Assembly: GCF_000022485.1 (NCBI RefSeq)
Contig: NC_012623.1
Location: 930,001 to 994,000, forward strand
Length of the DNA stretch: 64,000 nucleotides
Direction: 5' to 3'
Origin: Sulfolobus islandicus Y.N.15.51
Lineage (GTDB): Archaea > Thermoproteota > Thermoprotei_A > Sulfolobales > Sulfolobaceae
Position 1 is the first letter of the stretch. Each line of letters begins with the position of its first letter. The position numbers were made by a program, and so were the translations under genes. The notes under the pieces were generated by a model, which was given only the letters and a program-made list of their open reading frames with translations, made no database searches and had not been told where the DNA came from. Below are positions 1 to 64,000 of the stretch, one piece after another.

Positions 1-1446
1 ATATACAGATAACATTGTACCATTAGCTAATGCTGCATAAGTATTTGGTTTCACTATTACTATAATATTGCCAACTTGCAATGTATATCCTTGGCCGCTA
101 GTAGCGTTTACAGTAACAGTTTCTTCTCCATTAACTTTCATAATTGGCTCGTTTAAGTTATAGTAAATTGTGTCAGATAATGCATTAACTTCAGTTGAGT
201 TCCATACTTCCTTGGTTATTTGCCAGCTAGCTGTAGTGGTATTGTAAACGAAATATGCGGTTATTGCAACATGCAGATCATATATCATTGGGAAGTTAGG
301 TTCACCTTGATTTACAAATCCATAGAATACTGTGTCGTTAGCTATAACTTCAGCAGTTGCATTTGATGGAGATAAATACACTTTAACTGTTGGTGGAATA
401 GCTGTTCCGTTGGGTAAAAGATTTTGCACATATGTTAAGGCAAAGATGAAGTATTGGTCCCAAGTGTTGAAAACGTTTGCTATACTAGAAACTCCAGTAT
501 AAGTTCCCGCTTTAAATACTGGAGGTAATTGTCCAATTAACACTAATTGTGCATTTGGAGCGAAGTTCTTTGCTATCGTATTACCTGGAAATTCCGCTCC
601 TAATGCGTTCATCTGTGACAAGAATTCATCAAGTACTTGATTTGCTTGTATTGAGTGTTGAGATGGATATCCTGCAATTACAGTTGATGGAGGTACCTCA
701 TTCCCTTTCCACATTAGTTCAGTAATTTCCGGAACTCCGTGAATGTACTGTACTATTATAGTATTGCTAGCATTAAAGACTTGTAAGTATACTGGATCTG
801 CGGTGGGTGCTACAAAGTATTGCACAACGTCAGTTACATTGAACGTGTTTCCATTAATTTGGGTTACAGTGGGTAATGCAGTGGTGTAGAAGTATACTGT
901 CTCATATGTTCCGAAGAAGTTAGCTAGCCAAGTTGTATTAAATTTAGTTAAGTTGTATGTTCCGGCAAACGGCTGGCCCATTATGTATGCAGTAAAGTTA
1001 GTTGCTAATAAAGGAACAACATCTGATGGAGATTCTATCGCAATGCCATCATAGAATTGTAATACTGTAGATAGAGCTGCGCCAGGTTTATATCCCGAAA
1101 TGTTTAATTTACTGATTTGTTGTAACATTTGTTCATATAAGGTCTTATAATAAGAATAGTTTGTTTCTGCTTGCTTATATAGGGTGTAATTATTCTGAGC
1201 CTCTGCTAGTACTGCATTATACATACCTTCTAGTACTTTGTACTGGGAAGCTAGTTGTGAATATGTCTGATTTAATTTAGTATAGTTTCCTTGTAATGCC
1301 ATGTATTGACTATTTTCGCTCTGATACTCATTATATGCGTTAATGTATCTCGAGTTTGCTACTGAATATTCATAAAAACCTACAGCTGCTATTACAATTA
1401 AAACTACTGCTACTATAGAGAATGCAATAGTTTTCATATCTGCCAT
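1..1446 (-). CDS. Secreted or membrane-anchored coiled-coil glycoprotein, N-terminal part (runs off left edge)
   Basis: Open frame of 482 codons with no stop before the window edge, so the C-terminus is missing. The start is ATG at 1446 or ATG at 1437. Residues about 4-25 form a hydrophobic signal anchor. Residues about 30-120 are rich in Gln, Asn, Tyr and Leu with heptad-like spacing, suggesting a coiled coil. The rest is a Tyr/Asn/Thr-rich extracellular region with many N-x-S/T sequons (more than 12 visible). Two stretches of about 130 residues (roughly 125-265 and 290-430) look similarly built and could be tandem NTF2/SnoaL-like domains; that is an inference. Composition resembles the S-layer proteins further right. 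No catalytic motif is visible. Exported surface protein is well supported; the function is unknown. Confidence 0.75.
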   Translation of the reverse strand, partial: MADMKTIAFSIVAVVLIVIAAVGFYEYSVANSRYINAYNEYQSENSQYMALQGNYTKLNQTYSQLASQYKVLEGMYNAVLAEAQNNYTLYKQAETNYSYYKTLYEQMLQQISKLNISGYKPGAALSTVLQFYDGIAIESPSDVVPLLATNFTAYIMGQPFAGTYNLTKFNTTWLANFFGTYETVYFYTTALPTVTQINGNTFNVTDVVQYFVAPTADPVYLQVFNASNTIIVQYIHGVPEITELMWKGNEVPPSTVIAGYPSQHSIQANQVLDEFLSQMNALGAEFPGNTIAKNFAPNAQLVLIGQLPPVFKAGTYTGVSSIANVFNTWDQYFIFALTYVQNLLPNGTAIPPTVKVYLSPSNATAEVIANDTVFYGFVNQGEPNFPMIYDLHVAITAYFVYNTTTASWQITKEVWNSTEVNALSDTIYYNLNEPIMKVNGEETVTVNATSGQGYTLQVGNIIVIVKPNTYAALANGTMLSVY

Positions 1447-1540
1447 TTTGGATCGAGAAGAAAGTTGAAACTTATTTAAAAAGTTTTTACCCAAATCTAG
1501 TTACTTGCATTTGAAATTAACTTCTTAATTGCGGTTAAAC

Positions 1541-2584
1541 CTAGGTTGTAATCTTGAGATTTTTGTATATTATGGCTCCAAGTGAAATCGAGGATAATAG
1601 AGTTAATATTGCTGAGTTTATTTCTATATCTCCAATACTAACCAAAGAAGGTATTAGAAATCCGCTTAATGAGGCTAGGTTCATGCTAGGCCCTATTTTC
1701 GTTACTTCAACTTTCATTGATCTAATTATAATAGGTAATAACGAATTAAGACCCAATCCCAATACGGTAAAAGGTATGAATATCCATACTTTAAGCATAA
1801 TAAATGATGCAAATCCCAAAATTCCTATAATTAGAGAACTCAGCAGTGATGTAATTCTAATGTTTCTGATAGCTGGTAGAATTATATATGCTATAAATGA
1901 AATGGAATACGCGATTATAGTTTCCTCTATTGCATTACTTTCTCCTAATAGTGATGGAGTTAGCTGTAATATATATGCTGGTTCAAATCCAAGTAAAAAT
2001 ATTAACAATGCTTTCCACGAGAACACCATACCTATATTTCCTGGATAGGAGAATAATCTCTTATCAGTACTAGATCTCTTGATTAGAAAGAAAAATACTA
2101 GTGAAAAAGAGCTTGCTATAAGTATCATTTTTCCCACTAGGAATGATATGAGTGCGGCCAGTATCCATCCTAATGCCCATCCGCCCATCGTCATTCCTAC
2201 AATTATTTTGCTCCTACTCTGAGTTGCAAGTTCTACTGCTGCTGATGTAGCTAAACCGAATAGAATTCCCGTTGCTACCCTTAATGGAATTAGTACAAGG
2301 GTATTTGAAGCCATAAAGAATTCCACTATATCCAAAATAGCCATATTTCCCAACGAGAGATAAGTTATTCTCTCAATGTCCATTTTTGTCATTAGAAAAG
2401 GATATGTTATTGGGGTTATCGCTCTTCCTATGAATGGAGCACCTATTAATAGGAACTCCACTAAGCCAGTATAATCTGTATATTGTAGATAAAAAATGAA
2501 ATTGATAAGGAAGTAGGAAGATAATGTAAAGCTTAATACTGGTAGTATGGTAGTTTTCCTCAACGGTATTTTTATACCTAACAT
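1541..2584 (-). CDS. Major facilitator-like multipass membrane transporter
   Basis: The 347-residue product is almost wholly hydrophobic, with about 11-12 predicted membrane helices separated by short loops, and a central RSRSK-type basic loop near residue 125. This fits a compact MFS-type permease, though it is shorter than the usual 400 residues and the classic MFS loop motif is not clear. A TTG lies three codons upstream of the ATG at 2584; the ATG is preferred. It stands alone, convergent with nothing, with a 250-base AT-rich upstream gap before the tRNA-Arg gene. The substrate cannot be deduced. Confidence 0.65.
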   Translation of the reverse strand: MLGIKIPLRKTTILPVLSFTLSSYFLINFIFYLQYTDYTGLVEFLLIGAPFIGRAITPITYPFLMTKMDIERITYLSLGNMAILDIVEFFMASNTLVLIPLRVATGILFGLATSAAVELATQSRSKIIVGMTMGGWALGWILAALISFLVGKMILIASSFSLVFFFLIKRSSTDKRLFSYPGNIGMVFSWKALLIFLLGFEPAYILQLTPSLLGESNAIEETIIAYSISFIAYIILPAIRNIRITSLLSSLIIGILGFASFIMLKVWIFIPFTVLGLGLNSLLPIIIRSMKVEVTKIGPSMNLASLSGFLIPSLVSIGDIEINSAILTLLSSISLGAIIYKNLKITT

Positions 2585-2834
2585 TTCAATCAAGATATAT
2601 ACTTTTCAGTTTGAATTTAAAATTAAGCATCATGTAAGTATAATCTACTTATACTTTTCACTATCAATAATTATTATAATGATAGTTTTATATAATTATT
2701 ACATGCTATCGAAGTTCTTTATTGCTGATAGAGAAATTCATAATATATTATGTGAAGATTTTTATAGCAGAAGCTGACTTCCTATTCGCCCTAAAGAGCA
2801 AAGTTTTCAGTTATAAACACATTATGATAATGTG

Positions 2835-2923
<89 letters not shown>

Positions 2924-2946
2924 ATTATTAGATTACTATAATCCCA

Positions 2947-3588
2947 TTAAAGTTTTTCTTCAAGATTAACAATCCAAGGTCCCTTAAGTATCTTAAATCC
3001 GCTTTCGAAAAATATATTGTTTAAGATAGTGGAAATTTTTTGTGACTTAAACAAGATTACGAAATCGTTACTATAAACAGCTTTATTTGAAATTATTATC
3101 TCTTTATCAGCCTTGTTAACAGTTCTTATTTCTATACCTTTTTTCCTTAATCTGCTTGCTATCTCGCCACTGTTACTCAACTGTTTATCAAGTATTATCT
3201 CGCATTTTATTCTATGTTTCTCGCAATATTCAGAAATTAGCATTAATGTATCGGATATTATCTCACTAGATTTATGTCTTCCTAAGCCTAGATCTCTAAA
3301 GAAACCATCATCACATAGGTATAACTCCTCATTATTTATCGCAGAAATTAGTGTTAAAGCCAAATTATATCCATCTAGAATAACTTCTCTTTCTTCATTG
3401 TTTATTTTTCCTTTAATTATTTCTATTTCCTTATCGGAATGTACGCAACGATATAGTAAGAGTCGTTCTAAGCTGGATAAGTTATATCTAGCAGCTATTA
3501 CATCAAGGACAACCTTTCTGGAATAATCTCTGTTTAAAAAATATTTATAATCTGTGTAAGCTTCCCTAAAAACATCTGTGAAATACAT
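2947..3588 (-). CDS. DUF434/DUF5616 family protein
   Basis: The 213-residue product matches the archaeal DUF434 family as I recall it: an N-terminal helical segment with SSLERLLLYRCVHSD (about residues 37-51), then a PIN/NYN-like alpha/beta region with VILDGYNLALTL (about 69-80) and acidic residues DD near 94. The D-G-Y-N motif recalls NYN-type nuclease folds, so an RNA-processing role is possible but unproven. The gene starts 9 bases after the alaS stop on the same strand and is probably cotranscribed with it. Function is not established. Confidence 0.7.
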   Translation of the reverse strand: MYFTDVFREAYTDYKYFLNRDYSRKVVLDVIAARYNLSSLERLLLYRCVHSDKEIEIIKGKINNEEREVILDGYNLALTLISAINNEELYLCDDGFFRDLGLGRHKSSEIISDTLMLISEYCEKHRIKCEIILDKQLSNSGEIASRLRKKGIEIRTVNKADKEIIISNKAVYSNDFVILFKSQKISTILNNIFFESGFKILKGPWIVNLEEKL

Positions 3589-3597
3589 AATATTCTC

Positions 3598-6300
3598 TTA
3601 TAGTGATTTTATCACTATCTCTATTATTTCTTCTTTACTCTTTTTACTATTTAGAATTACGTTTGCAAATGTGCCTTTTCCTCCTCCTTTTCCTCCTCCC
3701 TTTAGTAATTCTTCTACTATCTTATCTACTCTCATGTTTTTAGATGTGGCAATTTGTAATCTATTATCTGAGATGGATATTGCAATAGTATTATCTGTGG
3801 AAGTTAATTTCCTTAGTATCTCCTTGTTTTCCTCTTCATCACCTAATCCCTCTATGATGTATATTTTATTACCGTTGATTTCGTAAGGCTTTAGATTATT
3901 TAGTAATTCAGTTTCAATTATTCTTCTATATTGGATTATTAAATTATTTTTCTCCTCAATTTCATTAAGTATTCTTCTTAATCTACTGGTTAGTTGATCT
4001 GGAGAAGTACCTATTATTTTCGAAGCTTCAACGATTTTCGCTTGAGTTTCCCTAATATAGTCAACTAATGCTGGTCCCGCAACGTATTCAAGTCTTATTA
4101 CACCATCTTGTATTCTCTCAACGTTGATTATCTTCACAGCTCCTATCTCACTAGTATTACTTACATGAGTTCCTCCACAACTCTCTATATCCCAGTCCTT
4201 TATCTCTAACAATCTGATTGTTGCAGAATTAGGTACTCCACCCTCATATATGGATACTCCATATTTCATTTCAGCTTCCATTCTGTTCATTTCTAAAGGT
4301 TTAACTTGTCTTCTATCAGATATCACACTATTTGCGTAGTTTTCTATTAGCTTAACCTCTTCCTCAGTTAAAGTCTTATGATGAGTGATATCTAGTCTTC
4401 CTTTTTCCGGTGTCTTTTCAGCTCCAGCTTGCCATACATGCTCACCTAATACTTTTTTAGCAGCTGCAAGTATTACGTGTGTTACTGTATGATGTCTCAT
4501 TAAACGATATCTTCTTTCCCAATTAATTTCCCCTCTTACATTATCTCCAACCTTTATTGTTGATGGCTCCTCCTTTAGTATATGTACTATCACATCATTT
4601 ACTTTCTGCGTATCTATGACTTCATATCTTTTACTACTTTTTTCATCGATTATGAGGCCAGTATCACCTAATTGCCCTCCTCCCTCTGGATAGAATGTGG
4701 TCTTATCTAAAATCAGATAGTTTTTATAAACTCCCAACACTTTACCTTCAAAAGATCTCATATACTGGTCTTTATAGTATAATTTTTCAGTTGGCTGTAA
4801 CGCAGTGATATATTCTAACATATCCTTAGGCAATTTAACTTTGTCATATGCACTTTTGATTGTTGAGGTTTGATGTCTCTTAGCCACTAACGCGTAAAAG
4901 TTACGCGGTAGTTCAAATTTCACACTCTTTTTCTTTAGTTCCTCTTCTAGTAGATCTGGAGGAATACCATTAGAATCGTAGACTTGTATTAAATCTTCTG
5001 TTGTTATTTCGCTCTTTCTAGCTAAAGTTGAGGCTATAGATGGAACTTTTTCCAAAATCTTTTCAAATCTCTGTTGTTCTAATTCTACCGCGTCTAATAT
5101 GTAATCTTTGTTCTTTAATACTTGAGGGAAATCTTCCTTCCAGAAGTCTATTTGTTCTTTTACTAGTTCATAAAGTCTTACATCCGATTTAAGTAATCTT
5201 AGTACTTTTAAGGCTCTTCTTATAACGAGTCTGCCAAGATATCCTTCACCAGAGTTGGAAGGAACTAGACCATCAGCTAGCATCAACATTATTGTCTTCG
5301 TGTGGTCTAAGATCTGAAATACCTTAGCTGCCCTATCCAATTCTTCTTCAACAGCTTTAATATCAATTCCTAATTCCTTGCTAACCATTTGTCTATGAAT
5401 TTTTATAGTATCCGGATTATCTGGGTCTATTTTGCCTGCAAATCTAGATGCTACTTTTAGTAATGTCTCATCTATATAAGCTACGCCTATTTTGTTAAAG
5501 AATTTATATACTAAATTACCATATATTGCGTGAAATGCCGAGGGAGTCTTTTGTGTTATCCACGCAATTCTTTCTACACCATATCCGGTATCTACAATTT
5601 TCAATTTGAGTGGAGTATAATTACCATTATCGGTTATCTTGTATTGCATAAATACTAGTGTAGCTAACTCTAATCCACCTACTGTAACTTCTAAGCAAGG
5701 TCCAGCATTTCCTCCCCCTTCCCACCAAGATTCTTTGAAGTTCAATTCCTCTTCTGGTATTCCTAACTCTTTTGTGAAGAATTCTGTAGCATACGCTGTT
5801 GTTTCCTCCTTCCAATACACATAATGGTCTGGATAGTTGAATGCGTGATGTGCGGCCATTTCGAAAGTAGTTAAATGTCTTCCAAAGGTTATTCCGACAT
5901 TATCTATATCCTCTAATCTTATTGAGGGCTGCGACACTACTAGTGGATTTGTGGGTGGGGGAACTAAGCCACTAGTTACATGTGGCTGGAAATCAACTAT
6001 ACTTGCTATTGTTAGATATAAGTCCTCTCTCCATCTAGCCAAAACTGGTTTAGGAGATATTCGTGTATGTCCTCTCTTTTCGAAGAATGAGAGGAATTTC
6101 TCTCTAGCTTCCTTGACAGTCAAGGGTTGGCTTTTTATATTTATGTCAAAAAAGTAGTAGTCGGTACAAGGTATGTCTGAACAATATTCTTTCTTTTCAT
6201 CCCTAGTCCAAAATGGTGTTTTGCATGATTTGCATATTTTTCGCTTGAAATCATTCTTGATAAAGAAATTCAGTCTGTACTCCTCTTCACTAGCTTTCAT
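3598..6300 (-). CDS. alaS: Alanyl-tRNA synthetase
   Basis: The 900-residue archaeal-type AlaRS charges tRNA-Ala. An N-terminal archaeal extension carries a Cys cluster (CKSCKTPFW at about residues 22-30, then CSDIPC). It is followed by the class II catalytic core, with [14 protein letters not shown] near 84-97. The editing domain has HHTVTH (H604 and H608) and the CGGTH zinc-binding motif near 707-711. A glycine-rich GGGKGGGKG segment close to the C-terminus marks the DHHA1 domain. A TATA-like GTTTTTAAG sits about 30 bases upstream, so alaS probably has its own leaderless promoter. The DUF434 gene follows closely. Confidence 0.98.
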
Positions 6301-6325
6301 ACAATAAAAAGAAAAGTATCTAAAG

Positions 6326-6334
6326 CTTAAAAAC
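6326..6334 (-). promoter_or_regulatory. TATA box for alaS
   Basis: GTTTTTAAG on the minus strand is centred about 30 bases upstream of the alaS ATG, the spacing expected for a leaderless Sulfolobus transcript. The rest of the 6301-6520 gap between rpl12 and alaS is AT-rich; I see no further gene in it. Confidence 0.55.
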
Positions 6335-6520
6335 TGACTTCTTCCGTAATGGGATTCTAGAGTAGATATTCGTTTTTAATTCATTTAAGATTTCTCTCTA
6401 AGGAAATAACCTAAAAAGTATATTCCAAATGACAAAAACAAATCTTAAATGTTGTCCCTTAAAAAGTATTGAATTAATATCTCTACATTAAAAGATTGTT
6501 TCGTTATCCTTAACAAAGCC

Positions 6521-6841
<321 letters not shown>

Positions 6842-6887
6842 TGTTATTCACACTCCACATTTTTGTCTTAGGTTATATAAATTTTTA

Positions 6888-7900
<1,013 letters not shown>

Positions 7901-7904
<4 letters not shown>

Positions 7905-8557
7905 CTTAACTCTACTTTTACTACCTTACCCATAGTAGTTTTTACATATATATTCCTTATCTTTTGGGCGTATCCTTTAGATTCTATTACGTTTAGTACT
8001 GCCAGTGCATTTTCAGCTAAATCTGCAATTTGTTGGTTCTCAGTGCCTATGAATGCTTGTGTTTGGGGTTGATCTTTAGTCTTAACTAAAGTTGATCTTT
8101 TAAATCTCAGTATATACTCTGATATATCTGCAGTATTCGGTAATGGTGTTGGGAATTTTCCTCTGGGACCTAAAGCTGGGCCTAATATTCTACCTACCAA
8201 AGCCATCGAATCTGGAGCTATTAGAAACCAATCATTTTGACGAGCTAATTTTTTAATTGCCCTCTTATTTCCTTGTAGTCTTTGTAATTCTTCTTTGGTT
8301 AAAATTGTATTAGGTTCAGCTTTCTTTGCGTACTCTAACTGCTGAATAGTTGGGACTACTAAAACTTTCTTTGACTTTTCTGGAGGCTTAGGTAATACCA
8401 CTATTTCTCTTAGCTTCAGGTCCCCCTTTTTCATATCAACTTCTTTAAATGTAACTATTATCTCTACGCTCTGGACAAAATTTCTCTTGGGGTTGTTTTC
8501 GGGAGATAATGCCAGCTTAAGGGAATCTTCAATATTACTTCTATCAACGATTGGCAT
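7901..8557 (-). CDS. rpl1: Ribosomal protein L1
   Basis: The 218-residue L1 binds 23S rRNA at the mobile L1 stalk and, in other archaea, represses its own mRNA. The conserved [17 protein letters not shown] segment lies near residues 122-138. It sits between rpl11 (1-base gap) and rpl10 (4-base overlap). Autoregulation here is inferred from the family; I did not identify the mRNA target. Confidence 0.97.
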
Positions 8558-8558
8558 T

Positions 8559-9071
8559 TTACTCTTTCACCTCATTCCATTCATTCTCATATTTTGCTAA
8601 TAAATCATCATATTTACCTTCTTCCACTTCTTTTACTAGTTCTTTAGGGTCTTTATTTTCCACAGTTACTCCAATAGATTTAGCTGTACCTAGCATACTC
8701 TTAACTGCAGCCTTTAATGATTTCGTAGTTAACCCCGGCTTTTTCATAATCACGATTTTAATTACTTGTTCCAATGATAAATTACCTATCTTTTTGTGTG
8801 CAGGGTCTCCAGATGGTTCGCTAGCTCCAGCTTCTTTTAATAGCAATGCAGTAGTAGTAGGTATTCCAACTTTTATTTCGTATTTCTTAGTATTACTATC
8901 AACTTCTATTGTTACTGGAACTGACATGCCTTTAAAACTACTTGTAGCCTCATTTAATTTCTTGACAACCTCCCCGACATTTAGTCCTAACTGCGAAAGT
9001 GTTGGTGCTAATGGTGGACCTGGCTTAACATTACCTCCTTCTACCATTATTTTTATAGACTTTGTGGGCAT
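8559..9071 (-). CDS. rpl11: Ribosomal protein L11
   Basis: The 170-residue archaeal L11 binds the GTPase-associated centre of 23S rRNA. The N-terminal domain has the Pro-rich [15 protein letters not shown] motif (about residues 17-31). The C-terminal RNA-binding domain has [17 protein letters not shown] (about 117-133), and an archaeal acidic tail follows. It lies 5 bases after spt5 and 1 base before rpl1. Confidence 0.98.
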
Positions 9072-9076
9072 TTACT

Positions 9077-9535
9077 TCACCTTTTAGACACCTTAATTTG
9101 ATCTAAAGGAACTGTGACTTGTAATGGAAATGCTGATTCTAAAATATTTAACACTACCTCTCCTTTAGCTTCCTCAACTCTTACCACTTGAGCCTGAGTA
9201 CCCCTAAAGGGACCAGAAATTACTTCTACTACATCCCCAGGTTTTACGGTTGGACCTATGGTTTTCTTAGATACAATTTTTAGTACCTCATCTCTAGGTA
9301 GTAAACCTTGTGCAAGTCCTCTTGCATTCCTTATCCCAGCAATTAATGGTTTAACTATATGCAAACCCTCTGCCTCCAGAACTACATATCCTTTCAAATT
9401 GGGTGGAACAATTATTGCATATATTCCTTTAATATTATTAGTTTTTATTCTCTCTTCTAACATTAAAGCTACATTTATTTCTTGCCCTCCAACAACTTTT
9501 ACAGCATAATAATTTCTCATATTCGGTTTTTCCAC
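9077..9535 (-). CDS. spt5: Transcription elongation factor Spt5 (NusG)
   Basis: The 152-residue factor clamps RNA polymerase together with Spt4. Residues about 5-85 are the NGN domain (MRNYYAVKVVGGQE); residues about 95-150 are the KOW domain with VKPGDVVEVISGPFRG. The frame is open to a TTG at 9550. The GTG at 9535, just upstream of MRNYY, gives the 152-residue length I recall for the Sulfolobus protein and was chosen. It lies between secE and rpl11, the conserved archaeal order linking transcription, secretion and ribosome genes. Confidence 0.95.
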   Translation of the reverse strand: MEKPNMRNYYAVKVVGGQEINVALMLEERIKTNNIKGIYAIIVPPNLKGYVVLEAEGLHIVKPLIAGIRNARGLAQGLLPRDEVLKIVSKKTIGPTVKPGDVVEVISGPFRGTQAQVVRVEEAKGEVVLNILESAFPLQVTVPLDQIKVSKR

Positions 9536-9539
9536 AAAA

Positions 9540-9728
9540 TTACACCCCAATTAATGTCAATGCAAGTTGAATTATGTAAGCTAATACACCTACTACGACT
9601 AATACTAATAAAGTAACTTTAAGGTTAAGTGAGAAAAAGTTCCTATCCGGTTTCCTAGCTACTGTAATTATTCTATTCCAGTCCTCCCTAAGCCTTCTGA
9701 ACCAGCTAATTAGCTTATTTGAACTCAC
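9540..9728 (-). CDS. secE: Protein translocase subunit SecE (Sec61 gamma)
   Basis: The 62-residue single-span protein belongs to the SecYE-beta channel. An amphipathic N-terminal helix (SWFRRLREDWNRII) precedes one C-terminal membrane helix (VTLLVLVVVGVLAYIIQLAL). The start is GTG at 9728. A TATA-like CTTAAATACC about 26 bases upstream suggests a leaderless start inside the larger block. spt5 follows directly. Confidence 0.95.
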   Translation of the reverse strand: MSSNKLISWFRRLREDWNRIITVARKPDRNFFSLNLKVTLLVLVVVGVLAYIIQLALTLIGV

Positions 9729-9759
9729 AGTAATTTATAATTGGTTCAAGGTATTTAAG

Positions 9760-10836
9760 TTAACTGAATAGTCTTTGAATGAACCACTCGGCATTAAACG
9801 GAATTAGATCATCATAAGTTTGACCCACTCCTAAATATCCAACAGGCTTATTCAATTCATACGCTAACGATAATATTACACCACCTTTTACATCTGCATC
9901 AACTTTAGTCAATATTACTAGATCGAATCCAACATTATTTTCAAAATATTTAGCTTGTTCCAATGCGTCGTTTCCACCTAGAGAGTCTAAAACTAATATT
10001 TTCAGATTTGGTCTGGTGATATTAACAACTCTCTTTAGTTCATTTACTAAATCAGTATCTGTGTGCATTCTTCCTGCAGTATCAATTAATACAACATCTA
10101 TTCCTCTGCTTTTAGCTGCCCTTATTGTGTCATAAGCAACTGAGGCAGGGTCTCCTCCATATTTGCCTTTGATTAAAGGTATCTCCAAGTTTCTTGCATG
10201 GATTTCCAATTGTTCTTGTGCTGCAGCTCTAAACGTATCTGAAGCTGAGATAATACACGATAAACCATTTTTTTTAAGTATATATGCAAACTTAGCAATA
10301 GTTGTAGTTTTACCTACTCCATTTATTCCGAAAAATATTATTATATAAGGTTTCGTTGATTTCTTTATTTCTTCTAATACATTCATTGGTTTATTTTTTG
10401 TTATTATTTCGGTGATGGATTTTTTTAAAGAATCTTTTACTATTCTTTCAAGATCTTCACTTCGCCTTACCTTTTTACCGATTATGTTTTCTTTCAGATC
10501 TTCAAGAATTTTCTCGGCAACTTCAAAAGAAACATCACTTTCAAGTAGCTGATATCTTAATTCCTCTATGAAATCCTCAATATCTTTCTCTTTGATTTCT
10601 TTGTATCTGAAAACATCAAAAATACTTCCGCCACTCTTCTTCTCCTCTTCTTTACTTTCTTCCTTTACTTCACTGGTTGTTGATTGATTCGTTACGTTAT
10701 TACTAGTTTGCTGTTGATTACTACCAATACTCTGCGTAGGTATATTTTGTTCGATCTTTTCTGTTTCTTCTTGCTCTCCCTTTAATTTATCTACAAAATT
10801 AGAAAAAGCTTTCTTTATTTTATCAAAACAATTTAT
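9760..10836 (-). CDS. ftsY: Signal recognition particle receptor FtsY (SRalpha), non-canonical start
   Basis: The GTPase docks SRP-ribosome complexes at the membrane. The G domain includes [31 protein letters not shown] and TKVD. An in-frame ATG at 10386 would begin just before the G domain. The frame stays open upstream to a TGA at 10837-10839 and encodes an acidic/Gln linker plus a helical N domain ([23 protein letters not shown]). Those extra 150 codons look like genuine FtsY. No ATG, GTG or TTG occurs in frame in that stretch: the expected first residue before FDKIKKAF is encoded by TGT, preceded by AAT and ATA. The true start is therefore unresolved; 10836 is the outer limit and abuts the pfdA stop. 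Confidence 0.9.
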
Positions 10837-11276
10837 TCACCTTGTTGTCTCCTAGCGGCAGCTTGCTGTATTTGATTTAGTATGTCAACTATCTGATTGT
10901 ATGTACTAGCAGCTTTTTGAAGTTCATTATTTAGATTTTGTGCTGCTTTACTTATCTCATCTTTTCTTTTATCAAGAATTTTTATAGCTGAATCTAGATC
11001 TACTTCCGCGTAGTAAGATAAACCTAAATGGACAGTTACCTTATCCCCTACTACACCCCCTACTTTGGCTAAAAGATATCCTTTCCTATCTATGAAGACT
11101 AACATTTCTTTATTTCCACTCTTTATCGTCTCTATGGCTTGTTTTGCAGAATCTATTGAATTTATTGACTCTAGTAATTCTAATTGAGTTCTCTGTAATG
11201 AATCTATGTACCTTTTTAAGTAATCTGCTTGCGCTATTAAATCGTCTAACGTTATACCTCCTTGTCCTTGACTCAT
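10833..11276 (-). CDS. pfdA: Prefoldin alpha subunit
   Basis: The 147-residue subunit of the hexameric chaperone hands unfolded proteins to the thermosome. Long N- and C-terminal helices form the coiled-coil tentacle ([15 protein letters not shown] and [19 protein letters not shown]), flanking the beta-hairpin region with [15 protein letters not shown]. It starts 6 bases after rplX and its stop abuts the ftsY frame, so it belongs to the same operon. Confidence 0.95.
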
Positions 11277-11282
11277 GTCTCA

Positions 11283-11543
11283 TCACATTATAATTTTATC
11301 AATCTTTGCTAATTCTCTTATCCTTCTATCTGGAATTTCTTCTTCTTTTATTTCACTTATTTGCTCTATCTTTATGTTATATCGTTTTATCTTATTTTTA
11401 CTACCAAAATACGAATAAATATACTCAATTGCTTGTTTTTCATTCAGTGCTCTAACTATTTTTACAAATTTTCTCTTCTCTGGATAGTGGGACTCTCCAA
11501 ATAGGGCAGATCCTTTGACAAGGTAAAACTTTATTTCACTCAT
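11283..11543 (-). CDS. rplX: Ribosomal protein LX (L18Ae/L20a)
   Basis: The 86-residue archaeal LX protein of the large subunit starts [17 protein letters not shown]. It has the short beta-alpha fold with a conserved [17 protein letters not shown] segment. A GTG lies three codons upstream, but the ATG at 11543 is better placed behind a GGTGA ribosome-binding site that overlaps the end of the aIF6 gene. Gene order aIF6-LX-prefoldin alpha-FtsY is conserved in archaea. Confidence 0.93.
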
Positions 11544-11544
11544 C

Positions 11545-12482
<938 letters not shown>

Positions 12483-12638
12483 TTACACCTTTAGATCATT
12501 TCTCCTCCAATTCCTTCTAAAGGGATTATACCTAACTCTTCCACGGGTCTTTAACACTATCCATATTGGTATTGGAGAGTTTGCTTTTAATGCTTTGGCT
12601 AATCTAAATTTCTTAGCTACTGGTTTATTTCTACTCAT
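12483..12638 (-). CDS. rpl39e: Ribosomal protein L39e
   Basis: The 51-residue very basic protein lines the exit tunnel. The sequence begins [20 protein letters not shown] and contains [10 protein letters not shown] and the [11 protein letters not shown] signature. ATG at 12638, stop TAA at 12483. The start overlaps the PDCD5 gene stop by 4 bases. Confidence 0.97.
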
Positions 12639-12991
12639 TTCCATCCTCTCTCTCTTATTTGTATTTTGAAATCGCGTCTGTTCTGTTCTGAAATCTGTTC
12701 TAGTATTTGCTTTAATTCCTCATCTGTTATTGGTACCTTTATTCTCCCAGATTGTGCCAGCGCAATTAACTGATTCTCTAATGATTCAGCAAATTCAGGC
12801 TTAACTAATTTTATATTTGTTAGTCTCTGTCGTGCCTCAGGTGTTAATATGACTCTTAATATTGACTCTTTTTGGGATTCTAGTTCCGCTTTTCTTTTTC
12901 TCTCTTCTTCTAGCCTTTTTTGCTCTTGTGCTGCTTTTCTTCTTAATAATTCTTCTAATTCTTCGTCATTATATGAGGTTGGAGCTGACAT
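12635..12991 (-). CDS. PDCD5-family DNA-binding protein
   Basis: The 118-residue helical protein is homologous to eukaryotic PDCD5/TFAR19. A charged N-terminal helix ([19 protein letters not shown]) precedes a compact three-helix core with [19 protein letters not shown]. The start is the ATG at 12991 behind a GGTGA site; a GTG three codons upstream is less likely. It is embedded in the ribosomal operon between rps19e and rpl39e, a conserved archaeal position. Its biochemical role is unclear. Confidence 0.92.
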
Positions 12992-13003
12992 CTTTTTCAC
13001 CCC

Positions 13004-13468
13004 TTATTCTAAGTATACTTTCAAAGAAGTATTATTCTCGGCCAGCTCTTTAAAGATTTCTAATGCTAATTTATCTAATAATGACCTTCCCTTAGGACTT
13101 AAAGTTCTCCCCTTATTCTTTATTTTTTGAACTAGTCCTGCTTTTTCTAATTGTTGAAATATTAATCTATTTACATGACCAGGAGCTTTTACGAATTTTT
13201 CTGGCCTAGTCCCCCTTCTTTTGCTTCCACCGTAGATTGTTCTTGTTTTTTCTATTCCAATAATCGAGTTCACGTAAAGTTTTCTCAATAACGATGCAGT
13301 TCTTATATACCACCAATCCTCTGAGTTATCTGGGACTCTTTCCTTAAAGCTAGCTGTTTTAGCTAATAATGCCCAATCTGGTGGGTTCACAGTCTTCACA
13401 TTCTGCTTAAGATATATCGCTAGTCGTTTTATCAAAAGTTCCGGAGGTACCATTTCAGCTGTTATCAT
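13004..13468 (-). CDS. rps19e: Ribosomal protein S19e
   Basis: The 154-residue S19e functions in small-subunit assembly. Recognisable motifs are [33 protein letters not shown] and [14 protein letters not shown], with a winged-helix core. A TATA element at 13491-13500 is centred 28 bases upstream of the ATG at 13468, supporting this start and a leaderless mRNA. It is the first gene of the long minus-strand operon. Confidence 0.97.
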
Positions 13469-13490
13469 TATAAGACTCCATTACATTCGT

Positions 13491-13500
13491 AGTATATAAG
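13491..13500 (-). promoter_or_regulatory. TATA box of the rps19e operon
   Basis: CTTATATACT on the minus strand is centred about 28 bases upstream of the rps19e ATG, ideal for leaderless transcription. The divergent pncB gene starts only 70 bases away, so the two promoters share this region. Confidence 0.65.
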
Positions 13501-13538
13501 GTTTAAAATTTTTCCTTTTTAATAACATATGATCTTGA

Positions 13539-14702
13539 ATGGAATTTTATATAGCCGATTTTAAGCAGATTAAGGAGGGTAAAGTTACAGATATTTATTT
13601 TGAAAGAACCTTAAAGACACTAGAGTATCTCGGAATTAAAGACGCTAAAGTGAGGATGGAAGTGCATTCTTACGGTTTACCTAAAGGCTATGAATGGGCT
13701 CTTTTCACTGGTTTAGAGGAAGTCCTTCATTTATTGGAAGGTGTACCAGTTAACGTTTACGCGATGCCAGAAGGCACATTATTTAAAGAAATAGAGCCGG
13801 TTATGATAATAGAGGGCAATTATTTGGATTTCGGAATTTATGAGACTGCATTTCTAGGAATATTAAGGCATTATTCTAGTATATCTACTAAAGCTGCTAG
13901 GCTTAAATACCTCGCAATGGACAAAACGTTATTTTTCTTTGGTTTGAGATCTCTCCACCCTGCATTAGCTCCTATGGCAGATAGGGCAGCTTACATAGGT
14001 GGTATGGACGGGGTTTCCGGTGCCATGAGTAAGGAATATCTAGGAGTTGACCCTTCAGGTACTATGCCTCATGCGTTAATGCTTGTTGTAGGTGACAACG
14101 TGAAAGCCTGGAAGGCTTTTGATGAGGCTATGGCTCCTGAGGTTCCTAGAATAACCTTAGTTGATACATTCGAAGATGATAGAACTGAGGCTTTAAAGGC
14201 GGCAACTTTACTCGGTAAGAAATTGTATGGTGTAAGGTTGGATACACCATCAAGTAGAAGAGGTAATTTTAGAAAAATTATTCAAGAGGTTAGATGGACG
14301 TTAAAGATACACGGTTATGACCACGTTAAGATATTTGCGAGTGGAGGGATAGATGAGGAGGATATAATTAATCTTCGAGATATCGTTGATGGATTTGGAG
14401 TTGGAACGAGTATAGCGTTTCCTCCAAGCGTTGATTTCAGCGCTGATATAGTAGAAAAATTTGTCGATGGTAAATGGGTGCCTTTTACAAAGAGAGGCAA
14501 ATGGCCTGGAGCTAAGCAAGTATATAGATGTGGGAAGTTAAATGATATTATTACCCTTATGGATCAGAATCCTCCTACTTCAGACTGTAAGCCCTTACTT
14601 CAAAAATATATTGAGAATGGGAAGATTGTAAAACCTTTACCTTCTCCAAAAGAAATAAGGGACTACGTGATTAAACAGCTGACCGAATTGCAAAGTAGCT
14701 AG
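13539..14702 (+). CDS. pncB: Nicotinate phosphoribosyltransferase
   Basis: The 387-residue enzyme joins nicotinate and PRPP in NAD salvage. The fold is the NAPRTase/QAPRTase barrel; visible landmarks are [32 protein letters not shown] (with the active-site His) and [11 protein letters not shown] near residue 266. Length matches short archaeal NAPRTases. A Cys cluster near the C-terminus (YRCGKL and SDCKP) may bind zinc. Its stop overlaps the convergent PhoU-type gene by 4 bases. Confidence 0.93.
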
Positions 14703-15754
14703 CCTGTTATTAGAATTTCTTTTTGATTTTCTATGCTTCTGTTAAACGCTATTTCAGTTATAGGCTCCATTCTTCTTATTGCATTATATAACCTTAAGTT
14801 AAGTGCTCGTAATACCGCGATCAAGCTAGGAGATTTGATCTCTTTTATCATTTCCTCTGATATTATAGCTTCAGTTATTAATACTCTTCTTAGTGTTCTT
14901 AATTCTTCCATTACTTCATTTATCAGTATGGTATCTTCTTTCGCCAGAACTTTTACTGCATGGTCTATTACAGAAGAAGTTTGCTCTATATACATATTTA
15001 TCTTGTTCCATAGTCTTTTCATTTCCTCAAGATCTGATGGATGCAATGACAATAGATCTAATGCTATCTCACTTATCTCATCTGCAGCCTCCTCTATTGC
15101 CTTTATTAAAATTCTGTTTCCTACTATTTGTATTCTTTTAACTCCTATCATATAGGCTAAACTTCTATTCATTTGAGCTAATAGTAATTGTCTTAAAGCT
15201 AGATAATATAATCTATCTACTTCTCTTTCTAATTCTATTACTTCTTGTAAGAAAGTTCTACTTGATTCCTTAATTCCAAGATCTAGGTAGTGAAGCATTT
15301 GTTTTATTGAATTTGATAATCTATTAATTAGATTGTTCATGGTATATTTTGTAGGGTCAAGAAAAGATTGTATTTGTATTGTATCTGTTGTTTGCGATAC
15401 AATCTCTAATCCAATCAAGTTCCTTATCGTATCTTTAACTTTCCTCAGTATATCCTCAGTAAATATCCCACTTTTACTTTCTATATCTATCCTATCATAG
15501 CCTAGAATGTACAATGAGTATATTACTCTGCTTACTAATTCACCTTGCACACTATCATTTTGTATACTTATTTTCATCTCTTTTGCCTTACTTTCCGCCT
15601 TTAGATTAGGCGGATATACTTTTAGACTACCATCCTCATCAACTTCTAGATATACACTTTCGCCTGGACTCAGAGATACTTCCTTAACCCACTCTGCAGG
15701 TAAAGAAACCATAAGTGTAGATTTGCCGAACTTTTGAACTCTTCTAACTTCCAT
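14699..15754 (-). CDS. AbrB/SpoVT domain fused to PhoU domains (phosphate-type regulator)
   Basis: The 351-residue protein begins with a swapped-hairpin AbrB-like DNA-binding domain (residues about 1-48, [20 protein letters not shown]). Two helical PhoU repeats follow (about 115-215 and 225-330), with acidic metal-binding-type segments such as [14 protein letters not shown]. In archaea such fusions are annotated as phosphate uptake regulators, but no phosphate transporter genes are nearby, so the regulon is unknown. It is convergent with pncB. Confidence 0.8.
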
Positions 15755-15815
15755 TAAATACTACCTCCACTTGTATCATATAGTTCAAAGTTTATAAAAG
15801 TAGTTTTATACTATA

Positions 15816-16811
15816 CTATACTACTTTTACCTCGGGTATTTCTCCAAACATCTTAGTTAATACTGGGCTTCCATTAGTTGGTATCATCCTTACACCGTAG
15901 GGTTTTCGTTTTGTATATTGAATATAGTAAATTGATTTCAATATATTTTCATATGTAACTAAATCTGAATATATACCAACCATGTCAATGCCTGCGACAC
16001 AAACATAACTCATTAATAACAAATCCTTTAAAGTTATGCTTCCCTCCTTAGCTCTCTCCTTAAGAAGATTATCCTCTGCAACTGGTAACATTAATTCTGA
16101 AAAACCTATGGGATTTACTCTATTTCTCCAAACCCCCTCAAATATCTCCCTATTAATTTCGGCTATTATTGATAAATTGGAGATGTCAAATATTTTCCTA
16201 CTCCTATTTTCTATGATTTCTCCCACACTACTTTCCATCCACGGTGATAATGACGCATCAATTCCTAAGTATTTTATACCTAATTTCTTCTCTAATTGTC
16301 TCCCTATTGCGTCTGCTTTTGATAAGGCCTCATTTATCTTTCCTTGTCTGAATTCATTTACATATAGTAAAGATAGTCCAAAAGAGTCATAAATAGTATT
16401 CGAAGAAGAGGTTGGAAAATATGGGGTTAGTAGAAAATCTTGGTTAAATAATAAGGCAAACCTCGACGCTTCCTCAGGCTCTAGACTAATGTTAAGTTTT
16501 GCTAGATCTTTTAGTTTATTCGTTGTTTTTACTAATACATGAGCGTAAATTCTATTATCAGATTTCAAAATGTCTTTAATTTCTCCTAATCTCTTATCTT
16601 TTTCTTGAAGATTGACTAGACTAAATATAATTTCATTATGCGATGTAGGTAATAGTTCTATTAGCTTGCTTAAGCTTAAATCACTAGGTGTAGGTGGTAG
16701 TGAGATCCTTTTACTCCATATGCTGTTATCATTTAATTTACTTAATTTCTCCGTGTATTCATTAATTTTTGAGTAGTTAGTGACGAAAATTGTTATCGCT
16801 CTTATCATCAT
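15816..16811 (-). CDS. DUF711-like protein
   Basis: The 331-residue product shows the DUF711 (UPF0210) hallmark GIDASLSPWMESSVGEIIE near residues 197-215 and starts with the family-like MIRAITIF. It is shorter than the roughly 450-residue bacterial members. No enzymatic role is established for the family. It is divergent from the DsrE gene, with 43 bases between the starts, so the two probably share a promoter region. Confidence 0.65.
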   Translation of the reverse strand: MMIRAITIFVTNYSKINEYTEKLSKLNDNSIWSKRISLPPTPSDLSLSKLIELLPTSHNEIIFSLVNLQEKDKRLGEIKDILKSDNRIYAHVLVKTTNKLKDLAKLNISLEPEEASRFALLFNQDFLLTPYFPTSSSNTIYDSFGLSLLYVNEFRQGKINEALSKADAIGRQLEKKLGIKYLGIDASLSPWMESSVGEIIENRSRKIFDISNLSIIAEINREIFEGVWRNRVNPIGFSELMLPVAEDNLLKERAKEGSITLKDLLLMSYVCVAGIDMVGIYSDLVTYENILKSIYYIQYTKRKPYGVRMIPTNGSPVLTKMFGEIPEVKVV

Positions 16812-16854
16812 CTTGTTTACACTTTTATAATCTTTGTAGAAGTTTAAATTACTG

Positions 16855-17256
16855 ATGAGTAAGATTACTATCTTGCTTGCAGATAATAGTTTAGATAAAC
16901 TCTATCATGGTCTGGTAGTAGCTTTAGGCGCAAGAGCGTTAGGCTGGGATGTTAAGTTTTTCGTAACATCGCAAGCCGTAATTCTTTTCACCAAAGCAGG
17001 GAAGGGAAAAGGGAGATTAGGTTTACCTTTCCTTGCCAGATTTTTCGTTAAGCTTCAAATGAGGAGACTATCTATTCCAGATCCTGAAAAATTAATTGAT
17101 GATGCGATAAATCAAGGTGTTGAGTTCTTTGTTGATGAGGCTGGCTTAAGGCTTGTGGCCGCTAAAAGTGAAGATCTATTAGATAATGTTAAATTATCAG
17201 GAAGTATATCATTTCTATTGGAAGCAAAGGAATCAGATGTGGTGATTACACTATGA
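16855..17256 (+). CDS. DsrE-family protein lacking cysteine
   Basis: The 133-residue product has the DsrE/DsrE2 alpha/beta fold signature ([22 protein letters not shown] at the N-terminus, then [11 protein letters not shown]). DsrE/TusD proteins pass sulfane sulfur through a conserved Cys, but no Cys is present anywhere here. It may therefore be a structural or binding partner only. The stop overlaps the TusA-like gene start by 4 bases, indicating coupled translation with a sulfur carrier. Confidence 0.8.
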
Positions 17257-17483
17257 AAATTATCGAATCAAATGATATATGCCCAGTTATTTTAACTAAT
17301 GTAGTAAAAGAGTGGGTTTCCCTAAAAAAAGGCGAGGAGGAGGAATTAGTAATAATTACTACATGGCAAGCGGTAGGGCAAGAGTTAGAGAAATGGTGTA
17401 ACGAAACTGGTAATCTATTTCTTGGCGTATCTAAAAAGGATGGAAAGTTAGAAGTAAGGCTAAAGTTGATTAAAAATAAATAA
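17253..17483 (+). CDS. TusA-like sulfur carrier protein
   Basis: The 76-residue protein has the TusA/SirA layout: a short beta strand, then Cys-Pro ([14 protein letters not shown], Cys at about residue 10) at the N-terminus of the first helix, then [15 protein letters not shown] and two final strands. The CP motif is the sulfur-carrying site in TusA. It forms a two-gene unit with the DsrE protein. A PLP-dependent cysteine synthase follows 41 bases later, consistent with a role in sulfur transfer. Confidence 0.8.
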
Positions 17484-17524
17484 ATACCAGTTTCTCACTA
17501 CTAAAATCTCGGTAGATCTATATT

Positions 17525-18418
17525 GTGTCAAAACCTCTTCACGTATTCTCAAATGAGCAAGAGTTACTAGAAGGCATGTGGCCTACTCCGCTACTAAAAC
17601 TTAGAATAGGAAATGATACGTGGGCTAAACTAGAATTTTATAATCCTTTTAGCAGAAGTGTAAAAGATAGGACAGCGTGGTTCTTATTTAGACAAGCGTT
17701 AATAAAGAATGTAAATCATATAGTTGAAGCCACCTCTGGCAATACTGGAATAGCACTAGCATCATTATCGTCAATTTATGGAATGCAATTCACAATGTTT
17801 CTCCCAGTAGTTGCCCCAAAGGTCTATAAGGTTTTGGTGAAGCTATTAGGAGGTAATGTCATAGAAGCTGGCAATTCCACCAATGATGTAATACCTTTAG
17901 TAAAGAGGTTTGCAGAAATGAGCAATGCGGTCAATTTGGATCAGTTCAATAATCCAATAAATGTAATAGCTCACTATGAGACTACTGCTAGAGAAATTGA
18001 TGAACAGTTAACTTCTATTGGAAAGAGACCTTCACGTATTATAGCCACAATGGGAACTGGAGGTCATATAGCAGGGGTTGCTAAGTATTTTAAAGAGAAA
18101 TACGGGGATAATGTAGAGATAGTAGGAGTCCAACCCTCAGAAAATTCCAGAATTCCGGGGATAAAGAGACAAAATGGATCTAATTCTTTACTGAGGGATA
18201 TAAAGATAGATCGCGTAGTTGATGTAAGTTTGGAAGAGGCAATTGATGGAACAATTAGCGTGGCAAGGACTTCTGGGATTTTAATAGGCATAAGTGCAGG
18301 TGCTACTGTGGCAGCCTATAAGAAGATAAACGACGTTTCCTCAACTACAGTGCTTATATTTCCAGATGATGCTTTCAAGTATGTTGATATTCTAGAGCAA
18401 ACTTTAAAAGAGATTTAG
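17525..18418 (+). CDS. PLP-dependent cysteine synthase family protein
   Basis: The 297-residue fold-type II PLP enzyme most resembles CysK/CysM. The PLP lysine lies in [11 protein letters not shown] (Lys at about residue 47). The substrate loop is [12 protein letters not shown] (about 69-80), the phosphate-binding loop is [15 protein letters not shown], and SAGATVAAY lies near the end. GTG start at 17525. It could use O-acetylserine or O-phosphoserine; the sequence alone does not decide. The neighbouring sulfur-relay genes fit cysteine formation. Confidence 0.9.
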
Positions 18419-18434
18419 GAGTAAGCAAATAACT

Positions 18435-18593
18435 GTGCCAGAAGTAATAGTTATAATGAACAAGAAAGGAGATATTTTGGATTTTTCTCCTAGAAGCTTA
18501 GATATATCAAAATTTTTATCTAAAAAACCTAATGAGATATATGATGACGGAGAGTTAATAAGGTTAAGAATAGATATAGCAAACGATGTTTAA
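18435..18593 (+). CDS. 52-residue uncharacterised microprotein
   Basis: An open frame from GTG at 18435 to TAA at 18591-18593 encodes PEVIVIMNKKGDILDFSPRS and continues with SKFLSKKPNEIYDDG, ending LRIDIANDV. It starts 16 bases after the cysteine synthase stop and overlaps the next gene by 8 bases. An in-frame ATG also occurs at codon 8. The tight spacing argues for a real coupled gene rather than chance. I do not recognise the family. Confidence 0.6.
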   Translation: MPEVIVIMNKKGDILDFSPRSLDISKFLSKKPNEIYDDGELIRLRIDIANDV

Positions 18594-19242
18594 AAATTCA
18601 TACAGTCAGTCAAGAATTATAAAGAAGGATGAAAAGATATATGTGCAAAAATGCTACATGACAATCTTTGGAATAAAGTGGTATTTTATCTCCACTTTCT
18701 TTTGGAATTATCCATATGTTGCTGATCCTAAGGAAAGATTCGTTAGAGAACTGGATTTTTTCTTGGATAACACATGGAAGGATATAGTTATTGTACCTAA
18801 ACTAATCGATATTGATGCAAAAGAACTTTGCATTACTAGAGAGTTTATAGAAGGGGATGAAATAAATGAAGAAAATATAGAGATCGTGGCGAAAGGCTTA
18901 AGAGAAATTCATGAGGTCGGATATGTGCTAGGTGACACTAAAATAAGTAACTTTGTTATAGTAAATAGAAGTAAGTTAGCTGTCATAGACGCTGAGCAAT
19001 CATTTAAATCTAATAATCTGTATTATAGAGCTTGGGATTTAGTAGTATTCTTCTTATTTTTAAGTTACAAAATAGTTAATATAAATCACTTCCAGGAGGT
19101 AGCTAAAAGATTTCTAGATGAGTATATGCCAGATAAGAGTATTGCTAAAGAGTTCTTTGATATAAAGAATATAAATCTAATGGGATTATACCCTCCTACT
19201 CATTTATATATACTAAAAAACTTAATGAGTAATTTTTATTAA
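18586..19242 (+). CDS. Bud32/RIO-like small protein kinase
   Basis: The 218-residue product has a minimal kinase catalytic core: GYVLGDTKISNFVIV (catalytic Asp and Asn, about residues 117-131) and LAVIDAEQ (metal-binding Asp) replace HGD and DFG. An upstream Lys (YVQKCYM) and Glu in FVRELDFF could serve nucleotide binding. This resembles Bud32, RIO and WaaP-type kinases. It lacks the extended N-lobe glycine loop. Target unknown. It overlaps the 52-residue gene at its start and the convergent zinc-ribbon gene by 21 bases at its end. Confidence 0.7.
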   Translation: MFKNSYSQSRIIKKDEKIYVQKCYMTIFGIKWYFISTFFWNYPYVADPKERFVRELDFFLDNTWKDIVIVPKLIDIDAKELCITREFIEGDEINEENIEIVAKGLREIHEVGYVLGDTKISNFVIVNRSKLAVIDAEQSFKSNNLYYRAWDLVVFFLFLSYKIVNINHFQEVAKRFLDEYMPDKSIAKEFFDIKNINLMGLYPPTHLYILKNLMSNFY

Positions 19243-19410
19243 AATATTTGTTGTATCTTTTATAGTCTCTATATTAGAGTCTAAAATTCTTGATCCACAT
19301 GCTGGACATCTATAGTAATATCTTATTACCTTCTTTGTGCCATCAGTACTTTCAGACTCAGCAATAAAGTCCATTCTAATTCTGCATTTTGGACAAATTA
19401 CTGCATTCAT
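19222..19410 (-). CDS. Small zinc-ribbon protein
   Basis: The 62-residue product has two CxxC knuckles, CPKC near residue 6 and CPACGSR near residue 36, separated by beta-strand-like sequence (VIRYYYRC). This is a rubredoxin-like zinc ribbon of the TFS/RpoM style, but too short to assign. ATG at 19410 is preferred over an upstream start that would extend into the moaA promoter. It is divergent from moaA with 38 bases between starts. Confidence 0.7.
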   Translation of the reverse strand: MNAVICPKCRIRMDFIAESESTDGTKKVIRYYYRCPACGSRILDSNIETIKDTTNILIKITH

Positions 19411-19448
19411 ACATGTGTTTATAATCTTTTGAGGTAAAAAAGCTATTA

Positions 19449-20375
19449 ATGATTGATAGATTTGGTAGACCATTAGAAGATCTTAGGATAACGTTAACAC
19501 ACGTATGTAACTTTGAATGCTTCTTCTGCCATATGGAGGGGGAAGAAGGAGATAATTACATTTTAAGTAAAGAAGATATTCTATTAGTTGCCAAAGTAGC
19601 TAAGAACTTTGATATAAACTCTGTGAAATTAACTGGAGGAGAACCAACATTACGACGAGATCTGGTTGAAATTGTTCGAGGACTTAAGCAATTAGGATAT
19701 AGAGACGTGTCCATGACAACTAATGGTCTTCTCCTAAAGGATTTGGCTTATAAATTAAAGCTAGCTGGACTTGATAGGATTAATGTTAGCCTTCACGCTA
19801 TTTCAAGGGAGACATTCAAGAAAATTACGGGCGTAGATGCTTTCGATAGAGTAATTGAAGGGATAAAAAGCGCTATAGACGTGGGTTTAGTACCAGTTAA
19901 GTTAAATTTTGTTGTAAATAGGAGAAATCGTGAAGAAGTCTTTAAGTTTATTGAACTATCCCAAAATTTAGGTGTAAATGAAATACATCTTATAGAACTA
20001 CATCCAGTAGGATTAGGGAAATTAGCTTTTAAAGAACATGATGATTTAAGAGAAATAGAAGAGTATATTGAGAAAATATCTATTAAAAAGCAAATTAGGA
20101 AAAAGCATTTTAGACCACGTTATGTGCTACCTTCTGGGTTAATAGTTGAGGTAATCAAGCCTTATGCAAATCCAATATTCTGTGCTGGATGCAATAGGAT
20201 TAGATTATCTGTTGATGGAAAGTTGAAGACGTGTTTATATAGAGAAGATAACGTAATAGATATATTAGATATATTAAAAGGTGAATATTCGGAAGACGTT
20301 AAAGAGGAACTATTAGGAAGGGCCTTTATGATAGCAATAGCTATTAGAGAGCCTAACTTCAAATATAAAATATGA
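19449..20375 (+). CDS. moaA: GTP 3',8-cyclase MoaA
   Basis: The 308-residue radical SAM enzyme carries out the first step of molybdopterin synthesis. The N-terminal SAM cluster motif is CNFECFFC (about residues 18-25), with [11 protein letters not shown] downstream. The second C-terminal cluster uses [10 protein letters not shown] and the later CLY. Length is standard. Its stop overlaps the peptidase start by 4 bases. Confidence 0.96.
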
Positions 20376-21430
20376 ATAGATTAAGAAAGCTCAAGGCGAT
20401 CCTAGAAGATAAAAAAGATAGTTGTGCTATAATACTTGGTTCTCCAAATTTATTTTACTTCCTAGAGTATTCTGGAGCAGGGGCGTTAGTTTATTGTGAT
20501 TCACGTTTTACCTTGCTCGTTCCCGCTCTAGAGATGTACAGAGCAGAGAATGTAAAAGACGTTGATATTGTGATTTACTACCCATCTAAAATTCTTGAGA
20601 ATGTTATTGAGGGTAATATATTTAAAGCTATTGAAAAAATTATCAATAAGAATAGCATAATGGTAGACGTAAACTGGGTTGATGCGAGTACGTATAGGGC
20701 ATTATCAGAAAAGTATAGGGTAATGGATTTTTCTAACGAAATAACAAGGTTAAGGGAAGTTAAGGATGACGATGAGATAGAAAGAATAAGAAAAGCCGGT
20801 GAAATCACTGCCGTTGCAATGAAAATTGGAATGGAAAAATTGAGTGAAGGAACCTCTAATGAAAAACAAGTTGCAGGCATTATCGATATGACTATGAAAT
20901 CTATGGGTGCTGAAGATTACGCTTTTCCATCTATAGTGGCCTTTGGGGAGAATTCCGCATACCCTCATCATATTCCTACAGATCGTGTGTTAAGAAATAA
21001 CGACATTGTACTCTTTGATATAGGTGCGAAATATAATGGTTACTGTTTTGATAGTACTAGGACTTTTGTATTTAAAAATAGTGAAGCAAAGAAAGTCTAT
21101 GAAATAGTTTTGGAAGCGCAAATGGAGGCTATAGATATTGTAAGGGATGGGATAGTGGCTTCGGAAGTAGATGTTATTGCTAGAAGAGTTATAGAAAAGG
21201 CTGGTTATGGTAAATATTTTATACATTCTACGGGTCATGGAGTTGGGATAGAAATTCACGAAAGTCCTGCAATTTCAATGAATTCTAAGCAAATATTAAA
21301 GGAAAATATGATTATTACTGTCGAACCTGGAATATATCTGAAAGGCAGGTTTGGTATACGTATAGAAGATACCCTTATAGTAACCAAGGGTAAACCAATC
21401 GTGTTAGAAACTGCTTATAAGCTGTTGTAG
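20372..21430 (+). CDS. pepQ: Xaa-Pro dipeptidase/aminopeptidase (M24 family)
   Basis: The 352-residue protein has a creatinase-like N-terminal domain (1-120) and a pita-bread catalytic domain. Metal ligands are visible in [17 protein letters not shown] (two Asp), [13 protein letters not shown] (His), TVEPGIY (Glu) and RIEDT (Glu). It hydrolyses peptides with proline in second position. It is coupled to moaA by overlap with no obvious functional link. Confidence 0.93.
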
Positions 21431-21483
21431 AAGTTTTTTAACAAAATAGTTATAATAGATTTCTTCACTAAACTATAAACGGT

Positions 21484-22110
21484 ATGCAAAAGACAGAATT
21501 AGATGACCAAAAACTAGTAGAAGAAATAGCTAGAAGGATTAGAGAAATTCTCGAACTACTGGGTGAGAATCCAGAAAGAGAAGGGCTTAAAGAGACACCT
21601 GAAAGAGTAGCAAAGGCTTTATTAGAAATGACCTCAGGGTTGAGAACGCCACCCCCTCAAATAAAGGTATTCAGTTTAGGCGAAGATGGTGAAGCATACG
21701 AAAAGAACCAAATAGTATTAATAAAAGACGTTAACTTTTCGTCATTGTGTGAGCATCATATGTTGCCAATAATTGGAAAAATTCATGTAGCGTACATTGT
21801 TAGTAATAGTGGCAAGGTTGCTGGTTTTAGCAAAATAATTAGAATTGTAAATTATTACTCATCTCGTCTTCAAATTCAAGAGAGGTTAGTAGAGCAAATA
21901 GCTGATGCTATAATGAATAGCGAAATAAAACCTAAAGGTGTTATGGTGATCGGGAACGCAATACATATGTGTTCATATGTCAGAGGAGTAAAGGATAAAG
22001 AGGCCAAGTTAGTTTCAGTAGCATACAGAGGGCTGTTTAAGACTAATAGAGCTTTACAAAATCATGTCTTCAGGTTACTCGATAATGCAAATAAGGTAAA
22101 CTTATTATAG
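21484..22110 (+). CDS. folE: GTP cyclohydrolase I
   Basis: The 208-residue type I enzyme converts GTP to dihydroneopterin triphosphate. Zinc and active-site residues are in [18 protein letters not shown] (about residues 85-102) and [15 protein letters not shown] (about 160-174). [18 protein letters not shown] is the family signature at the N-terminus. Most archaea use the unrelated MptA; Sulfolobales have this bacterial-like form. With the beta-RFAP synthase 5 kb away it points to a methanopterin-like C1 carrier pathway. Confidence 0.95.
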
Positions 22111-22135
22111 AGTTTTTTAGAATAATTAATTGTTA

Positions 22136-23035
22136 ATGAGTAGTAAAGATAAAGTTATATCTATCTTGAAGGAAAAAGGTTCTGTTCCTCAAAGTGAACT
22201 AGGGAAACTTTCTGGATTATCGAAGAGTAGATTATCTGAAGTCTTATCCGAACTTGAGAAAGAAGGTGTAGTAAAGAGAAGAAAGGTTTTAGGAAAAAAC
22301 CTAGAGGTGAGCTTATCTCAAGATAGATTCTTAAGGTTAGGGATTATAAGAGCTGCAGAGTATCCGTTCATAATTCCATTTATCAAAAACTTAGAGAATA
22401 GAGGATACAACGTTACTGTTAAAATTTATGAAAATGGGGTTGATTTGACTAGGGACTTAGTTGAAGGCAAGTTAGATTTAGGTTTATCCCCGATAATAAC
22501 GCAAATGATATTTTCAACAATATATCGTAATATAAGAATTATTGGGGGAGGTGCTAAAGGTGGAGGTGGAATTATAGGCAAAACGTGCAACAGAATTGCA
22601 TCAACTGTGATGTCAAGTATGGAAATATGGGCATTTAGTGAATTCAAGAATATTGAGATCATTCCATCTTATAGTTCGTATCAAATGTTGGACTTTCTTG
22701 AAAAAGGAATAGTTGATGGTATAGCAATCTGGGAACCCTTTTTGTCAATTTTAGAGAGGAAGGGACATAAAGTGCATAGATTTACACCATTGCATTGTTG
22801 TACATTAGCAGTAAGGGATACTATGGATTGGGAGAGAATAAAGAATATTTATGAGGAGTCGTTTAGCTGGTTTAAGTCTTCTATGGATAGGTGGATTTCA
22901 AGTTATTCAAACTTACTTAATATTGATTACAATATTCTAAAAGAAGCATCAAAAAATTATGAATTCGACTATTACCTAGACCTTAATGAGTTTAAAAATG
23001 CGTTAAAAAATTCTGGAATTTTTATACCAATTTAA
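22136..23035 (+). CDS. Winged-HTH regulator fused to a substrate-binding-protein-like domain
   Basis: The 299-residue protein has an N-terminal wHTH (residues 1-65, [22 protein letters not shown]). A periplasmic-binding-like domain (NMT1/SsuA type) follows, with [17 protein letters not shown] and IWEPFLSI. An unusual [13 protein letters not shown] loop lies near residue 140. The layout recalls LysR-type sensing by a different route. A TTG two codons upstream is an alternative start. The stop overlaps the convergent glnA gene by 4 bases. The ligand is unknown; nitrogen regulation is a guess from the neighbour. Confidence 0.72.
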
Positions 23036-24447
23036 GAATCTAGGTAATAGTATAACTCCATAGGGTGTGGATAGCCTTGCAAGCTTCGTGCTTCATCTCT
23101 CTTTAGGTCTATGTAAGTATCTAACAATGACGAATTAAATACTGGCTTTAAGAACTCTTTATCACTTTCCAACTCATCCAAAGCTTCATTTAATGATCTA
23201 GGTAGTTCTTTTATTCCTAATTGTCTTCTCTTCTCTGGAGTTAGATGATATATGTTCTCATCCACCGGATCTCCTGGATCTATTTTCTTGTTCACACCAT
23301 CCAATGCAGCCATTAGCAATGCAGCAAATGCTAAATATGGATTAGTGGAAGGATCTGGAGGTCTATACTCTATTCTCTTAGCCTTCTCCATTCCTTTGTA
23401 ATATGCTGGAACTCTAACTACAGCACTTCTGTTTCCCTTGCTCCATGCAATGTAAATAGGAGCTTCAAATCCTGGTATCAACCTTCTATAACTATTTACA
23501 GTAGGAGACACTATTGCTGATAAAGCTCTAGCATGTGTTAAAAGACCTCCGATTACATATCTTCCAAACTGGCTTATCTCTGCATATTCTTCATTAGGAT
23601 CATACATTAAATTCTTCTTTCCATCCTTAGTCCATAAACTAAGGTGCGTATGCATACCCGTTCCATTATCACCATAAATAGGTTTTGGCATGAAAGTTAC
23701 TACCAATCCGTGTTTTGCAGCAACGTTTTTGGCTACATACTTCAAAGTTTGAACCTTATCTGCAGTATCTACAAGAGTGGAGAATCTGAAATCTATTTCT
23801 CCTTGTCCTGCAGTTGCAACTTCATGATGTGTAGCTTCTATGGTATATCCAAAGTATTTAACTAAAGTATCAACGATCTCTAATCTTACATCCATTAGTT
23901 GATCAACTGGTGGTGCAGGGTAATATCCTTCCTTAAATCTTATTACAAAGGTTCCACTATCGCTCCATGGAGCCTCTCTTGCATGAATTTTGTATCCAGT
24001 TCCGGACTGTGGAGTACTTACGTCTAATTTTACCTTATCAAACATGAAGAATTCCAATTCTGGACCATAGAAAGAAGTGTAACCTTGTTCTGCTTGATAT
24101 TTCTCAGCTTCCTCTGCTATGAATCTAGGATCCCTTTCAAATCTTCCCTTTCCTCCTCCCCAGAAAACTTTGCATAATACTCTAGCTACTCCAGGAGACC
24201 AAGGAACTAGTGTCATGGTTTCTGGTACTGGTAATAGCACCATATCGCTTTCATAAATACTAGTAAATCCTCTTATACTGCTTCCATCTAATTTACCGAA
24301 ACCTGTTTTTAGAGATTCTAAATCAAAATCACTAGCAGGAATTGTAATATGATGTAGTCTACCAGGGACATCTGTAAATTGTAGATCTACCCATTTTATG
24401 TTATTTTCCTTTAGGAATTTGAGTACATCTTCTGCAGTACTTGGCAT
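23032..24447 (-). CDS. glnA: Glutamine synthetase type I
   Basis: The 471-residue enzyme forms glutamine from glutamate, ammonia and ATP. Landmarks include [26 protein letters not shown] (metal ligands), [11 protein letters not shown] and the ATP/glutamate-binding [17 protein letters not shown] element at 24470-24478 sits 27 bases upstream of the ATG, so the mRNA is probably leaderless. In Sulfolobus, glnA is known to be controlled by Lrp-type proteins; no operator was assigned here. Confidence 0.98.
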
Positions 24448-24469
24448 GTATGTGGCTACTCATATATAG

Positions 24470-24478
24470 TTTAAAAAG
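24470..24478 (-). promoter_or_regulatory. TATA box for glnA
   Basis: CTTTTTAAA on the minus strand is centred 27 bases upstream of the glnA ATG. The 24448-24569 gap contains this promoter and the end of the ABC gene's transcription unit; nothing else is evident. Confidence 0.6.
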
Positions 24479-24569
24479 ATTCCTAGATATTATCATAGAA
24501 AGTTTTCACATTCTTATGTAGGATTTCACATGAGATTTCTCAAAACCTTTCAATTATCTTATAAACCTT

Positions 24570-25178
24570 TTAAAAAACTTTATGTAGAGAGCCATTATTC
24601 ATCACGTAATGATGATCGGAAAATTTTGCATCCTCAGTATCTTGAGTAACATAAATTAGTTCTATTTGATTCTTTTTACATAAATCCACATAAATATTAA
24701 TAAAATGTTCCTTTTCTGAGATATTGCTGAATCCTTCATCAACCAAAATTAGATTAGGTTTTGTTAAAATAGCTGTAACTAATGACACTTTCTCTTTATT
24801 TCCTAAGCTCAAATTACCTACTTTTTTATTCTCATCTGGAACTCCGAGTAATTTAGCTAACTCCATTATTTCTTTATCATCTACTTTTCTTCCCTTTAGT
24901 TTAGCTCCCCATGTCAGATGTTTCTTTAAGTCCAATGTGGGAATATAACTTTCTGGAGTTACTAATACAATGTTTCTCTTATTAATGGGTAAATTTGTAA
25001 TATCTATGTTATTTAATTTAACATACCCTTCGTCTGGTTTTAAAATTCCGGCTATCACGTTTAATAATGTGCTTTTCCCACTACCATTTTTACCAGTAAT
25101 TGCAATTATACCTTTTTCAGAAAAGTTAACATTTAACAAAAAAGCCTGTAATCTCTTTTTTACATATACCTCAATCAT
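24570..25178 (-). CDS. Orphan ABC transporter ATP-binding protein
   Basis: The 202-residue ATPase has Walker A GKNGSGKST (about residues 29-37), signature NLSLGNKEKVSL, and Walker B LILVDEG. It is short, lacking the C-terminal regulatory domain of sugar or molybdate importers. No permease or binding protein is encoded beside it, so it may pair with membrane proteins elsewhere. The start overlaps the thioredoxin stop by 4 bases. Confidence 0.85.
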   Translation of the reverse strand: MIEVYVKKRLQAFLLNVNFSEKGIIAITGKNGSGKSTLLNVIAGILKPDEGYVKLNNIDITNLPINKRNIVLVTPESYIPTLDLKKHLTWGAKLKGRKVDDKEIMELAKLLGVPDENKKVGNLSLGNKEKVSLVTAILTKPNLILVDEGFSNISEKEHFINIYVDLCKKNQIELIYVTQDTEDAKFSDHHYVMNNGSLHKVF

Positions 25179-25576
25179 TCTAAGTATTTATTTATAGTAC
25201 TCTCTAAAGTATCTTCATCAACAGCCCCAACTAAAGAGTCAACTAATTGACCATTAACGAAAATTAACGTAGTAGGTATGTTAAGTACACTATACTTATC
25301 TGCAATCTTTTGATTCTCATCAACATTTAATCTTCCAAAAACTGCTTTACCTTTATACTTTTCAGCAACTTTTTTGTAAATTGGTTCATAAAGGTGGCAT
25401 GGAGCGCACCATTCTGCCCAGCAATCTACTAAAACTAACTTATTATTTCTAATTACTTCATCGAAGTTCTCTTCAGTTAAGACTAAGGTAGCATCCTCCT
25501 TCTTTTTACCATACTCCTCAGCCTTCTTTTGCAACCTTTCAGCAACTTCCCTAATTAATGAATCAATTTCGCTCAA
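25175..25576 (-). CDS. trxA: Thioredoxin
   Basis: The 133-residue protein has the thioredoxin fold, with the WCAPC active site near residue 57 and the cis-Pro loop NIPTTLIF near 98. An N-terminal extension of about 30 charged residues precedes the fold. The only in-frame start is TTG at 25576; it lies inside the end of the AMP-binding gene (14-base overlap). It probably reduces disulfides in the cytosol. Confidence 0.93.
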   Translation of the reverse strand: MSEIDSLIREVAERLQKKAEEYGKKKEDATLVLTEENFDEVIRNNKLVLVDCWAEWCAPCHLYEPIYKKVAEKYKGKAVFGRLNVDENQKIADKYSVLNIPTTLIFVNGQLVDSLVGAVDEDTLESTINKYLE

Positions 25577-26945
25577 TCCTATCTACCACATAAACTTTCT
25601 TCAATCTCTTATAAAAAGCTACCCTAGAATTTACATAATTAAGTAATTCATCTTCAATCCCAGTCTTGAGCTCCTTTACCTTAACCAAGGCAATAGGTTG
25701 TTGTCCTAGATTTCCAGCGTCTTCTCCTATAACTTTCACGTCTTCCACCAGTGGATGAGTCTTCAAGATTTCCTCTAAATCTCTCGGAAATATCGGATAT
25801 CCCTTAAATTTTAGCATCCTCTTTTTAATTCCTCTAAAATACAATAGGCCCTTTTCATCAATCCTAACTAAATCACCCGTTCTTAGCCATCCCTCATTAA
25901 ACGCTCGAGCTGTCTCCTCTCTATCCTTATATCCTAACATTAGCCAAGGAGCCTTAACCCATAACTCCCCTTCATTATTCTCCTTCCCCTCGTTATCTAC
26001 TATCTTTATTTCAACGCCCGGCAAGGGTTTTCCTATTGAAATTACACCAGCCAGTTCCTTGGGCTGGAAAGTTATAATTAAACCTTCAGTAAAACCATAC
26101 TGTTGAACAATATCTTTTCCGTACTTACTCTTAAAGGTGTTTACGGTTGATGGAAACAACGGAGCAGCAGAGCTTACACATAATTCTAAACTATCTAATT
26201 TCCTTTTTTCCTCGTTATTCAAGTAATCGTAAACAGTTGGAACAGTTGATAGGTAGTTAATGTTATATTTATTTATACTTTCAATGGCTTCATTGACGTT
26301 AAACTTACCCATAACATATAGCGTTCCTCCAGCTTCCAAGGTAACACCTAACACGCTATTTCCTAAGACGTGAGCTATAGGGACTGTTAGTATTCCCCTA
26401 ATCTCTTTAAGGTTAATCGAATTGTAAAGCGTTGCAGAATTAAGTTCAACCCTACTGGCACTATGCAATACTTGCATCGTCCTTCCTGCTATTCCAGCAT
26501 AATAGTAAATTAGGCCTACCTCGTCTTCTCTATACTCGTATGGTTTTGTAAAAATGTCTTTTCCCTTCTTATTGACTATAACCTTATACGATTTGAGAAC
26601 ATCGTATTCTCTCTTATGTATTTCCTCGTCGGTTATTATTAGATCAGGATTTGAGTCATCCAAAATGAACTTTAAATCTTCTGCTGAAGTTAATGGATCA
26701 ACCGCAACTACCTTTCCCCCAGCCCAATATATTGCCAAATAGTTAATTACTGACTGAAGGGAATTAGTCATCACATGAACTACAGTATCTCCAGGTGAGA
26801 TATTGGAAGCAACATATGCTACCTCTCTTGCAGCTTGTTCGTAAGTAATTGACTGATTTTTATCAATTAAAAAGGTTTTTGAAGGAGTTTCTTTATACCA
26901 CTTATAAAGTAACGTTGCTAGACTCACAGTTTCCTTTTTTATCAC
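25563..26945 (-). CDS. Degenerate AMP-dependent ligase (acyl-CoA synthetase family)
   Basis: The 460-residue protein has the ANL adenylating fold: VQQYGFTEGLI near residue 280, WLRTGDLVRIDEKG near 347 and RGIKKRMLKFKGYPIFP near 365. Two key features are altered. The phosphate-binding loop, normally SGTTGxPKG, reads AGIAGRTMQ. The chain also stops at VDRIERN, before the PRxxxGK motif with the catalytic lysine. It may be inactive or use an unusual chemistry. GTG start at 26945; a second GTG at 26927 is possible. It is upstream of, and overlaps, thioredoxin. Confidence 0.8.
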   Translation of the reverse strand: MIKKETVSLATLLYKWYKETPSKTFLIDKNQSITYEQAAREVAYVASNISPGDTVVHVMTNSLQSVINYLAIYWAGGKVVAVDPLTSAEDLKFILDDSNPDLIITDEEIHKREYDVLKSYKVIVNKKGKDIFTKPYEYREDEVGLIYYYAGIAGRTMQVLHSASRVELNSATLYNSINLKEIRGILTVPIAHVLGNSVLGVTLEAGGTLYVMGKFNVNEAIESINKYNINYLSTVPTVYDYLNNEEKRKLDSLELCVSSAAPLFPSTVNTFKSKYGKDIVQQYGFTEGLIITFQPKELAGVISIGKPLPGVEIKIVDNEGKENNEGELWVKAPWLMLGYKDREETARAFNEGWLRTGDLVRIDEKGLLYFRGIKKRMLKFKGYPIFPRDLEEILKTHPLVEDVKVIGEDAGNLGQQPIALVKVKELKTGIEDELLNYVNSRVAFYKRLKKVYVVDRIERN

Positions 26946-26972
26946 ACAATCTTATTAATTCTTATGATAAAG
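26934..26972. promoter_or_regulatory. Compact divergent promoter between AMP-binding gene and beta-RFAP synthase
   Basis: Only 18 bases separate the two annotated starts. A plus-strand CTTTTTTATC (26934-26943) lies 25 bases before the beta-RFAP ATG. A minus-strand CTTTATCAT (26964-26972) covers that ATG and lies 23 bases before the GTG of the AMP-binding gene. The two promoters therefore overlap opposing coding sequence. Confidence 0.45.
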
Positions 26973-27842
26973 ATTATTGGGCTTTCACGCATTCACATTA
27001 CGTTGTTTGACCTTGAGGGGAAATACGGCAGAATTGATGGTGGGGTAGGAGTCGCCTTAAAATATCCTAGGATAGTGGTTAGGAGTGGCAATTGTTTCAA
27101 GCCTGAAGTCTCTTTACCCTTTGAGGTCCCTAAAATGTGTATAGAGGAGGACTTTGAAGAGCATATAGGACTTGGTCATACTACACAATATCTGTTATCA
27201 GTAGCTAAGCTATCCGCTGAGTATAATTTTAAGAGACTCAGCTCATATGAACTAGCCAAATTGGTAAAACGAGGTGGAACATCCGGAGTCGGAGTTTACG
27301 CCTTCGATTATGGGGGTTTTATAGTAGATGGTGGGCATTCCACTAAAGTAAAAAGGGAGCTACTGCCATCGGATTTCTCCTCTGCTCCTCCTCCCCCATT
27401 AATAGCTAGGCTAAATTTTCCCTGGTATATTTACGTTAATGTACTTAAGGGTGGTAGAAGAATATTTGGTAAGGATGAGATTAAGGCATTTAAGGAGGCT
27501 AAACTGGAGGGATTAGACACTTTAGCGAGAGTAGTCTTAATGGAGTTAATTCCATCAGTTGCAGAAAAAGATTTAGAAGGGACACTAGATGCGATCTCGT
27601 TAATACAAAATTTGGGATTTAAGAAAGTTGAGGTCTCTTTGCAAGCTGATGAGGTCAAAAAACTTATGAATGATATGGCTAAAATTGGTTTTCCTGCGGG
27701 CCTTTCCTCCTTTGGCCCTGCTGTCTATACATTCGTTAGCTCTAAAAGGGAGGGTGAGGAGTTAATTTCAAGATTTGATGGGTTTATATCTGAACCAAAT
27801 AATGAGGGTGCTAAGGTATTCTGGAGTACGATAAATTCGTAA
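26964..27842 (+). CDS. Beta-ribofuranosylaminobenzene 5'-phosphate synthase family
   Basis: The 292-residue GHMP-kinase-fold protein resembles beta-RFAP synthase, which condenses PRPP with 4-hydroxybenzoate or 4-aminobenzoate in methanopterin synthesis. Family signs are the N-terminal GLSRIHITLFDLEGKYGRID, the GGTSGVGVYAFD loop (about residues 94-105) and FPAGLSSFGPAVYTF near the end. Sulfolobus makes a methanopterin-like cofactor, so the assignment is sensible. It is first in a four-gene operon. Confidence 0.85.
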   Translation: MIKIIGLSRIHITLFDLEGKYGRIDGGVGVALKYPRIVVRSGNCFKPEVSLPFEVPKMCIEEDFEEHIGLGHTTQYLLSVAKLSAEYNFKRLSSYELAKLVKRGGTSGVGVYAFDYGGFIVDGGHSTKVKRELLPSDFSSAPPPPLIARLNFPWYIYVNVLKGGRRIFGKDEIKAFKEAKLEGLDTLARVVLMELIPSVAEKDLEGTLDAISLIQNLGFKKVEVSLQADEVKKLMNDMAKIGFPAGLSSFGPAVYTFVSSKREGEELISRFDGFISEPNNEGAKVFWSTINS

Positions 27843-27850
27843 TTAGTGAT

Positions 27851-28870
27851 TTGAAAGAAGTATATGGTGAATACTTAAATGACTTCCTAGATGCCATAAG
27901 GAAGCCGAATCCTAGATTATACGTTAGGGTGAATACCCTAAAGACCTCTGTAGAAAGTATACTGGAAAAGCTTCCACATTTTAAGTTAGACGAAGATTTC
28001 AAAGAGGCAATTTACACTGAGATAAAAGGACCAAATGAGATTAACATTCGTCAAAATAAGGTTATTGTAGATAAGAAAACTGCTGAGAGCGTTATGCTAG
28101 GTGCTAACGTTTACAAACCGGGTCTGAAGAGGGTTGTAATTAATGATCCCAAGGATAAAATGGTTACAGTTTATAGTGATCATGAGATACCAGTAGCTGA
28201 GGGTAAATACTATGGTACGAATACTGATTTGATAGTAGAGGTTACGAATTCCTTATACACTTCTCCTAAATTAGCTGATTTATCAGAGTTGAAGAATGGA
28301 CTAATATACGTTCAAGGTAAGGCATCGATGTACGTTGCTCATTTACTTGATCCACAGCCTAATGAGAAAATCGTAGATATGACTGCATATGCCGGTGGGA
28401 AATTAACTCATATTTATCAGTTAGAGCCTAGAGTTAAGCTTATTGGTTTTGATCATACTGAGAAGAAGGTAGAGAAATTACGGGATTTAGTAAATAAGAT
28501 GGGAATGAGAATAGAAATATACAAGGCAGATTCAAGATATCTTTACGAGGATTATAATATAAGGGATGTCGATAAAGTGATTATTGATCCCCCATGTTCA
28601 GCGTTGGGGATAAGACCTAAATTATACGATAAGAAAACTGAACAAGATATACTTAATTTCCATAAATATCAGAAGCAATTCCTAAATTCCGCTTATAAGA
28701 TTTTAAAGAAAAATGGTGTGGTAATTTATTCTACTTGTACTGTAACGACATGGGAGAACGAGAAGGTTATAAATGATCCTAGATTTTCAGTAGAATACGA
28801 GATTAGATTTCATCCCCATATTCACGAAATTACCGGTTTTTTCATAGCTAAGCTAATAAAGAAAGGCTAA
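27851..28870 (+). CDS. NOL1/NOP2/Sun-family RNA (cytosine-5) methyltransferase
   Basis: The 339-residue protein begins at TTG 27851 with a short RNA-binding region (RVNTLKTSVESIL). A PUA-like segment follows (about 85-160), then the SAM-dependent domain: VDMTAYAGGKLTHI (motif I), DPPCSALG with the motif IV Cys, and STCTVTTWENE with the catalytic Cys of motif VI. Substrate, tRNA or rRNA, cannot be fixed from sequence. It is 8 bases after the beta-RFAP gene. Confidence 0.9.
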   Translation: MKEVYGEYLNDFLDAIRKPNPRLYVRVNTLKTSVESILEKLPHFKLDEDFKEAIYTEIKGPNEINIRQNKVIVDKKTAESVMLGANVYKPGLKRVVINDPKDKMVTVYSDHEIPVAEGKYYGTNTDLIVEVTNSLYTSPKLADLSELKNGLIYVQGKASMYVAHLLDPQPNEKIVDMTAYAGGKLTHIYQLEPRVKLIGFDHTEKKVEKLRDLVNKMGMRIEIYKADSRYLYEDYNIRDVDKVIIDPPCSALGIRPKLYDKKTEQDILNFHKYQKQFLNSAYKILKKNGVVIYSTCTVTTWENEKVINDPRFSVEYEIRFHPHIHEITGFFIAKLIKKG

Positions 28871-28881
28871 AAATTCTATAT

Positions 28882-29391
28882 ATGCCAATAGAAGAATATT
28901 TAGGTAAAACCCCAAAGGTTTCTCAGAAAGCGTACATACATCCTACTTCTTATATCATAGGTGATGTAGAAATAGGTGATTTGACTAGTATATGGCATTA
29001 TGTTGTGATTAGGGGAGATAATGATAGTATAAGAATTGGCAAGGAATCTAACGTGCAAGAGAATACTACAATCCACACAGATTATGGATATCCAGTTGAA
29101 ATTGGTGATAAAGTCACAATTGGACATAACGCTGTTATTCATGGTGCTAAAGTTTCATCACACGTTATTGTGGGAATGGGGGCAATATTACTTAATGGAT
29201 CTCAAGTTGGGGAATACTCAATTATTGGAGCTGGGTCTGTGGTTACTCAAGGTACTGTTATCCCTCCCTATAGCGTAGCAGTTGGAGTTCCCGCAAAGGT
29301 TATCAAGAAGTTAAGAGAAAATGAGATTACAATAATTGATGAAAATGCTGAAGAATATTTAAAGCATACAAGGAGGTTATTAAAATTATGA
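28882..29391 (+). CDS. Gamma-class carbonic anhydrase-like protein
   Basis: The 169-residue left-handed beta-helix protein has hexapeptide repeats throughout. Zinc-ligand-like histidines lie in NTTIHTDYG and VTIGHNAVIHGA, the pattern of CamH/YrdA-type gamma-carbonic anhydrases. The acidic loop of methanogen Cam is absent, as in the CamH subclass. Carbonic anhydrase activity is plausible but not certain. It overlaps the radical SAM gene by 4 bases. Confidence 0.85.
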   Translation: MPIEEYLGKTPKVSQKAYIHPTSYIIGDVEIGDLTSIWHYVVIRGDNDSIRIGKESNVQENTTIHTDYGYPVEIGDKVTIGHNAVIHGAKVSSHVIVGMGAILLNGSQVGEYSIIGAGSVVTQGTVIPPYSVAVGVPAKVIKKLRENEITIIDENAEEYLKHTRRLLKL

Positions 29392-30356
29392 ATAAGGATC
29401 TAAAAGCCATAAAATGGTTTATTATCACTCAAATTCTCAAGGATCCTTTTAATCCCGCATATGCAACATTCAAGGTAACATCCAGATGTAATTTGAGATG
29501 TACGTTCTGTTCTCCATCATATTACTCTGGGGAATTGGGAGAGGGAAGTACAGAAAGAGTGAAAAAGATAATAGACAATTTGAGGAATTCGTCAATAGTT
29601 GTTTTATCGTTTGAAGGTGGAGAGCCAACTTATAGGCCAGACATTTTAGATCTTTTAGAATACGCACACGATGGATCCTTTTACGTTATGCTCACAACCA
29701 ATGGTTATAGGCTTAAAGATGAGAATTTCCTCACCAAATTAGCAGACAAGATAGACTTCTTGCACTACTCAATAGATGAATATCATTGGAATGTAAAGGA
29801 ATTAGACAATTTATGTAGATTTAGACAATATGGTCTTAAGGTTAACGTTCAAACTGTAGTTACCAGATATAACCTCCATAAATTGGAGGAAAAAGTTAGA
29901 AAGGTCGCAGAATGTGGATACAAGATTCTTGCAATGCCAGCAGTAGATTACCCCAATTCGAAGGTAAAGTTAGCACCAGATCCGTATGAATTTTATAAAG
30001 TATTATACGATCTCAAGAGAAAGTATGGTTCCACTTTAAATAACTCGTGGGGATTCATAAATGCCATAATAGGCAAGATACCCAAAAGGGTGGTAAGTTA
30101 CGCAATAACAATATATCCTAATGGTGACTTACCTTACCCAGATGATATAAATGGGGACATAGTGGGTAATGTAGCCGAAAAACCGCTAAATAAGATATTG
30201 CAATCTAAAAAAGTGAAGGAATTACAGCAGAAAATGCTAGAAAACCAAGCTAAATTTGAATACTTACATTTACAAACTGCTTCATTCAATAGCATTAGAG
30301 ATTTGGCGTCATATGTTAGTGAAATGTTAAAGTGGCGTTTTACTGGAAGAGCTTGA
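29388..30356 (+). CDS. Radical SAM protein with degenerate C-terminal (SPASM-like) region
   Basis: The 322-residue protein has CNLRCTFC (about residues 34-41) for the SAM cluster, then LSFEGGEPTYRPDI and VMLTTNGY. The C-terminal part has the SPASM-like IYPNGDLPYPDDINGDIVGN pattern, but cysteines that would bind a second cluster are absent. The substrate is unknown; the family includes peptide- and lipid-modifying enzymes. It is coupled to the gamma-carbonic anhydrase gene and overlaps convergent xerA by 30 bases. Confidence 0.8.
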   Translation: MNKDLKAIKWFIITQILKDPFNPAYATFKVTSRCNLRCTFCSPSYYSGELGEGSTERVKKIIDNLRNSSIVVLSFEGGEPTYRPDILDLLEYAHDGSFYVMLTTNGYRLKDENFLTKLADKIDFLHYSIDEYHWNVKELDNLCRFRQYGLKVNVQTVVTRYNLHKLEEKVRKVAECGYKILAMPAVDYPNSKVKLAPDPYEFYKVLYDLKRKYGSTLNNSWGFINAIIGKIPKRVVSYAITIYPNGDLPYPDDINGDIVGNVAEKPLNKILQSKKVKELQQKMLENQAKFEYLHLQTASFNSIRDLASYVSEMLKWRFTGRA

Positions 30357-31202
30357 CATTGCCTTAAGGTATTCATTCCTTAAGTCGTCTAAAACTAGAT
30401 GTGTATAAATTTGGGTTGTTTTTATATCCTTATGTCCTAGAAGCTTTTGCAACGTTATTACATTAATTCCCCTTTTTAGTGATAACGTAGCGAAGGTGTG
30501 CCTTAAAATGTGTGGTCTTAACTCAATTTCAACCTTATTGCCTAATCTCTTTAGCTTTCTATATAAAGCATCGTAAGTTATATCAAATAACTTCTCATCA
30601 AGTTTCTTTCCCTTCATGTATTTTCTCAACAGTTGCTTAGTCTCATCGGTAAAGAAAACTACTCTTTCCTCACCATTCTTAGTATTCCTGACTCTAATCA
30701 TGTTATTTTCCAAATCCACATCCTTTACTAATACCGATAGTAGTTCATTTGCACGCAAGCCAGTATCTAATAATAATCTTATTATTAATTTATCCTTAGT
30801 TCTCTTGCACGTGTTAAGAACTTTCTGAATTTGACTCTCATCTAGAGCTTTAACTTCTTTTCTCCTTACTTTAGGAATAGGTGGCTTTACAGAAACGTTA
30901 AGCCATTTAAGGAATCTTCTCACTGCAATTATATAATATCTAATTGTAACACTCTTAGCTCTCCTTTTTTCCACCTCATCTCCTTTAACCTTACCCTCTC
31001 TGTTTAACAGATTAGAAATCCATTTGTTTAAATCTTCGCTAGTAACCTTTCTAGGATCCTTATTTATAAAGTCCAAGAAGTCCTTTACTGCGGTGGAGTA
31101 AAGCTTAATAGTTCCATTTCCGGCCCCTGCTAAAACTAACGCGTTTATGAAAGCGTTATAAAGATCTCCAGATTCTGGTGGAGAACCCAGCTCAAGTTTC
31201 AC
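30327..31202 (-). CDS. xerA: XerA tyrosine recombinase
   Basis: The 291-residue recombinase resolves chromosome dimers at dif. The N-terminal core-binding domain (15-110) is followed by the catalytic domain. Catalytic residues are in GLRANELLSV (Arg), RPHILRHTFATL (His-x-x-Arg), LLGHKDIKTTQIYTH (His and the nucleophilic Tyr). It is chromosomal rather than element-borne: no att site or cargo is nearby. I could not place a dif site in this window. Confidence 0.93.
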   Translation of the reverse strand: MKLELGSPPESGDLYNAFINALVLAGAGNGTIKLYSTAVKDFLDFINKDPRKVTSEDLNKWISNLLNREGKVKGDEVEKRRAKSVTIRYYIIAVRRFLKWLNVSVKPPIPKVRRKEVKALDESQIQKVLNTCKRTKDKLIIRLLLDTGLRANELLSVLVKDVDLENNMIRVRNTKNGEERVVFFTDETKQLLRKYMKGKKLDEKLFDITYDALYRKLKRLGNKVEIELRPHILRHTFATLSLKRGINVITLQKLLGHKDIKTTQIYTHLVLDDLRNEYLKAMSSSSSKTPL

Positions 31203-31271
31203 GTATGATATATAGTGGAGTTAAGTCTCAAAAGGATAAACTCTTAATAATATGGTATTACTTACCTTACT

Positions 31272-32786
31272 ATGGTATCAATACTTCTGATTTCACTATT
31301 GTATCTAGGAATAATGTTGATAGCTGCCAAGATATCTGAGGAAATATTTAGGAGAATTGGTTTAGTAACTTTTGTTGGTCCTATATTAATGGGTATTCTA
31401 CTTGGAAATGGTGTATTCGGAGTTATACAGATTAATGAGATTATCTCGTTTATTACATCTCTTGGTATAATTTTTCTATTATTCTTGGCTGGAGCTGAAG
31501 AGTTCGACGTGGAAAATAGACCTAATGCTAACATATTTCTAGCAGTAATATTAGAGTCAATTATACCATTTTCGGTAGTACTAGTTGCGCTCTATGTTGT
31601 AGACTCAAAGGACTCCCTAATTCTCGTAGCTCCATTGGCGATGAGTAGTGCTGGTCCGTTATCTAGAATGTTAATGGATGTTGAAATTTCTGAAAACAGA
31701 ATTTCTAACCTAATTTTCCAACAAGTGATCTTAATAGAAATAATTTTTGTAATATTATTTGCGATATTCTTGAGGACTGGTAAAATTCTGATTACAATAA
31801 TTGAAATTTTCTTAGTATTCGCATTTACGATAATGTTCGGTGGAACTTTAGCCAAGATTCTAGAGAGAATAGAGTATTATTTTAAGGCTAGAGAAATAGA
31901 GTTTGCTTTCCTTATTGCAATAATTTTAATTATAGGCTATTTATCAGAATTATACAAGTTTAATTCAGCTATATCTGCCTTCTTTTTGGGTATATTGCTA
32001 AAGAATTATTTAAAAGATAGGCCCGAATTGCTGGAGAGACTTCATGCATTTACATATGGATTCTTTGAACCATTATTCTTTTTGGGCATAGGCTTATATG
32101 TTACTGAACTAAACATAATTATTATTCTTTTTTTGCTCTTTTTCTCATTAATAATCGCTTCTAAATTCCTTGCAGGTTTTATTTCATCAAGAGTTGTAAA
32201 AATTGATGGGAAGATAAATGGAATTGCAACTAGTGTAAAGGGGGGAGTAGATTCATCATTATTACTTACAAGCTTAACTTTAGGATATATAAACGAATTC
32301 ATGTACTCGTTTTCGATATTAGCGATTTCACTTTCAGCATTAATAGCTCCCCTTCTTTTTCAAATGAGCTACAAAGCTAGAAAGAAAATTTCAGAGAGTA
32401 AAAGGGTAAAGCTTTCTCAAGAGGTAATTAAGCTTCAAATAAAACCACTTTACGTTACATGTCAAGAGAATTTAAGGTCTGTAATTTCAAAAATTAGTGA
32501 AAGAGGCGTTAGGGGAATAGTTGTTGTAAATTATGAAAATAAACCACTTGGTTATGTGTCAATACAGACTCTGCTTGAAATTGATCCAGAACTATATGAA
32601 AATACTAAAGCTTGTGATGTGCTACTGGAAGAAGTTCCAATAGAATATGATAACGTGAAAATTATAGATCTGCTAAGAAAATTTAGGGAGACTGAGAAGC
32701 CAGTAATAGCAATTGTAAATAAGGAAGGAGTTTTAGTCACTACAGTTTATGAAAGAGAATTAGCGAGGTTTTTAATTTCCTTGTGA
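31272..32786 (+). CDS. CPA2-type cation/proton antiporter with C-terminal CBS-like domain
   Basis: The 504-residue protein has about 12 membrane helices in residues 1-375, with the family motif FLLFLAGAEEFDVE near residue 70 and FNSAISAFFLGILL near 235. Residues 390-504 form a cytosolic CBS-like pair (GIVVVNYENKPLGYVSIQTL and AIVNKEGVLVTTVYEREL), which may sense nucleotides. It probably exchanges Na+ or K+ for protons. It starts 69 bases from divergent xerA and 12 bases before the next gene. Confidence 0.88.
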   Translation: MVSILLISLLYLGIMLIAAKISEEIFRRIGLVTFVGPILMGILLGNGVFGVIQINEIISFITSLGIIFLLFLAGAEEFDVENRPNANIFLAVILESIIPFSVVLVALYVVDSKDSLILVAPLAMSSAGPLSRMLMDVEISENRISNLIFQQVILIEIIFVILFAIFLRTGKILITIIEIFLVFAFTIMFGGTLAKILERIEYYFKAREIEFAFLIAIILIIGYLSELYKFNSAISAFFLGILLKNYLKDRPELLERLHAFTYGFFEPLFFLGIGLYVTELNIIIILFLLFFSLIIASKFLAGFISSRVVKIDGKINGIATSVKGGVDSSLLLTSLTLGYINEFMYSFSILAISLSALIAPLLFQMSYKARKKISESKRVKLSQEVIKLQIKPLYVTCQENLRSVISKISERGVRGIVVVNYENKPLGYVSIQTLLEIDPELYENTKACDVLLEEVPIEYDNVKIIDLLRKFRETEKPVIAIVNKEGVLVTTVYERELARFLISL

Positions 32787-32798
32787 GCATTACATCAT

Positions 32799-33317
32799 AT
32801 GACAGTTTGGTATACGGGAACTGGTGATAAGGGTAAGACAAAATTACCTTCAGTTGGTGAGATTTGGAAGGATGACGATATTGTAAATGCTATTGGAGAC
32901 CTTGATGAATTAAATGCCAGTTTAGGTGTAATTTCGTCCCTTTATCCACAACTCCGTGAAATTATAGTGAGAGTTCAATCAGACATATTCTCGCTCTCCT
33001 CGGAAATTGCAGGGTTCAACTTGAATTTTGAAGAAGATAAGGTAGAATGGATAGAAGAGGAGATCAATAATTTCTCTAAGGGTTTACCAGAGTTAAGAAA
33101 TTTTATTTTGCCTGGTGGACATATCGCATCTTCATTTCTTCATCTAGCTAGAACAGTATGCAGAAGGAGTGAGAGAAGTGTAGTAAAGCTACTAAAGAGG
33201 AATAGGGCAAAGGAAGTCCACGTTAAATATCTTAATCGCCTATCCTCACTACTATTTGTTTTAGCGTTATATGTTAATAAGCAAGAGAATGTGCAAGAAA
33301 TTATATGGAAACGTTAA
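32799..33317 (+). CDS. ATP:cob(I)alamin adenosyltransferase (PduO type)
   Basis: The 172-residue protein starts [17 protein letters not shown], the ATP-binding loop, and carries the [13 protein letters not shown] and [15 protein letters not shown] motifs. It transfers adenosine to cobalamin to make coenzyme B12. It is probably cotranscribed with the antiporter. The end overlaps the convergent cyclodeaminase gene by 17 bases. Confidence 0.93.
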
Positions 33318-34230
33318 CTCCAATTCCTCTTTTTGAAGCTTCTTTGTAAGCTATATGGGCAGTTACATTATCCTCAGCTGCAATTCCCACGGTTTTAAAT
33401 AATGACGGCCTCTCTACCTTTATACCCTTATCTATTATCTCCCCTAATTCCTTTATCATCTTATTTTCCAATAATCCCCTTTGTTTAGGAATAATGTAAT
33501 CACCGCTCTCTTTAGAAACCGCTTCCAATGAGTCGACAATATAACTTTTTACCTTTACTATAGTATCATCGTCTATCTCTCTTGAATCGGGAGTATGGGC
33601 ACCTATACTTGATACATGAAATACGTCCTTTAGATATTTTCCTAAGACTACTGGAACATTGGATGAAGTGGTTGCAAAAATGATATCTGAATTCTTCAAT
33701 AATGTCTCTAAATCTGTAGCCTCACCGCCAATTTTCCTAGCCAATTCGAAGTGAGATTTTCTAGCAGAAATGTAAATTTTCTGAACTTTGAAGTACTCTA
33801 AGGCTAACTTGGCGTGATAATACGCTTCAATTCCCGCACCTATTATTCCCAAATTGCCAATATTTCTACCATTTATGGCTATTTCAGTTGATAATACACT
33901 TGCTGCAGCAGTTCTTATTGCAGTTAATGTTGTTCCATCAATTATCGCTAAAACTTCTCCGGAATCTGGTGACATCAATATTACAACGCCTTGAACTGAC
34001 GGTAAACCTCTTTCTTTGTTCTCAGGTATAACGTTAACTATTTTGGTTACAAAAGAATAATCAGTAGATGAGGGCATTAGACCCCACCAATTTCCCTTTA
34101 CACTCATCACTAAACGTTGTGGTTGATTTATCTTCTTCTGATAATTTAGTTTGAACGCCTCTCTTACTGAGTTTACGGCTATTTCAGCTTTGAACAGTTC
34201 ATCTAGATCTTTTCTTGTTAAGATAATCAT
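33301..34230 (-). CDS. Ornithine cyclodeaminase/mu-crystallin family protein
   Basis: The 309-residue NAD(P)-dependent protein has [11 protein letters not shown] in the substrate domain, the [19 protein letters not shown] segment (about residues 97-115) and a Rossmann loop [17 protein letters not shown]. Family members act as ornithine cyclodeaminase, alanine dehydrogenase or imine reductases; sequence alone does not choose between them. Confidence 0.88.
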
Positions 34231-34450
34231 TAAGTTAAGATCTTTTTATCGATTATAAACTTTAACATTATTTTGGAATATTCTGATCAATATAAGAATT
34301 AACGCTAGGACTATATGCAGTATTATTTAAAAATGTTTTTAAGGGGCATTAAGGGCACATTAAAAGGGAAATCAATAATTAATGTTCTATCTAATGCATC
34401 TTGACCCATTGTATTTAATACTTACTAACATAATACTACTAAGCAAAAAG

Positions 34451-34460
34451 TTTATTTACA
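34451..34460 (+). promoter_or_regulatory. TATA box of the surface-protein gene
   Basis: TTTATTTACA is centred 27 bases upstream of the ATG at 34481, which favours that start over an in-frame ATG at 34382. The remainder of the 34231-34480 gap is AT-rich with no recognised feature. Confidence 0.55.
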
Positions 34461-34480
34461 AACACGGTTTGCATAATGTG

Positions 34481-35905
34481 ATGTCAGTAAATTTAAGAAA
34501 AGTACTTGTAACTGGTTTTATATCACTATTTGTAATTTTAATGTTAATACTTCCTATCACATTAGCGCAATCGCAAACGGTAACTAATATAACACTTGTT
34601 CCAACTGGCTTTATCACAATTCCTACAACTAGTTCATCTGCCTCGTTTACGGCTTATGTCATAAATAATAACCCAAATAGTGAAACAGTTACTGTTTATT
34701 TGAATGGTAACTCATATACTACAGTAACTATCCCTCCCTATTCTTACTCTCCAGTTACGTTATCTTTACCAACTGGTAAGAACGTTTTAACCGTAAACGG
34801 CCAGTCTCTAATAATTACCGTGAATAGCGTATCTAAGGTCGTATCTGCGAATATCTTGCTAAACAATAGCGCAAACTTAATATTAATAAATGGAATATCC
34901 GGTAAGCTTTACACAGTAAATCTAACAATTTCGAATATTCGTAACTGGAACACGTCTGTATCAACATATACCTATTCATCAGTATTTCTCACCAATATGT
35001 ATAGGCTATACAATGCTCCATTTGAATTACAACCGCCCCTCTCAAACTCTTCTTACGTACCGATTCTAGTACCAAGTTACGTCTCACAAGGTCTATATTA
35101 TTTCTACAATTACATTCAGTTCTACAATATTAGTAATTATCGACAAGTATTAGGATACGTTCCATTTGTAATTTTTGTAAATGTTAGTTATGGATTAAAT
35201 GGTACTTTAGTTACGTCCAATACATATACGTCTAATAACATTACAGTGTCATTTGTGACAACAAATGGCTATATATACATTCTATCTAAATATCCATTTA
35301 GCTTGAGCGATAAAGTTATAGTGGAAGTTTTACCACAATCATCGTCTCTCAAGCCATTTACAACAGCCATAGGCAATTTCACTTCAACGCTGACAATAAA
35401 TGGTCAACCAATTCAAGAACCTTACTTTGGCAGTAATAGCACTGAATTCGCATATGGTAGTTCTTGGATAGAATTAAAGATACCTGAACAGTATACTGGA
35501 ACACAATATCAAATAAATATAACTTATATTACACCTCATGGTATAGTAAGCACTGGATTAATACCCACAATTACTTCCACTACAACAACCACCACGACCA
35601 GTACCACATCGACTACCAGCTCTACCACAACTACTACAACAACTTCTACAACGACCGCTTCGACTACAACTACATCTTCCTCAACTACTACAACGACTAC
35701 TTCTACTTCCACGTCTTCAACCACGACTATATCCACAACCTCAACGACTTCAACTTCTACCACATCGACTACCACACCTACAACTTCTTCTTCAACAACC
35801 ACGTCTGTTACTAGTTCCGGGATATCAACTCCAGTTATAATAGGTATTGTAATAGTTATAATAGTTATAGTAGTAGCTGCCGTAGTACTTTTAAGAAGAA
35901 GATAG
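34481..35905 (+). CDS. Surface-anchored protein with Ser/Thr stalk
   Basis: The 474-residue protein has a signal peptide (residues about 8-28, ending ITLAQS) and a beta-rich extracellular region to about residue 364 with many N-x-S/T sequons. A stalk of about 82 residues made almost only of Thr and Ser follows. One membrane helix (IIGIVIVIIVIVVAAVVLL) ends the protein, with a basic tail RRR. This stalk-plus-anchor layout is typical of Sulfolobus binding proteins and adhesins, but no known ligand domain is visible. The T-rich run after the stop probably ends transcription. Confidence 0.85.
   Translation: MSVNLRKVLVTGFISLFVILMLILPITLAQSQTVTNITLVPTGFITIPTTSSSASFTAYVINNNPNSETVTVYLNGNSYTTVTIPPYSYSPVTLSLPTGKNVLTVNGQSLIITVNSVSKVVSANILLNNSANLILINGISGKLYTVNLTISNIRNWNTSVSTYTYSSVFLTNMYRLYNAPFELQPPLSNSSYVPILVPSYVSQGLYYFYNYIQFYNISNYRQVLGYVPFVIFVNVSYGLNGTLVTSNTYTSNNITVSFVTTNGYIYILSKYPFSLSDKVIVEVLPQSSSLKPFTTAIGNFTSTLTINGQPIQEPYFGSNSTEFAYGSSWIELKIPEQYTGTQYQINITYITPHGIVSTGLIPTITSTTTTTTTSTTSTTSSTTTTTTTSTTTASTTTTSSSTTTTTTSTSTSSTTTISTTSTTSTSTTSTTTPTTSSSTTTSVTSSGISTPVIIGIVIVIIVIVVAAVVLLRRR
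35573..35818 (+). repeat. Low-complexity Ser/Thr codon tract
   Basis: About 246 bases of mixed ACN and TCN codons encode the Thr/Ser stalk of the surface protein. Codons vary, so it is not a simple tandem repeat, but slippage or length variation between strains is likely. The stalk is a probable O- or N-glycosylation spacer. Confidence 0.85.
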
Positions 35906-35936
35906 AGAAAACACTAAAGAAATTTAGGCTTTTTTA

Positions 35937-37019
35937 TTAAATTTTCATACCAGCTTCTATTACACTTCCATGTTTAATTACTTTTTCTGGTGAAATTAAA
36001 GCACCTAGTTTATTGAATCTAGGCCTACTTAGTGATTGTGCTGGATAACTTGCAGTTATGACAGAAGCCCCTATCTTAGCTCCTTTACCCACTATTGAGT
36101 AAGTCAAATAGGATTTAGAACCCACTTCAGCGAAGGGTTCAATTAGTGAATGAGCAATTTCACAGTAAGCCCCTATCTTAGCTCCCTCTTCTATGGAGGA
36201 ATAGTCTCTAACTAAAGAAAACGATCCTACGTAAGCGTTTTTACCGATATAAGCTGGTCCTTTAATTATCGCATAATCTTCTATTATCGCATTATCTTCA
36301 ACAATAACTCCCTTCCCAATTATCGCATCTTTCGAAATTTCAGCCTTATCTGATATAACGCTTTCCTTTCTCCTTAACAGCGTTTCTAATGCGAATAGTA
36401 AATCCTCTGGATAACCTATGTCAACCCAATTCTCTGACCAAATAAAATAGTTGAGTTTAGCTTCACTAGCAAGAAGATCAATATAATCCAGAAGAGAAGT
36501 GAAATTGTCCTTTGGTTTTGGTAATATGTAAGCTCCACCTAATGCTAGGGTTGAGCTTTCTTTAACCACCTTCAGTTTGTTGTCAACGATTTTAACTAGA
36601 CCGTAAGTTTCTGTTCCCTCACTCACTGGTACCAACGGTATAACGGCTTGTCTCCCTGTCATTATGTAAGTGTCCATAAGGCTTTTGTAGAATTCCGCAG
36701 GTACAACAATATCACCAAATGCCAACACAAATACATCGTCATCAATCTTTTCCATACCATCTAGAACTGCACCATCAATTCCTTGTCTCTTTTGTACTAT
36801 AGTTTCAAACGATACATCAAGTTTCTCAACCTCTTCTTCTATTTGATTTCCCTTCTCGTTTACGATTATCTCAAATTCTTTTACGCCTGCTTTCTTTAAA
36901 CCATCTATTGTGTAGTTTATTATTGCTTTGCCTAGTACTGTGATAGCCTCTTTCTGAACCTTGTCAGTGTATGGCAATAATCCTTCTCCCTTTCCTCCAG
37001 CTAACACTATAGCTTTCAT
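35937..37019 (-). CDS. Sugar-1-phosphate nucleotidyltransferase with left-handed beta-helix
   Basis: The 360-residue protein pairs an N-terminal nucleotidyltransferase domain (residues 1-225) with C-terminal hexapeptide repeats (about 235-345), as in GlmU-like archaeal enzymes. The usual GxGxRLxPLT signature is changed to GGKGEGLLPYT, losing the Arg, and the Pro-Lys is replaced by Gln-Lys (VQKEAI). WVDIGYPEDL near residue 202 is typical. It is 2 bases from glmS, suggesting UDP-GlcNAc synthesis for S-layer and lipid glycans. Confidence 0.82.
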   Translation of the reverse strand: MKAIVLAGGKGEGLLPYTDKVQKEAITVLGKAIINYTIDGLKKAGVKEFEIIVNEKGNQIEEEVEKLDVSFETIVQKRQGIDGAVLDGMEKIDDDVFVLAFGDIVVPAEFYKSLMDTYIMTGRQAVIPLVPVSEGTETYGLVKIVDNKLKVVKESSTLALGGAYILPKPKDNFTSLLDYIDLLASEAKLNYFIWSENWVDIGYPEDLLFALETLLRRKESVISDKAEISKDAIIGKGVIVEDNAIIEDYAIIKGPAYIGKNAYVGSFSLVRDYSSIEEGAKIGAYCEIAHSLIEPFAEVGSKSYLTYSIVGKGAKIGASVITASYPAQSLSRPRFNKLGALISPEKVIKHGSVIEAGMKI

Positions 37020-37021
37020 CT

Positions 37022-38797
37022 TTACTCAACCGTTACTGTTTTGGCCAGGTTTCTAGGCTTATCTGGATCGTATCCTCTTTTAACAGAAGCGTAATATGCT
37101 ATTAGTTGAATTATTGGCGCTATTGCAAGTGAAGAGAGTTTTTCATCAGTATTTACTAGAATCTCAGTATCTGCGAAGTTAAGTCTCTTATTCACACTTA
37201 TTGAATAAGTCTTACCACCTCTCGCTTTCATCTCTTGTAAATTCTTCTCCAATTCATCTACCAGTTCTCCATCGTTTATGAAGACTATTGGAAATCCATT
37301 CTCAACTAACGCTATCGGTCCATGTTTACTTTCTCCAGCTGGATACGCTTCAGCGTGGATGTACGCTATTTCCTTTATCTTTAATGCTCCTTCCATTGCT
37401 AAAGGTACTCCTAGACCTCTTCCCAAGTAATAGGCGTTGTTCTTGTTAGCCAACTCCTCCCCAATCTTCTTAGCAAATCCTTCCGTCTCAGTTATTATAT
37501 TTCTAACTGTCTCGTGAGCGTTTTCTAGATAAGAGATGCTTTCCTTTTCTATTAGAGAATACAAGAAGAGTAAGGATGCAATTTCAGATGTGAAAGTTTT
37601 CGTAGCCGCCACTCCTATTTCTGGTCCAGCTCTCATATATAGTTTGTAATCGCTTTCCCTAGCTATGTCGCTCTCAATTACGTTTGTTAATGCAATTATC
37701 TTAGCCCCTTCCTCTTTGAATTTCCTAATACCCATTTTGACGTCTAGAGTTTCTCCACTTTGACTTATCGCAATTACAATATCACCTTTTTTAACTCTAA
37801 AATTATGATATTCTGAGGCAATTAATGGAATACTCATATATCCTTTTCTAGCAAGTAATAATGAGAAATAAAATCCAGCATGATAACTTGTTCCAGCAGC
37901 TGTGACTATTATTCTAGAGGACTTCCTTATTTCCTCAGCGATTTCACTTACCTTATCAATTTCACTTAAAAGTCCAGAGATCGTATCTTTAACAGCAATT
38001 GGACTTTCATGAATTTCCTTAAGCATAAAGTGAGGATATCCTTCTTTAGAGGCTGAGGATGCGTCCCAATCTATAATCTTTATCCTACTTGTGACATCTA
38101 TTGGATTATCGTTTTCGTCTTCTATATAAACAGTATTCGGCGTTACATAGCCTAGCTCTCCATCAGATATTACTATAACCTTTCTGGTGTAAGGTAGAAA
38201 TGAAGGAATATCACTAGCTATAAACGTCTTATCGTCTCCTAATCCTATTACTAATGGGTTATCTCTCTTTGCGAAGAAAATTCTCCTCTCTCCCTTAACT
38301 ACTGCCAAAATCGCAAAGCTACCTTGAATGCTTTTTACTGCACTTCTAAAAGCTTGAAAAGTATCCATACCCCTTTTCATGTATTCCTCCATCATATGGG
38401 GTATTACCTCAGTGTCAGTCTCACTTTTGAACTTATGGCCTAGAGACTGTAACTCATCTCTTAGCTCTTTAAAATTCCTTATTGTTCCATTATGAATTAC
38501 CGCTATATTATTACTACAATCTGTATGTGGATGAGCATTATAGTCAGTAGGGGCTCCATGAGTAGCCCATCTGGTATGTCCTAAAAACGCGTAACCAGAC
38601 AACTCTTTAATATTCTTCTTCCTTACTACTTCCTCAACAGTACCCTTAGCCTTTCTTACCTCTAAATTAGCACTTGAAAGTGCAGCAACGCCAACACTAT
38701 CATAACCCCTGTATTCTAGTCTATTAAGGCATGACACTACTAATTCAGCTAGTCTCTTGCTTTCCTTATTCGAAACAACCCCTATAATTCCACACAC
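37022..38797 (-). CDS. glmS: Glutamine-fructose-6-phosphate aminotransferase
   Basis: The 591-residue enzyme makes glucosamine-6-phosphate. Cys2 (MCGIIGVVS) is the glutaminase nucleophile; GHTRWATHGAPT lies near residue 73. Two SIS domains follow (about 280-420 and 440-575), with GTSYHAGFYFS and SQSGETLD loops and the C-terminal KPRNLAKTVTVE motif. It forms an operon with the downstream nucleotidyltransferase. Confidence 0.97.
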   Translation of the reverse strand: MCGIIGVVSNKESKRLAELVVSCLNRLEYRGYDSVGVAALSSANLEVRKAKGTVEEVVRKKNIKELSGYAFLGHTRWATHGAPTDYNAHPHTDCSNNIAVIHNGTIRNFKELRDELQSLGHKFKSETDTEVIPHMMEEYMKRGMDTFQAFRSAVKSIQGSFAILAVVKGERRIFFAKRDNPLVIGLGDDKTFIASDIPSFLPYTRKVIVISDGELGYVTPNTVYIEDENDNPIDVTSRIKIIDWDASSASKEGYPHFMLKEIHESPIAVKDTISGLLSEIDKVSEIAEEIRKSSRIIVTAAGTSYHAGFYFSLLLARKGYMSIPLIASEYHNFRVKKGDIVIAISQSGETLDVKMGIRKFKEEGAKIIALTNVIESDIARESDYKLYMRAGPEIGVAATKTFTSEIASLLFLYSLIEKESISYLENAHETVRNIITETEGFAKKIGEELANKNNAYYLGRGLGVPLAMEGALKIKEIAYIHAEAYPAGESKHGPIALVENGFPIVFINDGELVDELEKNLQEMKARGGKTYSISVNKRLNFADTEILVNTDEKLSSLAIAPIIQLIAYYASVKRGYDPDKPRNLAKTVTVE

Positions 38798-38837
38798 AAT
38801 AATCTATCTTCTAGTTACTGGTAAATTAGACTTTTCC

Positions 38838-39782
38838 TCATATTATCGAAATATCGACACCATCTTTGATTAGAGTTGAATTAACTATCCTAGCGTTGTA
38901 GCTCTTTAAAAGAACTTCAGCCTCAACGGACTTTATACATATTATGGAACCTCCAGCCCCTCCCCCACTAATCTTACAACCTTTTATTCTCAATTGTTTA
39001 GCTCTAGAAACAATCTCATCAGCTTCTGGAGAAGTTATTCCTAATGAAAATAATAATCCATGATTTACGTACATTAAGAGTCCTAATTCCTCGTAATTTT
39101 GTTCAATTATTAAGGATTTAGCTCTATTAGTTATCTCACCTATTACATCCAATATATTATCGAAGACTTCCTTGTTTAACTCCTTAAGTTTTCTAACACG
39201 CCATAAGACATCAGCAGTACTCATACTCCTCCTTATGTAACCAGCTGTTAGTTCAAAATTAGTATCTATCCTTTCAAATCCCTCTCCTCCGGGCAGGAAA
39301 TAAATCAAACCACCATAGGTTTCAGTATAAGTATCCATCCTACTTGCTATTCCTTGAACCTTTAACTCTATGTCGTGGGAAATTTTGGCTATTTCGTCTC
39401 TGTTTAAATCGATTCCCAAATATTTAGAATAAGCAGCAACAGTACCAACAATAACTGCAGCACTTGTACCTAATCCAACAGATGGTTCAACTGTGGAGTC
39501 TATTTCTATTTTAACTGGCTTCTTCATTTCAAAGTAATTCAATACTTCAAATACATACCTAAGTACTTTCTTCGCCTCATCACTCTCAATTTTCATCTCA
39601 TTTAGATCTAACTTAACCCCTCTTATATTGAGGGACGGTGATATAATTAGGAATCTGTCACTCTCACTTACCCTAACCTTTAGGCTCTCTGAAATAGTCA
39701 TTGCGATGGCCGGTCTATCATAAACTACAGCGTGTTCTCCAAATAATGTTAGCTTTAACGGAACCTTAGCTTCTACTCTCAT
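38838..39782 (-). CDS. mvk: Mevalonate kinase
   Basis: The 314-residue GHMP kinase phosphorylates mevalonate for archaeal isoprenoid lipids. Motifs: LTLFGEHAVVYDRPAIAM (residues 11-28), the ATP loop PSVGLGTSAAVIVG (about 99-112) and KISGGGAGGSIICI near the C-terminus. It lies 40 bases upstream of glmS. Confidence 0.95.
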   Translation of the reverse strand: MRVEAKVPLKLTLFGEHAVVYDRPAIAMTISESLKVRVSESDRFLIISPSLNIRGVKLDLNEMKIESDEAKKVLRYVFEVLNYFEMKKPVKIEIDSTVEPSVGLGTSAAVIVGTVAAYSKYLGIDLNRDEIAKISHDIELKVQGIASRMDTYTETYGGLIYFLPGGEGFERIDTNFELTAGYIRRSMSTADVLWRVRKLKELNKEVFDNILDVIGEITNRAKSLIIEQNYEELGLLMYVNHGLLFSLGITSPEADEIVSRAKQLRIKGCKISGGGAGGSIICIKSVEAEVLLKSYNARIVNSTLIKDGVDISII

Positions 39783-39886
39783 CCCATGAAAAATCTGAAT
39801 TTAAAATAAAAAGTTCATTTACGTCTTTTAGACTTACTTCCTCTCGTTAAGGGACCTTCCTCATTTTATTTAGGTCACATCTCTTA

Positions 39887-39970
39887 CTAGAGAGGCATTA
39901 AAGGGTTAGTATCCAATTGCAGCGTGAAATATTTGTCTAGCTTCCTCCTAAAATTTCGTACTTCATTCAC
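39887..39970 (-). other. 27-codon open frame, possible coding remnant
   Basis: In the 197-base gap between mvk and thrS-ed, a minus-strand GTG frame encodes VNEVRNFRRKLDKYFTLQLD and ends NPLMPL. The composition looks protein-like, but the frame is short, with no clear downstream continuation. It could be the remains of a decayed gene or transposase. No other feature is visible in the gap. Confidence 0.25.
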
Positions 39971-39979
39971 ATCGCAAAC

Positions 39980-41140
39980 TCAGCGGTTTTCGTGCTTATA
40001 GAGACTATAATAAAGTGGTAAGTTCTGCCTTTCCTTAACCTCATCCTTTATCTCCTTAACTAACTCCTCTACACTCATACTCTTTTGCTCATTATTCGCT
40101 CTAATTTTTACAGTAAGCGTACTAGTCTTCACTTCCCTTTCTCCTATAATTATGACGAAAGGTATCCACTCAGTCCCAGCTCTCCTTATCTTATTTCCTA
40201 AGCTATCATCCAAATCATCAATATTAACTCTTATTCCCTCCTTTCTTAACCTTTCCGCAACTTGTATTGAGAAATCTAAGAAGTCCTTCTTTACTGGTAA
40301 CAGTCTAACTTGAATTGGATTAAGCCAATCTGGCAAAGTAGGAGGCTGTTTCCTAATCGATTCTAAAATAAAGTAATATACCAATCTTCCAACGTCCACA
40401 TAAGTTCTACTCTCGTTTACCCACCAGACCTTAATTCTATTTTTGCTATCAATAATCTCTTTGGGAAAATCTAACTCCTTAACACCACCGTACACTGCTA
40501 TTACCCTAGGATTCTCATTAATACATGGGAGAATTCTTCCGCTCTCAACATTTCGATAAAGTATACTCATTTCACCATTACTTACGTTTTCATTATTCTC
40601 GGATTCGAAAATTGGTTGAAGTATGTTCCTTAAATATCCTATTACTGCTCTCCTCATAAACGCGCTTTCAGCAGAGGTAGGAAATCCGAACTTTTCACAG
40701 TACTTCAACTCCTCACTTTTCTCCAACTCCTCACCCTTTCTTATTCTCCTAGATAACTCGCTTAAGGGATGGCCATAGCAAGATATTGAAAAAGCCTTGT
40801 ACCAACCAAATGGTGCCCTATAAACCTTTACCTTATCCTTTAATAAGTTCTCCAACGATTCAAGCACCTTTATGGCAGTGTCTGGATTTGCTAAGTTAGA
40901 AGATAAGTGAGCATAAGGATAAATAACCACGGAAGCTGCTTTCACCTTACTGTAAACGTCTAAGATATCGTTTATGGCCTCGTTTAAAATCTCCTCATTA
41001 TCACCTTTCTCCACTGTAGTAAAACAGACCAGAACGTTCTTTAACTCTATTGACTTTAATTTAGCCTCTTCTGGTTCCTTAATGGCTTTTTCCTTTACAT
41101 TAAACGAGAAGTCCGACGCGTGAATAAATAGTATTATCAC
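39980..41140 (-). CDS. thrS-ed: Free-standing threonyl-tRNA synthetase editing protein (ThrRS-ed)
   Basis: The 386-residue protein keeps the archaeal DTD-like editing domain (residues 1-145, starting ILFIHASDFSF with VVIYPYAHLSSNLANP and FGWYKAFSISCYGHPLSE). A remnant linking region and the C-terminal anticodon-binding domain (about 275-365, VRLLPVKKDFLDFSIQVAERL) follow. The class II catalytic core is absent. In Sulfolobus, aminoacylation is done by a separate ThrRS-cat and this protein clears Ser-tRNA-Thr in trans, as known for the family. Confidence 0.93.
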   Translation of the reverse strand: MIILFIHASDFSFNVKEKAIKEPEEAKLKSIELKNVLVCFTTVEKGDNEEILNEAINDILDVYSKVKAASVVIYPYAHLSSNLANPDTAIKVLESLENLLKDKVKVYRAPFGWYKAFSISCYGHPLSELSRRIRKGEELEKSEELKYCEKFGFPTSAESAFMRRAVIGYLRNILQPIFESENNENVSNGEMSILYRNVESGRILPCINENPRVIAVYGGVKELDFPKEIIDSKNRIKVWWVNESRTYVDVGRLVYYFILESIRKQPPTLPDWLNPIQVRLLPVKKDFLDFSIQVAERLRKEGIRVNIDDLDDSLGNKIRRAGTEWIPFVIIIGEREVKTSTLTVKIRANNEQKSMSVEELVKEIKDEVKERQNLPLYYSLYKHENR

Positions 41141-41162
41141 AAATTACGTCTACTTCAAACGT

Positions 41163-42431
41163 TTATAAACTAATTTCTTGACCATTTTCCGGAATTATTA
41201 CTTCAACTCCAGTCTCTTGCTTTATTAAATCAGCCAATGACGTTTCGTTATCTGGAGAACCGTGAACTAGTACCGCCTTTTCCAAACCCTTAATCGATTT
41301 GACTATCTCTAGAAGTTGTCTTCTCCCAGCATGACTTGAAAAGTCAAAGATCTCCAATCTAGCCTTTAATAACCCAGAATACTCATCGAACTTACCCATT
41401 TCCAATAACCTCCTCCCCGGTGTGTTAATAGCTTGATAACTAACTAAGAATATCGCATTCTTACTACTTTCTGAAAGCTTTTTGAAGTAATAAACAGCTG
41501 GTCCACCCTTAAGCATTCCCGCACTGGCAACGATAACTCCTCTCTCCTTCCATGCTCTATGTCTATCCTCCCATCCCTTAACGTAATTGAAATTATCGTA
41601 AGCCTTCTTAAGTAAATCTGGTTTATTTAAAAACTCCCTAAAACCAAGCATTATCTCCGTTATCTCTCTAGACATTCCATCATAGTAAACTGGATAAGGG
41701 AAATCCCTTTCCGCCAATACAGACAACACTTCTTGGCTTCTCGCTAAACTAAAAGCCGGTACTAAGACAGTCCCACCACTCTCAACGACTTCTAAAACCT
41801 TCTCGTAGAACTCGTTCTCAACGTCTTTCCTATTAGGATGGTTAAATTTACCATAAGTCGACTCCATGACTAGAACATTTGCATTCCCTATACTCTCAAT
41901 TTCTGCTGGTTTCATCAATTTAGTCTCAGTTAAGTTAATGTCTCCGGTAAATGCTACTGCGCCTTTCTCTGATGATACCTTAATAATGGAACTTCCAGGT
42001 ATGTGGCCGGCATTATATAGTGAGACTTTCATACTATCAATTTCCGTCTCTTCCCCATATCCAATCGCCATGAAATTGTCCATGGTCTTCCTTACCTCAA
42101 CCCACTCGTAAGGTATTTTAGAACCGGAAAGCTTTAGGAAGTCCTTTAACATAACCTCAGTTATTATCCTAGTTGCCACAGTGCCGTAGACCTTAGTATT
42201 CAATGAGCCTATTTGATAGATTGGCAAAGCTCCTACATGGTCTAGGTGTGCATGAGATACGACAAAGCCCTTTACTCTATTAGGCACTTCCTGCAATGGA
42301 AAATTTGGATTATCCTTTTCATCAAAGTTCACTCCATAATCTAGTATGATACTGCTGTCGCTATTTCCGACCTCAATAGCAGACCTGCCTACCTCTCTTC
42401 CTCCACCTAATATTTTCAGAAAGTAATTCAT
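41163..42431 (-). CDS. aCPSF2-type beta-CASP metallo-beta-lactamase nuclease
   Basis: The 422-residue nuclease starts [20 protein letters not shown]. The open frame continues upstream only as antisense of the NAC gene, so the ATG at 42431 is chosen. Metal motifs are [11 protein letters not shown] (about residues 61-71), [18 protein letters not shown], and in the beta-CASP part SSHAGRRQ and VHGSPDNE. It lacks KH domains, as aCPSF2 does. Members act as 5'-3' exonucleases or endonucleases in RNA decay. It is divergent from NAC with 58 bases between starts. Confidence 0.92.
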
Positions 42432-42489
42432 TTGTGAAATATTGTAACCGCAAACTATTAAGTTTACTTCTTCTTCAATAAAACTTGTA

Positions 42490-42840
42490 ATGGCAAAAAT
42501 TAAACCCTCAGACCTAAAGAAAATGGAAAGAATGGGAATAAAAACTGAACAAATAAACGCAATTAGAGTGATAATTGAGACTAATGAAAAGAATATAGTA
42601 ATTGAAAATCCCACTGTTACGAAAACAAACGTCATGGGCAATGAGGCAATTGTTATATTTGGAGGAGAAACTAGGGAAGAACAAAAACATAACCAAGTAG
42701 AGATAAAAGAAGAAGATGTCAAATTCGTCGCCGAGCAAACTGGTAAAAGCGAAAAGGAAGCGAGAGAGGCCTTAATTAAGGCAAATGGTGATATAGCAAA
42801 GGCAATTATGATTCTGCAAGGAGAGACTTCAAACCCTTAA
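42490..42840 (+). CDS. nac: Nascent polypeptide-associated complex protein (NAC alpha)
   Basis: The 116-residue archaeal NAC binds nascent chains at the ribosome. Residues 1-70 hold the NAC dimerisation core ([13 protein letters not shown]-like start, [12 protein letters not shown]). Residues 77-112 form a UBA domain ([20 protein letters not shown]). Its 3' end overlaps the convergent HTH gene by 35 bases. Confidence 0.95.
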
Positions 42841-43531
42841 TCAAATCCTCCTCAGTTGGCTTCGTAGAGACTATAATATTTATTCCTTCAACCTCACTTA
42901 GCATCAATGCTAAAGGATCTAGCTTAATTGGTCTGTGGAAAACAACTATTTGAGGCCTTATTGGGGCAACCTTAAGAGCTATCATTGGAGACCTACCGCT
43001 ACTTACCCTCGTGAAGACCACAACCCTATTCACCATCATGCTCAAAACTTGATAAAACTCCAAGCCGCTTAAGCTGAGAATAGCCCTAATACTATCAGTA
43101 ACAATATAACCATAAATCTTCTTATCAGCAACAAAAGAGTTTACAACAACACCGTCAACAGCCCTAATTAACTTATCTATGCCAATAGGAGAATTGAAAT
43201 CCCTCATATCAATAATGAAAGGAAAATTTATACCAAACATCTTAGCCAATTCTTTAATAACCTTATAACCCCTCCTGGCGTCTATAGAAATCAAAGCTAG
43301 CACATACCGCTTAATGAACTCACTACCAGCTTGCCTTCTCCCCCTCTCGTAATCTGCAATAACGGATTGCTTAATCCCCATCTCCCTAGCCAATTCGCCT
43401 TGAGAAACATTAAACATCTCTCTCCATTTCCTTAAAGATCCCGACACATCCTTACTCCAAACAATGTCTCCAGATATTCTCTTTCCAATGGTCTCTATTG
43501 CATAGGAGTCAAATAGTTCATCAACTGCCAT
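42806..43531 (-). CDS. XRE-type HTH transcription regulator
   Basis: The 241-residue protein has a central helix-turn-helix (about residues 38-68, [20 protein letters not shown] and [14 protein letters not shown]). Its C-terminal region of about 160 residues resembles the archaeal COG1709-type regulators. The ATG at 43531 is preferred over one at 43546. The target genes are unknown. It overlaps NAC tail to tail and starts just upstream of the oppositely oriented tRNA-Pro. Confidence 0.82.
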
Positions 43532-43567
43532 TAGTGTTATAAACACGCGTTATAATTTAAATAATAG

Positions 43568-43643
43568 GGGTCCGTGGTCTAGCCTGGACTAGGATGCGAC
43601 GTTCGGGTCGTCGTGGTCCCGGGTTCAAATCCCGGCGGACCCA
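43568..43643 (+). tRNA. tRNA-Pro(CGG)
   Basis: Seventy-six bases fold as a cloverleaf: acceptor GGGTCCG/CGGACCC, anticodon stem CGACG/CGTCG with loop TTCGGGT, T-arm CCGGG-TTCAAAT-CCCGG. The anticodon is CGG, decoding CCG. No intron is present and CCA is not encoded. Confidence 0.95.
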
Positions 43644-43761
43644 TACACAAGATGTAAAAAGTTTTTCCTTAAAAAAAGATACAAAACGGTCCGTCCGTGT
43701 AAGTTCCTCATGAGTAGTAGTAGCAGAGTATTGAATAAATTATTAAATACAACCCACTAGT

Positions 43762-44994
43762 TTAAATGTACTTCTTTATGATCTTTAACACAGCCTCAGC
43801 TACGTTATCCCAACTGGAATGTAACTTTAAAAACTCCATTAACTTATTTCCATTCATTATTTCTTCAATTTTACTCTCATTCATTTTATAGAATCTTAAA
43901 GCATTTTGCGCCATGCTTCCCTTATCGAACTCCTTAACTATACTAACGCTTTCTAAACCCCCATAAACGCTTTTAATTGCGGGAATACCATACGCAACAA
44001 CTGGAGTACCTAGAGCTAAGGACTCTAAGACTACTAGGGAAAAACCATCAACATGAGAAGGGTAAATAAGAACCTTAGCCCTTGACACAATTTCAGCTAA
44101 CTCCTCTCTCTTCACAAAACCCTTATACTCAACCTTCAAATCGTATTTTCTAACCTTAGACCAAAACCTCCTCTCGCTATACTTATCGAAAAACTTACCC
44201 ATTACAACTAACCTTATCCTATTACCACTCTTCTTTTCCATTATGCGTAAAATGTCTGGCAATTCGTGAAATCCCTTATCTTGATTCAACCGACTCCAGA
44301 ATATAACGTAATCCTCCTTTCCTTTGTTTCTATACTTCATGAGAAATGGGTCAAAAGCGTTACCAGGTTTTATAATTTCCCCTTCCAAGCCTGACTCAAT
44401 CAAAGGGGCTTCGCTAACACCAGCCAGAAAAGTTGGCTTATTACTTACCTCTTTTTTTAGTAATCTCTTATACAGAAATTTCACATACTCGTTATATAAG
44501 AACCTAGTGTGAAAACCTTTGCCAGTATACGGATTAACACCATAAAATTTCATTAACCTTCTCAAGTATCTTAAAGAATCGTTATAAAATGGGGGTTCAT
44601 GGAAAGTTATACCGTACTTTGTATTCCTAGCCAAGTAGAAAATGTCAAGCGATGTATGGTCTGGTTGATACAAAATATCAGCGTCAACCTTATAATCTTT
44701 AGAGAACTCCTTAGCGACCTTATCAGCGAATAAAAACCTCTTAATTTTACTAATCTTCTCCCTCTCTTCCAATATCTTATAAAACTCCTCAGCAATTCTT
44801 ATGCCTTGGCTTTCCAACTCCTTTGCCTTCTTTTTTACTACTTCCTTATCCCAAACTAGGACTGGGCTTGTAGGGTAGTAGATAATTTTGAAGTGATTTT
44901 TAAGCCTAATTGTAACCTCATAAGCATGAACTGAGCCTCCTCCCGCAAAGTATGGTGATAGAAATTTGTCGTAAACGATTCCAAGTGTAGTCAT
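43762..44994 (-). CDS. Glycosyltransferase family 4 protein
   Basis: The 410-residue GT-B enzyme has an N-terminal acceptor domain with AGGGSVHAYEVTIRL (residues 17-31). The nucleotide-sugar domain holds VIFWSRLNQDKGFHELPDIL and the E-x7-E type motif SHVDGFSLVVLESLALGTPV near residue 315. No membrane helix is apparent. Its position about 0.5 kb from slaA suggests, but does not prove, a role in N-glycan or S-layer glycosylation. Confidence 0.88.
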   Translation of the reverse strand: MTTLGIVYDKFLSPYFAGGGSVHAYEVTIRLKNHFKIIYYPTSPVLVWDKEVVKKKAKELESQGIRIAEEFYKILEEREKISKIKRFLFADKVAKEFSKDYKVDADILYQPDHTSLDIFYLARNTKYGITFHEPPFYNDSLRYLRRLMKFYGVNPYTGKGFHTRFLYNEYVKFLYKRLLKKEVSNKPTFLAGVSEAPLIESGLEGEIIKPGNAFDPFLMKYRNKGKEDYVIFWSRLNQDKGFHELPDILRIMEKKSGNRIRLVVMGKFFDKYSERRFWSKVRKYDLKVEYKGFVKREELAEIVSRAKVLIYPSHVDGFSLVVLESLALGTPVVAYGIPAIKSVYGGLESVSIVKEFDKGSMAQNALRFYKMNESKIEEIMNGNKLMEFLKLHSSWDNVAEAVLKIIKKYI

Positions 44995-45050
44995 TTTTCC
45001 TATCCAATCGCATAAACTTTATTTAGTCTAAATAAAAATTCTTAACCAGT

Positions 45051-45124
<74 letters not shown>

Positions 45125-45310
45125 CTGCGTTAGGGGGAACACCCCCTAAAACCCCCAATGTTATTTTTACAACCTTATCTAAAGGTCCTACGTAATGGTC
45201 CCTTCTGTTACCTTCATTATCCTTCTCTATCTTGTGAACATAATACTTCTTCCCTCTCTGACGAATCTTATATTGCCCGGCTGAGAAAACTCTATAAACC
45301 ATATTTAAAC

Positions 45311-45351
45311 TAGCCCCTTTTCGGTCATATAAGCTTTTAAGCACGGGGCTA
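45311..45351. promoter_or_regulatory. Inverted repeat enclosing the int(N) TATA box
   Basis: TAGCCCC at 45311-45317 and GGGGCTA at 45345-45351 form perfect 7-base arms around a spacer. The spacer holds the minus-strand CTTATATGA element (45325-45333), centred 27 bases upstream of the int(N) ATG. It could be an operator for the former integrase gene, or chance. Confidence 0.4.
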
Positions 45352-45455
45352 ATGCCCTACTCAGTAGTCGAGTTGAAAGGAAGTGGCGAAGATTCACAGT
45401 CCAAAAACGAATTTAACTCTGCTTATTTTGTGCTAAATTCAATCCGTATACAAAG

Positions 45456-45465
45456 CTTTATAAAG
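45456..45465 (+). promoter_or_regulatory. TATA box of slaA
   Basis: CTTTATAAAG is a near-consensus archaeal TATA element about 36 bases upstream of the slaA ATG, giving a short leader of roughly 10 bases. A GAGGT ribosome-binding site at 45489-45493 lies 3 bases before the start. A strong promoter is expected for the most abundant surface protein. Confidence 0.7.
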
Positions 45466-45496
45466 TATTTTTGCTTATTCCACTACCAGAGGTAGT

Positions 45497-48400
45497 ATGA
45501 ATAAAACCCTAGGTCTAATCTTAACCTCTGTATTCCTCCTATCTACTTTAGGCATAATAACTGGATTTATAATACCGACACAAGCTGCCAACTCTAATGA
45601 TGCGGCAATATATACAATACCTAGTACTACTAGTGTAACTAATACTTCTAATATAGTAATTAATCTATTCTTGAACTCTACATCAAACGCTACAATCGCT
45701 GCCCAAGCAACTGGGTTTAATTATGGTCTGGCAATTAACTATACTTTAAATGCAACACAGTTTACCTTAGTAGTACCAAACGGTAACTCTAATATAACAT
45801 ATGGACCAATAGTATTAGGTCCCAATGATTATGGAAAATATGGCTATTTTGACTTAGCTCACAATTCCGTAGTTCTATTATTAAATACCACTGGTTCTTC
45901 TAAAGAATTAGCATATAGTTATGAGCAAAGTATTGGTGTGACTCCTTCAGCAAGCTATAAGATTTATAACTATACCAATAGAAGCGTGTCGGTTAATCAA
46001 TATATGAATGAACTAAGCTTACCAAGTTTAATTTCCAAAGCGACTAGTGGAAAATATAATAGTCTAGCAAAATTACCAGCAGGTACTAAACTAGAATTTA
46101 CTTATGCAGGTGTCACTTACACTATAACCATATCCCCAACTGTGAAAATTGTGAAACTGGTAGGTACATTATTAAATCCATTGTACTACGCTAACTCAAA
46201 AATGCTGCCAGGTGTTAACTACGCAGTTGGTAGAAGTAATATAACCGTAGCTGTTTACGATAACTTCATTACAACTACAACTTCACCATTTAACTTTACC
46301 TTAACCTACTCCTCGTTAGCTCCAGCATTAATATACTGGTTTGTGATAGCTACTACAACATCTAACCATAGTGGTGTTCCCACGCCAACAGCCAACTTCC
46401 AAGCGCCACCGTTTAAAAAATACTTCAAATCAAATAGTACAATATTGTATTCTGCTGCGCCTACTAATAGTTCAATACTAATGTTCAATGGACAAATGAG
46501 CGTTACCGCAAATGAGAACGTAACGCTAACCTTACAGACCGGTACTAATATTTTCACGTCTCGAAACTTCAATGTAACACCACCAGGTAACTATACCTTC
46601 TTAGGCAGACTAGGTGTTGGATTTAATGCCTATATTTATCAAAACGGTAGCGCATCATTAGCTGCAAATATATTTAATGGTACCATAAACTTCCTCTTCA
46701 ATAGTACTTTACAGAAAGCCAGTTTTATTTTCTTCCTTGCTCCGATAGTTCCAATAAGCTTAAACGGTTCGACAGTGATCTATAACGGAGTATCCATAAA
46801 CACTGGCTTCCCGCAAGTAGTATTAATGTTCAACATAACTGGTAGTTTCACTAAGTCAGGAGATAACTATCTAATACACGGCTCAGTGAACGAAGCTCAA
46901 TTGTATCCATTGAATTCGAGTACTTTAGATAATTTAAATAATGCAACTAATGGTCAACAATTCGTAAATGACTTAATTTCAGCCTCTGTGAAGCCTTTAG
47001 TATATTACTCTAACTATGGTGAATCTACAACAACACTACCTGGAACATCACTATCCTTCACTGTCTTAATGCCATTAAAATTCATTGTTGAGACATTAGG
47101 CTATATATATCTAGTAATATTCCACATATGGGGTCCATCGACAACCGTAACTGTAACTGGTGTTGACTATAACAATATTTCAATTTTACTAGGTTCATTT
47201 AGAGCTTATATTGCACTTCCAAGCTTCTACACGGTACCTAAAACTCCATTAGTTGGTTTGACATGTGATAACATGTACACATTAGCACAAATAAGTGATG
47301 CAGGATCTGTATTACAGACTTCCACAGCCAATTCGAGTGCTAACAACGCTGCTGTTATGGGACCTTACGACTTAATGTTCAAAGCTGGTCTACATGTTAC
47401 CATTTATAATGGTACTAAGTCGATAAAGAATGGAAATGAAAAGGTAGGTCCACTACCCAATGCAACAACAGCTCCTATAACTACTACTGTTACACTAAAC
47501 GGACAGACTGTAGCGTTAACCTATAACTCTCCTCCAACTGGATATTATCCTGTTGACTTTAAGTTCGAGCCAGGGTTTGGTTACAACGTTACAACAAACG
47601 TTATATACAACACTTCAACTCCAACATATGTAATAACTGTATATATGCCATTAAAGTATATACTGAACACCAAGATTGTAATATCGTATGTAAGCCCAGA
47701 CTATGCAGCTTTCTACTACTATTTAAGCACTGGACAATATCAAACTAATAATGTAACCCTAACGTTTGCAAATGTTACTCCAGAATTAGTAATGCCACAA
47801 GTGTTCCCAGTCGGGAAACTATATATGCCATTCGGAATTTATGATCCATATTACGTATTCTACAGCAGTATAAGTATAGGCCCACAAAGTGGTGTAATCG
47901 AGGCCATTGAGAATGGATTCAATGTTGGAAATATTACTGCGATTACTGTACAGTTAAGCGGAATGAACGAGTCAATAGTATTGTCGCCATTAAATGTTAG
48001 TAAATTACTAGTATCACCTAACTTAGGCGAAGTATCTCAGTGCAGTCCATTATTTGAAACTACGTTATTCAACATATCTGCACTAGCTTCGCTATTAGGT
48101 CTACCAAATCCAGCAGCTTTGAATGGGAGTTACTTATACGTAACCTATCATGATGTTATTAGTGGAGCCTATGTGACAAACAAGACCTTGCTAGTAGTAG
48201 GTCAATTCTACGTAATGCCACCAACTACTCCAGGCTCAGTGGAATGGATATTAACTGCCAAATATGTTAACGCTACAACTGGTATTCCAGTTGAGATAAG
48301 CTATGCAGTAGTACAACAGCCAAGTGCTAAAGTACTTGACATAAATGCGGCTAACGCGAGTATTACACAAATACAAGTAACCGGCGTTAAGATAGTTAGC

Positions 48401-49201
48401 AAGTATGCTACTGTAACGGTTATGTACAACCCAAGTAATGCAAGTACTATAGTATACATGAACGGAATGTTTGTAGCGTCTTATGGTGGTAATCTAATAT
48501 CCACGCTATCACAGACTTCAACATATGGTGTCTATTATGGACCAGTGGTAAACTTATATGTAGCAGCTGGTTCATTAAGCAGTCCAAATGGAACAATGTA
48601 TATAATATTAGGATCTCATAAGGTTTCAGTGGGAACTGCTAATCTATACACCTATGCTGGATATCACTTCGGTCCATATACTGCTTTACCATTAGCGTCT
48701 AATGTAACATTCACTGTACAAGATCCAGTAACTAAAGCGACTGTAAGTGGGCAAACTACGTTAGGTGCATTTAACAACACCCCAATTAGGTTAGCTCCAT
48801 TAGGCGTGTCGATACCCCAGACAGCTCAATACAAGGTATTCTACTACTACAGTACCCCATTAGTCTTAAGTCCAACTAGTCAGTACATAGTGTTATCTGC
48901 GACAAGCGTTATACCCTATCCATATCCATTCTATATAGAAACTGTATCATTCTTAGGTTATAACGTAACTACTGGCACTCCAGTACCCGGTACTCCAGCA
49001 TTCCAGACAGTATACTCGCCATCCTTAGGTCCTGGTGTAGTGTTACAAGTACCAGTTCAATCATATCAGTTCATAAGCTTGTCAAGTCCAAGTGAGCCCC
49101 ATACAGTAGTAATGTTTGCAGTACCATTTGCTGGTGGTCCAGCAATATCTCTATACCCAACATTCTTAGTGTATACCAACGTGACGGCTGTTTCAAGTTA
49201 A
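45497..49201 (+). CDS. slaA: S-layer protein SlaA
   Basis: The 1234-residue protein forms the outer S-layer lattice. It begins MNKTLGLILTSVFLLSTLGI, a signal peptide with likely cleavage after IPTQA. The mature chain is rich in Thr, Ser, Asn and Tyr, with dozens of N-x-S/T sequons and only two or three Cys. The size, the signal peptide and the downstream slaB agree with Sulfolobus SlaA. No membrane anchor is present; it is held by SlaB. A T-rich tract directly after the stop probably terminates much of the transcript before slaB. Confidence 0.97.
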   Translation: MNKTLGLILTSVFLLSTLGIITGFIIPTQAANSNDAAIYTIPSTTSVTNTSNIVINLFLNSTSNATIAAQATGFNYGLAINYTLNATQFTLVVPNGNSNITYGPIVLGPNDYGKYGYFDLAHNSVVLLLNTTGSSKELAYSYEQSIGVTPSASYKIYNYTNRSVSVNQYMNELSLPSLISKATSGKYNSLAKLPAGTKLEFTYAGVTYTITISPTVKIVKLVGTLLNPLYYANSKMLPGVNYAVGRSNITVAVYDNFITTTTSPFNFTLTYSSLAPALIYWFVIATTTSNHSGVPTPTANFQAPPFKKYFKSNSTILYSAAPTNSSILMFNGQMSVTANENVTLTLQTGTNIFTSRNFNVTPPGNYTFLGRLGVGFNAYIYQNGSASLAANIFNGTINFLFNSTLQKASFIFFLAPIVPISLNGSTVIYNGVSINTGFPQVVLMFNITGSFTKSGDNYLIHGSVNEAQLYPLNSSTLDNLNNATNGQQFVNDLISASVKPLVYYSNYGESTTTLPGTSLSFTVLMPLKFIVETLGYIYLVIFHIWGPSTTVTVTGVDYNNISILLGSFRAYIALPSFYTVPKTPLVGLTCDNMYTLAQISDAGSVLQTSTANSSANNAAVMGPYDLMFKAGLHVTIYNGTKSIKNGNEKVGPLPNATTAPITTTVTLNGQTVALTYNSPPTGYYPVDFKFEPGFGYNVTTNVIYNTSTPTYVITVYMPLKYILNTKIVISYVSPDYAAFYYYLSTGQYQTNNVTLTFANVTPELVMPQVFPVGKLYMPFGIYDPYYVFYSSISIGPQSGVIEAIENGFNVGNITAITVQLSGMNESIVLSPLNVSKLLVSPNLGEVSQCSPLFETTLFNISALASLLGLPNPAALNGSYLYVTYHDVISGAYVTNKTLLVVGQFYVMPPTTPGSVEWILTAKYVNATTGIPVEISYAVVQQPSAKVLDINAANASITQIQVTGVKIVSKYATVTVMYNPSNASTIVYMNGMFVASYGGNLISTLSQTSTYGVYYGPVVNLYVAAGSLSSPNGTMYIILGSHKVSVGTANLYTYAGYHFGPYTALPLASNVTFTVQDPVTKATVSGQTTLGAFNNTPIRLAPLGVSIPQTAQYKVFYYYSTPLVLSPTSQYIVLSATSVIPYPYPFYIETVSFLGYNVTTGTPVPGTPAFQTVYSPSLGPGVVLQVPVQSYQFISLSSPSEPHTVVMFAVPFAGGPAISLYPTFLVYTNVTAVSS

Positions 49202-49204
49202 AAG

Positions 49205-49222
49205 GTTTTTATTTTTTTCTCT
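49205..49222 (+). terminator. T-rich terminator between slaA and slaB
   Basis: The stretch GGTTTTTATTTTTTTCTCTT follows the slaA stop by a few bases. Sulfolobus transcripts typically end in such pyrimidine-rich tracts. Partial read-through would let slaB be made at a lower level than slaA. Confidence 0.6.
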
Positions 49223-49249
49223 TTACCATATATTTGAGGTGAAATGGTT

Positions 49250-50437
49250 ATGAAAAAAACATTCGTTTTATCTACCTTGATATTAATTTCAGTTGTAGCA
49301 CTAGTGAGTACTGCAGTTTATACATCTGGTAACGTTACTTTTTATAGTCCTAGTGTAAATAATCAGATTTACTATGTTGGAAAATCAGTGACGATAGATG
49401 CAGTTGTTCCTACTCAATTTGCTGGGCAAGGTGCCGTCATAAATTTATTCTATCCTAATTCAACCTTAGCTGCAAGCATTCCTACCAAAGTTAATGCTTC
49501 GGGTGGAATTTACGTACCAAATGCGTATACATTCACTAATGTAATTGGAATTTGGCAGATTACCGTAGAAGTTGCTGGTGGTGTTGCCGTAGGTACTATT
49601 AATGTTAATGTTACAACTCCCGCAATAGCTCCAATAATATTAACTTTACAAAACTTGGCAATGTATGAAAATAGTTACCCACAGTTTATAGAATTGGCTA
49701 ACGGTATAATAACTTCAGTGGTAATGCAGAACGGAACTGTGAATGTTATGGGTTATGTGTATAATACAACTGTGGCTCCATTATCTGGGGCAAAAGTTTC
49801 CTTAACTCTTAATATACCAAGTGTCGGGACTGAGACATTCACTACCACTACCGCTGCGAATGGATCATTCATGCTGAGTTTCCAAGTTCCTCAATTGTCA
49901 ACCAGTTTAACTCTAATATCGTCTTACTTGATTAGTGGGAGCTTGACGATATCTTATGGTACCCATACTGTTACTTATAATGTATTTATAACTGCAATTC
50001 CAAACTATCTTAGTGTAATTAATGCTTTAAATACTCAAGTCAATACGTTAAAGGCTGAAATTTCATCATTAAATGCTACTATAACCAGCTTAAACAAGAG
50101 CTTAGCTAATGCAAATACGCAAATATCTACTTTACAGGGTGAGATTTCCAATTTGAATACTGAAATAGGAAAGTTGAATAGCACTGTAGGTTCGCTAAGT
50201 AATCAGCTTGCTTCACTATCTTCACAATATACTACTTTAAATAATCAAGTTACAGCACTAAATGCTAAGATTGGTAATTTGAGCACAAGTCTTAATAATT
50301 TAAGTGGAGAAGTTGCCAGCTTGAAGGGTACTGTTAGTAGTTTAACTACGGTAGCTTATGGTGGAATAATAGCTGGGATAATTGGTCTAATTGTTGCCAT
50401 AGTAGCAATAGTGCTAGTCATGAGGAGAATAAGTTAA
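49250..50437 (+). CDS. slaB: S-layer stalk protein SlaB
   Basis: The 395-residue protein anchors the SlaA lattice to the membrane. Residues 1-22 are a signal peptide (MKKTFVLSTLILISVVALVS). Two or three beta-sandwich-like domains follow to about residue 255. A long coiled coil spans about 262-362 (repeats such as LKAEISSLNATITSLNKSL), and one membrane helix (YGGIIAGIIGLIVAIVAIVL) ends in MRRIS. The GAGGTGA site at 49236-49242 fits the ATG at 49250 better than the one at 49244. It follows slaA by 48 bases. Confidence 0.96.
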   Translation: MKKTFVLSTLILISVVALVSTAVYTSGNVTFYSPSVNNQIYYVGKSVTIDAVVPTQFAGQGAVINLFYPNSTLAASIPTKVNASGGIYVPNAYTFTNVIGIWQITVEVAGGVAVGTINVNVTTPAIAPIILTLQNLAMYENSYPQFIELANGIITSVVMQNGTVNVMGYVYNTTVAPLSGAKVSLTLNIPSVGTETFTTTTAANGSFMLSFQVPQLSTSLTLISSYLISGSLTISYGTHTVTYNVFITAIPNYLSVINALNTQVNTLKAEISSLNATITSLNKSLANANTQISTLQGEISNLNTEIGKLNSTVGSLSNQLASLSSQYTTLNNQVTALNAKIGNLSTSLNNLSGEVASLKGTVSSLTTVAYGGIIAGIIGLIVAIVAIVLVMRRIS

Positions 50438-50445
50438 GTTAATTA

Positions 50446-50490
50446 TTTTTTTAAAAAGAAGGTTTTCTCTTTTTTCCCTTTTCTTTTTTT
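50446..50490 (+). terminator. T-rich terminator after slaB
   Basis: Several runs of 6-8 T separated by short C or A/G interruptions follow the slaB stop and precede the tRNA-Gly gene, the usual form of a crenarchaeal terminator. Confidence 0.6.
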
Positions 50491-50549
50491 AAGGAGCTAC
50501 TGGTTTGAAGAAAAAAATAAATACCTTCCCATTCTCATAATTATACAGT

Positions 50550-50631
<82 letters not shown>

Positions 50632-50642
50632 ATGTGGTGAAA

Positions 50643-52823
50643 ATGTTTCAAAGCTATTTCATGGACGCGGTAAATGGTTATTATAGGCACTTAGCAATAA
50701 TTGAATCCCAAGATTATCTAGAGAAGGTCAATTCGCTGGTTGAGGAATATTTAGAAGTCAATAAGAAGCCAAGGGTTATATATGGTTTTCATCCATGGCT
50801 TGATAATTCAAAGGATAGAATGATTGAATTTAGGAAGAAATTTGAAAATTTTCTTGACATAGATTATTCAAATTCAGAGAAATATCTTGGGCAAAGTGTT
50901 GATTTGGTAATATTAGATGCAATAGGTGATTTTAGGCCTAACTACATAGCTAGATTCGTAGACATGACCAAGGGAGGAGGTATGGCAATAATTTATAGTG
51001 ATGACATTTTAAGGGGTAAGTTGTATAAGGAGTCTTTGACTAGGGATGGTGTTGTAAAAGACCTATTTGAAAGGAGGTTTATGGAACTGGCAAAGAGGTA
51101 TAGGGGTATAATTTTCTTGCAAGGGGATAGGTTAACCTTTACTCCATACTCCTCCAATGAAACTCACAAATCTCATAAGAAAATTCCTAAAAGCCCTAAA
51201 GTTCCAATGCAGCTTCATGAGCTTTGTCTATCCTCTGATCAGAACAAGGTTCTTGAGGAGTCCCTGTTCATCACTAGCCCAGGGAAAAGGGTTCTAGTAG
51301 TAACTGCTGCTAGGGGTAGGGGTAAGAGTGCATCTATAGGTTTGTTTCTATCTTATCTAATGACTGAGGAAAAGTTCGGTAATATCCTTGTGACTTCCCC
51401 AACATATTACTCTTCACAAGAGATATTCAACTTCGTAATTAAAGGATTAGATGCTCTAAATGTCAAGTATAAACTAACTACCTCAAAGGATGGTAAGATA
51501 ATGAAGATAACTACTGGTGAATCCAGAGTAAAGTGGGTTTCCCCTGACTTGGCTAGAAATGAGGAGGGTGATCTAATAGTTGTAGACGAAGCTGCTGCCA
51601 TTGGTATGGAGTTTTTGGATTATATTTTACAAGGCTGGGATAAGACGATCTTGGTTACAACTGTTCATGGCTATGAGGGTTCTGGTAAGGCGTTTTTAAA
51701 GTACGTTAATAGATTAAAGAGTAAGGTTCTTTTGAAGCACATAAAGATGGATTATCCCATTAGATATGCTAAGGGTGACCCCATAGAGAAGTTCATGTTT
51801 GACGTATTCCTACTTGATGCTGAACCTGCTGAGGTTATGTATAATGGAGAGCTGAAAATAGAAGATGTCTCTCAAGAGGAGTTATTTCAAGATAATAATT
51901 TGCTAAAGAGTGTTTATGGAATACTGGTTACTGCTCATTATAGGAATTCTCCGGACGATTTGATGCTTTTAGGTGACATGGCGTTTCAAAAGATTGTAGT
52001 TGGTTATTCGTCTGAGAAACCAATTGCTGTTTGCCAAGTTGTTTCTGAGGGAGATCTTACTGATAGGCAAATAGAGGATATTTCCAATGGTTTAAAGAAT
52101 GAGGGGCATTTGATTCCCCATAGGCTCATAAAGTACATGAGGGCATTTGATTTCGGTAAGTTGAAAGGTTGGAGGATAATGAGGATTGCCGTTTCTCCGG
52201 AAAATCAAGGTAAGGGTATAGGAAGTAGAATTATTGAAGAGGTTATTAAGATGGCGAAGGGAGTGGATTGGGTAGGGTCCTCCTTTGTTGCAGATTATTC
52301 CGTTTTACGCTTTTGGATTAAGAATGGATTTACTCCAGTCTACTTATCCTCTATTAAGAACGAGGAGCTTAACGGTTACTCTGTTATTGTAATTAGGGCA
52401 TTGAGCGAAAAAAGTAAGGGGTTTGTTGTAAAGCTTTCCAGTTTATTGAAGGATAAGTTACTGAGGACTTCTCACCAGGTTTATTATAATTTGAACCCTC
52501 AACTTATCGCTTTGTTAATGAGAAATACTTATAGTGAAAGAAGAGAGGGAGAAGTACCGGATTTATATGTTAATAAGATCAAGGCTTATATAGAAGGTAA
52601 GGTACCTTATAATGTTATTGCTGAGACTGCGCATTTTTTAATCACTAAGCACTTTTTGGAACTTAAAGTGAATCTGAGTATCGAAGCTGAGGCTTCTTTA
52701 GTTGCTAGGGTTTTACAAGGTAAAAGTTGGTATCATGCTGGTTTAATGTTAGGTTTGAGTAGTAGGGAAGTTGAAGAAAGGGTTAAGCAAGGTTTAGAAG
52801 TTTTGTTAAGAACATATTCGTGA
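50643..52823 (+). CDS. tmcA: tRNA(Met) cytidine acetyltransferase TmcA/Nat10 family
   Basis: The 726-residue enzyme makes N4-acetylcytidine in RNA. It has an N-terminal DUF1726-like domain. An RNA helicase-like ATPase follows ([19 protein letters not shown] near residue 220, [18 protein letters not shown] near 310). A GNAT acetyltransferase domain comes next ([20 protein letters not shown] near 514), and a C-terminal tRNA-binding part ends the protein. The frame is open back into the tRNA-Gly gene; the ATG at 50643 is the natural start. Archaeal members modify tRNA and rRNA broadly. Confidence 0.95.
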
Positions 52824-52874
52824 CTAATTAGTATAATGAATGGACGAATATTTTACAACATAGAAATAATCATA

Positions 52875-52959
52875 CGCCGGGGACGGGATTTGAACCCGCG
52901 CAGGCTTTACGCCTACTGGCTCTCAAGGCCAGCCCCTTGGACCACTCGGGCACCCCGGC
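52875..52959 (-). tRNA. tRNA-Ser(TGA)
   Basis: Eighty-five bases with a long variable arm (TAGGCGTAAAGCCTG), acceptor GCCGGGG/CCCCGGC, anticodon stem CTGGC/GCCAG with loop CTTGAGA. The anticodon TGA reads TCA and TCG. No intron. Confidence 0.96.
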
Positions 52960-52983
52960 AAATTATAGTTTTACATTGTAGCT

Positions 52984-53544
52984 TTAATCTTTAACTATTG
53001 TGATTAAGGAGTACCCTTTTTTTCTCTTTATCGATTCAATTTTAAATCTTTTACCAAATATTTTCTCTATGTTCTCTTCACCCTTATATGCTACTAATTG
53101 CAAGAATCCCTTTTCAACTAGTCTATCATATGATTGGTCTTCAAGTTTTTTTAGAAAATCCACTCCTTTAGAAAGCGGTGGGTTAGAATAAATTGCGTTA
53201 AATTTAACGTCAACGGGAACATTGTCGAAGATGTCTGATTTTAATATTATTGTCCTATTTTCGACTCCATTAAGTTTGGCATTTTTCTTAGCTAACTTTA
53301 TGGCTATGTAGTTTACATCTACCATGTAAACCTTTAGATTAGGGTTTTTTAATGCTAAGTAAATTCCTATGGGCCCATAGCCACAGCCAACGTCTGCCAC
53401 TATTCCGCTTTCCGCTAATTTTATGTTTTCTAAAAGTACTCTTGTCCCCAAGTCTAATTCCTTTTTTGAAAATATCCCCGGGGAGGAGAGAAGGGTTAGA
53501 GGTACACCATTAATTACTTCAAAAATCGCGTATTCATGACTCAT
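52984..53544 (-). CDS. RsmC/YbiN-like class I methyltransferase
   Basis: The 186-residue protein has the SAM-binding motif IVADVGCGYGPIGIYLAL (about residues 42-59), DVNYIAIKLAKKNAKLNG, and the NPPLS catalytic motif near residue 121. Such motifs occur in small-subunit rRNA guanine-N2 methyltransferases. It overlaps the cbf5 stop by 11 bases and is the last gene of an rpl14e-cbf5 operon, consistent with an RNA target. Confidence 0.85.
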   Translation of the reverse strand: MSHEYAIFEVINGVPLTLLSSPGIFSKKELDLGTRVLLENIKLAESGIVADVGCGYGPIGIYLALKNPNLKVYMVDVNYIAIKLAKKNAKLNGVENRTIILKSDIFDNVPVDVKFNAIYSNPPLSKGVDFLKKLEDQSYDRLVEKGFLQLVAYKGEENIEKIFGKRFKIESIKRKKGYSLITIVKD

Positions 53545-54576
53545 GTTTTTTCCATGCTTTCGGATATATATCTCTCTGCATAAAAACTCTACTCAAATTG
53601 ACCACTATACCCTTTTTGGCGTTTTCTAACTCTTTACTATCGATTAATGCGTTACCCGTCGCTACTAATTCCCCCTTAAGTGTTAATACGGCAACTGTAT
53701 CGTTTCTTTTGAAGTTCTGGTAGGCTACTATACCGGGTACTGCTAGTTGTGCACCGTAAGCTAACGCATTTACTGCTGAGTCCTCTATTATAAGTTTGGG
53801 CATTTCACATGTCGCATATTCCATTGGCATAAGTACTCTTCTCAATTCCGTTTCGTCCTTGCAGTTCTTGTATAAGTATATTGCTTCAGAAAGGTCATGT
53901 AGCTTCACTAAATTTGTAGATTCTGTGAAAATCCCTGATCTAGTTCTTCTTAACTCTCTCATGTGTGCCCCACAACCGTAAATTATCCCTATGTCATGGC
54001 ATAATTTTCTCATGTAAGTTCCAGAGTCACAACTTACTCTGAATAGTACTAATTTCTTGTCCATGTCAAGTATTTCTATATCATATATACTTCTAACTCT
54101 CAATCTCCTCTTGACTGATGATCTAACTGGTGGTCTTTGGTATATTTCTCCTTCAAACGATTTTATTATCTTTGTCAATTCCTCTTTATCGTATTCACAG
54201 TGGACTTGCATTACGCATACGTACTCTTTTCCTCCTTTACTTATGTAATTCATTATTTTAGTTGCGTTCTCTATTCCTATCGGTAATACGCCGGTAACTT
54301 TTGGATTACCCCGCCCAGTGAAATGGGCTCCAGGGTCCCCCCATGTCCCGCTTTGTTAACGTTTAACATCTTTTTAATCCAATACGCCACTTCATGACTT
54401 GTTGGTCCGGGAGGTTTATCAAGGTTTATTATTGAGTTTTTTATATGTACGTCTATTGGTCTTTTCTCTGGATAGTATCCGTATGTATCTGATGTCTCAC
54501 TATCTTTTCTTATCTTCCATTCATTTTTATATCCACAAAAATTATCTATTTTGTAAATAAAATCATTTAGAATCAT
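53534..54576 (-). CDS. cbf5: Pseudouridine synthase Cbf5 (dyskerin), interrupted by an archaeal intron
   Basis: Two frames on the minus strand form one gene. Exon 1 (54576-54330) encodes the N-terminus with INLDKPPGPTSHEVAYWIKK and ends in KAGHGGTL. Exon 2 (54306-53534) continues PKVTGVLPIGIENATK, through the TruB core (VSCDSGTYMRKLCHDIG) to a PUA domain. Joining them over a 23-base intron gives 339 residues and restores the motif GTLDPKVTG. Cbf5 is the catalytic subunit of H/ACA ribonucleoproteins. It follows rpl14e by 5 bases. Confidence 0.95.
54307..54329 (-). other. cbf5 pre-mRNA intron with bulge-helix-bulge
   Basis: The RNA around the junction forms an exact bulge-helix-bulge: outer helix GGA/UCC, 3-base bulge GGA, 4-bp central helix CCCU/GGGG, 3-base bulge UAA, and an intronic GCCC/GGGC hairpin. 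Cutting after the second base of each bulge removes 23 bases and joins G with AU, creating the GAT codon of the catalytic Asp. Introns in crenarchaeal cbf5 are established knowledge. Confidence 0.93.
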
Positions 54577-54581
54577 CTAAA

Positions 54582-54872
54582 TCACAATGTTGGTATTTTA
54601 ATCTTTATTCTCTCTTTCATGTACTCTGTTAAACCAGCTTCCTCTATTTTCTTCCTTACTTCCTCATCTGAGGCTCCTTTCTGTATATCTATTTTCTTAT
54701 CAGTTGGTTCTAAATGTAGAATGTTGACTCTTCTTCTTTTAACACCGCTTATATCTTTTGGTCCAGTGACTAATACGAAGTTGTCATCTATTATATCGAC
54801 TATTACGCATTTGCTTCCAGCTTCTCTTCCCTTTACTTTTACACAAATTCTTCCAACTTCAATTGCGGGCAT
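54582..54872 (-). CDS. rpl14e: Ribosomal protein L14e
   Basis: The 96-residue L14e has the KOW-like N-terminus [19 protein letters not shown] and the [20 protein letters not shown] segment. ATG at 54872 is chosen; an upstream in-frame ATG would add four residues not typical of the family. It leads the rpl14e-cbf5-methyltransferase operon. Confidence 0.95.
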
Positions 54873-54913
54873 TTTTAGTCTCACAAAAACTTTTAAGAGG
54901 CTTAAATTTAAGA

Positions 54914-57652
54914 TTAGTGCCAGTATTTTCTTGTTCTTATAAACCTTTTTTCTTCATCTATTAAGGCCATGTAAAATTCATTTTCCCCTTCACTTAATTT
55001 ACTTAAAACTTTGCCTAAATTACTTGGTCCCACTCCATTGGTTGCTAATGCTATAAGGGTATATTTACCGTAATCTGGGAAGAAGGAGGCAATTCTCTTT
55101 AGGTCTTCTAATTGTCTTTTTTCCCTACTTGTTAATTTCTCCCCTTTTATCGCTTTTCTCACTATGTTTATAGAATCGTTATCATCTGGATTAGTTGCCG
55201 TTAAGAAGATTGAGGAGCATTTAGTGCATTTGTTAGGTGAGTTGATTATAGAATAAATTGAATTCCATCCACATGAAAGACAGATTAGCCTTAACTCCTT
55301 GTTTACTAGTCTCTTCTTGAAGATCTCTATCATAAGTGGTTTTTCCTCTTTGTCAAATACAGTGTAATTAAGGATTTTATCAAGAAATTGCCTAGCTAAG
55401 GAAGATGCTTCGTAAACCTCAACTATTTTCCAGCTGTAGTTTTTGAGTTCCTTTAATATTTCTATATCATAATTTTTCACCAATAGCTCATTAACTGCCT
55501 CTTCTCCGATTATTGTATCTCCATAAGCTTTTATAATGGATGATGTAAGCGTTATTTCCTTTTCTGGATCTACCATTCCAAACCTCTTTATTTCCACTAA
55601 TAATTTCCACTTGAATTGCGGACTTTCCTTTATTCCTCTCTTTAAGATTTCGACTATTTTAATTATAGGCAAGGAATTTAGTGTATTGACTATTTTTTCC
55701 ATGTCATTTTCAGTTATTGGTAGTACAGAAGATATTGCGATGTGATATGGATCTGCCCTATAGGATGTTTTGGTCTGTTTTTCCACATCTAACATAACTG
55801 AAATTATTGCACCAAGTGTGTTGTTCCCCCTTGAACCAAATGGTGAATGAATTATAATTAAGTTATTCTTTACTATTTCAACTAAGATAAGATCTGGTCT
55901 TAGTTCTGGGTATCCTCTTTCTACGAATTCCCTTACTACTTTAGATATACTATCGTCCTCAGTTTCTATTTTTCCCTTTTCTAACATGTAAATATACTCG
56001 TAAACTTTCCTTGCTATCTCTTTCTCAACCGGAATTGATTCCCCAAACCAACTTGGCAATATTCCGTTTTTTAGTTCAGCTCTTTCTACGAATATCCTAT
56101 CGTTTTCAATAGATACGACTTTCCATAGCTTGCTTCCTAAAATGAACACGCTTTCCTCATCTAACGAGGCTACGAAATCTTCATCCAAAGTACCTATTTT
56201 GATGTTAGTAGCGTGGTCGATTACAATATAGCTTCTAATGGAATCTGGTATCATATTAGTAGTGTAATAATATTTCCAGATTCTTCTACTTGGGACTAGG
56301 CTTCCATCTTCCCTTCTTTTAACTATTTTAGCACTCTCTAGGAGTTCTATCACACTTTCGAACATTTCGTCCGTGAAGTTCTTGAAATAAAATGAATTAC
56401 GTAGAATTTCCAAGATTTCGTTAGGATTTTTATAGCCCTCTAAAACCATTCCCGCTATTTCATGTGCTGCAACATCAAGCGGGTTTTCCTCAAATAGCGG
56501 TTTTTCCAAATAACTTGAATATAATGCCTCTATTATTGCTCTACACTCTAGAATATCGAAAACGTCCTCTGAAGGTATAACGTAACCTATAGACGTTCTA
56601 CCTATTTTATGTCCGCTTCTTCCCACCCTTTGAATTAACCTAATCACTTGTCTAGGTGACATGTATTGGACTACTAGATTGATTCTACCAATATCTATAC
56701 CTAGCTCTAAACTTGAAGTTGCAACTATCGCGTCTATATTTCCACTCTTAAAGTCGTTTTCCGTTTTTATCCTAATTTCTCTTGATAATGAACCGTGATG
56801 AGAACCTATTTTTAAGGAGTAGTTGCTTGTGAGATGATTGGCTACGAATTCACTAGTCTCCCTAGTATTTGTAAATATTATGATTGGCTTATTATTTTTT
56901 ATAATCTCGTTAAGTTTCTCGAGTCTTGCAATTGTATCTGGCCTTAATCCTAACCTTACTGCTAAATCTGCGTCTTTCTTTTCAACCTTAGGAAGGATCA
57001 GATTTACTTTTATATCCTTTATTGCGTTAATACTTGCTACTTCTACTTCTCCTTCCCTATCCAAGTATATTTTTGCCATCTCAATATCTCCTATGGTAGC
57101 AGAAATTCCTATTAATTGAATTCTATTTCTTGTTATCTTTTTGATTCTTTGGAGTAGTACAGAGAGTTCAATTCCTCTTTTCTCGTCTAACATTTCTTGT
57201 AATTCATCTATTATTATCCATTTCAGGTTTGTAAAGTATTTCCTAAAAGTATCGTTCAGTATTAAGTATAATAATGTTTCTGGAGTTACTATCAATACGT
57301 CAGGTGGGTTATCTAAAATTTCCTTCCTTTCCCTCTGGGAAGAATCTCCGTGTCTAACGTTAACGCTGATACCAAATGCATCTCCTACTCTTTTTAACCT
57401 TGACTCAAGGTCTCTATTTAGCGCTCTTAAGGGAGTTATGTAGAGTGTTGATATTTTTTCTGGTTTATCTTTGAAAATTGTGTAAAATATTGGTAATATT
57501 GCAGCCTCTGTTTTCCCATATCCAGTTGGTGCTATGATTAAAACGTTCTTTCCGGAGAGTATTTTAGGTATTGCTATTTTCTGGATTGGTGTTAGGTCTT
57601 CATAACCAAGTTTCTTCAGTCTTACCAAGAATTCATTGGTTACATTTATCAT
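54914..57652 (-). CDS. lhr: Lhr-type superfamily 2 helicase
   Basis: The 912-residue ATPase has Walker [12 protein letters not shown] (about residues 35-45), motif II IIDELQE, motif III ISATIG, and motif [15 protein letters not shown] long Lhr-specific C-terminal region follows. A Cys pair cluster (CLSCGWN and KCTKC) near residue 820 could bind zinc. Archaeal Lhr enzymes unwind DNA and act in repair. Its start is 39 bases from the divergent HerA-like gene. Confidence 0.9.
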
Positions 57653-57691
57653 TACTTTAGCAGTAATGTAATACTAAAGGGGAATATATAA

Positions 57692-59410
57692 ATGTATGAG
57701 AAGAGACACATTGTGGCTAATTTACTAATGCTTATCATAGCTTACCTAATTGATCGTTTAATGAATTATTTGACATTTGGAAGTAATCTAAGTCAGCTAG
57801 TAAATAATTTGTCTATATTATTGCTGGTAATTCCCATATTGATGATAATATTCTCAGTAGTTATCACTTTAATGTTTTCATCCATAATAGTCTCATTCCT
57901 TTATTATGTAACAGCAATAGCTTACGCGTTAATTATTTCAAATAATGTGGACTTCAATCTTATCTTATCTACATTCTTAAATCTATTAGGATATTATGCT
58001 CTTGCTACCATTGTTATTGGAGCTATATTGGGGATTTCTAGAAGAAGTTTTCCAGATGAGATTTTGTTAAATATTTCCAGGTTAAATGTTAATATTAGTA
58101 AAAATAAGATTATTTACGGTGGGTTGTTCGTTGTGGTGTCCTTTCTGGTTTTCTATGAAGTTTTGTCCAATCTCTTTCTATTTATTGGTAGTATGGCATC
58201 ATTTGTCCTGACACTTCTTGTTTCAAATGATCTCGTTTTCCCTTTGATTATCTTGTCATGGTTCTCATTTCCTTTCCTATTTACGCAATTAGCTACTTAT
58301 TCTATAAAGGAAAAGGGGATAGAGTTGGGTTATATTGAGGGAATATTGGCTCCTTCTTTAGTTAATAGGATATCTAACACCAAATACGGATGGAGAAAAT
58401 TTTCCAATTTGAAATTTCATCTAAATTTTGACGAATCAAAGAATTATAACATAGTAATATTGGGTACGAGTGGATCTGGAAAGTCTAGTTTAGCTAAAAG
58501 TATTATTGGAAAATTTTCAGATATTAGTTACTTAGTTTTTGATTTACATGGAGAATACGAGATTGAAAGTGGAGAGAGGATTGATATCTCTAAAAATTCG
58601 TTAAATCCACTTTCATTAAATGGCGCATCACCTAGGCAAAGGGCACTGGAGGTTGCTTATATGCTAAGGTCCATTTTCAGACTTGGCAATTTGCAAACTA
58701 TAGATATTTTTAATATCATAATGGATACCTACGCTGAGAAAGGGATCGATGAGAACGATGAGAGTAGTTGGAATTCAACACCACCGACTTTTAGGGATGT
58801 GCTATTGATGATAGAAAGAAGAAAGAAATTGGTTGAGAATTCACAAGATCTTTCTAGGCTATCTTCCATAGAACCTTATATACAATTTTTGTCTAATCAA
58901 ATTTTAAGTGGCAATAGTTTGGACATGAAAAAGATCTTTGAGGGTAATATAATTCTGGATTTTTCTAAAGTTGCTACGGATGAGCTAAAATATATTTTGA
59001 TTGAGACTATACTTAGAGATTTTAGAAATTATCTATATAGGCGTGGAATTTCTCGTTTGTGGAAATTTTTGGTTATAGATGAGGCGCCTTTTATACTAGG
59101 TAAAGAGACTGGGTTAGAAATTGTTGAGAGGTTATTCGCGGAGGTAAGAAAGTTCGGAGTGGGAATGATTTTGATATCTCAGATAACTGAGAATATAGAA
59201 AATATTTTCCAAAATTCAAGTTATATCTTTATATTTAATGTTGTTGAGCCGAAAGAGTTAGACTACTTAAGTAGGGCATTGGGAGGGAGCGATAGGGATA
59301 GATACGAGGCTATTTATCAAGCTATTCGATCTTTAGAAAGGGGTCACGTAGTTACTATAAGCGGGGATAGTATAGATATACTTTTAGTAAAGCTTAATTC
59401 TTTAAAATAA
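57692..59410 (+). CDS. Membrane-anchored HerA/VirB4-like ATPase
   Basis: The 572-residue protein has about six membrane helices in residues 1-215. A RecA-like motor follows with Walker A GTSGSGKSS (about residue 258), VFDLHGEYE, Walker B KFLVIDEAPFIL (about 460) and the sensor region MILISQITENI. This architecture is that of archaeal HerA-FtsK-type DNA or protein pumps such as CedB of the Sulfolobus Ced DNA-import system; whether this is the CedB orthologue cannot be settled here. No CedA-like gene is adjacent. rpo13 follows with no gap. Confidence 0.82.
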   Translation: MYEKRHIVANLLMLIIAYLIDRLMNYLTFGSNLSQLVNNLSILLLVIPILMIIFSVVITLMFSSIIVSFLYYVTAIAYALIISNNVDFNLILSTFLNLLGYYALATIVIGAILGISRRSFPDEILLNISRLNVNISKNKIIYGGLFVVVSFLVFYEVLSNLFLFIGSMASFVLTLLVSNDLVFPLIILSWFSFPFLFTQLATYSIKEKGIELGYIEGILAPSLVNRISNTKYGWRKFSNLKFHLNFDESKNYNIVILGTSGSGKSSLAKSIIGKFSDISYLVFDLHGEYEIESGERIDISKNSLNPLSLNGASPRQRALEVAYMLRSIFRLGNLQTIDIFNIIMDTYAEKGIDENDESSWNSTPPTFRDVLLMIERRKKLVENSQDLSRLSSIEPYIQFLSNQILSGNSLDMKKIFEGNIILDFSKVATDELKYILIETILRDFRNYLYRRGISRLWKFLVIDEAPFILGKETGLEIVERLFAEVRKFGVGMILISQITENIENIFQNSSYIFIFNVVEPKELDYLSRALGGSDRDRYEAIYQAIRSLERGHVVTISGDSIDILLVKLNSLK

Positions 59411-59725
59411 ATGGTATCTGGTATGTCAACAGAGGAGGAAAAGGAAGGGACTATTGACGAGGAAGTTAGTGAAGAAAGGGAAGTTGAGGAGACATCAGAG
59501 GAGGAGTTTCCAAAACTTTCAATACAAGATATAGAGTTGCTAATGAAAAATACTGAAATTTGGGATAATTTATTGAATGGTAAGATCTCTGTAGATGAAG
59601 CTAAGAGGTTATTTGAGGACAATTATAAGGATTACGAGAAGAGGGATTCCAGAAGGAAAGCTAAAAAAGCGGTTAGTAAAAAGGTTAAAAAGACCAATAA
59701 AAAAGAAAAGAGTGTAGAGGGTTAA
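59411..59725 (+). CDS. rpo13: RNA polymerase subunit Rpo13
   Basis: The 104-residue protein is the crenarchaeal-specific RNAP subunit. An acidic disordered N-terminus (EEKEGTIDEEVSEEREVEE) precedes a helix-turn-helix (about 35-78, LSIQDIELLMKNTEIWDNLL and SVDEAKRLFEDNY), and a lysine-rich tail (RRKAKKAVSKKVKK) binds DNA downstream of the catalytic cleft. It starts directly after the ATPase stop and 4 bases before pcna1, so it is likely one transcript. Confidence 0.93.
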   Translation: MVSGMSTEEEKEGTIDEEVSEEREVEETSEEEFPKLSIQDIELLMKNTEIWDNLLNGKISVDEAKRLFEDNYKDYEKRDSRRKAKKAVSKKVKKTNKKEKSVEG

Positions 59726-59729
59726 AGTT

Positions 59730-60479
59730 ATGTTTAAGATTATTTACCCTAATGCGAAAGACTTTTTCTCGTTCATCAATTCTATTACAAAAGTTACTGA
59801 TTCTATTGTTCTAAATTTTACGGAAGATGGAATATTTTCGAGGCATTTGACTGAAGACAAAGTGTTGATGGCAATTATAAGAATACCTAAAGACGTTTTG
59901 AGTGAATATAGTATTGATAGTCCCACTTCAGTTAAATTAGACGTTTCTTCAGTAAAGAAGATTCTTTCAAAAGCTAGGTCAAAGAAAGCTACGATCGAGT
60001 TAAGTGAGACCGACAGTGGATTAAAGATTATAATAAGAGACGAGAAAAGTGGGGCGAAAAGTACCATTTATCTTAAAGCGGAAAAGGGTCAAGTTGAACA
60101 ATTGACTGAACCAAAAGTTAATTTGACCGTGAATTTCACTACAGATGAGAGCATACTTAATGTGATAGCAGCAGATGTATCTTTAGTTGGAGAAGAGATG
60201 AGGATTTCAACAGAAGAGGATAAGGTAAAGATAGAAGCTGGTGAGGAAGGTAAAAAGTATGTTGCATTGCTAATGAAAGATAAGCCCTTAAAAGAACTCT
60301 CCATAGACGCATCAGCTACATCTTCTTATAGCGCGGAGATGTTTAAGGATGCTATAACAGGCGTAAGAGGTTTTTCAGCCCCTACAATGGTGAGCTTTGG
60401 TGAGAATCTCCCTATGAAAATTGATGTGGAAGCAGTTAGTGGAGGTCACATGATCTTTTGGATAGCACCAAGGTTATAA
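59730..60479 (+). CDS. pcna1: Sliding clamp subunit PCNA1
   Basis: The 249-residue clamp protein is nearly identical to my memory of Sulfolobus PCNA1: MFKIIYPNAKDFFSFINSIT at the start, SSYSAEMFKDAITGVRGFSA, and MIFWIAPRL at the end. Sulfolobales assemble a heterotrimeric PCNA1-2-3 ring; PCNA1 contacts FEN1 in that ring. It lies in an operon with rpo13. The 3' end overlaps the convergent amidohydrolase by 34 bases. Confidence 0.97.
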   Translation: MFKIIYPNAKDFFSFINSITKVTDSIVLNFTEDGIFSRHLTEDKVLMAIIRIPKDVLSEYSIDSPTSVKLDVSSVKKILSKARSKKATIELSETDSGLKIIIRDEKSGAKSTIYLKAEKGQVEQLTEPKVNLTVNFTTDESILNVIAADVSLVGEEMRISTEEDKVKIEAGEEGKKYVALLMKDKPLKELSIDASATSSYSAEMFKDAITGVRGFSAPTMVSFGENLPMKIDVEAVSGGHMIFWIAPRL

Positions 60480-61585
60480 ATTATTTTATTGCCTCTTTTT
60501 ATAATTCCCATATATTTATTGTTTGAGCTTAGTATCCCTGAATTCTCCCCCTCAAGAATTAATAAACCAGCTTCAATGTTGTTTCCCTCTTCTATCCATC
60601 CTCTAATCCCTAAAAACCTATAAGCGTTAATAGTACTGGCCTTCAATATTTGTAATGAGTAGTCGGAAAGTGGATCCTGAATTCTGGAAATCAGAAGTAA
60701 GGTTTCCATTTCCTTCCACATGTCTGGATCTAATACTCCCCCATTGTCAGTTCCAATCACTACGTTAACCCCGCTTTTTAACCCGTTTATAACCTTTGGT
60801 ATTCCTACAGAGAACCAGAGGTTACTCCTTGGACAGTAAACTAGGGAGGCCCTCTTATCTCTTATAACGTTAATTTCCTCTTCACTTAGATGCGTTCCGT
60901 GTATTATTAGATTTGGGTCATATTTCCTCATCACATATTCTAAATCGTTTTTTAACCAATGCTTCATGGTCTCAGATATGTGGACTGCCCTAATTTTATC
61001 CTTAAATGTATCTCTTATTAACTCCATATTAGATGTACTAGAAGCACTAGATAACCCATAACCGTCAGCTATTTCATATAGTCTATTTAAAATATAGCTG
61101 TACTTGAATTCATCTTCTTCAAGTCTTCCTAGGAAGTAATATTTTACTCCGTTAGCAGCCATTTTATTCTTAATAGTATTCGAAAGTAAGCTTCCCTCTA
61201 ATCCCTGCTCTCTAAAGTCGATTATTATATTAGAACCTAGTTCTCTTCCTCTCATGACGAATCTCTCTATAGAGTTCATGATTGATTCTTTTGTATTTTT
61301 GCTTAAACATTCATATTTAATACTATACGGATCTCCAACAACTTCACTTATTGGCATATTGTATCCCATTTCTTGGCATATGAAGTCGGCAGAATGAACA
61401 TGAGCGTTAACTAGTCCAGGGATTAAGATTCCGTTTTTAAATGTTATGCCTTCAGCCGAGAAGCCATTTCCTATATGAGTTATTATACCTTCTTCTATTT
61501 CTAAGTTAACGTTCTCTCTTATTTCTAGTTCCTCTCCTACTAAAGCTAGTCTTACGTTTAGTGATATTCTTCCTCTATATGCCAA
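60446..61585 (-). CDS. Amidohydrolase-superfamily enzyme in the riboflavin operon
   Basis: The 379-residue metal-dependent hydrolase has IPGLVNAHVHSADF (HxH ligands, about residues 54-67), VHISETMKH, IIHGTHLSEEEI (His), and GTDNGGVLDPD (Asp), the pattern of the deaminase branch (guanine, cytosine or adenosine-type). It is the last gene of ribB-ribC-ribH-gch3 and overlaps gch3 by 28 bases. A nucleobase-like deaminase would fit the riboflavin pathway, but that is inference. Its 3' end overlaps pcna1. Confidence 0.85.
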   Translation of the reverse strand: MAYRGRISLNVRLALVGEELEIRENVNLEIEEGIITHIGNGFSAEGITFKNGILIPGLVNAHVHSADFICQEMGYNMPISEVVGDPYSIKYECLSKNTKESIMNSIERFVMRGRELGSNIIIDFREQGLEGSLLSNTIKNKMAANGVKYYFLGRLEEDEFKYSYILNRLYEIADGYGLSSASSTSNMELIRDTFKDKIRAVHISETMKHWLKNDLEYVMRKYDPNLIIHGTHLSEEEINVIRDKRASLVYCPRSNLWFSVGIPKVINGLKSGVNVVIGTDNGGVLDPDMWKEMETLLLISRIQDPLSDYSLQILKASTINAYRFLGIRGWIEEGNNIEAGLLILEGENSGILSSNNKYMGIIKRGNKIIYNLGAIQKIM

Positions 61586-62256
61586 GTCTTTTCCCTATTA
61601 TTCCTTATTTTCTCTAAAGAAGTAGTAGCCAATTTTATTGCAGTTCTCGCATTTTGTCCTATCCCTATCCCTACCTTTATCTTATTATCATCACTAAATT
61701 TCTCTATTACCTTATTGACGCTATTGGTGGACACAAAGCCTAGATAGTTATCTCCGCCTAAATATTGCAGTATCCCGCCTATCTTGTATAAAAATCTCGA
61801 TAAGTCTACATATATATTGGTTATCTCCAAAAATGAGTCATATACAGATGTGTATTTTAATGCTTCCGTGTTGAAGTTTATATCGAAATGTAATGCAGCT
61901 ATTTTTTCGTCCACATATTCCTTAAATTTGTCTTCTTTATTATTTAGGCAAACAGATGCATTCCATTGCGCCTCTAGCGGAGTTTTTCCATAACCTAAGC
62001 AAGTCTTTATTCCTACTGGAAGGTTTTCTTGCATATCGTTTATCATGTAGATAAGTTGGGTATTAGTTATTCCATCAACTATCATCAAAAAATTATCAAA
62101 CCTGAGTTGAAGGGGAAATGTGCTATATTGTGAAGCTATCTCATGAATTTTCATCATGAATTTATTCTGAATTTTTTGAATTAACCATTCCCTATCATAT
62201 CCTAGTCTCTCAGTCCACTCCCTATAATCTACAAGCTTTATCGCTAATACCTTCAA
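61558..62256 (-). CDS. gch3: GTP cyclohydrolase III
   Basis: The 232-residue archaeal enzyme converts GTP to 2-amino-5-formylamino-6-ribosylaminopyrimidinone phosphate, the first step of riboflavin and F420. The two ferredoxin-like GGDEF-type halves are seen in [16 protein letters not shown] and [33 protein letters not shown] is a family signature. It overlaps ribH by 4 bases. Confidence 0.93.
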
Positions 62257-62717
62257 TCTATAATCACCGTTTCCTTAACCTCTTTCAGCTCATCTATCTT
62301 TCTCGTCCTTTGAACTAACTTTATTGCAGCCTCTACTGCTCTGGTTGCGTATTCTTCAATTCTTTCAACAGCTTGCTCATGAGTTGCTCCATGACCAATT
62401 ATTCCTAGTGTCACAGGTTTATTGAATTCTGTAGAGAGGTCAACTATTTTCCTAGCAGTTTGGCTTGCAACTATTTCATCGTGTTTAGTTTCCCCTTTTA
62501 TTACTGCTCCTAAAGTCACTACGGCGTCTATGAAATCTTTCTCAAGCAGTTTTTTAATTGCAAGAGGCATGTCGAATGTCCCAGGTACTTTTATAACTAC
62601 TTTTACCTCAGCGTTTAAGAATTTGGCATGTGACAATGCTTTTTGTAACATTAATTGCGTTATATCGTAGTTGAACTCGGCTACTACTATTCCTAATCTA
62701 ATCGATTTCTCCTGCAT
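62253..62717 (-). CDS. ribH: 6,7-dimethyl-8-ribityllumazine synthase
   Basis: The 154-residue enzyme condenses the pyrimidine intermediate with dihydroxybutanone phosphate. Motifs: [38 protein letters not shown] (with the active-site His) and [16 protein letters not shown]. It overlaps ribC by 20 bases. Confidence 0.97.
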
Positions 62718-63165
62718 TATTATACCCCTGCCTCAACCCTTTCCCTGCGTATTTAGTTAGTGCGTTTTTACCTTCCTTTACGAGCTTAACTAAGTTTTTA
62801 GCGTGTTTAGTAGCCCTATCAATTGCTATCTCCTTTAACTTTTCTTCATCATCTGCCTCATCTTCATGTACTGTTACGTCAATTACATGTTTAGAAGTTA
62901 GAATTTGAACCATTATTAAGCCTATGCTTGTAGCCAAGTAGCTATACTTATCCAATATCGTTTTACCTACCCAGCCTAGGGTTATTACACCATCACAACC
63001 TTCATCTAGTAATCTCTTTGAAGCTACTGGTAAATCTTTAATGCCCGGTACAGTATACCTAATGATCTCCGCTTCATCGTCTTCACTTCTTATTACCTTA
63101 TACGCTATGCTTCCCATATCAACCCTGGAAAATGTTGCATCGGCTATTCCGTATTTTCTCGTCAT
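62698..63165 (-). CDS. ribC: Archaeal riboflavin synthase
   Basis: The 155-residue protein is the archaeal pentameric riboflavin synthase, related to lumazine synthase and not to the bacterial RibE. It begins [14 protein letters not shown], with [20 protein letters not shown] and [10 protein letters not shown]. It overlaps ribB by 4 bases and ribH by 20. Confidence 0.95.
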
Positions 63166-63821
63166 ATAACCACCTCTTTAAAAATATCTTTTCCCTCTAT
63201 AAAGTGAAATCCTAGATTTTTTGCAATCTTTTTTACTTTTTCTTTACTCATGCTTAATTTCTCATCTAGCATCTCCGCTATTACCGCACTACTTTCTAAC
63301 CCTAACTTTTGTAACAGCGCGATTGATAATTCAGTATGGCCTCTTCTCTCCCTTATATCTCTTGCAATTAGTATTGGCACATGGCCCGGTGTCATGAAAT
63401 TCTCGTAAAATTCCCTTCTCGCATCTTCTGGATTTGTTTTAGTTTTAGCTATTATTTTATGTAATTCACTTATTGTAATATATCTATCATAGTCAGAGAT
63501 TCCAGTTTTTGTATTGACATGGTTAACCCATAGGGAAAACGCTGGATAATCTCCATAAGAAGGCTTCTTTACTAATTTTTTGTATAATTCGTGTCGTTTT
63601 AACTCTTCTGCCATAAAATTCAAACCCAATGTTTTAGCTTCACTATTTGACGTTGCGTAACATATCAATCCTCCTGCTTCTTTTCTCAGAGTGTATATAC
63701 TTTTCCAGCTTATTACTCCTGCGTAAAATATCATGTCTGTTTCTTCCTCTCTTCCGTCAAAGTCGTATATTAATAGCGGTATTCCAGACTCCAAATCTTT
63801 ACGTAAACTAAGAAAATCCAT
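63162..63821 (-). CDS. ribB: 3,4-dihydroxy-2-butanone-4-phosphate synthase
   Basis: The 219-residue enzyme makes the four-carbon unit for lumazine. It shows GIPLLIYDFDGREEETDMIFYA, AGGLICYA, and a C-terminal MTPGHVPILIARDIRERRGHTE motif with the conserved His. It is the first gene of the rib operon; the short AT-rich upstream gap (63822-63894) presumably holds the promoter. Confidence 0.96.
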   Translation of the reverse strand: MDFLSLRKDLESGIPLLIYDFDGREEETDMIFYAGVISWKSIYTLRKEAGGLICYATSNSEAKTLGLNFMAEELKRHELYKKLVKKPSYGDYPAFSLWVNHVNTKTGISDYDRYITISELHKIIAKTKTNPEDARREFYENFMTPGHVPILIARDIRERRGHTELSIALLQKLGLESSAVIAEMLDEKLSMSKEKVKKIAKNLGFHFIEGKDIFKEVVI

Positions 63822-63894
63822 CCCAAGAATATCAGAACTGCAATAGTATAAAAAAGTATTTACTCATATCTAAGTACAATATTTATTTGAGAGT

Positions 63895-64000
63895 TTAAAT
63901 TATTGATCCAACAGAAATATAAGCCAATGTTATTAAAGTTATAGTAGCAATGTCATCTACTGGATATAATCCCTTCAACTGGAAGTTTGTACTACTATCA
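63895..64000 (-). CDS. C-terminal fragment of a membrane protein (runs off right edge)
   Basis: The minus strand reads DSSTNFQLKGLYPVDDIATI and ends with LITLAYISVGSII and a TAA at 63895-63897. The last 20 residues are hydrophobic, like a terminal membrane helix. Only 34 codons are in view, so the family is unknown. Confidence 0.5.
   Translation of the reverse strand, partial: DSSTNFQLKGLYPVDDIATITLITLAYISVGSII

Follow-up and report, generated by a model that had tools for sequence, protein, structure and literature searches.

Introns in the cbf5 gene are an established feature of crenarchaea. As described by Yokobori and coworkers (Yokobori 2009; PMC2738675), the crenarchaeal cbf5 intron is located between the first and second letters of the codon for the catalytic aspartate, and splicing is required. 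The published introns range from 16 to 44 bp, with 23 bp in Sulfolobus shibatae and 22 bp in S. solfataricus, and spliced cbf5 cDNA has been reported for related species. According to the same work, the intron arose in the ancestor shared by Desulfurococcales and Sulfolobales and was lost in Pyrodictiaceae and Ignicoccus. Most of the cbf5 motifs newly predicted in that work are unconventional, and the hetero-oligomeric splicing endonuclease accepts such motifs. Archaeal rRNA introns with homing endonucleases, covered in the same text, have bulge-helix-bulge splicing in common with the cbf5 intron; the cbf5 introns, in contrast, are far shorter and contain no endonuclease frame. In 2020, the role of the cbf5 intron was still called not yet known (PMC7714728).

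The stretch of DNA analyzed here (64,000 nucleotides of Sulfolobus islandicus Y.N.15.51, contig NC_012623.1, positions 930,001 to 994,000; hereafter, the window) encodes on the reverse strand a cbf5 gene that is divided between two listed open reading frames (54277-54576 and 53534-54253) by an insertion with the sequence AGCCCATTTCACTGGGCGGGGTA (reverse complement of 54307-54329; Table 1). When these 23 bases are removed, the exons join in frame, with GAT at codon 83, and the resulting Cbf5 protein of 339 amino acids matches the NCBIfam models NF003280 (486.1 bits, cut-off 242) and TIGR00425 (448.7 bits, cut-off 238.15). The alignment with the solved archaeal Cbf5 chain 3lwo_A (E 6e-111, residues 24-338 aligned) is free of gaps across GHGGTLDPKV. 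The intron thus divides the aspartate codon of GTLDP between G and AT, and this aspartate is the catalytic residue of Cbf5 (PMC2738675). In the unspliced message, codon 83 reads GAG (Glu) and the frame ends after 99 amino acids; the truncation results from a frameshift, the 23-nt intron having no internal stop. The position and length of the intron, the split codon and the 99-residue unspliced product all agree with the earlier note on this DNA. From the sequence alone, the intron border is ambiguous by one base, shifts of 0 and +1 giving an identical mRNA. Cbf5 is the sole PF01509 gene found in the genome, which also encodes two PF01974 endonuclease proteins that score over the cut-off and one RtcB; the two PF01974 proteins are likely to form a hetero-oligomeric splicing endonuclease.

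Table 1. Features of the cbf5 gene in the window and of the predicted splice motif (positions are those of the window).
Feature	Position	Strand	Basis
cbf5 intron, 23 nt	54307-54329	-	sequence; same site in 158/186 genomes
cbf5 exon 1, 247 nt (82 codons and G of codon 83)	54330-54576	-	splicing in silico
cbf5 exon 2 including stop codon, starting with AT of codon 83	53534-54306	-	splicing in silico; structure and profile matches
TAG terminating the unspliced frame after 99 codons	54277-54279	-	open reading frame listing and translation
Central 4-bp helix, 5' strand CCCT (Thr and Leu codons)	54332-54335	-	fold, comparison
Central helix, 3' strand GGGG (within the intron)	54309-54312	-	fold; compensated variants in relatives
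5' bulge GGA with predicted first cut site after GG	54329-54331	-	fold; cut after the second bulge base as in PMC2738675
3' bulge TAA with predicted second cut site after TA; part of an internal loop in the lowest-energy fold	54306-54308	-	fold
Inner stem-loop, 5 bp and 6-nt loop	54313-54328	-	fold

The intron of the window and its place in the aspartate codon are therefore already known. Its length falls inside the published range of 16-44 bp, and it differs in nothing from the crenarchaeal cbf5 intron as presented in the accessible text of PMC2738675, which bears out the remark of the earlier note that such introns are known in crenarchaea. That note had also singled out the coupling of the intron to the active-site codon as deserving attention; the coupling is real but already published, and it is a pattern of stop codons found by comparison that deserves attention instead.

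The bulge-helix-bulge was described in the earlier note as textbook, which holds only in part. A 3-4-3 form can indeed be drawn, with a GGA bulge, the central helix CCCU:GGGG, a UAA bulge and a GGA:UCC outer stem. However, in the lowest-energy fold of the same 47 nt (-19.1 kcal/mol versus -15.4 for the drawing, which is 3.7 less stable), the 5' GGA bulge is present, an extra A-U pair extends CCCU:GGGG, and an internal loop replaces the 3' bulge. The folds of 61 and 81 nt take the same relaxed form. Upon this re-check of the 47-nt folds, the view that the textbook form is the most stable one was rejected. Fold energy was likewise rejected as proof of the motif, being ordinary against shuffles (z -0.07, -1.49 and -1.10), and so was motif geometry, because 70 loose matches, the cbf5 site included, occur on the two strands of the window, one of the others with equal G-C pairs. 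As judged at the sequence level, the case for the intron rests on comparison, not on the fold: chance is excluded because 158 of 186 genomes share the intron site, and in 156 of these the four central pairs are all present.

These counts come from the order to which S. islandicus belongs. When the intron position was compared across other cbf5 genes, as the earlier note had proposed, the same site was found occupied in 158 of the 186 genomes read, and the remaining 28 genes are exactly intronless; the reading rule accepts an aspartate codon split as G and AT or as G and AC and takes the first fit, so that introns elsewhere in the gene are missed. The first search covered 147 genomes, of which four gave no match and six weak matches only (G031, G076, G098, G100, G117 and G143). 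From the 137 genes fetched, 135 were readable (L079 and L116 reach a contig edge before the site), 109 with the intron and 26 without it. A further 66 genomes were obtained by family searches; 51 could be read (49 with the intron and 2 without), and the other 15 had no match, weak matches only or a split gene. The introns range from 13 nt, in two genomes of one genus (L147 and L158), to 57 nt. These 13-nt introns are shorter than the published minimum of 16 and have little or no inner stem, perhaps forming a bulge-helix-loop. Intronless genes account for 5/5 of the genomes read in family f7, 14/14 in f8, 2/6 in f5, 3/41 in f6 and 4/34 in f10; those of f6 all belong to genus g49, in which three other genomes have the intron. 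The intronless cases in f5, f6 and f10 appear to be losses beyond the two that have been published. On a tree of the order together with outside genomes, the presence or absence of the intron changed state at least 10 times; this tree includes one row per genus and length, and left out of it were 10 methanogens, the short row L188 and 16 loci from outside that were bacterial, of poor quality or already covered by the order.

The part of the gene that would form the splice motif shows a signature of constraint. In a fixed register, 156 of the 158 introns have all four central pairs, and 45 of the 158 have all three outer textbook pairs. Among 166 introns, including eight from outside the order, the exon and intron strands of the helix show compensated variants (CTCT/GGAG in four, CTCT/AGAG, CCTT/AAGG and CCTT/GAGG in one each) as well as variants with G-U pairs (CTCT/GGGG in four, CCTT/GGGG and CTCT/AGGG in one each). 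Among the 158 genes with the intron, the Leu codon before the cut ends in A in 149 and the Thr codon ends in C in 150; the corresponding numbers for the 28 genes without it are 12 and 9. Even among the 53 intron-containing genes with a G+C content above 50%, this Leu codon ends in A in 50, compared with 178 of 986 CTN codons ending in A in the second exons. These comparisons of sequences indicate that the splice motif is under selection. In the window itself, the Leu codon before the splice site (54331-54333) is CTG rather than CTA, the genome being one of only two with CTG among the 158 with an intron; a close relative (G209, L294) has CTA and the same intron. In two genomes of one genus (L104 and L107), the introns end in GGTTAA and, in the fixed register, are short of two central pairs out of four, which may reflect a shifted motif.

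The intron is also found outside the order. Of 50 loci taken from named contigs, 45 passed the reading rule, four methanogen genes were unbroken as judged by eye, and L006 gave nothing. Thirty of the 45 have no intron and 15 have one; seven of these introns are identical to some in the order (L002, L003, L005, L008, L009, L026 and L035). The other eight occupy the same site in L016, L017 and L033 (unplaced), L019 (Thermofilaceae), L020 (Thermoproteales), L022 (Bathyarchaeota bin22, 16 nt), and L038 and L042 (Ca. Pelearchaeum, Caldarchaeales), the taxon labels being those of the records, mostly metagenome bins. These eight introns are 16-23 nt long and each has the four central pairs; none has a length divisible by three, and hence they have no bearing on the stop codon pattern (4/8 contain an in-frame stop). 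In a tree of 38 rows, one side consists of 17 outside rows (100/99), and grouping of the Pelearchaeum pair with the order was rejected (AU p 0.0002). The cbf5 intron is, then, either older than published or was inserted at this site more than once, and the same-site introns outside both classical orders challenge the published date of its gain. Judged by titles and abstract openings, no report of cbf5 introns outside Crenarchaeota was found in the searchable open literature, and one may stand in Watanabe 2002 or Yoshinari 2006. Compared with the accessible published text on cbf5 introns, the occurrence beyond Sulfolobales and Desulfurococcales, the lengths of 13 and up to 57 nt, the additional intronless lineages and the in-frame stop rule are new here.

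This distribution bears on the possibility that a mobile intron left this one behind as a relic, which has persisted because any inexact removal would destroy the function of the gene. Such an origin would explain the location at the catalytic codon, for which one insertion, with only exact removal tolerated, would suffice, and it is compatible with the stop rule. In its favor, all 158 introns occupy a single site, all 28 intronless genes are exact at that site, and the same site is occupied in the eight genomes outside the order, whose genes group apart from those of the order; furthermore, the accessible text of PMC2738675 suggests that cbf5 introns are deletion derivatives of larger ones. 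However, no homing endonuclease frame was found in the 23 nt of the window, in the 158 introns of the order (13-57 nt) or in the eight outside (16-23 nt), and no large form was seen, the longest intron being 57 nt. Moreover, a single old gain followed by losses fits the data too. The mobile origin can be considered a serious contender, with a standing slightly short of even.

The most striking regularity emerges among introns with lengths divisible by three (length-neutral introns). All 43 of these, from 28 genera, contain a stop codon in the translated frame, so that length-neutral cbf5 introns without an in-frame stop number 0/43 among the 186 genomes read, whereas the other two frames of the same introns contain stops in 7 and 4 cases. 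Among introns of other lengths, 65 of 115 are interrupted by a stop when read in the translated frame and 17 and 12 when read in the two others, and the difference between the two classes is significant (Fisher p 3.5e-9). The pattern is complete both in the first set (27/27; other frames 5 and 2) and in a test on the 51 fresh genomes (16/16; other frames 2 and 2), and no choice bias is seen because the fetching and reading of genes were independent of intron length and stops. The stops are of all three types (18 TAG, 17 TGA and 8 TAA), and the first one lies between codon indices 2 and 10. Lengths divisible by three were also examined for a deficit, which was not significant (43/158 versus one third, p 0.11). 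All 158 unspliced frames end at most 52 codons from the split codon, 113 of them within 10. In the unspliced message, the split codon reads Glu in 149 cases, Val in 4, Gly in 4 and Asp in 1; hence a readable intron would give a full-length, presumably dead Cbf5. The sole intron that keeps Asp (GAC) unspliced is that of L162, where the length shifts the frame and a stop follows 15 codons on. Again judged by titles and abstract openings, no report of an in-frame stop rule in archaeal introns was found in the searchable open literature, and the rule may stand in Watanabe 2002 or Yoshinari 2006; the terms 'stop codon' and 'in-frame' are absent from the main text of PMC2738675.

Taken together with the published data, the locus is most likely a known, constitutive cbf5 intron on which selection acts to keep the unspliced message from being read through. 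In the pre-mRNA, the splicing endonuclease would cut on either side of the central helix, and the aspartate codon would be restored when the RtcB ligase joins the exons, as can be expected from the literature and the genes present. The intron itself would be a constitutive burden on a codon that cannot be dispensed with, and not a demonstrated switch. Archaea have no nucleus that keeps ribosomes off unspliced RNA. Some of this RNA is therefore probably translated, and selection against its read-through would follow. Two routes could serve this end, namely, a length that shifts the frame and leads to an early stop, or a length-neutral intron that keeps an in-frame stop. Nonsense-mediated decay is not known in archaea, and under such selection the damage would have to come from the protein or from the waste of translation itself. 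The harm avoided is most likely a full-length Cbf5 with Glu in place of the catalytic Asp and extra residues, which might still be incorporated into H/ACA particles and block them. Counted against a pure model of this kind, in which only the full-length dead enzyme matters, is the richness of the frame-shifting introns in in-frame stops (65/115), which would be superfluous; these stops could reduce translation waste or provide insurance against later changes in length. Also weighing against the overall reading are the lack of a clear shortage of lengths divisible by three, the absence of an internal stop from the intron of the window itself, the two introns with an incomplete central helix, the small share with all outer pairs and the lower stability of the textbook fold. 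The possibility that the stop clears ribosomes off the motif and so aids splicing was considered as well, with evidence neither way.

A similar avoidance of translatable introns is described for eukaryotes (PMC11334263, accessible text), where likewise there are no length-neutral introns without an in-frame stop. In Paramecium, it is mainly lengths divisible by three that are avoided, and the avoidance is tied to nonsense-mediated decay and the spliceosome; in archaeal cbf5, unlike Paramecium, the stop is kept in the intron and splicing is carried out by a protein endonuclease. Accordingly worded, cbf5 introns under translational selection would represent avoidance of translatable introns outside eukaryotes, in cells without nucleus, spliceosome or nonsense-mediated decay, with an intron that is also older or more often gained than published and reaches Bathyarchaeota, Caldarchaeales and Thermofilales; this generalization appears probable, too. 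The rule held in all 43 cases, which suggests that ribosomes read unspliced archaeal mRNA sufficiently often for this to be of consequence and that the resulting damage is independent of nonsense-mediated decay.

Regulation is the alternative implied by the earlier note, which had viewed splicing as a strict on-switch for pseudouridylation. Splicing is needed for the normal protein, but no result points to regulation. Although Cbf5 is the only PF01509 gene found in the genome, pseudouridine synthases of other kinds exist, so that such a switch would not extend to all pseudouridylation. A regulatory role of the cbf5 intron was proposed already in 2002, according to PMC2738675, and under this proposal the cell would vary cbf5 splicing, the intron acting as a negative regulator that sets the level of pseudouridylation. 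The truncation of the unspliced protein for all 158 introns read is consistent with such a role, and the intron losses in the lineages corresponding to f7 and f8 are interpreted in the accessible text of PMC2738675 as a possible escape from down-regulation. However, the intron interior drifts in both sequence and length (13-57 nt), no conserved sensor element was seen in it, and the link between length class and stops is not predicted by a switch. Regulated splicing thus appears unlikely compared with a constitutive intron under selection against read-through.

It is even less probable that the stops merely reflect RNA structure, base composition or common descent and have nothing to do with translation. 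The introns do share common ancestry and a stem-loop layout, with loops richer in A and T, but the other frames of the same length-neutral introns contain so few stops, and each of several controls speaks against such an origin. In the first set, shuffling of the intron interiors left a stop in 5.0 of the 27 length-neutral introns, and swapping of loops between genera in 8.9, or 9.4 when loops of equal length were used. When the introns were divided by loop phase, frame-0 stops were found in 28/38, 40/59 and 40/61, compared with 2 to 12 in the other frames. The excess holds in every class of G+C content and length, for example, 17/17 length-neutral versus 17/37 other introns in genes above 50% G+C and 11/11 versus 18/46 among introns of 13-24 nt. 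The length class changed at least 30 times on a tree built with FastTree. In 26 independent pairs on this tree, the stop went with the length-neutral member in 15.7 pairs on average and never with the opposite one, with no difference in 10.3 (median p 3e-5), a sign test that depends on FastTree, the weakest of the tree methods available. The stop pattern is thus best accounted for by selection on translation of the unspliced message.

Finally, a sequencing error, a pseudogene or a programmed frameshift in place of an intron, which the division of the gene into two open frames could suggest, can be dismissed as exceedingly improbable, considering the 158 genomes with the same insertion site, the kept helix and the silent-site constraint, along with the spliced cDNA reported in related species (PMC2738675).

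A few other features of the window deserve mention. Directly upstream of cbf5, there is a frame for a protein of 100 amino acids (54582-54884, reverse strand) that contains a KOW motif and shows a weak match to L14e under the cut-off. The predicted tRNA at 2834-2922 (reverse strand) was assigned by ARAGORN to tRNA-Pyl and by Rfam to tRNA only; by eye, it resembles more a tRNA-Arg(CCT) whose anticodon is followed by a short intron. For a TmcA-like acetyltransferase, the frame is listed with a start (50595, forward strand) that lies inside the tRNA-Gly gene at 50549-50626, and the true start is probably located further in.
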